Shown here: in pieces, positions 1-32,748 of the stretch
How the letters are laid out: the number at the start of each line of letters is the position of its first letter
Numbering within the stretch: position 1 is the stretch's first letter
Source: a virus
Reading direction: 5' to 3' (one strand)
Virus record (IMG/VR): IMGVR_UViG_3300046355_000083
Location: 1-32,748 of that record
DNA: 32,748 bases
Translations under genes and position numbers: made by a program
Notes under the pieces: generated by a model
Told to the model about the DNA's origin: nothing
The model's database searches: none
The model's input: only the letters and a program-made list of their open reading frames with translations

Positions 1-84
1 ACCGATGAATTGGTAAAGACATATATGAATGACACACCAGGTCAGGTAATGAAGTTTAAGGACTTTAAGAAGCGAACTAAATAA
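1..84 (+). CDS. 3' end of an unidentified gene (partial)
   Basis: An open frame enters from the left edge and stops with TAA at 82-84. The visible 27 residues are polar and lysine-rich and end in VMKFKDFKKRTK. That fragment resembles the N-terminal MKFRDF peptide of the large protein starting at 7364, but here it is at a C-terminus. Too little is visible for a function. The next gene follows after 21 nt with its own ribosome binding site, so it probably belongs to the same plus-strand operon. Confidence 0.6.
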   Translation, partial: TDELVKTYMNDTPGQVMKFKDFKKRTK

Positions 85-105
85 TGTAACAACTGAGGAT
101 ATATT

Positions 106-945
106 ATGAAAGATGTGATTATTGGCTGTTCCACCAACTACAATTGGGACAAAATCAAATATTGGGTTAACTCAATCAATAAATCAGGATTTGAAGGTGA
201 TAAAGTCCTGATTTTCATGAATGTCGATAAAGACACTCTACAAAAAGTAAACGATGCTGGTTTCACAGCCATTGTTTTATCTCAAGCAGATTCTAATGGT
301 AATCACACATATGAAAGTAGATTACCTGTCCATGTGGAAAGATTCTTCCACATCTATAATTTACTAAAAGATAATCGGTATCGTTATGTAATTACGACCG
401 ATGTCAAAGATGTAATCTTCCAACAAAACCCAATCAAATACATCGAAGAAAATATTGGTGATAAAAAACTAATGTTTGCCTCTGAAAGTATTTTGTACAA
501 AGATGAACCTTGGGGTAATCAAAATCTATTAGAAACATTTGGCCATTATTTCCATAGTATCTTCAAACATAACTTAATATTCAATGTAGGTGTATTGGCA
601 GGTCGTGGTGACGATATGCGTGACTTGGCTTGTATGATATTCAATATGTCAATCAATCGACCTATTCCAATCGTGGACCAATCCACATTCAATCTTATGA
701 TTAGTATGGCACCATACCTATACACAAGTCTTTACCTAAAATCAGAAGATGCTTGGGCTTGTCAATTAGGTACAACTGCTGACCCATCCAAGATAGAACA
801 ATTTAGGCCTTTCTTAGAAGAACCATCACCAAGATTAGAAGAAGGCAAAGTTGTTACTTCTGTTGGAAAAGAGTTTACAATTGTACACCAATATGATAGA
901 ATTCCAGAATGGAAAACAATCATAGAGGAAAAGTTTAATGACTAA
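106..945 (+). CDS. Putative GT-A glycosyltransferase
   Basis: A 279-residue protein with a GT-A-like N-terminal half. A beta-strand followed by acidic residues (VITTDVKDVIF, about residues 95-105, Asp99 and Asp102) fits the metal/nucleotide-sugar binding DxD region of this fold. A later segment (VDQSTFNLMI, about 190-200) recalls the acceptor side of GT8-like enzymes. It would be cytosolic and transfer a sugar from a nucleotide donor; donor and acceptor cannot be read. A GAGG-type ribosome binding site lies 8-12 nt before the ATG. The next gene overlaps it by 8 nt, tying it to the carbohydrate cassette. The fold assignment is moderate and the exact family uncertain. Confidence 0.6.
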   Translation: MKDVIIGCSTNYNWDKIKYWVNSINKSGFEGDKVLIFMNVDKDTLQKVNDAGFTAIVLSQADSNGNHTYESRLPVHVERFFHIYNLLKDNRYRYVITTDVKDVIFQQNPIKYIEENIGDKKLMFASESILYKDEPWGNQNLLETFGHYFHSIFKHNLIFNVGVLAGRGDDMRDLACMIFNMSINRPIPIVDQSTFNLMISMAPYLYTSLYLKSEDAWACQLGTTADPSKIEQFRPFLEEPSPRLEEGKVVTSVGKEFTIVHQYDRIPEWKTIIEEKFND

Positions 946-1963
946 AAGAGTTCTCATTACCGGTGGTGCCGGTTTTATTGCACACCATGTCATTGAAACC
1001 ATCTTATTACAAACTGATTGGAGTATTGTAACTTTAGACAGACTAGATTATTCTGGCAATCTTAATCGCCTTGCAGATGTGATGAAAGATATGGATGCAG
1101 AAATGAAGAAGCGTGTTGAGATTGTATTTCATGATTTGCGTGCTGAATTAAACCCACAGATAGTTAACTTATTGGGTGATATTAATATTGTTTTACATTT
1201 GGCTGCAGGTTCTCATGTAGACCGTTCTATTGAATTCCCTATGGAGTTTGTACAAGATAATGTTATTGGTACCGTAAATCTATTACAGTATTCTAGAACA
1301 CTCAAAAACTTAGAACGATTTGTTTATTTCTCAACGGATGAAGTTTTTGGTCCTGCACCATCTGGTGTTAATTATGATGAACATGCGAGATACAATGCAA
1401 CCAATCCATATTCAGCAAGTAAAGCTGCGGCTGAAGAAATGTGTGTTGCATTTCAAAATACTTACAAATTACCAATCTATATCACACATACAATGAATGT
1501 TTTTGGTGAAAGACAACATCCTGAAAAGTTTATACCATTAGTTGTAAAGAAGGTTCGTGATGGTGAAACAGTAACTATTCATTCTGATGCAACTAAAACT
1601 ATACCTGGTTCTAGACACTACATTCATGCCAAAGATGTTGCTGATGGTTTGTTATTCATATTAAACCAAGTTAAAGAAGAAAAACAATATGACTTTGGTG
1701 GTACAAAATGTCCAAAGTTTAACCTTGTAGGTGCTGAAGAAATTAATAATTTAGAATTAGCTCAGTTGATTGCGGAGGCACAGAATAAAGATTTAAAGTA
1801 TGAATTGGTAGATTTCCATTCATCGAGACCTGGTCATGATTTGCGTTATGCATTGAGTGGTGATTTTATGAAGTCCTTAGGTTGGGTACCTAAGATAACA
1901 TTGACCGAAAGAATATCTGAAGTTGTTTCTTGGACACTTGAGAATAATAGGTGGTTGAAATGA
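938..1963 (+). CDS. NAD-dependent epimerase/dehydratase, dTDP-glucose 4,6-dehydratase-like
   Basis: A 341-residue extended short-chain dehydrogenase. It has the Rossmann dinucleotide motif GGAGFIA at residues 9-15, STDEVFG at about 132-138 (the T-D-E of RmlB-type dehydratases), and the catalytic pair Y158-xxx-K162 in YSASK. Length and motifs fit RmlB or a related nucleotide-sugar 4,6-dehydratase or epimerase. It would make a 4-keto-6-deoxy or epimerised nucleotide sugar for the neighbouring glycosyltransferases. AGAGGAAAAG precedes the ATG, which lies inside the end of the upstream gene. Family assignment is firm; the substrate is inferred. Confidence 0.88.
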   Translation: MTKRVLITGGAGFIAHHVIETILLQTDWSIVTLDRLDYSGNLNRLADVMKDMDAEMKKRVEIVFHDLRAELNPQIVNLLGDINIVLHLAAGSHVDRSIEFPMEFVQDNVIGTVNLLQYSRTLKNLERFVYFSTDEVFGPAPSGVNYDEHARYNATNPYSASKAAAEEMCVAFQNTYKLPIYITHTMNVFGERQHPEKFIPLVVKKVRDGETVTIHSDATKTIPGSRHYIHAKDVADGLLFILNQVKEEKQYDFGGTKCPKFNLVGAEEINNLELAQLIAEAQNKDLKYELVDFHSSRPGHDLRYALSGDFMKSLGWVPKITLTERISEVVSWTLENNRWLK

Positions 1964-2916
1964 AGAAGATATTATATGTGGTTCATAGATATGCACCATT
2001 TCCTGGTGGTTCTGAGAACTATGTTCGTGATATGGCTGAAGAAACTTTAAGTCGTGGCCATCAGGTTGCTGTATTTACAGGTGAACATAAGGGTGATTGG
2101 AATGGTGTAAGAGTTTCATCTGACCCACAAATTCTTTTGGAGAATTGGGACCTAATCGTTGTTCATGGTGGTGATGTTGGACTTCAAGATTTTGTTTTGC
2201 AAAATGCACATCAAATTCCATCGCCAATATTGTTCATGTTGATTATACCATCTATGAGCCAAACATACAAACACGCATTACAACATTGTAAATACATTGG
2301 ATGTTCTACCAAAGAAGATTGGTTCTATGCAAATCAAATGGGTATCATGCAGAAGGCCAAACAAGTTACACATGGCATAGACCCAAAGATTTCTATTGGT
2401 AAAACTGGATTCAAAGAGAAGTATGGCATCAAAACTGATTTGATGTTCTTATCGTGTGGTGGTTATTGGCACAATAAGAAGATGCAGGAGTTGGTTGATT
2501 TGTTCAAACAAGTTGGCCGTTATGATATCACACTAGTCACAACAGGTTACGATAATCGTTTTGGTATTAAACCAGAAGATTCCGAGTTTGTTAAGAACTT
2601 AATGATTGATGACCGTGATGATGTGATGTCAGCACTACACGAAGCAGACTTGTATATCATGCACTCTGACCGTGAGGGATTTGGCCTAGTTCTTCTAGAA
2701 TCTATGTTGAATAAAACACCTTGGGCTTCCAGAAACTTGGCAGGTGCTAAATTGATGAGAGAACACGGTTTCGTATATGATAACGATGAAGAACTGTTGC
2801 AATATATGAAAGAGTTTAAACCTTGGTTTCAAGAAGATATGGATATTGCATATGAATTCGTAACAACCACACACATGATAAGTAATACAGTTGATGACAT
2901 TTTGAGATTAACATGA
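1960..2916 (+). CDS. Glycosyltransferase, GT4 (GT-B) family
   Basis: A 318-residue protein. The N-terminus KKILYVVHRYAPFPGGSENY has the glycine-rich acceptor-domain start typical of GT4 enzymes. The C-terminal half contains HSDREGFGLVLLESM (about residues 231-245), the E-x7-E-like nucleotide-sugar binding region of GT-B retaining transferases. The frame could open at GTG 1951, but ATG 1960 overlaps the upstream TGA as ATGA and has AGGTGG at 1949-1954, so 1960 is preferred. Probably cytosolic or membrane-associated, adding one sugar in the cassette's glycan; the donor is unknown. Confidence 0.82.
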   Translation: MKKILYVVHRYAPFPGGSENYVRDMAEETLSRGHQVAVFTGEHKGDWNGVRVSSDPQILLENWDLIVVHGGDVGLQDFVLQNAHQIPSPILFMLIIPSMSQTYKHALQHCKYIGCSTKEDWFYANQMGIMQKAKQVTHGIDPKISIGKTGFKEKYGIKTDLMFLSCGGYWHNKKMQELVDLFKQVGRYDITLVTTGYDNRFGIKPEDSEFVKNLMIDDRDDVMSALHEADLYIMHSDREGFGLVLLESMLNKTPWASRNLAGAKLMREHGFVYDNDEELLQYMKEFKPWFQEDMDIAYEFVTTTHMISNTVDDILRLT

Positions 2917-3542
2917 GATACACATTCGGCATAACAACAGACTATAAAAACAAAGACCAACTGATTGAAGTATTCGAATCTATCGAGGAATTAAATATTC
3001 CTGAATATGAAATTCTAGTTGTTGGTGGTGAAAAACCAAACGACACAGATAATATCAAATATATTCAGTTTGATGAAACACAGAAACCAGGTTGGACAAC
3101 TCGTAAGAAAAACACAATTGCACAATCGACTCAATATGAAAATGTAGTATTGATGCATGATTACTATGTCTTTGATAAAGACTGGTATAAAAATATGGTT
3201 GAGTTTAGTAAATCTGTTCCTTGGGATATTTGTTCTTGTCAACAACAATTAATTACCGGCAAAAGACATTTCACTGATTGGGTAGTTTGGGATGACCCAA
3301 TCTTCCCACAATATTCATCGTTACCATATGATGAGTGGACAAGAGTGCCATTCATGTATATCTCAGGTGGTTTTATTCAAGCCAAAAAGCAAGTATTGAT
3401 TGATAACCCATTCAATGAAGAATTGGTGCATGGTCAGGCTGAAGATGTTGAATGGTCTCTCCGTGTGCGTAATAAGTATAGAATAGTCTGTAATGGCGGA
3501 AGTATTGTGAAACATAATAAATGGCACCGTGATGCGAAATAA
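2913..3542 (+). CDS. GT2-like glycosyltransferase
   Basis: A 209-residue GT-A fold protein. It opens with a strand and helix typical of GT2 enzymes (MRYTFGITTDYKN). VLMHDYYVFDKDWY (about residues 73-86) supplies the acidic metal-binding segment. The later SGGFIQAKKQVL followed by AEDVEWSLR (about 170-178) matches the glycine turn plus ED catalytic region of family 2. It is shorter than usual GT2 proteins, so it may be minimal. The start overlaps the previous stop as ATGA, implying translational coupling. Donor and acceptor unknown. Confidence 0.68.
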   Translation: MRYTFGITTDYKNKDQLIEVFESIEELNIPEYEILVVGGEKPNDTDNIKYIQFDETQKPGWTTRKKNTIAQSTQYENVVLMHDYYVFDKDWYKNMVEFSKSVPWDICSCQQQLITGKRHFTDWVVWDDPIFPQYSSLPYDEWTRVPFMYISGGFIQAKKQVLIDNPFNEELVHGQAEDVEWSLRVRNKYRIVCNGGSIVKHNKWHRDAK

Positions 3543-4914
3543 ATTAGTTATATTTGACCTAGATGGAGTTATGATTGACTCCCGTGAACTACACTATGAT
3601 GCTCTCAATGAAGCACTTAGAAAAGTTGGCGAAGAATTTGTTATTACCCGTGAAGAACACTTATCAACCTATGATGGTCTAAACACAACAAAGAAACTTA
3701 AGATGTTGGCTGAACAAAAAGGTTTGCCAGTTGATAAGTTTGACCAGATTTGGCAAGATAAACAAACTGCCACATTTGAATTAATTCCAAAAGCACCAAA
3801 GAATATGTCGATTCAGTATATCGTCACGCAGTTGAAACGCAGAGGATGGAAAGTTGCAGTTGCTTCTAATAGTATTAGAGAAACAGTTAAGATTGCATTA
3901 GATTCATTAGGCATATTAAATAAAGTTGATTATTATGTGAGTAATGAAGATGTATTCAAACCAAAACCATTTCCTGAAATGTATTGGAAGTGCATGATTA
4001 AATTAGGTGCATTACCTAAAGATACAATCATCGTAGAAGATAGTCACATTGGGCGTCAAGGTGCTATTGATTCTGGTGCTCATTTGTATCCTGTTGCTGA
4101 TGCTTACGAATTGAACGGAATTAAGTTTATAGATATGATTGAAACCTTTGAATTGAGAAACAGAGATAAAACTATACCATGGAGAAATGAAAAGATGAAT
4201 GTATTAATTCCAATGGCTGGTGCAGGTAGTAGATTTGCACAGGCAGGTTATACTTTTCCTAAACCATTGATTGAAGTGAGTGGTAAACCAATGATTCAGG
4301 TTGTGGTTAATAACCTGAATGTTGATGCACACTTCATTTTCTTGGTACAAAAAGAACACTATGAGAAATACAATCTACAATCTGTATTATCTTTGATTGC
4401 ACCTGGATGTGATATTGTTCAGGTAGACGGACTGACAGAAGGTGCAGCTTGTACTACACTGTTGGCAAAAGAATTAATTAATAACGATGAGCCATTACTG
4501 ATGGCAAATTCAGACCAATTTGTGGAGTGGAATTCTAATGAATGTTTATATGCTTTTACTGCTGATTCTATCGATGGTGGTATTGTTACTTTTGAATCAA
4601 CCCATCCGAAATGGTCTTACGCTAAACTTGGAGAAGATGGATTCGTTAAAGAAGTGGCTGAAAAGAACCCTATTTCTAATCTTGCTACTGTTGGCATTTA
4701 TTATTGGAAACATGGTTCTGACTATGTAAAATATGCAGAACAAATGATTGAAAAGAATATCAGAACAAATGGTGAATTTTATGTTGCACCTTCATTTAAT
4801 CAGGCTATAAATGACGGCAAAAAAATTAGAATTAAAGAAATTCAAAAAATGTGGGGGTTGGGTGTTCCTGAGGACCTTAACTATTTTCTTGAGCATTATA
4901 AAGGCGAGGTTTAA
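3532..4914 (+). CDS. HAD phosphatase fused to sugar-1-phosphate nucleotidyltransferase
   Basis: A two-domain protein of about 460 residues. The first 215 residues form a HAD-IA hydrolase: FDLDGVMIDS (nucleophile and acid Asp), VASNS (motif II Ser), KPKPFPEMYW (Lys) and IVEDSHIGRQGA (metal-binding acidic pair). After a short linker comes a nucleotidyltransferase: MAGAGSRF followed by FPKPLIEVSGKPMI, then LMANSDQF and EVAEKNPISN. Such a pair would dephosphorylate a sugar phosphate and then activate the sugar-1-phosphate with NTP. GTG 3529 is possible, but ATG 3532 is preferred. An in-frame ATG at 4195 exactly at the domain border has GGAG at 4181-4184, so a separate nucleotidyltransferase polypeptide may also be made. 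The last 38 nt are antisense to the minus-strand gene. Confidence 0.85.
   Translation: MRNKLVIFDLDGVMIDSRELHYDALNEALRKVGEEFVITREEHLSTYDGLNTTKKLKMLAEQKGLPVDKFDQIWQDKQTATFELIPKAPKNMSIQYIVTQLKRRGWKVAVASNSIRETVKIALDSLGILNKVDYYVSNEDVFKPKPFPEMYWKCMIKLGALPKDTIIVEDSHIGRQGAIDSGAHLYPVADAYELNGIKFIDMIETFELRNRDKTIPWRNEKMNVLIPMAGAGSRFAQAGYTFPKPLIEVSGKPMIQVVVNNLNVDAHFIFLVQKEHYEKYNLQSVLSLIAPGCDIVQVDGLTEGAACTTLLAKELINNDEPLLMANSDQFVEWNSNECLYAFTADSIDGGIVTFESTHPKWSYAKLGEDGFVKEVAEKNPISNLATVGIYYWKHGSDYVKYAEQMIEKNIRTNGEFYVAPSFNQAINDGKKIRIKEIQKMWGLGVPEDLNYFLEHYKGEV
4181..4197 (+). promoter_or_regulatory. Possible internal ribosome binding site and start
   Basis: GGAG at 4181-4184 stands 10 nt before an in-frame ATG at 4195-4197, at the junction of the HAD and nucleotidyltransferase domains. 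The residues after this ATG (MNVLIPMAGAGSRF) look like a natural N-terminus of a sugar nucleotidyltransferase. Whether it is used is inferred. Confidence 0.4.
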
Positions 4915-5368
4915 TCGTCCAACCTTTATTATGTTTTCTTTCACCTCTGGAAACTGAACATATATTGCCATAATTTAAGGAATTTTGTTTACAGAATTCT
5001 TTGAGGTTATTTGTGTAATATTCATTTCCATTAGGTGATAAAAGAATCCATTCTTTTCTTTTTGAAATTGAACAAGAAATAGACCTTTTCTTCAAATTTT
5101 CAGATGAAGGTACTCGGCCAATGCTTTTTGAACCTATTAATCTTTTGGTTTCTGCTGTATGTTTTTTACCGTAAAATTTATTGTTTTCTCCAGAATTCAA
5201 TAGACTTAGAATTTTTTTAGTTTCTTCGGTATGTTTTTGTCCTTTCATAGGACTTGAAATTTTAATGTCTTTATTGAAACAACGGAGATTTTCGGTCATC
5301 GGATTATTTTTACACCATTCTTTTATTGATTGGTATAATTCATCATCCGGATTTAGATATATATTCAT
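4877..5368 (-). CDS. NUMOD-type DNA-binding protein, homing endonuclease remnant
   Basis: The only convincing minus-strand gene, 163 residues. It has two NUMOD3-like repeats (GQKHTEETKKILS at about 43-55 and GKKHTAETKRLIG at about 68-80) and a C-terminal NUMOD1/IENR1-like helix-turn-helix segment (EFCKQNSLNYGNICSVSRGE then HNKGW). These modules are the DNA-recognition tails of GIY-YIG and HNH homing endonucleases. No GIY-YIG or HNH catalytic domain is present, so it looks like a truncated endonuclease or a free DNA-binding protein. AAGGA lies 10-11 nt before the ATG and a perfect TATAAATA octamer lies upstream on the same strand, so it is probably expressed late. It converges on, and overlaps by 38 nt, the nucleotidyltransferase gene. 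Confidence 0.72.
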   Translation of the reverse strand: MNIYLNPDDELYQSIKEWCKNNPMTENLRCFNKDIKISSPMKGQKHTEETKKILSLLNSGENNKFYGKKHTAETKRLIGSKSIGRVPSSENLKKRSISCSISKRKEWILLSPNGNEYYTNNLKEFCKQNSLNYGNICSVSRGERKHNKGWTIKPRLYNAQENS

Positions 5369-5426
5369 GCTGATACGGTCCTTTCGTGTTAGAGTGGGTG
5401 CGAGTTCCAGCTCGGCGACCTACACC

Positions 5427-5434
5427 TATTTATA
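5427..5434 (-). promoter_or_regulatory. T4-type late promoter (TATAAATA) for the NUMOD gene
   Basis: The plus strand reads tatttata, so the minus strand carries the exact T4 late octamer TATAAATA. Transcription would start near 5420 and run through a leader of about 50 nt to the minus-strand ATG at 5368. I found only two perfect copies in the window, both just upstream of endonuclease-type genes. Confidence 0.6.
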
Positions 5435-5447
5435 AGGAAATTATATT

Positions 5448-6161
5448 ATGAAAGTTGCAGTAATTTTAACAGGACATATGAGATGTTGGCGAGATGTGTT
5501 GCCCAACTTCAAGGAAAAGGTAATTGACCGATATAATCCAGATATCTTTATTCACACGTGGAACGAAGAAGGCTGGTGGATTCCCGGTGATAAACAAAAC
5601 ACCAAAGGTTATTTTGAAGAAACACCCAAGGTAACATATGATGATATGTTGCAATTCAATCCTACTTCTGTTATAATTGAAGATTGGAATGATTACAACG
5701 AACTATTTGAATACCGTGGCAAACTATACGAAAACTTTGCACATAGACCTAAGAATATTCTTTCTATGTTTTATAAGTTACATGCTGGTGTGCAATTGAT
5801 GGAGAATTATATAAGTAAGACTGGTGAGTTTTATGATTTAGTTATTCGTATGCGACCAGATATGATTTTCAATGAGAATCTACCTGATTTTGACCCAAAT
5901 AAATTCTATACACTAGCACATAGAAATCATTTAGGCCAAGGTACAGGTGATATGATTCAAGTTGGTAATCAATTTAACATGATTCTATTTTCTAAAGCTT
6001 CGTGTTATCTAACTCATATATACAGTAAAACGAAGTTATTATGTCCTCATGTTTTATCATCACAGTGGATACAGGATATGGGTTTACCATGGCAAGAATT
6101 TATGATTAACAAAACTTTACAACATACACCAAAAGGTGAGTATGTGGAAATGGATAAATGA
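5448..6161 (+). CDS. Putative glycosyltransferase-like protein
   Basis: A 237-residue protein starting MKVAVILTGHMRCW, a Rossmann-like strand with a GHMR motif. DIFIHTWNEEGW follows at about 34-45, and YDLVIRMRPDMIFNE (about 128-142) has the RxRPD segment seen in a group of surface-glycan transferases with N-termini of the type ISGHMR. No signal peptide is present. GGAAATTATATT precedes the ATG. It resumes the plus-strand cassette after the minus-strand insertion. Both neighbours are carbohydrate genes or coupled to them, which supports a role in glycan building, but I cannot name a CAZy family. Confidence 0.5.
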   Translation: MKVAVILTGHMRCWRDVLPNFKEKVIDRYNPDIFIHTWNEEGWWIPGDKQNTKGYFEETPKVTYDDMLQFNPTSVIIEDWNDYNELFEYRGKLYENFAHRPKNILSMFYKLHAGVQLMENYISKTGEFYDLVIRMRPDMIFNENLPDFDPNKFYTLAHRNHLGQGTGDMIQVGNQFNMILFSKASCYLTHIYSKTKLLCPHVLSSQWIQDMGLPWQEFMINKTLQHTPKGEYVEMDK

Positions 6162-6877
6162 TGGATGCTGTAACATATAAATTTATTGAAGGTGACTTAT
6201 CCGATTGGGATAAAATCACCGAACTTAAAGATGGTCCGGTTCAATATGAGTTTTCGGGTAGTGGAAACATTAAGATGGTTCAACACCCATACCCATATTC
6301 AATCAAAGAAGCCGAATTCAATTTTCTAACTAACCTAATCAAAGAACATAATCTACAAAGAGGTTATGAATGTGCAACTGCATTTGGTATTTCATCATTA
6401 GCATTAGGATTAGGATTTAAACACACTGGTGGTAAATGTGTAACTATGGATGCCTACATTGAAGAAAAGTGTAAGGATCCAGGTGCATATGAGAAGTTTG
6501 CACGTGAAGTATATGAACAGGCTGATGGTTTCAAATCTGTAAAATATTTAATTGAAAAGTTTGATTTACAGAACCATTTATATCCTGAAATTGGTTGGTC
6601 ACCAGATGATACAGAAACGGCAGTTCGTAAACATATTACAGAACCATTAGACTTTGTATTCATTGACGCTGGTCATTTCCCTGAGCAAATGATTAAAGAT
6701 ATCGATGCCTTTATACCACTACTTGGTGAGAAATATGTGTTAGCATTTCACGATGTATACCCTTGGAGTTACAGTGATGCGGTGCATGAACACCTCTACA
6801 ATAAAATTGGCAAGAGAGTTGAGATTAAAGTACCACATCCTGCTGGTGAAAATCTTGGAGTTATAATCAACTTATGA
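6158..6877 (+). CDS. Class I SAM-dependent methyltransferase
   Basis: A 239-residue protein resembling the Methyltransf_24 group. YECATAFGISSLALGLG (about 69-85) stands where motif I lies, CVTMDAYIEE gives the acidic end of strand 2, and PLDFVFIDAGHFPEQMIKDI (about 165-184) matches the IDGxH motif of this group, followed by YVLAFHDVYPW. The substrate is probably a sugar or glycan terminus, judged only from its place in the cassette. It begins in an ATGA overlap; a second ATG at 6161 is equally possible. Confidence 0.72.
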   Translation: MMDAVTYKFIEGDLSDWDKITELKDGPVQYEFSGSGNIKMVQHPYPYSIKEAEFNFLTNLIKEHNLQRGYECATAFGISSLALGLGFKHTGGKCVTMDAYIEEKCKDPGAYEKFAREVYEQADGFKSVKYLIEKFDLQNHLYPEIGWSPDDTETAVRKHITEPLDFVFIDAGHFPEQMIKDIDAFIPLLGEKYVLAFHDVYPWSYSDAVHEHLYNKIGKRVEIKVPHPAGENLGVIINL

Positions 6878-7323
6878 TATTAATAGCTCATCGTGGTAAT
6901 ACTGAAGGACGTATGCCTAACCTAGAAAATAATCCTGATTATATCGATAAGGCAATTAAGGAAGGATTCTCAGTAGAAGTTGATTTGCGAAGTCAAAACG
7001 GCAAATTATACCTAGGCCACGATGCGCCTCAATATGAAGTAACCTTGTCTTGGTTGAGAGACCGTGTTCTTTGGTTGTGGGTTCACTGTAAAGACAGAGA
7101 ATCGTTGGAGGCCGCAATGAATTCAAACCTACATTGTTTTTGGCATGATACTGACGATTACACCATCACCAATCGTGGGTATGTTTGGGCATATCCAGGT
7201 AAAATGCCAGCTGGTCCTCTGACGATTCTGGTTATGCCAGAATACTGCGAAATGCTTGATAAAGTTGGAGAAATCAAACCTCTTGGTGTTTGTTCTGACT
7301 ATGTTAAACAACTAAAAGCATAA
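6874..7323 (+). CDS. GDPD-like (PI-PLC superfamily) phosphodiesterase
   Basis: A 149-residue protein with the catalytic layout of glycerophosphodiester phosphodiesterases: H6-R7-G8, VEVDLR (Glu35, Asp37) and GHD (His49, Asp50). It is about half the usual GDPD length, so this is a minimal barrel or a specialised version. No signal peptide is seen, so the expected site of action is the cytosol. It overlaps the methyltransferase as ATGA and closes the cassette. It could cleave a phosphodiester-linked substituent or precursor in the glycan pathway; this role is inferred. Confidence 0.65.
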   Translation: MILIAHRGNTEGRMPNLENNPDYIDKAIKEGFSVEVDLRSQNGKLYLGHDAPQYEVTLSWLRDRVLWLWVHCKDRESLEAAMNSNLHCFWHDTDDYTITNRGYVWAYPGKMPAGPLTILVMPEYCEMLDKVGEIKPLGVCSDYVKQLKA

Positions 7324-7326
7324 ATA
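7319..7326 (+). promoter_or_regulatory. Late-promoter-like octamer CATAAATA
   Basis: One mismatch from the T4 late consensus TATAAATA, 37 nt before the ATG of the 853-codon gene and at the boundary between the glycan cassette and the structural block. A late start near 7333 would give a short leader containing GAGGCGGGGAAGA. Plausible by position; one mismatch leaves it uncertain. Confidence 0.4.
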
Positions 7327-7363
7327 GACCATATTAATTATCTTGCTGTAGAGGCGGGGAAGA

Positions 7364-9925
7364 ATGAAATTTAGAGATTTTTTACTTAAAGAAGCAAAAG
7401 AAAAACACGCAGTTTTGGCCTTTGGCCGAATGAATCCTCCTACAACCGGACATGAAGTTTTGGTTAATAAGGTTAAGGATGTTGCTAATCAGTACGGTGC
7501 TTCACACCATGTAGTTCTATCCCATTCGCAAGATAAATCTAAGAATCCACTTTCTGCCAGACAGAAATTAAAACACGCACAAAGATTCTTTCCAAATACC
7601 AATCTTTCAGTATCAAATGCTGAAAGTCCTAATTTTCTAACACAAGCAGCAAAGTTACACAAAAAAGGTGTCACACATCTTCATATGGTGGCTGGTTCTG
7701 ACCGTGTTCCAGAATACAAACAATTGTTGCAGAAATACAACGGTACACATAAAGGTGCCTTGTTTAATTTCAAAGAGATTCATGTTCATTCCGCTGGTCA
7801 ACGAGACCCCGATGCTGAAGGTACCGAAGGTATGTCAGCTTCTAAGATGAGAGAACACGCAAAGACTGGAAACTTTAAGGAGTTTAAGAAAGGTATTCCT
7901 GGTCATGTTAAGAATGAACACGCAAAAGAATTGTTTGCCGATGTTCGTAGTTCTATGGGTGTTAGAGAACATTTAGAGAATCAAATTCCAGTTGATTCAT
8001 TATTTGAAGAATTGGTTGTTGAAGGTGTACACGACAAATCAATATTTAAAGCTGTATTCTTAGCAGGTGGTCCAGGTTCTGGTAAAGATTATGTACTTGA
8101 CAATACTCTTTCAGGTCACGGATTAACAGAAATCAATTCGGATAAAGCTTTAGAATTTTTGATGGACAAAAAAGGTCTCGATAAGACTATGCCTGCTGGT
8201 GAACAAGGAGAACGTGATATTGTTCGTGGTAAGGCAAAGAACATGACAGAACTACGTCAACGATTGTCACTATTGGGTCGTAACGGCCTTATTATTAATG
8301 GCACAGGTGATGATGTTGAGAAGATTGCAAAGATTAAAGAACGTTTAGAGGAGATTGGTTACGACACACACATGGTTGCTGTCAATACTGCCGATGAAGT
8401 ATCTAAACAAAGAAATATTGAACGTGGTACTCGTGGTGGTAGAACAGTACCAGAAGAAATCCGCAAAAAGAAATGGGATTCAGTTCAAGCTGCAAGACCA
8501 CAATTTGCTGAGATGTTTGGCCAAAACTATACGGAATTTGATAACTCTGAAGATTTGCGTAATGCACCACCTGAAGTGGTCAAGGCCAAAAAAGATGAGA
8601 TGCTTGAGTTGTTTAAGAAAGTTAAAGAATTCACATCAGCACCACCTGCACATCCAAAGGCTCAAGAGTGGATTGCAAACGAATTACATAACAAAGATAC
8701 AATGGTTGTTGGTGCAAAATCATCAGAACAACCTCCACATCCTGAATCTGGTGCATCGCAAGAGGCACAACAATTAGGATTACAATATTTTGGTTTTGGC
8801 CGATATGGTAAAGATGGTAAAGTTACACACCACTCTGTCAATGATAAATTGGTAGCAATTACTAAAGTTAAACCACCAGAACCTACAATCCCAACATCAG
8901 GCTCATCAGGTATGAAAAAAGTAAACGAAGATTTCGAACAGTTATTTGAAGCTGTTTCAATCACTATATCTGGTGATACAGTAGAAGAAGTTAAGAGTGC
9001 TATGAAACTATTGACTTCAAAGGAAGAACCAGAGGAACAACAGGAACAATACCAATTATCAAATAGTGGTGCATACAACCTATTGACATTAGGTCAAATT
9101 ACAGAGGCAACATCACTAGAAAAGTTCCGTGCAGCTGCATCTCAAAGAGAAAAAGAACATAAGCAAAGAGAATCAGAAATGAAGGCTCGTCACGCAGCTG
9201 GTAAAGAAGATATGTCTGGCGCAATTGAAAGATTAACACAGAGATTGAATAAAGAAGAAACTGTCAATGAAATTTCAGTGAACACATTACAGAGTTATAG
9301 ACAGAAGGCCACAATTGATGCGATTGACCGTGCATCATCAGGTAAAGGTGGTAGTTTAGACCGTATGTTGAATGTTCAAAGAGCCAAAGAAAAGATTGAT
9401 GTTGCTCAAGATAAAGAAAGAACACAGGTTCAACAAACATCTATGTCTGAATCTTTTGTAAAAGATAAGAATGGTAAAGTAAGAGTTTTTATGTTACGCC
9501 GTGCGGCCGCAAAAGAAGCACATCAAAATGGTGGTGTGGTTCATAAACAAGGTGTAGGTTATGTAATCAAATTAAAGGAGAATGAAGATGTTACAATCAT
9601 TAATCAATCTATTCAAGAAGAAACAAGAAGTTCAACCGGAGTTTCCAGTTCAAGAATCACCGAAGGAGCCGGATGCAGTTGTGGAGGAGAAACCAGCATT
9701 AATCAAGGCCGCCAAAAAATCAGCCTCGAACAAACCAAGAAAAAACTCAAAAAAAAAGTAAGTGAGTCGATTGATAGAGGTATAGAACCTGGTATGTCAA
9801 TGAAAAAACCAGTTGACGAATTAACAGGTGATGAAACAACTCTATCTATTGGTGACCAAAAAGAAGATGAGTTGAAGAAACAAGGCATACGACTATCAAC
9901 ATTCAAATCTAAGAAACCAGTATGA
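7364..9925 (+). CDS. Multidomain head-internal-type protein: nucleotidyltransferase plus P-loop kinase
   Basis: An 853-codon frame. Residues 1-11 (MKFRDFLLKEA) resemble a T4 capsid-targeting peptide. Residues 16-200 are a cytidylyltransferase-like domain with TTGH at 27-30 and SASKMRE at 158-164. Residues 228-400 are a kinase with P-loop GGPGSGK (235-241) and an arginine-rich lid (NIERGTRGGR). Later come the phage module YFGFGRYGKDGKVTH (475-489), a charged helical stretch with VNEISVNTLQSYRQKA, and VFMLRRAAAKEAH. Prohead-protease-like sites ([LI]xE or [LI]xxE then A/G) lie between domains at 10, 220, 529 and 581. Residues 743-798 have the odd composition of an out-of-frame reading and overlap another well-initiated frame, so the native end of this protein is uncertain. 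Confidence 0.8.
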   Translation: MKFRDFLLKEAKEKHAVLAFGRMNPPTTGHEVLVNKVKDVANQYGASHHVVLSHSQDKSKNPLSARQKLKHAQRFFPNTNLSVSNAESPNFLTQAAKLHKKGVTHLHMVAGSDRVPEYKQLLQKYNGTHKGALFNFKEIHVHSAGQRDPDAEGTEGMSASKMREHAKTGNFKEFKKGIPGHVKNEHAKELFADVRSSMGVREHLENQIPVDSLFEELVVEGVHDKSIFKAVFLAGGPGSGKDYVLDNTLSGHGLTEINSDKALEFLMDKKGLDKTMPAGEQGERDIVRGKAKNMTELRQRLSLLGRNGLIINGTGDDVEKIAKIKERLEEIGYDTHMVAVNTADEVSKQRNIERGTRGGRTVPEEIRKKKWDSVQAARPQFAEMFGQNYTEFDNSEDLRNAPPEVVKAKKDEMLELFKKVKEFTSAPPAHPKAQEWIANELHNKDTMVVGAKSSEQPPHPESGASQEAQQLGLQYFGFGRYGKDGKVTHHSVNDKLVAITKVKPPEPTIPTSGSSGMKKVNEDFEQLFEAVSITISGDTVEEVKSAMKLLTSKEEPEEQQEQYQLSNSGAYNLLTLGQITEATSLEKFRAAASQREKEHKQRESEMKARHAAGKEDMSGAIERLTQRLNKEETVNEISVNTLQSYRQKATIDAIDRASSGKGGSLDRMLNVQRAKEKIDVAQDKERTQVQQTSMSESFVKDKNGKVRVFMLRRAAAKEAHQNGGVVHKQGVGYVIKLKENEDVTIINQSIQEETRSSTGVSSSRITEGAGCSCGGETSINQGRQKISLEQTKKKLKKKVSESIDRGIEPGMSMKKPVDELTGDETTLSIGDQKEDELKKQGIRLSTFKSKKPV
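9588..9761 (+). CDS. Overlapping small gene ending on a slippery A-run; possible -1 frameshift
   Basis: A 57-codon frame, +1 relative to the large gene around it. It has an excellent ribosome binding site, AAAGGAG at 9574-9580, 7 nt before ATG. It starts MLQSLINLFKKKQE and continues rich in Glu, Pro and Lys, a more natural composition than the surrounding frame. It stops at TAA 9759-9761 directly after A AAA AAG (9752-9758), a classical -1 slippery heptamer; A AAA AAC lies at 9740-9746. A -1 shift would join it to the downstream frame (VSESIDRGIEPG...) and give about 112 residues ending at 9925. A homopolymer length error would give the same picture. Function not recognised; the position suggests a head-core protein. 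Confidence 0.6.
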   Translation: MLQSLINLFKKKQEVQPEFPVQESPKEPDAVVEEKPALIKAAKKSASNKPRKNSKKK

Positions 9926-10245
9926 AAAATTTAAAAGATTTTATAAAAGGTTCTTGTGTAAAAGAAGAACTTGATGAAGCTTCAGCAGCTTGGCAACGCA
10001 AAGAAGGTAAAAACCCCGAAGGTGGTTTGAACCGCAAAGGTATCGAATCATATCGCCGTGAAAATCCAGGTTCTAAACTTTCGATGGCAGTTACTACACC
10101 ACCATCTAAATTGAAACCCGGCTCTAAAGCAGCCAATCGCCGTAAGTCATTCTGTGCTCGCATGGGTGGAATGAAAGGTGCTATGAAAGATGAAAAAGGT
10201 AGACCAACACGCAAAGCATTGGCTTTGAGAAAGTGGAATTGTTAA
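9922..10245 (+). CDS. DUF6321-like small basic phage protein
   Basis: A 107-residue basic protein. After an N-terminal peptide MKNLKDFIKG and a possible processing site LDE|A (17-20) comes a compact module: AAWQRKEGKNPEGGLNRKG, then AANRRKSFCARMGGMKGAM, and the end ALRKWNC. This pattern is widespread in tailed phages, annotated as DUF6321, with no established function. High positive charge and the targeting-like N-terminus fit a DNA-associated head-internal protein (inference). It starts as ATGA at the end of the large upstream frame. Confidence 0.75.
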   Translation: MKNLKDFIKGSCVKEELDEASAAWQRKEGKNPEGGLNRKGIESYRRENPGSKLSMAVTTPPSKLKPGSKAANRRKSFCARMGGMKGAMKDEKGRPTRKALALRKWNC

Positions 10246-11544
10246 GTGGCACAATTTAGAACCGATAAAAATATAATCGATTCTGGTCAAGTATTTACCA
10301 GATACGAAATCATGATGTTATCTGATAGGTTAACTCCATCGGGTACAGCTGTTGATGCTTTCGGTAGAATGAGAGTTGCACAACCACATACTCTTTTTGA
10401 TTCTCAACACCAAGATGTTGAAAATGATAAGTGGGACACATTAATCATCGGTTCAGGTACAAAAACACATCTACCTAATGAATCTACAATAAAATTAGAA
10501 ATTGGCACGGCCAACAATGATACTATCATTCGTGAATCGTTACGCACAATACCATATCAGCCAGGTAAATCATTGTTGATTATGAATACATTTGTAATGG
10601 GAGAACCTAAAGCAAATGTGGTACAGAGAATAGGATATTTTAGTGCAAATAATGGAATTTATTTAGAAAATGATTCTGGAAATAATTATATTGTAATGAG
10701 AAGTTCCGTTACTGGAAATGTAGTTGAAACAAGAGTGGCACAATCGGATTGGAATTTTGACAAGTTTGATGGTGAAGGATACACCTCTCAACAAAAAGGA
10801 ACAGGTCATGAGTCCGGATTAGATGTTACTAAATCTAATTTATTTTGGATGGATATTGAATGGCTTGGAGTTGGTGATGTTCGTTGTGGTTTCTTGGTTG
10901 ACGGTTTATTAAAAGTTGCCCATATTTTCCATAATGATAATAGGAATACAACCACATATATGCGTAGTGCAATATTACCACTGCGTTATGAGATATACAA
11001 TACCGGTGCAACATCGTCAAATACAGTTATGCGACAAATTTGTTCTTCCGCTGTTTCAGAGGGAGGCTACACACAGGTCAATCAAAGTCGGTCAGCGTCA
11101 AACCCACTGACTGGTAAAAATTTAACGAACCTTATCAATAATCCAATGGTGAGTGTAAGATTAAAAACAAATAGATTGAATGCTGTAGTTGTTCCTGTTG
11201 CAGTAGACCTGTACGGTTTGCAAGCAACAGCATTTAAATATAGAATATATGAAAATGTTACAAGTTTAACTAATGCTTCTTGGCAAACGACAGATAATGC
11301 AAGTGCGGTTGAGTATGATATATCCGCAACTGCCATGACTGGTGGTACTTTATTAAAAGAAGGTATATTTAAAGGACTAGAAGTTGCAAAAGAGATTGAT
11401 TTGCTTGGACATTTGGATGGATCTATTCAGTTAACAAGAAAAATAAACGCTGCTAATGGTGATATATTTACCATTGCAGTAGAACCAACAACAAATAATG
11501 ATGATGCTATTGTTGCATTATCATGGCAAGAACATATTAATTAA
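10246..11544 (+). CDS. Phage virion structural protein
   Basis: A 432-residue beta-rich protein with GTG as start directly after the previous TAA. Key segments are AVDAFGRMRVAQPHTLFDSQ (residues 36-55), then LPNESTIKLE, YQPGKSLLIMNTFVMGEP, and VQRIGYFSANNGIYLE. The same order occurs in a large family of structural proteins of T4-like and other tailed phages. There is no signal peptide, membrane segment or catalytic motif. It is probably a capsid-, tail- or fibre-associated component; which one cannot be decided here. A weak GAGAAAG precedes the start, so coupling to the upstream gene may help initiation. Confidence 0.72.
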   Translation: MAQFRTDKNIIDSGQVFTRYEIMMLSDRLTPSGTAVDAFGRMRVAQPHTLFDSQHQDVENDKWDTLIIGSGTKTHLPNESTIKLEIGTANNDTIIRESLRTIPYQPGKSLLIMNTFVMGEPKANVVQRIGYFSANNGIYLENDSGNNYIVMRSSVTGNVVETRVAQSDWNFDKFDGEGYTSQQKGTGHESGLDVTKSNLFWMDIEWLGVGDVRCGFLVDGLLKVAHIFHNDNRNTTTYMRSAILPLRYEIYNTGATSSNTVMRQICSSAVSEGGYTQVNQSRSASNPLTGKNLTNLINNPMVSVRLKTNRLNAVVVPVAVDLYGLQATAFKYRIYENVTSLTNASWQTTDNASAVEYDISATAMTGGTLLKEGIFKGLEVAKEIDLLGHLDGSIQLTRKINAANGDIFTIAVEPTTNNDDAIVALSWQEHIN

Positions 11545-11557
11545 ATAGGAGAAACTC

Positions 11558-12388
11558 ATGTTTTCAGATAAACTAAACAAGTCTATTGCTGAAGCTGTAA
11601 AGAAAGTAATGGATGAAGAACTAAAAGGCAATCAGCACAAGATTGATGTTAATAAAAACAACAAGATTGATGCTGAAGATTTCAAACACTTGCGTGCCAA
11701 AAAAGATGTGAAAGAAGAAATGCAAAAGGCTGATGTACCTGCATACCTACGTAAACAGAAAGGTGAGAAACCTTTGACTGTTGCTGATGTAAAAGGACCA
11801 AGACCTGATTCTATTTCATCTAAAGAAGGCCTTGCTAAGTTACGTAACGAAGAAACTATTGAAGAGGCAGATATTGAAAAGACTGCAACTGGTATGAAAG
11901 TTTACGGTTCATCATATGGTAATTCAGTAAGAGCTCGCCGTGAACAAGTTAAGAAAGCTGTTGATACAGTTAAAGGTCCAAAGATGAAAGATATTGCATC
12001 TATTGAGGCGGAAAAGAAATCTAAGAAGAAATTCTCCGAAATGGTTGAAACTTATGTTGAATCAGGTATCCAAGGGTTGTTTGAGGGTTGGAAGAAAGTT
12101 AAAGAAGAAGCAACTAATGATGAATTCAAATCGGAATTAGATAAACAACAAGCTAAAGCTGATGGTAAAGCACCACAAGCTGATGTTGCTAAAGCCGCAG
12201 TTCAAGCAGTTCAATCGGAAGCAGTAGAACAGGTTGAAGAACGCACACTATCAGAGCCAGAAATGAAGAAACGTGAAGATGTTGTTAAGTCTATGAAAAA
12301 AGGTATTCAGGGTTTCAAGGATAGATATGGTGACCGTGCTAAAGAAGTAATGTATGCAACTGCAACCAAGATTGCTAAGAAAGACTAA
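11558..12388 (+). CDS. Modular head-core-type protein with EF-hand-like loop
   Basis: A 276-residue, strongly charged, helical protein. It carries modules shared among T4-like marine phage proteins: NQHKIDVNKNNKIDAEDFKH (about residues 25-44), where DVNKNNKIDAED resembles an EF-hand or dockerin calcium loop; VPAYLRKQKGEKPLTVADVK; and YGSSYGNSVRARREQVKKA. Sites resembling prohead protease cuts (IAE|A, IEE|A, LFE|G) recur. TAGGAG is well placed before the ATG. It probably belongs to the prohead core or packaged interior; exact role unknown. The composition resembles the next gene, suggesting a shared modular origin. Confidence 0.62.
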   Translation: MFSDKLNKSIAEAVKKVMDEELKGNQHKIDVNKNNKIDAEDFKHLRAKKDVKEEMQKADVPAYLRKQKGEKPLTVADVKGPRPDSISSKEGLAKLRNEETIEEADIEKTATGMKVYGSSYGNSVRARREQVKKAVDTVKGPKMKDIASIEAEKKSKKKFSEMVETYVESGIQGLFEGWKKVKEEATNDEFKSELDKQQAKADGKAPQADVAKAAVQAVQSEAVEQVEERTLSEPEMKKREDVVKSMKKGIQGFKDRYGDRAKEVMYATATKIAKKD

Positions 12389-12389
12389 A

Positions 12390-13259
12390 ATGAAAAAGCC
12401 ATCAGAAGTTTTCAATAAAATCCGTTTTGCTAAATTGGATCCTAAGCATGAAAAAGCTGGACCATTCTCGACAGATGATGAGGAACATGGTGCTGTTAGT
12501 GAGATTGAATGGAATCAACAATTACAACATCAAAAGAAACGTGCTATGCAAGAGAAAGTTGACAAACCAACAGGTGAATTAAAAGACGCTTGTTGGAAAG
12601 GTTATACTGCTGTTGGTATGAAAATGAAAGATGGCAAAAAAGTTCCAAATTGCGTTCCAACAAACGAGAGTAAAGATATGAAAGCGATGAGAATCATTAA
12701 AGACATATACAAACGCAAAAGTGTAAAAGAAGAAATTGAAATTCAAGAAGAGATTGCTGGTTGGATTGCTCACTACAATGGTCAGAAACATGAAATTAAA
12801 AAGCATGAAGCTAAAGACTTGTATGATGCAAAACAAAAAGCAATTGCACATTTCAAGGCACCTAAATCTAAACATGGTTTGATTGCTGTTAAACCAGCAT
12901 ACAACGAAGAAGTGGAACAAGTTGAAGAAGGTATGATGAAAAGAATGGCAACAGATGCTGAAGAAAATAAACGTCTAGGTTCATGGAAAAAAGAAACACC
13001 ATGGATGAAGTCTAAAGGTACTGTAACAGACAAATCTGGTGCTAAACATACAGCCATGTCAACAGCAAGAGATTTAGCTCGCAAAGCGGCTCAAAAGAAT
13101 GTAAAAGAATCTGTAAGTATTACCGAATCTCGTTTAGCCGACATTGTAAGAGAAGCTGCAGAGAAAGCAAAGAAGAAGAAAAAAGAAGAAACTAAGAAGT
13201 CTGATGATACATTCCAAGCAGAACCTGAGTTATCTTCACAGATTATTAGAAATGATTGA
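12390..13259 (+). CDS. Modular charged phage protein, head-core-type
   Basis: A 289-residue Lys/Glu-rich protein. It holds KDACWKGYTAVGMKMKDGKK then VPNCVP (about 57-82), a module common in T4-like phage structural proteins. GWIAHYNGQKHEIKKHEAKD and the repeated EEVEQVEEGMMKRM-type acid patches follow. Possible protease-like sites are ITE|S and IVRE|A near the C-terminus. An upstream in-frame ATG (12354) lies within the previous gene; 12390, two bases after the previous TAA, is preferred. The Shine-Dalgarno (AAGAAAG) is weak, so coupling is likely. No enzyme motif is seen. Confidence 0.6.
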   Translation: MKKPSEVFNKIRFAKLDPKHEKAGPFSTDDEEHGAVSEIEWNQQLQHQKKRAMQEKVDKPTGELKDACWKGYTAVGMKMKDGKKVPNCVPTNESKDMKAMRIIKDIYKRKSVKEEIEIQEEIAGWIAHYNGQKHEIKKHEAKDLYDAKQKAIAHFKAPKSKHGLIAVKPAYNEEVEQVEEGMMKRMATDAEENKRLGSWKKETPWMKSKGTVTDKSGAKHTAMSTARDLARKAAQKNVKESVSITESRLADIVREAAEKAKKKKKEETKKSDDTFQAEPELSSQIIRND

Positions 13260-13304
13260 TACTAAATATATTATCTAAAATAAATTTATAACAGGAGAAA
13301 TTAA

Positions 13305-13817
13305 ATGGCTTTATGGTCAAACTCAGAAGCTAACACAAGCGCACCGAAGTTTGCAGTAGCAGGTGGTCTTGGTGTTTCAGCTAACGGTCAAACATTGTAT
13401 GCAAATACAACTATTGACGCTTATGTTCAAAACTTAGCAATCGGTGTTGAAGGTGTTACTGCTGCTGAAGAAGCATCAGATACACTAGGTACACAACATG
13501 CTGGTTGGAATTTAGTTAAACGTGGTACAGGTCCAGTGGTTTCTATCACTGCAAACACTGGTGCTTACAGTCCAGATGGTAATGTTTACTTAACATTCTC
13601 AAATGGTGGAACAAACACTACAACAGCTAACGCACAAATCGTAACTGATGGTTCTAAGCAGATTCTTAGCATCACCGTTAATGATGGTGGTGAGTATTCA
13701 GCTACACCAACAATCGGTGCAGTTGCTAATGCTAACGTTGCATTTACAATCACTATGGGTGGTCGTGCTAACCGTGTGCAAACAGAAACTTTAGTTGCAA
13801 TGGGTTCAATTAGCTAA
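13305..13817 (+). CDS. Small virion structural protein
   Basis: A 170-residue, Ala/Thr/Gly-rich, beta-type protein starting MALWSNSEANTSAPKFAVAG and ending GGRANRVQTETLVAMGSIS. These ends match a family of small structural proteins in T4-like aquatic phages in which the ending RxxYETLVAMGSI is conserved. A central insert (about 85-150) is a repetitive beta segment resembling an Ig-like or decoration insert. It has a strong RBS (ACAGGAGAAATTAA). Probably displayed on the capsid or tail; the precise location is unknown. Confidence 0.68.
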   Translation: MALWSNSEANTSAPKFAVAGGLGVSANGQTLYANTTIDAYVQNLAIGVEGVTAAEEASDTLGTQHAGWNLVKRGTGPVVSITANTGAYSPDGNVYLTFSNGGTNTTTANAQIVTDGSKQILSITVNDGGEYSATPTIGAVANANVAFTITMGGRANRVQTETLVAMGSIS

Positions 13818-14245
13818 TGAACTTCAAACAATACTTAGAGGAACTTCACAATATAGAAGTTGGGCAAGCAATAACTGCCCATGAACCTACTGACAAAGCT
13901 TCAATGTCAATAGATAATCCTCTTATTGTTTCCGAAATTAACACACATTTTATTCGTGAATTTAACGAAGTCGTTTTATCTCCTGATGTAGGTCTACAAA
14001 AAATTCGTAAGGTGTTGCATAGATATGGTTTTGATATGCCAGCACTTTACGAAATAGACCGTGATGGTGATGAAGTGGTATTTGAATTGAATCAGTTTGG
14101 AATGGAAATTACTCCAGATTATTACCTCTATGTTTTATATTACCTTACCGATGATGGTTATTATGATTTCTACGTTGAAGTAGCAGATGATGATAGAGTT
14201 GAAGAACTTACATCCGATGGTGGGGACGAAGTAGAAGAAGATTAA
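13817..14245 (+). CDS. Conserved acidic T4-like phage protein
   Basis: A 142-residue acidic protein. It begins MNFKQYLEELHNIE, another targeting-peptide-like N-terminus, and contains ALYEIDRDGDEVVFELN and YYLYVLYYLTDDGYYDFYVE (about 105-124), which resemble a conserved phage family of unknown function. The ATG overlaps the previous TAA by one base. Between two virion-type genes it is most likely a structural or assembly component. No catalytic motif is visible. Confidence 0.62.
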   Translation: MNFKQYLEELHNIEVGQAITAHEPTDKASMSIDNPLIVSEINTHFIREFNEVVLSPDVGLQKIRKVLHRYGFDMPALYEIDRDGDEVVFELNQFGMEITPDYYLYVLYYLTDDGYYDFYVEVADDDRVEELTSDGGDEVEED

Positions 14246-14637
14246 TGTTTTTTGAAGATTTAAATAATGATAATGTGATGTTATATGCAGCCAAAGCTTA
14301 TGATAAGCCTAACTGTATTATGAGTGAATTTAAAGAAGATATGAAACGATTTAATTATCTGAAAAGATTGTTTCAGAGATATCGAAAATTGGGTGAACTC
14401 AGAGAAAGGTTAATTATAAACCATTTAGTGGTTTTATATAACGTATTTGGACCTGAAGTTACAACTAGGTTGTTATTTTATAAACTAAACAAAGAAGATT
14501 ATTCTTCATTGAAAACGTATCTACTATTTCTAAATTATATGCCAGAGAGAATATATGGCATTAAAGGACAAGACATACATTCATCAGAAATTTCTGTTGA
14601 TTTAAAAATTGCAAATGTATTAAGGAACATCAAATGA
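14245..14637 (+). CDS. Conserved phage protein, DUF7207-like
   Basis: A 130-residue helical protein starting MFFEDLNNDNVMLYAAKAYD, with DMKRFNYLKRLFQRYRKLGEL and RLIINHLVVLYNVFGPE (about 60-76). This order resembles a conserved T4-like phage family usually annotated as hypothetical (DUF7207). No function is established to my knowledge. It overlaps both neighbours by a few bases and is part of the structural/late operon. Confidence 0.62.
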   Translation: MFFEDLNNDNVMLYAAKAYDKPNCIMSEFKEDMKRFNYLKRLFQRYRKLGELRERLIINHLVVLYNVFGPEVTTRLLFYKLNKEDYSSLKTYLLFLNYMPERIYGIKGQDIHSSEISVDLKIANVLRNIK

Positions 14638-14798
14638 ATAAACCTACAAAGCCTATCGTTGAAGAAGTTCCTGCCAATAATGTTGGCGGTGGTGCAGTTG
14701 CAGGCTTAGGTGTAGGACCTGATGGTGAACCTGGTGTTAAAAAGAAAAAAAGTAAATTACCAAGTTTCATATCATATATTAGAAGAAAACAACCATGA
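14634..14798 (+). CDS. 54-residue conserved small phage protein
   Basis: Starts in an ATGA overlap at 14634 and ends in an ATGA overlap with the Rz-like gene. The sequence holds VPANNVGGGAVAGLGVGPDG (about 12-31), a glycine-rich motif recurring in small T4-like phage proteins next to structural genes, followed by a basic tail. No membrane segment is evident. Function unknown. Confidence 0.65.
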   Translation: MNKPTKPIVEEVPANNVGGGAVAGLGVGPDGEPGVKKKKSKLPSFISYIRRKQP

Positions 14799-15382
14799 TA
14801 TGGATTTTAAGTTTTCTACCTAACTGGATTTTTCATCTAATCGTACTTGCTGGTGTATTGGGTCTAGTAGCAAGTCAATTCTTTCGTTTCATTCCTTTTG
14901 TGAGTCAATATACATTACCAATTAAGGTTGGTTCAATTATCGCATTGGTAATTGGTATTTGGTTTGAAGGTGGTATCAGTAATAATGATGCTTGGTTGGC
15001 CAAAGTAAAAGAAATGGAATTAAAAGTTGCCAAAGCAGAGGCACAATCTGCTGAATATAACAGTAAATTGACAGCAAAAATTGCTGAGAATAACAAGATT
15101 ATTAAGGAGAATACTAATGCAAATCAAAAAGCGATTAGTAAGTATGTTACTGATGAGTGTCGTATGTCCAATGTTGCTGTCAGCTTGCATAACAGTGCCA
15201 GTCGTGGCGAAGTTCCCTCAAGCACCATCGGAACTATTACAGGAACCTCCCAAATTAAAACAGCTGAACTCCTCGGCACAATAACAGAAAACTATGGTAC
15301 ATATCACGAAGTAACTGCCAAATTAAAAGCATGGCAGGAGTGGTACAAAGAACAAAAACAAATATTTGAAAGTGTGAAATGA
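14795..15382 (+). CDS. Rz: Rz-like inner-membrane spanin subunit
   Basis: A 195-residue protein with two hydrophobic segments (about 8-28 and 43-58) followed by a charged coiled-coil-like region (about 65-115) and a polar C-terminus. It sits just before the endolysin and contains a second lysis gene in another frame with a lipoprotein signal. That nesting is the classical i-spanin/o-spanin arrangement. The protein would sit in the inner membrane and bridge the periplasm to the Rz1 lipoprotein to fuse membranes at the last step of lysis. Two hydrophobic segments are unusual for Rz, which normally has one. Confidence 0.72.
   Translation: MIWILSFLPNWIFHLIVLAGVLGLVASQFFRFIPFVSQYTLPIKVGSIIALVIGIWFEGGISNNDAWLAKVKEMELKVAKAEAQSAEYNSKLTAKIAENNKIIKENTNANQKAISKYVTDECRMSNVAVSLHNSASRGEVPSSTIGTITGTSQIKTAELLGTITENYGTYHEVTAKLKAWQEWYKEQKQIFESVK
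15117..15284 (+). CDS. Rz1: Rz1-like outer-membrane lipoprotein spanin nested in Rz
   Basis: A 55-residue frame wholly inside the Rz-like gene, in a different frame. AAGGAG at 15104-15109 stands 7 nt before the ATG. The protein starts MQIKKRLVSMLLMSV and has a lipobox LLSAC, with Cys24 as the lipidated residue. A short proline-containing mature part follows (FPQAPSELLQEPPKL). These are the hallmarks of o-spanins. It would be anchored in the outer membrane inner leaflet and pair with the Rz-like protein. An earlier in-frame ATG at 15081 lacks such an RBS. Confidence 0.85.
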   Translation: MQIKKRLVSMLLMSVVCPMLLSACITVPVVAKFPQAPSELLQEPPKLKQLNSSAQ

Positions 15383-16005
15383 CAGAACTCACATTAGAAC
15401 AACTGAAACAGATGGTTCCTGGTAATACATATATTACACATTGGCACAATGCATTAGAAAAATTATTACCAGAATATGAAATTGATACACCACAAAGAAT
15501 TGCAGCTTTTGTTGCTCAGTGTGCTCATGAATCTGGTGGTTTCAAAGCAATTAAAGAAAATTTAAATTACAGAGCAGTTACTCTAAGAAAATTATTTCCT
15601 AAATACTTTCCAACGGATGAATTGGCAGCTGTTTACGCCAATATGTCAAACAAACAAGAAGCCATCGCTAACCGCATCTATGCTAATCGTATGGGTAACG
15701 GACCAGAAGAATCTGGTGATGGTTATAGATACTGTGGTCGTGGATTAATCCAATTGACCGGTAAAACAAATTACTCTCTATTTGCAGAGAGTTTAGAAAT
15801 TAGTGTTGAAGATGCTTCTGAGTATCTTCAAACATTTGAGGGTGCCGCACAATCTGCTTGTTGGTTCTGGGAATCAAACAACCTAAACAGATTTGCTGAT
15901 GTTGGTGATATCAAGGGTATGACTAGAGCTATTAATGGTGGTTATATTGGCCTTGAAGATAGAGAAAAACATTATCAACACGCATTACACGTTTTAGGAG
16001 TATAA
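15379..16005 (+). CDS. Endolysin, GH19 chitinase-like muramidase
   Basis: A 208-residue GH19 endolysin. AHESGGFKAIKE (about 49-60) contains the catalytic Glu51, and YRYCGRGLIQLTGKTNY (116-132) is the strongly conserved substrate-cleft motif. AQSACWFWES and TRAINGGYIGLEDR complete the family pattern. It cleaves peptidoglycan glycan strands. No signal peptide is seen, so it depends on the holin encoded two genes downstream. It begins in an ATGA overlap with the Rz-like gene, inside the lysis cassette. Confidence 0.92.
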   Translation: MTELTLEQLKQMVPGNTYITHWHNALEKLLPEYEIDTPQRIAAFVAQCAHESGGFKAIKENLNYRAVTLRKLFPKYFPTDELAAVYANMSNKQEAIANRIYANRMGNGPEESGDGYRYCGRGLIQLTGKTNYSLFAESLEISVEDASEYLQTFEGAAQSACWFWESNNLNRFADVGDIKGMTRAINGGYIGLEDREKHYQHALHVLGV

Positions 16006-16006
16006 T

Positions 16007-16360
16007 ATGGCAGACGAAAAAGAATCAGCAAAAGGCGCATTTATAGAGAAATTATTATTTGCACTTCTACCTTTATTGATTGGTTGCACAGGATACTTAA
16101 TCCAAGCATTAGGTTCAATCCAGCATGATGTAACTATTCTCAACAGCAAAGTATCTTTGGTAGTTACTAGCGACAATAAGCAAGCATCTAATACTGGTGC
16201 AGAGTTAGCCCGTGAAAAACTAAGACAAGATTTAGGTATTGAGATTCAAAAGAATCGTGATGCTATTGCTGAAAACCGTTTGCATATTGCTATCTTGGAA
16301 GAAAAGTTAGGCGTAGCCAAGAAAATTAAACCATTAAGAGCAAGCACAGTAGGAGAATAA
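16007..16360 (+). CDS. Single-TM coiled-coil protein of the lysis cassette
   Basis: A 117-residue protein with one hydrophobic segment (LLFALLPLLIGCTGYLIQAL, about 16-35), followed by a heptad-like helical region (about 36-104) and a short basic tail. It has a strong RBS (TAGGAG, spacing 6). Its place between endolysin and holin suggests a lysis accessory such as a holin partner, antiholin or spanin-like bridge. The N-terminus is short and charged, so the orientation cannot be settled. No family is recognised with confidence. Confidence 0.55.
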   Translation: MADEKESAKGAFIEKLLFALLPLLIGCTGYLIQALGSIQHDVTILNSKVSLVVTSDNKQASNTGAELAREKLRQDLGIEIQKNRDAIAENRLHIAILEEKLGVAKKIKPLRASTVGE

Positions 16361-16747
16361 ATGACACAACCTACTAAAGAGCAACAAGATTGGATGGTAA
16401 AGAAGTGGCGTCCAGCCATGGGTTGGACTTACATGGTAATTTGTATTTTGGATATGGCAATATTCCCTGTTTTATGGAGTGTAGCTCAAGTATTAACTAA
16501 ACAACCAATCACACAATGGAATCCACTAACGTTACAAGGTGCTGGTTTATTTCATTTAGCGATGGGTGCCGTTCTAGGTATTTCTGCATGGTCAAGAGGT
16601 CAAGAGAAGTTAGCTGGTGTTGCTGATGTTAAGTCACCATTACCTAGTTTCACACCTGCATCAACACCTAGTTTTTCAGCACCTGCACCATCAGTAGGTT
16701 TTGCTGGTAAGCTTACACCTCCACCTGCACCACAACCTGAACTTTAA
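16361..16747 (+). CDS. Holin (3TM/GTA-holin-like)
   Basis: A 128-residue membrane protein. WRPAMGWTYMVICILDMAIF (16-35) and LTLQGAGLFHLAMGAVLGIS (about 57-76) match the two conserved blocks of a phage holin family related to GTA_holin_3TM. The C-terminal 40 residues are a Pro/Ala/Ser-rich tail, probably cytosolic. It would form inner-membrane lesions that release the endolysin. An AGGAG site lies just before the ATG, at the end of the upstream gene. Confidence 0.78.
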   Translation: MTQPTKEQQDWMVKKWRPAMGWTYMVICILDMAIFPVLWSVAQVLTKQPITQWNPLTLQGAGLFHLAMGAVLGISAWSRGQEKLAGVADVKSPLPSFTPASTPSFSAPAPSVGFAGKLTPPPAPQPEL

Positions 16748-16757
16748 ATAAATAAAC

Positions 16758-16961
16758 ATGAAAAAACTAATTATTGCCTCATTATTGGGCTTGACTGTTG
16801 TAAATTACGGTGTAGCCGCTGAGAAAAAACAAGTATGTAAAGATGTCCTTGATAAAAAAGGTCAAGTGGTTAAAAACAAGGACAGTACAAATAAACAACA
16901 ATGTAAGACTATCAAGGTTCACAAGAAACTTGAAGGTACTAAAGTTACAGAGAAAAAGTGA
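16758..16961 (+). CDS. Small secreted basic protein
   Basis: A 67-residue protein with a clear Sec signal: KK then LIIASLLGLTVV, and a VAA cleavage site after about Ala21. The mature part of about 46 residues is lysine-rich with two cysteines (C27 and a second near C49), which could pair in the periplasm. The end (TIKVHKKLEGTKV) resembles small periplasmic proteins of proteobacteria. No good Shine-Dalgarno precedes the ATG. Function unknown; the position in the lysis cassette suggests an envelope role, or a host-acquired gene. Confidence 0.6.
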   Translation: MKKLIIASLLGLTVVNYGVAAEKKQVCKDVLDKKGQVVKNKDSTNKQQCKTIKVHKKLEGTKVTEKK

Positions 16962-17398
16962 TGTCTGAAGAATCTTATGCAGTGAATTTAAAGGTTGATG
17001 TTGGCGTTCTGAAAACTCAGGTGGCCACCTTAACCCAACTTTGTAATAAGATGGATTCCGTCATAGATAGACTGATGGAAAATCAAACTCGTATATCAGA
17101 ACAAATCTATGACGATATGGAAAAGAAAAAAACAGAAACCGTGTCGGATGTAAAAGAATTACATTCTCGCATAACAACAGTTGATAGAAACTTATCGGAT
17201 AAAATAGAATTAACCGAACGCCGTATTATGGAAGAAATTAAATCTTTACGTGATGATATTACCGAACATAATACAAAAGAAGATAGTGAAATCAAAAAAA
17301 TCCTAGAATGGAAATGGATGGCTGCAGGCGGTATAATTGTTCTTGCCTGGTTAGTATCCAATATCAATCTTACCAATATAGGCAAACTTTTCGGATAG
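16961..17398 (+). CDS. Tail-anchored coiled-coil protein
   Basis: A 145-residue protein, almost entirely predicted helix with heptads (about 10-115), ending in one hydrophobic segment (MAAGGIIVLAWLVSNI, about 121-136). ATG 16961 overlaps the previous TGA; a GTG three bases earlier is possible. Similar coiled-coil plus C-terminal membrane proteins occur in phage lysis modules without a proven role. It is the last gene before the replication promoter at 17400. Confidence 0.55.
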   Translation: MSEESYAVNLKVDVGVLKTQVATLTQLCNKMDSVIDRLMENQTRISEQIYDDMEKKKTETVSDVKELHSRITTVDRNLSDKIELTERRIMEEIKSLRDDITEHNTKEDSEIKKILEWKWMAAGGIIVLAWLVSNINLTNIGKLFG

Positions 17399-17399
17399 T

Positions 17400-17428
17400 T
17401 TGACTTTTTGTAACCTCTGTGTTACAAT
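17400..17428 (+). promoter_or_regulatory. Host-type (sigma70-like) promoter of the primase gene
   Basis: TTGACT at 17400-17405 and TACAAT at 17423-17428, separated by exactly 17 nt. The predicted start near 17435 is only about 3 nt before the primase ATG, so the mRNA may be leaderless. It marks the switch from the lysis cassette to the replication genes. Confidence 0.72.
17408..17427. promoter_or_regulatory. Operator-like palindrome over the primase promoter
   Basis: TTGTAAC (17408-17414) and GTTACAA (17421-17427) form a perfect 7-bp inverted repeat with a 6-nt spacer, lying between the -35 and -10 and covering most of the -10. Geometry fits a dimeric repressor site; the regulator is unknown. 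Confidence 0.5.
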
Positions 17429-17437
17429 CTTTACATT

Positions 17438-18466
17438 ATGAGCTTATTGATAGACCAAAAGTACACCCAACTTATCTCTCCACGATTTGAGAAGTTTCAA
17501 CGCAAGAGTGATTACCTCTATGCTTGCCGTTGTCCTCTATGTGGAGATTCCAAAAAGAATAAATCGAAAATGCGTGGTTATATTTACCGCAAAGGCAACG
17601 ATTTATTTTTCAAATGCCACAACTGCTCGGCAGGCACAAGTCTAGGCAATCTAATCAAACAATTAGATGCTGGCCTGTATAAAGAATATGTTATGGAAAG
17701 ATACAAGGCTGGTGAAACAGGCAACAATTCTTTCAAACAAGTCACCACGATTGCACCTCCTAGATTCGATAAACTAGATACCGATGTTACATATGAAAAT
17801 GCGGAAAGATGCGATAAGTTACCTGATAATCATTTCTGTATTCAATACCTAAAAAATAGAAGAATACCGCAAGATTATTACAAACTGTTATACTATACTG
17901 ATAACTACAAACAATTTGTATCCGAAGTATATCCACAGGTAGATAAAGAGATTACTGCCGATAAAAGGCTTGTAATTCCTTTCTATGACCAATATAATGG
18001 CTTGATTGCATTATCAGGCAGAGCATTAGAAGTTTCCGATTATAAACTAAGATATGTTACACTCAGAACAAACGAGAGTGAAGATAAACTTATCTATGGA
18101 ATGGATAGAGTAAATACAAATGAAACAGTCAGAATTGTTGAAGGTCCTATTGATAGTTTATTTTTGCAGAACTGTGTTGCGGCTGGAGACGCTAATCTCT
18201 CACTTGTGGCAAAAAGTATTTCATCAGGTAAAAAAGTTTTAATATTTGATAACGAACCACGCAATAAAGATATCGTTAGGATGATGCAAGATGCAATCAA
18301 ATTAGGTCATGATATTGTTATTTGGCCTGACACAATTGCACAAAAAGATATAAATGAGATGATTATGGGTGGTCGCACCAAAGATGAGATTGAAAGTATT
18401 ATAAGTAGTAATACATTTTCAGGTCTACAAGCACAGACGAAATTTGTTTTTTGGAAGAAAGTATAA
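17438..18466 (+). CDS. 61: DNA primase, T4 gp61-like
   Basis: A 342-residue primase. The N-terminal zinc-binding domain has C32-x2-C35 and C60-x2-C63 (RCPLCGDSKK, KCHNCSAG). The toprim domain has VEGPIDSLF (Glu235, Asp239) and IFDNEPRNKD (Asp271, Glu273). The order, length and C-terminal DINEMIMGG closely follow T4 gp61. It makes RNA primers for lagging-strand synthesis with the phage helicase. No Shine-Dalgarno precedes the ATG; with the promoter this suggests leaderless initiation. The start is supported by MSLLIDQKY, a natural N-terminus. Confidence 0.9.
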   Translation: MSLLIDQKYTQLISPRFEKFQRKSDYLYACRCPLCGDSKKNKSKMRGYIYRKGNDLFFKCHNCSAGTSLGNLIKQLDAGLYKEYVMERYKAGETGNNSFKQVTTIAPPRFDKLDTDVTYENAERCDKLPDNHFCIQYLKNRRIPQDYYKLLYYTDNYKQFVSEVYPQVDKEITADKRLVIPFYDQYNGLIALSGRALEVSDYKLRYVTLRTNESEDKLIYGMDRVNTNETVRIVEGPIDSLFLQNCVAAGDANLSLVAKSISSGKKVLIFDNEPRNKDIVRMMQDAIKLGHDIVIWPDTIAQKDINEMIMGGRTKDEIESIISSNTFSGLQAQTKFVFWKKV

Positions 18467-18470
18467 TAAC

Positions 18471-19154
18471 ATGAATGTGAAATTGGTAAGTTTTTCGGCA
18501 CCGTCACCTGAAATGCCGGTAGAAATTAAAGATGCACAAGACTTGATTGCGTTTTGTGCAAGGGTATCAAATCCTAGCAATCAATTAAACACAGAAACAT
18601 CAGAAAAATTAATTAGATATCTAATTAAGCACAAACACTGGTCTCCGTTGGAGATGGTAAGTGCTTGTTTAGAGATTGAAACAACGAGAGATATTGCTCG
18701 TCAAATGCTAAGACATAGAAGTTTTAGCTTCCAAGAGTTTTCTCAGCGATATGCTGACCCTACAAAAGACTTGGACTTTGTATTAAGAGAGGCACGATTA
18801 CAAGATACAAAGAACCGTCAAAATAGTGTAGAAATTTCAGGATCAACTCTAACGGAACAAAATTTGATTGAGCAGTGGAAATGGAAACAACAAGAAGTGA
18901 TTTCGGCAGCCCAACACGCATATGAATGGGCAGTTAATAATGGTATCGCAAAAGAACAGGCTCGTGCCGTGTTACCAGAGGGTAATACAGTATCAAGATT
19001 GTATATGAACGGTACACTTAGAAGTTGGATTCATTTTATAGAATTAAGAAGTGACAACGGTACACAAAAAGAACACCGTCAAGTCGCAATAGAATGTGCA
19101 AGAGCAATTGCCAGCGTATTCCCAATGGCAGATGAATTTATAACAAAAGAATAA
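18471..19154 (+). CDS. thyX: Flavin-dependent thymidylate synthase
   Basis: A 227-residue ThyX. The signature RHRxxSxxxxSxR is present as RHRSFSFQEFSQRY (about residues 81-94), and ARAVLPEGNTV and NGTLRSWIHFIELR complete the dUMP/FAD-binding pattern. It converts dUMP to dTMP using FAD and methylene-tetrahydrofolate. A longer in-frame start (18444) overlaps the primase gene; ATG 18471, four bases after the primase stop, is preferred. It feeds the same pathway as NrdA/NrdB directly downstream. Confidence 0.95.
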   Translation: MNVKLVSFSAPSPEMPVEIKDAQDLIAFCARVSNPSNQLNTETSEKLIRYLIKHKHWSPLEMVSACLEIETTRDIARQMLRHRSFSFQEFSQRYADPTKDLDFVLREARLQDTKNRQNSVEISGSTLTEQNLIEQWKWKQQEVISAAQHAYEWAVNNGIAKEQARAVLPEGNTVSRLYMNGTLRSWIHFIELRSDNGTQKEHRQVAIECARAIASVFPMADEFITKE

Positions 19155-19172
19155 TAATAATTGGAGTATTTA

Positions 19173-20963
19173 ATGGAAGATATCGTTCACGGTATTAAGG
19201 TAGACTATTCTCGGGATTCTTTGTTTGATGAATTAGGTGTCAAGCGATTGAAAGAATCTTATATGAGAGAAGATGAACAATCACCACAAGAAAGGTTTGC
19301 ATATGTATCAAAGGCGTTCGGCTCTAACCAGGAACACTCGCAGAGACTTTACGAATATAGTAGTAAACATTGGCTTTCTTATAGCACTCCCATTCTTTCT
19401 TATGGGCGTAGTAAGCGTGGCTTGCCTATATCATGTTTTCTCCCTTATCTTCACGATTCGGCAGAAGGTCTTGTCGATACTCTCTCGGAAGTAAACTGGT
19501 TATCAATGTTGGGTGGTGGTGTCGGTATTGGTATCGGCATTCGTAGTGCTGATGATAAATCAGTTGGTGTAATGCCTCACTTACGCACCTATGATTCATC
19601 TTCATTGGCATACAGACAAGGCAGAACACGCAGAGGTTCTTATGCAGCTTACCTTGATATCTCCCATCCAGATGTATTGATGTTCCTTGAGATTCGCAAG
19701 CCAACTGGTGACCAGAATATGCGATGCTTGAACCTACATCATGGTATCAATATCACTGATGACTTTATGCGATTGGTTGAAGCATCTATGCTTGACCCAC
19801 ATGCAGACGATACATGGGAACTAAAAGACCCAGCATCAGGTGAAGTACGTGATACAATACCTGCTCGTGAACTATGGCAACGTATTCTTGAAACTCGTAT
19901 GTTGACCGGTGAACCATACATTCACTACATCGATACAAGCAATCGTGCTATGCCACAATATCAAAAAGATAAAGGTTTGAAGATTCAACAATCAAACCTA
20001 TGCTCAGAGATTATTCTACCAACAAATAAAGATAGAACCGCCGTGTGTTGCCTATCATCGGTGAACCTAGAACACTATGATGAGTGGAAGAATGACCCAT
20101 TATTCTTACGTGATATGGCTGAGATGCTCGACAACGTTTTACAACATTTCATCGACAATGCACCAGAACCTGTTGCTCGTGCCAAATATTCCGCACAGAT
20201 GGAAAGAAGTATTGGTGTTGGTGCATTAGGTTTCCATGCCTACTTACAAAGAAATGGTCTCGCCTTTGAAGGTGTAATGGCAAAATCTGCCAATATTAGA
20301 ATGTTTAAACATATCAGAGGTAAATTAAATGAAGCAAATCTTGCATTGGGCGCCGAGCGTGGCAGCCCTAGTGATTGTGCTGGTACAGGTCTCCGCTTTG
20401 CTCACGTTATGGCTGTGGCCCCAAATGCTAGTTCTAGTATTCTCATGGGTAATACCAGTCCAAGTATTGAGCCTTATCGTGCTAATGCTTACAGACAAGA
20501 CACCCTCTCAGGATCCTTTTTAAATAAAAACAAGTGGTTAGATGTTATCATCAAAGAAAAGGTAACGGATCCTGGTGAGTACCAAGACATCTGGTCGTCT
20601 ATCATCGCTAATGATGGTTCTGTTCAACACTTGGATATTTTAGATGATATTCAAAAAGAAGTATTTAAAACTGGTATGGAAATTGACCAACGATGGGTTG
20701 TTGAACATGCTGCTGATAGACAAGAGTTTATTGACCAAGCACAATCACTCAACCTATTCTTTAGGCCTGATGTTAATATTAAATATCTTCATGCTTGTCA
20801 TTTCTTGGCATGGAAAAAAGGTCTCAAGACATTGTATTACTGCCGTAGTGAGAAATTGGCTAAGGCAGATAAGGTGTCTAAGAAGATTGAACGTGAAATT
20901 ATTAAGGAAATAAGTTTAATTGATATCGTTGGAGACGATGAATGTCTTGCTTGTAGTGGTTAA
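19173..20963 (+). CDS. nrdA: Ribonucleoside-diphosphate reductase, large subunit
   Basis: A 596-residue class I NrdA. Visible catalytic elements: the N-terminal active-site Cys in LPISCFLP, NLCSEI (Asn-Cys-Glu radical site), AVCCLSSVNLE (second redox Cys), the Tyr pair in LKTLYYCRS, and the C-terminal shuttle pair ECLACSG. It is much shorter than cellular NrdA of about 760 residues because the N-terminal ATP-cone is absent, so dATP feedback control is probably lost. GGAG at 19163-19166 fixes ATG 19173; the in-frame TTG at 19161 is unlikely. It works with NrdB to reduce NDPs. Confidence 0.95.
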   Translation: MEDIVHGIKVDYSRDSLFDELGVKRLKESYMREDEQSPQERFAYVSKAFGSNQEHSQRLYEYSSKHWLSYSTPILSYGRSKRGLPISCFLPYLHDSAEGLVDTLSEVNWLSMLGGGVGIGIGIRSADDKSVGVMPHLRTYDSSSLAYRQGRTRRGSYAAYLDISHPDVLMFLEIRKPTGDQNMRCLNLHHGINITDDFMRLVEASMLDPHADDTWELKDPASGEVRDTIPARELWQRILETRMLTGEPYIHYIDTSNRAMPQYQKDKGLKIQQSNLCSEIILPTNKDRTAVCCLSSVNLEHYDEWKNDPLFLRDMAEMLDNVLQHFIDNAPEPVARAKYSAQMERSIGVGALGFHAYLQRNGLAFEGVMAKSANIRMFKHIRGKLNEANLALGAERGSPSDCAGTGLRFAHVMAVAPNASSSILMGNTSPSIEPYRANAYRQDTLSGSFLNKNKWLDVIIKEKVTDPGEYQDIWSSIIANDGSVQHLDILDDIQKEVFKTGMEIDQRWVVEHAADRQEFIDQAQSLNLFFRPDVNIKYLHACHFLAWKKGLKTLYYCRSEKLAKADKVSKKIEREIIKEISLIDIVGDDECLACSG

Positions 20964-21000
20964 TATGTAACAGATTTCTCATGTTTGAACCATAAAATAG

Positions 21001-21008
21001 TATAAATA
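21001..21008 (+). promoter_or_regulatory. T4-type late promoter (TATAAATA) for the GIY-YIG endonuclease
   Basis: A perfect T4 late octamer (in AGTATAAATACTG) lies 17 nt before the ATG at 21026, leaving about 10 nt of leader with GAGGAG. It would switch this endonuclease on late, independently of the flanking early RNR genes. Confidence 0.65.
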
Positions 21009-21025
21009 CTGTTGAGGAGATTGAA

Positions 21026-21613
21026 ATGAAACCAACATATTTGTATATTAAACAACATGAGAAATCTGGTATGTTATACTTTGGTAAAACTACAAAGAAA
21101 GACCCATTTAAGTATAAAGGTTCAGGAAGACATTGGAAAAGGCATTTAAATGTTCATGGACAACATATTAAAACTATATGGGTCAGTGATTTATTCACAG
21201 ACAAAGATGATGTGGTTGAGTTTGCTGAATTTTTCAGTGATTTTTTTGATATAGTGAAATCTAAAATGTGGGCTAATGAAAAAAAAGAAAATGGTTTAGA
21301 TGGTGGCAGAGAGGCTGGTTTTATTGGTACAACAAATACTCCATTGACGAGAAAAAAAACATCTGATAGGATGAAAATTAATAATCCTATGTTTGATGAA
21401 AATGTTAAAAAGAAACACAAAGATAAAATAAACAGCCAAGAAGTAAGGGAAAAGAAATCCAAATCTAAAAAAGGCAACACTAATGTTAAAGGTAAATCCT
21501 GGTACAATAATGGAATAGAATGTGCTATGTTATTTGAAAAAGATGTACCTGAAGGTTGGAAAAAAGGCCGTTTGAATCCACATTGGAATTATAAGAGGAA
21601 AATTAATGAATAA
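21026..21613 (+). CDS. Freestanding GIY-YIG homing endonuclease
   Basis: A 195-residue protein. The N-terminal GIY-YIG domain is read as YLYIKQHEKSGMLYFGKTT, followed by KYKGSGRHWKRHL. NPMFDENVKKKHKDKI and related repeats in the middle (about 110-150) are NUMOD3-like DNA-binding stretches. The C-terminus GKSWYNNGIE plus PEGWKKGRL is typical of phage homing endonucleases. It sits between nrdA and nrdB, a classic target region for phage homing. GAGGAG gives strong initiation, and its end overlaps nrdB by 8 nt. Probably nicks or cuts RNR-gene DNA of related phages to spread itself. Confidence 0.85.
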   Translation: MKPTYLYIKQHEKSGMLYFGKTTKKDPFKYKGSGRHWKRHLNVHGQHIKTIWVSDLFTDKDDVVEFAEFFSDFFDIVKSKMWANEKKENGLDGGREAGFIGTTNTPLTRKKTSDRMKINNPMFDENVKKKHKDKINSQEVREKKSKSKKGNTNVKGKSWYNNGIECAMLFEKDVPEGWKKGRLNPHWNYKRKINE

Positions 21614-22604
21614 AAAAGAATTTAAAGATTTAAAATTGACAGATGCAAGAAATAGCTTTAAGCCTTTCAAATATCCATGGGCATATTCTGCTTGGCTTCA
21701 ACATGAGCAGTCACATTGGTTGCATACAGAAGTGCCTATGTTGGAAGATGTGAAAGATTGGAAAAAGAAATTGACTCCTAGTGAGAAACAATTTCTCACA
21801 CATATCTTCCGTTTCTTCACACAAGGTGATATCGATGTGGCAGGTGGTTATGTGAAGAACTATCTACCATATTTCCCACAACCTGAAGTGCGTATGATGT
21901 TGATGGGCTTTGCAGCTCGTGAGGCATTACATATTGCTGCCTATTCACACTTGATTGAAACACTTGGTTTACCTGATACCACATACAATGAATTCTTGGA
22001 GTATCAGGAGATGAGAGCCAAACACGATTATGTATTGGATATTTCAGATAAGAATGGTACAAAAGAAAACACCGCAAGGCATATTGCTGTATTCTCCGCA
22101 TTTACAGAAGGTATGCAGTTGTTTAGTTCATTCATTATGTTGTTGAATTTCCCACGACATGGTAAGATGAAAGGTATGGGTCAGATTGTTACTTGGTCTA
22201 TTGTTGATGAAACAATGCACGCTGAGAACATGATGAAACTGTTTAAGACATACATACATGAGAATCAAGAAATTTGGAATGATGAATTAAAAGAATCTAT
22301 ATACTCCATTGCTGAGCGTATGGTTGAATTGGAAGATAAGTTCATCGACTTGGCATTTAGTATGGGTGAGATGGAAGGCCTATCAGCTGATGAATTGAAA
22401 CAATACATTAGATATATTGCTGACCGCCGATTGATTGGACTTGGTATGAAAGGTATCTTCAAAGTTAAACGCAATCCATTACCTTGGGTTGAAGAAATGA
22501 TTAATGCACCAACTCATACAAATTTCTTCGAGAACCGTGCTACCGATTATGCAAAAGGTGCCTTGAGTGGTACTTGGAACGATGTATGGGGTAAAGCAGC
22601 ATGA
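21606..22604 (+). CDS. nrdB: Ribonucleoside-diphosphate reductase, small subunit
   Basis: A 332-residue class I NrdB, slightly shorter than the cellular protein. REALHIAAYSHLIE contains Glu106, His109 and the radical Tyr113. FTEGMQLFSSF supplies Glu168 and SIVDETMHAEN supplies Glu202 and His205. The first metal ligand lies in FTQGDIDVAGG. It generates the tyrosyl radical used by NrdA. AGAGGA precedes the ATG, inside the endonuclease gene end, showing that the homing gene is inserted with minimal disturbance. Confidence 0.95.
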   Translation: MNKKEFKDLKLTDARNSFKPFKYPWAYSAWLQHEQSHWLHTEVPMLEDVKDWKKKLTPSEKQFLTHIFRFFTQGDIDVAGGYVKNYLPYFPQPEVRMMLMGFAAREALHIAAYSHLIETLGLPDTTYNEFLEYQEMRAKHDYVLDISDKNGTKENTARHIAVFSAFTEGMQLFSSFIMLLNFPRHGKMKGMGQIVTWSIVDETMHAENMMKLFKTYIHENQEIWNDELKESIYSIAERMVELEDKFIDLAFSMGEMEGLSADELKQYIRYIADRRLIGLGMKGIFKVKRNPLPWVEEMINAPTHTNFFENRATDYAKGALSGTWNDVWGKAA

Positions 22605-23068
22605 AAAAGAATTATATAAGATATTGTATTATATCATCAATCATTTGTATTATTATGATTGTTCTGATGGGTACAGTGGCAGCACAAAAGACACCGCAAG
22701 GTGTTCTTTATGATGCACAAATTCTAAGAGTGAGTGATGGTGATACAGTAGTTATTGCCGCACCATTTTTACCAGCTCCATTGAAACCTGAATTGGCAGT
22801 ACGTATTTTTGGTGTTGATACACCAGAAAAAGGATTCAGAGGTCAATGTGAATCAGAGAAACAACGTGGTGAGGCAGCATCCGTATTTACTAAGCAACTT
22901 GTGACTGCCAGCACACAACGCCAAGTGGTTCTATATGGATGGGACAAGTTTGGTGGTCGTGTTTTAGGTGATATTATTCTAAATGGTCAATCTTTACGAA
23001 CACAACTAATTCAAAATGGTTTTGCTCGTGAATATTATGGAGATGCAAAACAGTCATGGTGTCAATAA
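22601..23068 (+). CDS. Membrane-anchored or secreted staphylococcal-type nuclease
   Basis: A 155-residue protein with an N-terminal hydrophobic segment (about 9-28, ending VAA) acting as signal or anchor. An SNase/TNase domain follows: RVSDGDTVVI, VRIFGVDTPEKG (catalytic Arg, Asp-Thr and Glu), the SEKQRGEAA helix, and KFGGRVLGDI (second catalytic Arg). It would act in the periplasm or at the membrane surface and hydrolyse DNA or RNA with calcium. It overlaps nrdB as ATGA. Its export makes it unlikely to act on cytosolic host DNA; see findings. Confidence 0.87.
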   Translation: MKKNYIRYCIISSIICIIMIVLMGTVAAQKTPQGVLYDAQILRVSDGDTVVIAAPFLPAPLKPELAVRIFGVDTPEKGFRGQCESEKQRGEAASVFTKQLVTASTQRQVVLYGWDKFGGRVLGDIILNGQSLRTQLIQNGFAREYYGDAKQSWCQ

Positions 23069-23205
23069 AACACAGCTGTTCTGAATGTGAATCTAAGTAT
23101 AAAATTGAATATGATGAAATAAATTGTGAAGATAGTCCTACATACTGTCCGTTCTGTTCTACCTATATACAGGAGAGCGAGATGGAACAGGATGAAGATT
23201 ATTAA
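23056..23205 (+). CDS. Small zinc-ribbon protein
   Basis: A 49-residue frame overlapping the nuclease end by 13 nt and the next gene by one base. Two CxxC pairs (CSEC near residue 8 and CPFC near 31) form a zinc ribbon with an acidic tail. The same small CxxC...CxxC architecture occurs in T4-like phages next to replication genes. It might bind nucleic acid or a polymerase subunit; function unknown. GTG at 23059 is an alternative start. Confidence 0.68.
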   Translation: MVSIKHSCSECESKYKIEYDEINCEDSPTYCPFCSTYIQESEMEQDEDY

Positions 23206-23624
23206 TGACTTGGTTATATCATAATACAACAGAACAATTCAAAGAAGAAGACGTGGCCGATAATCTCGGCTTCGTCTATCTTATCACCCACATACCAACA
23301 GGTAGAAAATATGTTGGTAAAAAATTCTTCACTAAAGCAAAAACAAAACAGGTTAAAGGTAAGAAAAAGAAAATCAGAGTTGCCTCTGATTGGGAGACCT
23401 ATTGGAGTTCAAGTGAGGAACTAAAGGCCGAAGTTAAACTTAATGGAGAGGAACAATACACAAGGGAAATTCTACATCTATGTAAATCTAGGTCAGCCTG
23501 TAGTTATTGGGAAACATGGGAGATATTCTCTCGCCATGCTCTACTGAGTGATGCATACTATAACAGTTGGGTGACCTGCAAAATTCATAAATCTCATGTC
23601 ATAGGAAAATTAAATGGCTCGTAA
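23205..23624 (+). CDS. GIY-YIG domain protein
   Basis: A 139-residue protein with a GIY-YIG fold at about 22-41, read as GFVYLITHIPTGRKYVGKKF. A lysine-rich loop (VKGKKKKIR) and SDWETYWSSSEELKAEV follow. There is no NUMOD tail, unlike homing enzymes. It is encoded tightly between the zinc ribbon and PhoH, so it is more likely a resident phage nuclease (repair or replication processing) than a mobile one. It overlaps phoH by 11 nt. Confidence 0.7.
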   Translation: MTWLYHNTTEQFKEEDVADNLGFVYLITHIPTGRKYVGKKFFTKAKTKQVKGKKKKIRVASDWETYWSSSEELKAEVKLNGEEQYTREILHLCKSRSACSYWETWEIFSRHALLSDAYYNSWVTCKIHKSHVIGKLNGS

Positions 23625-24360
23625 ATCTAGTGCTAATAATGTTATTGAGAAAGTAACCTCTAGCAAACCAACCAATCACCTCAAATTGAGGATTGATGAC
23701 CTTAAAACATTCTCACCATTAACAGATAATCAAAAACTATTCTTTGATGCTTATAAAAGAGGAGATTATTTTGTCGCATTACATGGTGTAGCAGGTACAG
23801 GTAAAACATTCTGTGCTCTATATAAAGCAATCGAAGAAGTTATGGACAAATCCAACCCATTCGATAAAATCATAGTTGTTCGTTCAGCAGTACAATCAAG
23901 AGAGATTGGCCATTTGCCTGGTGATGTCAACGAAAAGATGGAGATTTTCCAACAACCATACAGACAAATTTGTGAGACACTATTCGGCCGTAAAGATGCT
24001 TGGGATAGATTAGAAGAACAAGGCCATATTGAATTCATTAGTACCAGTTTTATCCGGGGAATGAGTTTTGATGATGCAATCATTATCGTTGATGAAATGC
24101 AGAATTTAACATTCGAAGAAATTGATACGGTTATGACCCGTGTTGGTTACCGTTCAAAGATTATTTGGTGCGGTGATTACCGACAGACTGACCTCAATAA
24201 GAAAAAGAATGATATGACAGGCATTTTAAAATTCTTCGATATTGCCATGCACATGGGCGCCTTTACCCGTATTGAGTTTACACCAGATGATATTGTCCGT
24301 TCTTCATTAGTTAAGGACTATATTCTAGCTAAGATGAAATGGGAAGATACCAACGAGTAG
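23614..24360 (+). CDS. phoH: PhoH-like ATPase
   Basis: A 248-residue P-loop ATPase of the PhoH family. Walker A is GVAGTGKT (58-65) and Walker B is IIIVDEMQN (156-164). FDKIIVVRSAV, IGHLPGD and WCGDYRQTDL fit the family. It is common in aquatic T4-like phages; proposed links to phosphate stress or RNA metabolism are unproven. GGAAAATTAA precedes the ATG. It is the last gene before the intergenic region with the host-type promoter at 24404. Confidence 0.92.
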   Translation: MARKSSANNVIEKVTSSKPTNHLKLRIDDLKTFSPLTDNQKLFFDAYKRGDYFVALHGVAGTGKTFCALYKAIEEVMDKSNPFDKIIVVRSAVQSREIGHLPGDVNEKMEIFQQPYRQICETLFGRKDAWDRLEEQGHIEFISTSFIRGMSFDDAIIIVDEMQNLTFEEIDTVMTRVGYRSKIIWCGDYRQTDLNKKKNDMTGILKFFDIAMHMGAFTRIEFTPDDIVRSSLVKDYILAKMKWEDTNE

Positions 24361-24403
24361 TTTCATAATGTGATAAAATCAAGGCAATAGTAGTAAAACC
24401 ATG

Positions 24404-24432
24404 TTGCAGTGCGTCATAAAAGCATATATAAT
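24404..24432 (+). promoter_or_regulatory. Host-type (sigma70-like) promoter
   Basis: TTGCAG (24404-24409), a 17-nt spacer and a perfect TATAAT (24427-24432) lie upstream of the phasin-like gene. The start near 24439 would give a leader of about 50 nt, within the 129-nt gap after phoH. Confidence 0.65.
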
Positions 24433-24489
24433 TATAGAAGGTGCTCAAACGAGACCTATTTTAATTAATTGTCTAAAATGGAGATTAAC

Positions 24490-24792
24490 ATGGACTTTAC
24501 TACTATTCAAAAAACATTCGAAACTCAATCTAAAATTTTCACAGATGCTTTACAGCCTAAAGAGTTGAAAGATGTTCAAAAGAAATCTAAAGATTTTGCC
24601 CTTACAGTATTGGATGCACAGACTAAAGCTGTATTATCTGGTATTGAAGCATTTGGTAAATTTGCAGGTAAGGATTCTACTACATACCTATTGAAGGTAA
24701 CAGAATTAGTAGATACAACTTACGAAAATGCAAAAGAAATCATCGAAACAGGAACAATCAAGGGTTTTGCTTATGCTGGAGATAAAAAATAA
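24490..24792 (+). CDS. Phasin-like small helical protein
   Basis: A 100-residue, all-helical, soluble protein. Helix 1 is MDFTTIQKTFETQSKIF. Later segments (FALTVLDAQTKAVLSGIEAF and LLKVTELVDTTYENAKEII) recall the amphipathic helices of phasins, which coat polyhydroxyalkanoate granules and can act as chaperones. The match is by overall character only. In-frame TTG 24469 and ATG 24478 exist, but GGAG at 24480-24483 with 6-nt spacing selects ATG 24490. Its own promoter suggests strong early expression. Confidence 0.4.
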   Translation: MDFTTIQKTFETQSKIFTDALQPKELKDVQKKSKDFALTVLDAQTKAVLSGIEAFGKFAGKDSTTYLLKVTELVDTTYENAKEIIETGTIKGFAYAGDKK

Positions 24793-24991
24793 CTCCCGCA
24801 GTTTTTCGCCTATTATAAGGAATGGGTGGGGAATCAAATTCTCCACTTACCGTGATAACAATATACTATTATTATTTACATCCTTACATACAGGCCAAAC
24901 AATTGTCCGATATTTTACCGATGAAGATAGTGCTGTTGACTTTATTAATTATGTTATAGAGCATAGTCCGGTAGAACTGATTGACCAATAA
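24773..24991 (+). CDS. Unrecognised small protein
   Basis: A 72-residue protein overlapping the phasin-like gene by 20 nt. It contains GWGIKFSTYRDNNILLLF and VRYFTDEDSAVDFINYVI, suggesting a small alpha/beta fold. AAGG at 24760-24763 supports ATG 24773; an earlier in-frame ATG (24728) lies deeper in the upstream gene. The rho-independent terminator begins at its last codons. Function unknown. Confidence 0.55.
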   Translation: MLEIKNNSRSFSPIIRNGWGIKFSTYRDNNILLLFTSLHTGQTIVRYFTDEDSAVDFINYVIEHSPVELIDQ

Positions 24992-25013
24992 CCCACCAGT
25001 AGGTGGGTTTTTT
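24990..25013 (+). terminator. Rho-independent terminator
   Basis: AACCCACC (24990-24997), loop AGTA, GGTGGGTT (25002-25009): a perfect 8-bp stem followed by a T-run. It closes the two-gene unit started at 24404. Confidence 0.88.
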
Positions 25014-25048
25014 ATTTCCTCGCATACATATAATAGAGAGGAGATATT

Positions 25049-25234
25049 ATGAATTCAACTGAAAAGAAAATGTTAGTAGATGATGCTTTGGCTATGATAG
25101 GTACAGATGGTGAGGTTGCCGCCATGAAGTGGTTGGCAAACCAAATCGAGGCAAGTTATGAGGCAAAGTTACAAAAAGCCTTGACACGAAACGAAATTAA
25201 TGATAAACTGTTATTTCAGATGATGAACTATTGA
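25049..25234 (+). CDS. Unrecognised small helical protein
   Basis: A 61-residue protein (MNSTEKKMLVDDALAMIGTD...) with a strong RBS GAGAGGAGATATT. It is helical and soluble with no recognisable motif. It starts a new gene string after the terminator. A TATAAT sits at 25029-25034, but no clear -35 is visible. Confidence 0.55.
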   Translation: MNSTEKKMLVDDALAMIGTDGEVAAMKWLANQIEASYEAKLQKALTRNEINDKLLFQMMNY

Positions 25235-25241
25235 GGTAATT

Positions 25242-25400
25242 ATGTTTGGTGTAGAAGAATTTCCAGGTCAGATTGACCAATTAGAGAGTTATATTAGAAT
25301 CCTTGAGAGTGAACAATCCAAGTTTATACAGGAAATTAAACAGTTGAGAGAACGTGTGGCTGAGTTGGAAGCACAAGTTTTTGGTGGTTCTACAAAATGA
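25242..25400 (+). CDS. Small coiled-coil protein
   Basis: A 52-residue frame with GAGG 6-8 nt before the ATG. Hydrophobic heptads run from IDQLESYIRILESEQ to LRERVAELEAQV, so it probably forms a coiled-coil dimer or oligomer. It overlaps the next gene as ATGA. Function unknown. Confidence 0.6.
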   Translation: MFGVEEFPGQIDQLESYIRILESEQSKFIQEIKQLRERVAELEAQVFGGSTK

Positions 25401-25699
25401 AACAACAAGAGATACAATTCTTTTGGCCATTGACCGAACAGATAAAGTTGGATTTAGATTATACTCAATGCAATCCAATTGAATACTATGTTCGTGCAAA
25501 GGGTATTGCAGGTACACATGGTCCCTTTCCTACAGGTATGCAATTTACTACTGTTCAAACAGTTCCAGGTGATGTCATAATTACGAGCGCCAAATTACAG
25601 ATTGACACACAATCAACAGTCATAGTTGCTAAAGAAAAACCACCATTGTACCGCCGTGCATTATATAAACTAATGGGTATCGAGTGGTCAATCAAATAA
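25397..25699 (+). CDS. Unrecognised protein
   Basis: A 100-residue protein with no recognised motif. Its middle (GTHGPFPTGMQFTTVQTVPG) and basic end (YRRALYKLMGIEW) suggest a compact soluble fold. It is coupled to the coiled-coil gene by an ATGA overlap and abuts the next gene (TAA then ATG). Confidence 0.5.
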   Translation: MKQQEIQFFWPLTEQIKLDLDYTQCNPIEYYVRAKGIAGTHGPFPTGMQFTTVQTVPGDVIITSAKLQIDTQSTVIVAKEKPPLYRRALYKLMGIEWSIK

Positions 25700-26017
25700 A
25701 TGGCTGGTGTATATCGTTTAAAGAATTGTCCTAAGTGTGGTGTTGAACACCGTAAGAGGGGTGCATTTTGTTCACAATCATGTGCCAATCAACGGGCAAC
25801 CTCCGAGGAGAAAAAGGAAGTATTAAGAGATAGAACCCTAGAATATGCTAAGACACCAGAAGGACTCGCAACGGCCGCAATGGTTTCCAGATTGAATGAG
25901 AAACGTGCCAGTGATAATGAAAAAAGAAAAAATGGTGAATATGTATTAGAAGAAGATGATTGGTATGTAGAAATACCTGATTTTGATAGTGATGGTACGG
26001 AGAATATAAAATGGTAG
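25700..26017 (+). CDS. Zinc-finger protein
   Basis: A 105-residue protein. CPKCGVEHRKRGAFCSQSC (residues 10-28) gives a four-cysteine zinc knuckle of the kind found at HNH-type and nucleic-acid binding ends. The rest is charged helix and an acidic C-terminus. No nuclease residues are visible. Probably binds nucleic acid or modulates a host factor; this is inference. Confidence 0.58.
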   Translation: MAGVYRLKNCPKCGVEHRKRGAFCSQSCANQRATSEEKKEVLRDRTLEYAKTPEGLATAAMVSRLNEKRASDNEKRKNGEYVLEEDDWYVEIPDFDSDGTENIKW

Positions 26018-26214
26018 ATACAATACAGAAATTAAAATACGATATGAATGACTGGCACATGGACGGATTCTATTGTTTTGAACAGAAAAAGAAGTTGTAC
26101 CGTATATTATGGGCAGCCGAAGAAGCACTAAAGGATGCACCATATTTTGTAGGTGAAGATGAATGGCTCAAGGAGAATAACCATGAAAGAGAAGTCCCAA
26201 CGATTACACGATGA
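26011..26214 (+). CDS. Unrecognised small protein
   Basis: A 67-residue helical protein with a good RBS (GGAG before the ATG). It is rich in aromatic and charged residues (DMNDWHMDGFYCFEQKKKLY). It overlaps both neighbours by 7-32 nt, showing tight packing. No family recognised. Confidence 0.5.
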   Translation: MVDTIQKLKYDMNDWHMDGFYCFEQKKKLYRILWAAEEALKDAPYFVGEDEWLKENNHEREVPTITR

Positions 26215-26413
26215 TAAGATTCATGCACAACGGCAGTTAAAGATTGCCAAGGCGTATGGGTTCAATATAGATAATCCGCATAGGTTTGAAAAGACCCATG
26301 CTCTAACTTGTGGTGATAGTAATTGTGCGATGTGCGGTAATCCCCGCAAATTCTTCAAAGAAGTTACCACGCAAGAGAAAAGGTTATTTGAACGGGCAAA
26401 AGACACCGATTAA
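26183..26413 (+). CDS. Small conserved phage protein with CxxC motif
   Basis: A 76-residue basic protein; AAGGAG lies 7-8 nt before ATG 26183. HALTCGDSNCAMCGNPRKFF (about 43-62) matches a short module (HALTCGNPxCxxCxNPR) found in many small proteins of tailed phages and proteobacteria. The cysteines may bind zinc. Function unestablished. Confidence 0.62.
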   Translation: MKEKSQRLHDDKIHAQRQLKIAKAYGFNIDNPHRFEKTHALTCGDSNCAMCGNPRKFFKEVTTQEKRLFERAKDTD

Positions 26414-26441
26414 CATTGCCTCAAATAATTGAAAAATGTAG

Positions 26442-26447
26442 TATAAT
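26442..26447 (+). promoter_or_regulatory. Possible -10 element for the ParB-like gene
   Basis: A perfect TATAAT in the 145-nt gap before 26559. TTGCCT lies 20 nt upstream, longer than the ideal spacing, so the promoter is tentative. The gap otherwise holds two stem-loops. Confidence 0.4.
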
Positions 26448-26464
26448 GTTTTATAAGTAGTAGA

Positions 26465-26499
26465 GTGGTGTGAAATGATAAGTTTTGCACCACATTTTT
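26465..26499 (+). terminator. Attenuator/terminator-like hairpin in the leader
   Basis: GTGGTGTGAAA (26465-26475) pairs with TTTTGCACCAC (26483-26493), an 11-bp stem with two G-U pairs and a 7-nt loop, followed by ATTTTT. It lies between the putative promoter and the 391-residue gene, so it could terminate upstream readthrough or attenuate that gene. Confidence 0.55.
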
Positions 26500-26506
26500 A
26501 AAAACC

Positions 26507-26533
26507 GAATTTATATTGATAAATTATAAATTC
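26507..26533 (+). promoter_or_regulatory. AT-rich inverted repeat before the RBS
   Basis: GAATTTATA (26507-26515) and TATAAATTC (26525-26533) form a perfect 9-bp inverted repeat with a 9-nt loop, ending about 12 nt before the AAGGAAA ribosome binding site. It could be an RNA hairpin affecting translation or a DNA operator. Confidence 0.45.
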
Positions 26534-26558
26534 ATCCAAAATAAAAGGAAATTCAATC

Positions 26559-27734
26559 ATGAACATTGTTCATTCAGTGCCTATTTCGGCCAAAAAATTT
26601 ACGCAAAAAGATTTAGATTTAGTCAACCTATATGTTAACCCATTAGTTTACCCTGGATTATATTCCAATAAAGAACTAAGAGAAGGTTTCAGATATGTTG
26701 ATAGGCGCATTGTTGATATAGACGATATCAATTTAGATGTCCAAGATATTTTCAATGAAATGGATTTAAAAGAATACGGTAACAACAATTTCGTTACTCA
26801 ATCCGCAGCTATCCGTGCTCACGGAAAAGGTGCGAATGCTGATAAAGTTGACGCTTCGATTGTAGCAGACGGTTTTGAATTATCTCATGCTCCTATTAGT
26901 GTTGCCCATTGTCCAAATAAACAAGATATGATTCTCGATGGTAGAACAAGGTTAAATCAATTGAAACATTTAGGATTCACCAATGTTATTGTTGATTATT
27001 ATACTTGTGATAGTTGGAATGCTTATTTTCTAGAAGCTATCAAAAGAAATCCTCCAGAAAAGCCACGTTCACCTATGAAAAAGGAAGATATCATTACAAA
27101 CTGTAATGTATCAATTAAAAACGGTTGGATGAAACGAGAAGTTAGTGCTATTGACAATCGTATCAAAGAAATTGCAGGAAATTCAGTCAATTATTATACA
27201 AAACAAAAAATCGTTCACAACGTTATGTATGGTGTAGGGCACACATCAAACGTATTGTCATTGGATGAAACAACAGCCACAAATTGGTTAAAACGCAACG
27301 GTTACATAGATAACGATAAAGATAATGGAATTTACTATAAAGTAGTTTCAGCGTCAGCGTGGTCTAAGGCAATCACAGCATCAGCTGATAAATTATGTGA
27401 AGAACTTGAAGCAAACGGTAAGCGTGTTAAAGAGTTGCGTATCGTATTGCATACAGGAACACTTGATGGTGCAGACCCTAGTGCTTCATGGCAAGGCAAG
27501 ATTGATTCTTTCCGTAACGGTTGGAAATCAGACTTACATAATATTGAAAAAGCTTTCTTTACTGATTCATCAAGACGAGCCACAATCAAGTTATATGGTG
27601 CAATTCCTGCCGTAGCTGAATTGAGTGAAACTTATCCTATGGACAGGTTGGTAATGTTCCATGTGGGTAAGTTAAAAACTATGTCTTTTTCTGAGATTGC
27701 CACTGAGCAAGCATTAGACGAAGAACTATTCTAA
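26559..27734 (+). CDS. ParB-like (sulfiredoxin-fold) domain protein
   Basis: A 391-residue soluble protein, the largest in the accessory region. APISVAHCPNKQDMILDGRTRLNQLKHLGFTNVIVDYY (about 111-148, containing DGRTR) resembles the ParB/Srx N-terminal core, where a DGxxR loop binds nucleotide or phosphate. The rest (about 170-391) is an unfamiliar helix-rich region with TTATNWLKRNG possibly a helix-turn-helix. AAGGAAA precedes the ATG. The long structured leader and following hairpin suggest it is its own transcription unit. No partner ParA is visible, so plasmid-type partitioning is unlikely; nuclease, CTP-switch or host-takeover roles are open. Confidence 0.5.
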   Translation: MNIVHSVPISAKKFTQKDLDLVNLYVNPLVYPGLYSNKELREGFRYVDRRIVDIDDINLDVQDIFNEMDLKEYGNNNFVTQSAAIRAHGKGANADKVDASIVADGFELSHAPISVAHCPNKQDMILDGRTRLNQLKHLGFTNVIVDYYTCDSWNAYFLEAIKRNPPEKPRSPMKKEDIITNCNVSIKNGWMKREVSAIDNRIKEIAGNSVNYYTKQKIVHNVMYGVGHTSNVLSLDETTATNWLKRNGYIDNDKDNGIYYKVVSASAWSKAITASADKLCEELEANGKRVKELRIVLHTGTLDGADPSASWQGKIDSFRNGWKSDLHNIEKAFFTDSSRRATIKLYGAIPAVAELSETYPMDRLVMFHVGKLKTMSFSEIATEQALDEELF

Positions 27735-27752
27735 TTCTTTTATTATTGCCGC

Positions 27753-27784
27753 AAACCCATTGTGTCCTGTGATACAATGGGTTT
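27753..27784 (+). terminator. Terminator-like perfect hairpin
   Basis: AAACCCATTGT (27753-27763) pairs perfectly with ACAATGGGTTT (27774-27784), an 11-bp stem with a 10-nt loop, followed by ATTATTT. It lies between the ParB-like gene and the exonuclease gene. The T-tract is imperfect, so efficiency is uncertain; it may also shield the next gene's leader. Confidence 0.6.
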
Positions 27785-27800
27785 ATTATTTGGAGTTGTT

Positions 27801-28388
27801 ATGTTCATTTTTGATGTTGAAACACTTGGTAAGCAATCTAATTCAGTCATCCTGAGTATGGCCTGTATATACTTTAAACCTGAAGAAGAACCAGACCATA
27901 ATAAACTAAGGCAAGATGCTTTCTTTGCCAAGTTTGATGTAGTTGACCAGATGAAACGATTACACCGAACAAGTGGCAAGTCCACTATGGAATGGTGGGC
28001 AAAACAATGTGACAATGTGAAGAATTGGTCATTCAAGCCTAATCCTGATGTTGATGAGAAGTTCGAGGATGGGTATGAACGTATGCGTGAGTGGGTAAAG
28101 TCTAAGAATGATAATGATTGTTGGGTATGGGCACGTGGCAACCTTGACCAGTTAGTGATGGATGACATAGAAGAACAGATTGGCCTAACACCTGTATTTC
28201 CCTATGCTAGATGGCGTGATGTGAGAACGGCTGTCGATTTCCTGTATGGCACGAAGAACGGTTATGTAAAGGTAGTAACACCTCCTTGGATAGAACCATT
28301 TGATTCTAATATTCATATCACTAAACACAATCCGGTTGATGATTGTATATTGGATGCGATGCAATTAATGTATGGTGAAAAAGTATGA
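27801..28388 (+). CDS. dexA: DexA-like 3'-5' exonuclease (DEDD family)
   Basis: A 195-residue exonuclease. FIFDVETLG carries the first DxE, KSTMEWWAKQ matches the conserved segment after it, WVWARGNLDQLVM carries the middle Asp, and NPVDDCILDAMQL carries the final Asp. The order matches T4 DexA and Rv2179c-like nucleases. It degrades DNA or RNA from the 3' end. A GTG at 27762 would lengthen the protein into the hairpin; ATG 27801 with GGAG upstream is preferred. Confidence 0.72.
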   Translation: MFIFDVETLGKQSNSVILSMACIYFKPEEEPDHNKLRQDAFFAKFDVVDQMKRLHRTSGKSTMEWWAKQCDNVKNWSFKPNPDVDEKFEDGYERMREWVKSKNDNDCWVWARGNLDQLVMDDIEEQIGLTPVFPYARWRDVRTAVDFLYGTKNGYVKVVTPPWIEPFDSNIHITKHNPVDDCILDAMQLMYGEKV

Positions 28389-28621
28389 AATTCGTATTAA
28401 AGAGCCGACCTAAGATTGGTGATTGTCGTAAACGCTTGAAGTTTGCATGGTTTCCCGTTACTGCCATTAATCAAGAGAGAGTTGGTGTACCGACCAAGTA
28501 TTTGGTTTGGTTAGAAACGTTTGAAGTTTATGAGGAGTATAGAAGGCACATGGTCGCCACTAAGTTTGGTGGTATGATGGCCGATGAATGGATTGAAGTG
28601 TTTAGGTACATAAAGGAATAA
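28385..28621 (+). CDS. Unrecognised small protein
   Basis: A 78-residue basic protein coupled to the exonuclease gene by ATGA. It contains WFPVTAINQERVGVPTKYLVWLE and WIEVFRYIKE (tryptophan-rich, one compact alpha/beta domain likely). No function can be given. Confidence 0.52.
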   Translation: MKFVLKSRPKIGDCRKRLKFAWFPVTAINQERVGVPTKYLVWLETFEVYEEYRRHMVATKFGGMMADEWIEVFRYIKE

Positions 28622-28622
28622 T

Positions 28623-28874
28623 ATGACAAAAGAAAAGAAAAAATATGGTTGGAATGATAAGTTTATTTCCTCTTATTACTATGAGGTTGAAACTGGCCGT
28701 ATCGTTGGCCAATACTCTAAGATAAGTCTTAGTGATGAAGTATACCAGGCCGAAGTCCATGGGGACAATCTTGGCCAGTATATCTCCGAGAAGTGTGCCA
28801 AGCAAGCCATTGAGAAACAGATTGAGAAGAACGAGCAAGATAACGAAAACGCAAAGAAATTCGTAAGGTTTTAA
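28623..28874 (+). CDS. Small phage protein, paralogue of the 31020 gene
   Basis: An 83-residue protein; AAGGA precedes the ATG. Its core YYYEVETGRIVGQ ... LGQYISEKCAKQAIE is shared with the gene at 31020 (YYYYNADNGRIIG ... LGQYISLEYAKKALE), so the two are diverged copies. The pattern resembles small T4-like phage proteins of unknown function. Confidence 0.58.
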   Translation: MTKEKKKYGWNDKFISSYYYEVETGRIVGQYSKISLSDEVYQAEVHGDNLGQYISEKCAKQAIEKQIEKNEQDNENAKKFVRF

Positions 28875-28876
28875 TT

Positions 28877-29116
28877 ATGACCACAAAAAAGTATAGAGTG
28901 TTGCTATGCACCAAGGGTGTACATAGTTGGTATGAATTAGAAGTATGGGAACCCTCATGGTTTTGCTTTGGTAAGTTTAAGTGGAAGACAGTTAAGATAT
29001 CACATCCTGATGCTGGTACCACGGCAATAACCTTTTTAACTAAACAAGAGGCCATCCGATACGCTGACCAAAGGTATGCACCAGAACAAAGGATGGTATT
29101 AGAGGAATCAAAATGA
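28877..29116 (+). CDS. Unrecognised small protein
   Basis: A 79-residue protein with many aromatic residues (SWYELEVWEPSWFCFGKFKW) and a helical end (TKQEAIRYADQRY). AAGG precedes the start. It overlaps the next gene as ATGA. No recognised family. Confidence 0.52.
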   Translation: MTTKKYRVLLCTKGVHSWYELEVWEPSWFCFGKFKWKTVKISHPDAGTTAITFLTKQEAIRYADQRYAPEQRMVLEESK

Positions 29117-29541
29117 GTATCCGATACAGCACCAATTGGATGGGACCAGTCAATACCCAATGGTATAAGGACAGAGGGTTGACCAGACGAGTGACCAAAA
29201 CATTAACGGAAGATTCTCAATTAACTGGCCGTAAGGCCGGTGATTCGTTTGAGTATGATGAGATTACCGAACATTACAGTGCCGGTCGTATTGATGTAAG
29301 AGGTACTGGAGACCCTTATGGCCAAGAGATTGGACTAGACCCTATGCGGTCGGAAGATTGGAATACCTTTAGTGAGTGGTTACATACATTTGAAACGGAT
29401 GATGTATGGGAACTAAAAGACCTAGTGGAAATGTATGAGAGAACCAACCCTAAAATCAGGTGGGCATTTGAATGTAATGGATTTTGTGGTGACTATGAGT
29501 GCAAAGAGAACCAAGGCATATGCAAGAGGCTAAAGAAATGA
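29113..29541 (+). CDS. Conserved phage protein of unknown function
   Basis: A 142-residue protein starting SIRYSTNWMGPVNTQWYKDR, with AGRIDVRG and LDPMRSEDWNTFSEWLHTFET. This order is seen in conserved hypothetical proteins of many proteobacterial phages. The C-terminus is cysteine-rich (CNGFCGDYECKENQGIC), four to five Cys that could bind zinc. AGAGGA supports the start. Confidence 0.6.
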   Translation: MSIRYSTNWMGPVNTQWYKDRGLTRRVTKTLTEDSQLTGRKAGDSFEYDEITEHYSAGRIDVRGTGDPYGQEIGLDPMRSEDWNTFSEWLHTFETDDVWELKDLVEMYERTNPKIRWAFECNGFCGDYECKENQGICKRLKK

Positions 29542-29891
29542 AATACATGGACATTGATTGTTACGAAAGAGGTTGTGCTTGTGTCTCAAGCAATAGAGTT
29601 GCTGGTGAAGATTCTGAAGTCGTTGAAGTAGTTAGGCTAAGAGAGTACCAAGAACCTGTTGCATGGATGGAAACATACAATGGCCACCCAAACAATTTAG
29701 ATTGGAATCCAGATAACTTGAGGTCTGGCGATTTGAATGTACCTGGTGATAATGTTTATGAAATTGTCCCACTCTACACCGCACCAAGAGAGTTAAGTGA
29801 TGAGGAAATATTAGAGGTTAGTCACACAATGCCCTATGCAGACAGATTTGATTTTGCTAGAGCAATACTAAAGAAAGCGAGTGAGAAATGA
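29538..29891 (+). CDS. Small protein with PVAWM/PLYTAP module (copy 1)
   Basis: A 117-residue protein. QEPVAWMETYNGH ... VPLYTAPRELSDEEI is a module frequent in small proteins of proteobacterial phages, usually with no known role. ATG 29538 overlaps the previous TGA; a longer reading from 29499 is not preferred. Its C-terminal third is almost identical to the end of the following gene, in DNA as well as protein. Confidence 0.58.
   Translation: MKYMDIDCYERGCACVSSNRVAGEDSEVVEVVRLREYQEPVAWMETYNGHPNNLDWNPDNLRSGDLNVPGDNVYEIVPLYTAPRELSDEEILEVSHTMPYADRFDFARAILKKASEK
29769..29812 (+). repeat. Direct repeat A, copy 1
   Basis: 44 nt nearly identical (one mismatch) to 30161-30204. Encodes the PLYTAPRELSDEEI segment of the first of two tandem genes. 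Confidence 0.9.
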
Positions 29892-29895
29892 AATT
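29862..29895 (+). repeat. Direct repeat B, copy 1
   Basis: 34 nt identical to 30266-30299, covering the AILKKASEK end of one gene, its stop and the start of the next. Confidence 0.9.
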
Positions 29896-30295
29896 AGAAA
29901 AAATAGATACACCACCAAATACTATTACATTCAATAATTACGATACTGAATGGGCTATGAGAATTACTGCCGATAGAAAGATTGAAGTAAATCCTAATGT
30001 TGGCATAGATGAATTAGCAAAAGCAGTATTAAATGCAGTTCAAGAACTTCTATTAAAAAACAATCCAAAGCCTGTTGCATTTATGAGCAAAAGCAAAACA
30101 ATTTACCATGTTGAAGATTTTTCTGATATGGATAAAGATATTGCTAAGAACTTTACTATTCCACTCTACACAGCACCAAGAGAGTTAAGTGATGAGGAAA
30201 TATTCAAAGCTATTAACAAATCGAAATACGCCTATCTTCCTGATGAAGATATTTTTGAAATAGCGGCAATACTAAAGAAAGCGAGTGAGAAATGA
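29888..30295 (+). CDS. Small protein with PVAFM/PLYTAP module (copy 2)
   Basis: A 135-residue protein. The N-terminus (KLEKIDTPPNTITFNNYDTE) is unrelated to copy 1, but from KPVAFM onward the module returns, with PLYTAPRELSDEEI and AILKKASEK. The pattern suggests gene duplication followed by domain exchange. It overlaps both neighbours as ATGA. Confidence 0.58.
   Translation: MKLEKIDTPPNTITFNNYDTEWAMRITADRKIEVNPNVGIDELAKAVLNAVQELLLKNNPKPVAFMSKSKTIYHVEDFSDMDKDIAKNFTIPLYTAPRELSDEEIFKAINKSKYAYLPDEDIFEIAAILKKASEK
30161..30204 (+). repeat. Direct repeat A, copy 2
   Basis: Second copy of the 44-nt repeat at 29769-29812, 392 nt downstream, in the second tandem gene. Confidence 0.9.
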
Positions 30296-30299
30296 AATT
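30266..30299 (+). repeat. Direct repeat B, copy 2
   Basis: Second copy of the 34-nt repeat at 29862-29895. It also forms the stop/start junction with the gene at 30292. Confidence 0.9.
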
Positions 30300-30480
30300 C
30301 TTATTTGGTAAAAGATTTAACCTATTTGAGATGATTGCTTACAGTGTGATTATGTTTTTTGTAAGTAATACCAATAATTACTGGTATTTGTTATTACTCT
30401 TACCTGTATTGGCTGTATCGGTTGTGATGGAAGATAAGCTTAGAGTGAGAGAATTTTATAAAGGACTTGGTATAAAATGA
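30292..30480 (+). CDS. Small two-TM membrane protein
   Basis: A 62-residue protein with two hydrophobic segments (about 11-25 and 30-46: YWYLLLLLPVLAVSVVM), a short turn between them and a charged C-terminus. It would sit in the inner membrane. No family recognised; a superinfection-exclusion or envelope role is only a guess from size and topology. Confidence 0.55.
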   Translation: MKFLFGKRFNLFEMIAYSVIMFFVSNTNNYWYLLLLLPVLAVSVVMEDKLRVREFYKGLGIK

Positions 30481-30662
30481 ATGAATACATAGAACAATTG
30501 ACCGCAAGGCAGATAATTGAGATGATAGCCAATGACTATTATGAAGAATCCCATGACAAGATGCGGATGCAGATACATGACCATATCCGATGGTGTAAGA
30601 AGTGGTTAGAAGCCAATCCAGAGGGTAGTAACTGGCAGGAGAGGAAAGAAATTGCCGAATAG
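30477..30662 (+). CDS. Unrecognised small protein
   Basis: A 61-residue acidic helical protein (MNEYIEQLTARQIIEMIAND...). It begins as ATGA on the previous stop and overlaps the next start. No motif recognised. Confidence 0.52.
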   Translation: MNEYIEQLTARQIIEMIANDYYEESHDKMRMQIHDHIRWCKKWLEANPEGSNWQERKEIAE

Positions 30663-31023
30663 ACCAGAAGATAAACTAGGAACTTTGGAAGAAGCCCTTG
30701 AGTTTGATAGAAAAAGAAACTATCAATATACCGCAAATAAACTAAAACAATTAAAAGAAGTCCATGCCGTTCAAGGACAACCTGGAACTTGGGACTATGA
30801 CCCTTATATGCAAGGAATGTATAATGGACTTGAATTGGCACTGGCCATCATGGAAGACAGAGAACCACAGTACCGTGATTTACCAGTAGTACCTATCAAC
30901 AATGTAGTCCAAGACTGTATAGAAGCCATACAAATGACCATGTCCAGAGGTATCCGAGATGATTATTATAGAGGACAGTATGATGCCATTACCTCAATAA
31001 AGAAAAGATTTAATATAGAATGA
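30652..31023 (+). CDS. Conserved small phage protein (TTG start)
   Basis: A 123-residue protein with GTWDYDPYMQGMYNGLELALAIMEDREP (about 46-73), a motif (DYDPYMxGMxNGL) recurring in proteobacterial phage hypotheticals. The best start is TTG 30652, preceded by GGAGAGGAAAG. Function unknown. Confidence 0.58.
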   Translation: MPNRPEDKLGTLEEALEFDRKRNYQYTANKLKQLKEVHAVQGQPGTWDYDPYMQGMYNGLELALAIMEDREPQYRDLPVVPINNVVQDCIEAIQMTMSRGIRDDYYRGQYDAITSIKKRFNIE

Positions 31024-31250
31024 GAAACTGGAAAGAAGAAGTCCACGACACCTATTACTATTATAATGCCGATAATGGTAGAATCATAGGACTAATAACA
31101 CCTATTACCCATACCAGAATATGGGTCGCCAAAGTATTAACAGAACAGTATAACAATGATATATTCCTTGGACAGTATATTAGCCTAGAATACGCAAAGA
31201 AAGCATTAGAGTTATATTGGGATATCCAAGATAGAACATTAATAGAATAG
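31020..31250 (+). CDS. Small phage protein, paralogue of the 28623 gene
   Basis: A 76-residue protein coupled by ATGA. It shares the YYYY...GRIIG ... LGQYIS..YAKKALE core with the gene at 28623. It is the last gene before the 273-nt intergenic region. Confidence 0.57.
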   Translation: MRNWKEEVHDTYYYYNADNGRIIGLITPITHTRIWVAKVLTEQYNNDIFLGQYISLEYAKKALELYWDIQDRTLIE

Positions 31251-31263
31251 TTACCCGAAACCC

Positions 31264-31295
31264 TGTGGATAACTCTGTGGATAAGATGTGAATAA
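31264..31295. repeat. Cluster of three DnaA-box-like 9-mers
   Basis: TGTGGATAA at 31264-31272 and 31276-31284 are exact complements of the bacterial DnaA box TTATCCACA. TGTGAATAA at 31287-31295 differs by one base. All three point the same way, with start-to-start spacings of 12 and 11 nt. Confidence 0.7.
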
Positions 31296-31463
31296 CCACA
31301 TATTACTTTTAGTTATTAGTATATAACCAAAGGTAGTAAGCCTGCCAAGATAAAAACTAAGTTAGTGCTCACTCTCGTTTTCTCAGAGTTTTTGCCGAAA
31401 TTCTGATTCTCGACCATTCCGGTCAACCATTAATACCAATAAAATCAATGACTTACAGAGGGC

Positions 31464-31491
31464 TTGACATTTGCCTCAATACCTGTATAAT
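31464..31491 (+). promoter_or_regulatory. Consensus sigma70-like promoter
   Basis: TTGACA (31464-31469), a 16-nt spacer and TATAAT (31486-31491): both hexamers perfect. Transcription would begin near 31498, giving a leader of about 26 nt to the TTG start at 31524. It probably drives the early gene string to the right edge. Confidence 0.82.
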
Positions 31492-31523
31492 AGGTTATGT
31501 TGAGTTGATAAAGAGAGAAAAAT

Positions 31524-31733
31524 TTGAAAACATATAGAATTACTAAGATTGAAGCAGACCAGAAAGAAGTCACTGTGGAATTGACTGAAGCTCAGTTCCA
31601 GTTGATGGAATCACTGGTCGCTGAGAATGAAGATTTGTTTTCCGATCCTGTAACAGAAGATAAGTTTTGTTTGGAAGAACCACTCCAAGAGTGTTTTTCT
31701 AATCTATATGCTAAACTATACAAGGTATTATAA
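31524..31733 (+). CDS. Small protein with TTG start
   Basis: A 69-residue acidic protein (KTYRITKIEADQKEVTVELTEAQF...) with TTG as the likely start: AAGAGAG precedes it and the next in-frame ATG is 27 codons downstream, within conserved-looking sequence. First gene behind the consensus promoter. Function unknown. Confidence 0.55.
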   Translation: MKTYRITKIEADQKEVTVELTEAQFQLMESLVAENEDLFSDPVTEDKFCLEEPLQECFSNLYAKLYKVL

Positions 31734-31734
31734 T

Positions 31735-31938
31735 ATGAACAAAGAACAATTGAAGCGCCAGTGTGAATTGCAGATGGAATCTTATATGTTACATGGCGGT
31801 GTAGTAACGGTTTGTAAGGCTAAGGCACCAAGAAAATCTGAGCGTGTTTTGTCTGGTACCACTAAGGGTTCGGTGTATAATACTGGTCGCCTCCGTAGTT
31901 TTATGAGAGGTTCGGCTTCAATTGATAAGAGGGTTTAA
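31735..31938 (+). CDS. Small basic protein
   Basis: A 67-residue protein (MNKEQLKRQCELQMESYMLHGGVVTVCKAK...) with many Arg/Lys near the C-terminus, suggesting nucleic-acid binding. ATG 31735 follows the previous TAA; an upstream in-frame ATG (31708) is inside the previous gene. Confidence 0.52.
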   Translation: MNKEQLKRQCELQMESYMLHGGVVTVCKAKAPRKSERVLSGTTKGSVYNTGRLRSFMRGSASIDKRV

Positions 31939-31939
31939 T

Positions 31940-32242
31940 ATGGGTGTTTTTAATGAATTAGATTTGGCTTTGAATGAGTATGCTGACCACTTGGTAAGCA
32001 CTTATGGTTCGGATCCAGAGAATTATAAAGTGGAATTCGATGCTGGTTCGAAGTATATTAAAGTGATATCGGTTTGCCGTGGTAGTCGTAGCTCTCATAG
32101 TTTTATCGTGGTTAAACCGGATGCGAAGTTTAAATTCGGTGATATTCTAAAGGCTGCCACATGGAAGGCACCAGCGAAGAACTTTTCTCGTGGTAATGTC
32201 CTTGAGGGTACATTCAAGGGTATCAGATGGTGCGGTATCTAA
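31940..32242 (+). CDS. Conserved T4-like phage protein
   Basis: A 100-residue protein with GSKYIKVISVCRGSRSSHSFIV and GDILKAATWKAPAKNFSRGNVL (about 67-88), a motif order found in conserved hypothetical proteins of T4-like phages. Small alpha/beta domain expected; function unknown. It overlaps the next gene by one base. Confidence 0.62.
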   Translation: MGVFNELDLALNEYADHLVSTYGSDPENYKVEFDAGSKYIKVISVCRGSRSSHSFIVVKPDAKFKFGDILKAATWKAPAKNFSRGNVLEGTFKGIRWCGI

Positions 32243-32538
32243 TGAAGAAACGCTGTGACCGAAACCATGCAATATACCGAATGATTGTCGGAGACCAGTC
32301 CTATATTGGCCTTACCGTTATCAATGGTCGTGCAGTTACTAAGGCTGTGAAGTTGAGAGTCCAGAAGCACATATCCAGAGCCATGATAGAAGAAAAGGAT
32401 TGGACTATCTGTGAGGCTATCAGGGGCGCCGAAGTGGTACAGTATGAGGTATTAGAGGTTATCAGAGGTCGTAAGCCAGCACATCAGCGTGAGCGTGAGT
32501 TGATTGCTGAGTATGAACCAGAATTGAATTTGTTTTAG
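32242..32538 (+). CDS. GIY-YIG-like domain protein
   Basis: A 98-residue protein. HAIYRMIVGDQSYIGLTV (about 8-25) reads as the GIY...YIG core, then a basic helix (KAVKLRVQKHISRA), VVQYEVLEVIRG, and the closing RERELIAEYEPELNLF with the conserved Glu and Asn-Leu of the family. No NUMOD tail, so it is a compact nuclease-like domain. A longer start (32227) is inside the previous gene. Confidence 0.65.
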   Translation: MKKRCDRNHAIYRMIVGDQSYIGLTVINGRAVTKAVKLRVQKHISRAMIEEKDWTICEAIRGAEVVQYEVLEVIRGRKPAHQRERELIAEYEPELNLF

Positions 32539-32546
32539 GAGATTAT

Positions 32547-32748
32547 ATGTGGAATATTAATACAACCGATTTAGAATTTAGTTTGAATGGCTATCAGTAC
32601 CGCACCTATTTGGAGTTGGAGGATGATAATCAGAAGTTTTTCCACCTATGTTATTTGAATGGTTTAGAAGTGAAGATGGAGAAGGACTTTTATAATCACA
32701 GCCCTTATGCCAGAATCACTCCGGATGAGTTCATGGTCTACCTATACG
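32547..32748 (+). CDS. Unrecognised protein, N-terminal part (runs off the window)
   Basis: A 67-codon open frame to the right edge, with TTAGGAG 6 nt before the ATG. It starts MWNINTTDLEFSLNGYQYR and is acidic and aromatic. No motif can be named from this part. Confidence 0.6.
   Translation, partial: MWNINTTDLEFSLNGYQYRTYLELEDDNQKFFHLCYLNGLEVKMEKDFYNHSPYARITPDEFMVYLY

Follow-up and report, generated by a model that had tools for sequence, protein, structure and literature searches.

A probable nested gene within a large cytidylyltransferase/kinase gene of T4-like aquatic phages

The large gene and the frame inside it

The window, i.e. the whole stretch of DNA analysed here, is a 32.7-kb linear virus fragment from IMG/VR (32,748 nt; record IMGVR_UViG_3300046355_000083). 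It encodes nrdA/nrdB, thymidylate synthase, a primase, PhoH, an endolysin and the virion protein phrog_1645, and it matches cyanophages, pelagiphages and methylophilales phages. Gene content and matches together point to a T4-like aquatic phage as its source. An HNH endonuclease-like ORF (21026-21613), located between the genes of the large and small subunits of ribonucleotide reductase, resembles a homing endonuclease insertion.

The gene under study (7364-9925, + strand) encodes a protein of 853 aa and is open in all relatives. The protein is composed of a cytidylyltransferase-like N-terminus (residues ~10-205), a P-loop kinase/zeta-toxin-like AAA domain (residues ~229-375), a small folded C-terminal domain that is confident in the structure model (residues ~696-738), a variable disordered linker (residues ~743-787) and a conserved C-terminal tail (VSESIDRGIEPGMSM...GDQKEDELKKQGIRLSTFKSKKPV). 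The tail is encoded on the + strand at 9758-9925 (residue-coding 9758-9922) and is no separate gene. The N-terminal part is homologous to cytidylyltransferase-like proteins of T4-like cyanophages and pelagiphages (phrog_3041, phrog_395; Pelagibacter phage HTVC008M), whereas the C-terminal 158 residues, which carry the nested gene, are unmatched there and gave no tblastn match in the phage collection. In the window, the tail has a gap at 9797-9820: most relatives have ~15-25 additional residues (...SGENxxRxxGE...) here, between the GMSM and ELTGDET motifs.

A second frame, +1 relative to the large one, lies within this gene at 9588-9761 (+ strand) and encodes 57 aa. The Shine-Dalgarno (SD) sequence AAAGGAG (9574-9580, + strand) precedes its ATG at 9588 by 7 nt; an alternative in-frame ATG is present at 9582, and the frame is open over 9582-9761 (59 aa from that ATG). 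The inner stop, TAA at 9759-9761, directly follows the heptamer A_AAA_AAG (9752-9758), which is in phase with the inner frame and is part of an A9-G run (9749-9758, + strand; nine As at 9749-9757). A second heptamer, A_AAA_AAC, is located at 9740-9746. Over the dual-coding stretch (9587-9757, + strand), the host frame encodes the disordered linker and then the start of a helix (KISLEQTKKKLKKKVSESID) running into the tail. An initial, sequence-only reading had identified the large ORF, inner frame, SD, heptamers, A run and TAA, and all of these positions were confirmed.

Relatives were gathered by three scans of viral contigs. The region is covered by 107 unique sequences, window included; these are phylogenetically related, so the counts given below are not counts of independent observations.

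Openness and selection in both frames

The openness of each frame was compared with a null in which the protein of the other frame was held fixed. When the codons of the host protein were re-drawn synonymously, an open inner frame arose by chance in ~9% of the draws for a given sequence and in 3% for the window itself, whereas the real inner frame is open in every one of the 105 unique relatives tested. When the inner protein was fixed and its codons were re-drawn according to the usage of the genes, 6.7 stops per sequence were expected in the host frame over the overlap (P(open) 0.0004), and none was observed in the same number of sequences. The test loses strength when only each inner gene's own codons are permuted, as the host frame is then open in ~13% of the draws (0.13).

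Substitutions were counted per host codon position in 26 disjoint pairs of sequences. Outside the overlap, third positions take most of the changes, both upstream (70/54/289 at positions 1/2/3; 289 out of 413) and in the tail (118/83/365; 365 out of 566). Within the overlap, the changes are spread over the codon positions (174/124/203), and the number of changes per codon is lower than that of the tail. Overlap-aware ratios were calculated with our own code, which follows the approach of OLGenie (PMC7531306) and does not correct for multiple hits. They amount to 0.33 (0.25-0.43) for the host frame in the overlap (dNN/dSN) and 0.39 (0.29-0.50) for the inner frame (dNN/dNS), with the strongest host-frame selection in the last third of the overlap, just upstream of the tail (0.21; 0.13-0.30). 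As a control, a fake +1 frame was scored in neighbouring sequence outside the overlap; its ratio was 0.75 (0.54-1.00) on the upstream side and 0.76 (0.46-1.50) over the tail. These ratios indicate that purifying selection is acting on both frames in the overlap.

One pair of relatives, L145 and L037, shows 2 changes in the 82 codons of the dual-coding stretch, versus 52 in 150 and 18 in 69 in the flanks. Recent exchange or very strong constraint are possible causes of this similarity.

An SD was found in 105 out of 106 sequences. At this site, the host protein has Lys/Arg-Glu, and its Glu codon is GAG in 89 out of 89 cases, against a background elsewhere in the large gene of 18% GAG and 82% GAA. 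There is a slight bias toward this result, since the SD score contributed to the choice of the inner start where several in-frame ATGs were available. The codon choice indicates that the SD of the inner gene is selected at positions that are synonymous in the host frame.

The inner frame could be a spurious, untranslated by-product of a low-complexity host linker. Its chance of opening in the synonymous re-draws and the lack of a database homologue of its product both fit such an origin, but a by-product is not expected to be open in every relative tested, to conserve its two ends and its SD, or to show a ratio of 0.39 where fake frames give ~0.75. We regard this explanation as highly improbable. 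The sequence-only reading had made the reverse proposal, namely that the host frame is an out-of-frame reading at residues 743-798. The S/T/G-rich composition on which this proposal drew is real, but the host frame is open in every relative and is itself under selection, so that the proposal was not borne out; the second gene with its own SD, claimed in the same reading, is corroborated by its openness, selection and SD conservation. That reading had named a host frame conserved across residues 743-798 beside an unconserved inner frame as the outcome speaking against it: the former was found and the latter was not, as both frames are conserved.

The A run and the relation between inner gene and tail

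The position of the A run had led to the proposal of a programmed -1 frameshift, in which ribosomes translating the inner gene shift at the heptamer A_AAA_AAG (9752-9758), pass over the TAA and continue into the tail, yielding a fusion of 112 residues; the arithmetic of this slip is correct (57 + 55). The 3' part of the large frame would then belong to a separate, frameshifted gene. A_AAA_AAG is the dnaX site, on which E. coli ribosomes shift very readily, and a stimulator is dispensable for some frameshifts of tailed phages (PMC5009743). In the window, this site is in phase directly before the inner stop, and the RNA downstream of it folds better than shuffled sequences (z -2.5), although the stem begins ~14 nt from the site.

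The comparison among relatives does not favor a frameshift. In-phase slippery heptamers occur within the last 60 nt of the inner gene in ~30 out of 101 unique relatives, while ~40 (39.7) are expected when codons are permuted within each inner gene, and a heptamer adjoins the inner stop in only 5 of these relatives against 16.3 expected by the same permutation. Slippery sites are thus avoided rather than kept, and a host GAA codon interrupts the Lys run of many relatives. The inner stop also shifts its position relative to the tail. In a frameshift cassette, the downstream frame is reached by the shift alone; here, in all 106 unique sequences that have a tail, the large ORF continues from upstream into the tail without interruption and in one frame. 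Moreover, selection on the host frame peaks immediately before the tail, in a part that the fusion would read in the inner frame instead. In the structure model, a low-confidence helix at residues 788-804 of the large protein (93-109 of its C-terminal residues) spans the supposed junction.

Two relatives separate the inner gene from the tail. L173 has the large gene, the tail and the same neighbours on both sides, but lacks the inner gene: its small folded domain (...YFVKLK) is followed by a joint of a few residues and then directly by the tail (YFVKLK-TKKTINEIDYG...). A quick tree built from the large protein places L173 as the supported sister of L140, and because L140 has the inner gene, L173 represents a loss of it. 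Conversely, in L050, which lies on a 92-kb contig, the tail is lost while the inner frame is open. The inner part and the tail are therefore not one protein. A programmed frameshift is accordingly quite improbable, and the large gene retains its 3' part.

L050 belongs to a subgroup (L012, L028, L046 and L050) in which the tail of the large protein is shortened or missing and the inner gene is kept. A more distant relative, L044 (47% GC), has a large protein without the small C-terminal domain and tail; at L044:5565-5828 it has a +1-frame ORF with AAGGAG before its ATG and a Lys-rich end (KKKSPVKKTAKKVKKSASK), which may be a divergent version of the nested gene.

As an alternative to slippage, one A might be missing from the nine-A run through sequencing error, with the inner frame and the tail forming a plain gene. 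Homopolymer runs are error-prone, and no other A run in the window is as long. However, with ten As the large protein itself would be disrupted, its N-terminal part and its tail falling into different frames, and the frame relation of N-terminal part, inner gene and tail is identical in all relatives, most of which have no long A run. We give this explanation hardly any credence.

A nested gene as best explanation

We consider it about 90% probable, judging from the comparative sequence evidence, that the locus contains a conserved nested (overprinted) gene and a large gene, each translated from its own start by ordinary means and without frameshifting. A nested gene is preferred over a frameshift because both frames are open and under selection, the SD is conserved, and the inner gene and the tail are lost independently. 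Ribosomes on the large gene (7364-9925) would stay in one frame throughout, so that their product includes the folded C-terminal domain, the tolerant disordered linker and, after it, the conserved tail. A second set of ribosomes would begin at the internal SD and the ATG at 9588 and translate the +1 frame as far as the TAA at 9759, producing a separate protein of 57 aa; the inner gene is thus presumably translated. The A9-G run with its heptamer would be incidental. The inner gene probably originated by overprinting, most likely on the linker, as the part of the large protein best able to afford a second code. The overprinting would have happened early in the history of this T4-like aquatic phage group, with the inner gene being lost at least once afterwards (L173).

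The inner protein of the window has an amphipathic N-terminal helix (MLQSLINLFKKK), a Pro/Glu/Val-rich middle and a basic, Ser/Lys-rich C-terminus. The alignment of inner proteins shows the same organization, with an amphipathic start (MLK.IKSFFKK), a variable Pro/Glu/Val middle of low complexity that aligns poorly, and a basic end (KSPSxKS..KKK). In the AlphaFold model, only residues 2-13 form a helix and the remainder is unstructured. Searches against Pfam and PHROGs gave no family match beyond chance, and no paper describing this nested gene was found in the literature searched; the gene seems to be undescribed. A nested spanin of the Rz/Rz1 type was considered and rejected, as no signal sequence or Cys lipobox was seen upon inspection of the alignment by eye and there was no spanin match in Pfam or PHROG. 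From its composition, our guess for the inner protein is a small accessory role: it would be produced together with the large protein and may bind a membrane via its helix, or a nucleic acid or acidic partner via its Lys-rich end. Binding of nucleic acid in particular can be suggested only tentatively on this basis.

In this lineage only, a minority of the ribosomes on the inner gene might slip by -1 at the A9 run and continue into the tail of the large protein. We deem this unlikely. If true, two proteins begun in different frames would share one C-terminus, and such slippage would be a recent exception, slippery sites being otherwise avoided.

Annotation by the longest frame, which is standard for phage genomes, would miss the nested gene. 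A deeply conserved nested gene in ~100 aquatic T4-like phages joins the short list of genes-within-genes with selection shown in both frames, and it provides a clean case, with the second code placed on a disordered linker and with natural losses of each part.

The locus resembles a tail-chaperone -1 frameshift of the lambda gpG/gpGT type in having a slippery heptamer shortly before a stop and a second part in the -1 frame. It differs in that the slippery site is not conserved, the downstream part belongs to another, uninterrupted ORF, and the gene is not in a tail-chaperone position. Nested genes known from phages are Rz1 inside Rz (lambda) and E inside D (phiX174). Unlike their products, the inner protein described here lacks a lipobox or membrane-spanning helix and matches none of those families, and its host gene is a cytidylyltransferase/kinase fusion rather than a lysis or capsid-assembly gene. 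The arrangement itself is like that of Rz1/Rz and E/D: a small gene located wholly inside a larger one, in another frame and with its own ribosome-binding site.

Follow-up and report, generated by a model that had tools for sequence, protein, structure and literature searches.

Tandem DnaA boxes ahead of an early promoter in a T4-like phage and parallel arrays in Vibrio phages

The 32.7-kb IMG/VR contig analysed here, taken whole and called the window, contains an array of three same-facing DnaA boxes ahead of an early-type promoter. It is a real DnaA-box array and one case of a recurrent arrangement of which no description was found in the open papers searched. Judged from sequence, binding of host DnaA to the array in vivo is very likely, given its bacterial-site geometry, the excess of tandem box pairs in viruses, and the core conservation with degenerate-base variation seen in a group of Vibrio phages. 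As to function, the preferred reading, with a probability of about 0.4, is a high-affinity host-DnaA array, placed where an early gene block begins, that would act as an auxiliary early replication start.

The box array and its setting

The features of the array region are listed below by their positions in the window.

31020 to 31250, plus strand: small ORF ending 13 nt before the array, with homologues in other phage contigs (43-51% identical)
31195 to 31254: AT-rich stretch of low duplex stability (2.3rd percentile) on the DnaA-opening side, overlapping the end of ORF 31020-31250
31254 to 31263: GC-rich decamer CCCGAAACCC, next to box 1 on its unwinding side, a candidate spacer of a BUS-type element
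31264 to 31272, minus strand: DnaA box 1, TTATCCACA, exact R1-type
31276 to 31284, minus strand: DnaA box 2, TTATCCACA, exact
31287 to 31295, minus strand: DnaA box 3, TTATTCACA, fitting TTWTNCACA
31296 to 31335: AT-rich segment named in the initial annotation, on the side opposite to canonical DnaA unwinding
31464 to 31491, plus strand: early-type sigma-70 promoter, TTGACA-16-TATAAT, 12/12 matches
31524 to 31733, plus strand: first small ORF after the promoter, without a family match

The box starts lie 12 and 11 nt apart, and the array spans 31264-31295 in a 273-nt intergenic gap with ORFs 31020-31250 and 31524-31733 on either side. TTATTCACA fully matches the degenerate TTWTNCACA, and therefore all three are consensus boxes; their spacing is that of known DnaA sites. 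The initial annotation had described two exact boxes and one near-exact box in one orientation, 11-12 nt apart. This description is confirmed, with the third box also a full consensus match. The consensus promoter that it placed about 170 nt downstream was likewise recovered, with 12 of 12 matches, starting 169 nt past the array. No other plus-strand match in the window reaches 11/12 with a spacer of 16-18 nt. In the relative L066, a matching promoter (ATCAATGACTTACA...CTTGACA) precedes the homologue of ORF 32227. No DNA relatives of the window end were found in the phage collection, and no relatives of ORF 31708-31938 were found. A known RNA element was rejected (no Rfam match; folding z of -1.2).

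The phage had also been called T4-like. PHROG matches in the window include primase, thymidylate synthase, NrdA, NrdB, PhoH, and exonuclease; gp61 and a weak DexA match are present in the window itself. The structural protein at 10246 is closest to those of Puniceispirillum phage HMO-2011 and of Synechococcus cyanophages of 168-175 kb. A 157-kb relative, G002, is collinear with the window over 50.6-84.5 kb and has homologues of 12 core proteins (gp32, UvsX, gp41, gp43, gp44, gp45, gp46, gp47, gp55, gp59, gp61, and RegA). Since T4 core replication and late-transcription genes are found in this collinear relative, the T4-like assignment holds for the window.

Chance expectation and comparable arrays

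Single boxes are not enriched in the window, where 6 were found versus 7.5 expected. As single boxes occur at chance frequency, the clustering is the signal. Under a first-order Markov model, 2e-6 same-strand triples with the four allowed spacings are expected in the window, and 4e-8 arrangements of two exact boxes plus one more; the clustering of the array is thus beyond chance. In GTDB genomes, dnaA lies within 1.5 kb in 60 of the 115 loci with the same three-box geometry, among the matches listed.

Exact tandem box pairs are present in at least 120 viral contigs, versus 12 for a reversed control motif, and have gaps of 2-4 nt only. More than half of these pairs (67/120) lie outside predicted genes, while about 89% of this DNA is called coding by crude gene calls. 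Gene orientation around the viral arrays displays no clear bias, and no T4 core genes were found near the 120 loci in the stretches examined. No viral array locus contains a dnaA homologue, and capture of a whole host oriC was rejected on this ground. Promoters lie within 300 nt of 14% of viral arrays versus 6% in the background, a modest excess that is not side-specific; a general coupling of viral arrays to promoters is therefore weak. Several gut or faecal microviruses (small ssDNA phages; H23, H27, H29, and H30) have unannotated stretches that match the DnaA-box array, and the T7-like Shigella phage A7 (L396, 2500-2650) has DnaA-box-like repeats (TGTGGATAAC) densely lined up close to the end of its genome.

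Straboviridae of Vibrio were reached by similarity search. In VH7D, ValKK3, ST2, VS1, VS2, QD01, CZ01, and nt-1, 4-7 same-facing boxes precede an early TTGACA promoter, with seven boxes in 109 nt in VH7D and four in nt-1. The distance from array end to TTGACA is 108-118 nt in these two phages, and the slot is common to about 30 Vibrio phage records. Across the eight array-bearing phages, the box core varies at 3/56 positions versus 26/52 in the spacers (P=1.5e-7), and the degenerate base at 3/7 versus 3/56 in the core (P=0.015); these P values are indicative, because picking the boxes from VH7D biases the comparison somewhat towards conservation and the eight phages are related. The box core is thus selectively conserved in the Vibrio group, a lineage other than that of the window, and the variation matches DnaA-box degeneracy specifically, as DnaA binding predicts. 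The flanks and the promoter are kept in KVP40, V09, and VH1, with no boxes in the slot. Between the conserved flanks of KVP40-type phages, unrelated sequence fills the slot (L422, 2001-2393; KVP40, 98757-99149), so that the slot looks exchangeable. The records of R10Z, R11Z, PVA23, PVA8, and PC-Liy1 begin or end inside the array-promoter region (L390, 2850-3240; VH7D, 33314-33704), which may reflect the author's choice of start or an unusual structure.

Closer to the window, the boxes of G002 form an array at 78293-78323. Strong early-type promoters cluster beyond it, from 78817 onward, the previous one being at 66454. Both arrays therefore lie at or near the edge of an early region. In G002, L046, L056, L252, L253, and L258, boxes stand in a cassette upstream of a small zinc-finger-type gene, the homologue of window ORF 25700-26017. 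This cassette includes one TTATCCACA box and a second box, TTATACACA, which in L258 is TTATGCACA, with only the degenerate base changed. A possible alternative reading of the TTATACACA-type box is a late-promoter-like TATAAGTA, because L260 retains this part without the other boxes. Among the near relatives, several have 2-3 boxes, with box 3 varying at N in one, and others have none; no box cluster was found in the long relatives G009, G013, G024, and G028. Conservation of the boxes, a check proposed in the initial annotation, is thus real but patchy; in these relatives of the window it is partial and not at one fixed locus. Several further arrangements were observed in these genomes. Beside the tandem boxes, at about 2895-2935 of L253 and at 9440-9480 of L056, two boxes in inverted orientation (TATCCACAGGT...ACCTGTGGATA) enclose an AT-rich loop. 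At window 25700-26017 and in L249-L262, the zinc-finger-type gene and its box-bearing leader stand between differing upstream neighbours, like a mobile cassette. At some early promoters of G002 (29869, 32253, and 84082), a dyad like CTGTTGT...GCAACAG lies just upstream of the -35 and is possibly an operator or terminator.

Unwinding side and possible functions

The region had been read initially as boxes followed by an AT-rich unwinding element, and this layout is not borne out. At E. coli R1 and its unwinding element, DnaA opens the DNA 3' of 5'-TTATCCACA-3'. Because the window boxes are on the minus strand, the unwinding side is to the left of the array and not at 31296-31328. The BUS rule also sets DnaA opening on the 3' side of the box (PMC8287927). 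The 60 nt at 31270-31329 are 73% AT and rank among the least stable 2% of the window as duplex, but the left flank is AT-rich too, with 31195-31254 close behind at the 2.3rd percentile. For a BUS-type origin, DnaA-trios are expected no more than 16 nt from a box, on its 3' side; a run of five trio-like triplets was found in 31195-31254 (P 0.06-0.09), and the opposite flank scores six. A DnaA-trio/BUS element was not accepted, since the run is not significant. The GC-skew check for an origin was negative: neither the window nor two long array-bearing genomes switch skew at the array. This is weak evidence, because in T4-like phages the skew tracks the direction of the genes, and a switch is missing from some T4 origins (PMC3016281).

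As an auxiliary origin, the array would work as follows. Three same-facing boxes one helical turn apart would seed a short oligomer of DnaA, directed away from the promoter and reaching across the GC-rich decamer into the AT-rich end of the preceding gene. DnaA would loosen or mark this DNA, and the transcript of the strong early promoter would help to prime or open it; the first copying round would start at the array, after which recombination-dependent replication would take over. Because T4-like phages have several redundant origins, one of this kind can be acquired, exchanged, or dropped. The patchy occurrence of the boxes is in keeping with a redundant origin or with an accessory regulator, and speaks against an essential role. 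In T4, oriE requires an early promoter and contains iterons of unknown role (PMC3016281), so that an array beside an early promoter fits an auxiliary origin. The proposal is weakened by the helicase, loader, and primase that T4-like phages bring themselves, and by the lack of a skew switch, the patchy boxes, and the non-significant trio test. Compared with promoter control and titration, the auxiliary DnaA-assisted early origin is slightly favoured. It is doubtful that several T4-like lineages independently keep arrays before early promoters and start their first replication round via DnaA.

Control of the promoter fits the evidence almost as well as the auxiliary origin, though taken by itself it is rather unlikely. 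DnaA, which acts as a transcription factor in bacteria, would raise or lower early transcription from 108-170 nt upstream, tying the onset of infection to the host's replication state. In the window and in Vibrio T4-like phages alike, the array precedes a sigma-70 early promoter of the same orientation. However, a distance of 108-169 nt is long for DnaA to touch RNA polymerase directly, and KVP40-type phages keep the promoter without the boxes. In G002, moreover, the next gene begins about 46 nt past the array, leaving no room for such a promoter, and the nearest one downstream is 494 nt away; the small promoter excess near viral arrays at large, without preference for a side, also speaks against it. 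Titration, in which the multiplying phage genome binds host DnaA and blocks host initiation like E. coli datA, is improbable. High-affinity tandem boxes at 3-7 per genome would provide hundreds of sites per cell late in infection, but three sites are few at its start, and for a sink it would not matter whether the array stands at a set place before an early promoter or always faces the same way. T4-like phages also have other ways to stop host replication.

That the boxes came in on a segment captured from a bacterium or phage and now serve no purpose in this phage is slightly more improbable still. Their patchy distribution agrees with such a history, as does their travel in relatives with the zinc-finger-type gene cassette between differing upstream neighbours; on the other side, all three boxes fit the consensus, and the Vibrio group, though a different lineage, displays selective conservation. 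Iterons for a phage-encoded initiator that reads a DnaA-box-like sequence are very improbable. Tandem repeats at 11-12 nt look iteron-like, and T4 oriE also has 12-nt repeats (PMC3016281), but those are unrelated in sequence and lie inside gene 5. The sequence of the window boxes is exactly the bacterial DnaA box, the Vibrio variation follows the DnaA consensus, and the absence of dnaA homologues from the viral array loci argues against such an initiator.

Relation to known systems and meaning

The bacterial clusters at oriC and dnaA promoters (E. coli R1; B. subtilis BUS) share with the window array the 9-mer, the same-facing tandem boxes 11-12 nt apart, and a GC-rich spacer with AT-rich DNA on the unwinding side. 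Unlike them, the window array belongs to a lytic-type phage and has three boxes only, no significant DnaA-trio run, and no dnaA or dnaN nearby. T4 initiation is the textbook case of transcript- and recombination-primed origins without DnaA, and no tandem DnaA-box pair was found in T4. T4 oriE resembles the window array in its evenly spaced short repeats near an early promoter on which it depends (PMC3016281), but its 24/12-nt units (GTTGAAGGTAATG) are inside gene 5 and are not DnaA boxes; oriE-type iterons were rejected because their sequence is unrelated to the array. The intergenic arrays of VH7D, ValKK3, and nt-1 resemble it in that their DnaA boxes all face one way and a sigma-70 early promoter follows closely; they differ in having 4-7 boxes at 9-23 nt spacing and in genera and flanks.

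T5-like records are also among the matches to the DnaA-box array, and DnaA boxes of T5-like phages have been described as part of an injection stop signal (PMC13250531). That region likewise has DnaA boxes in noncoding DNA near the first-expressed genes, but it is linked to DNA entry in two steps and is located within or close to the terminal repeats. Such two-step entry is not known from T4-like phages. For Pseudomonas phage PseuGes_254, DnaA boxes with an AT-rich region were proposed as an origin by Ori-Finder (PMC11512268); unlike the window phage, it encodes DNA polymerase A and not a T4-type replisome, and its origin is a prediction only. The open papers searched contained nothing relevant on DnaA boxes in T4-like phages or KVP40, and no description of arrays of the VH7D, ValKK3, and nt-1 type.

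Some T4-like phages thus probably recruit host DnaA, which T4 itself is not known to use. A first replication round started by DnaA is, as far as we know, a mode not described for T4-like phages. Cultured Vibrio phages with the array (VH7D, ValKK3) and without it (KVP40) make the DnaA question directly testable. If the boxes are selectively conserved in T4-like phages, part of this group would tie its early programme to the initiator of the host.
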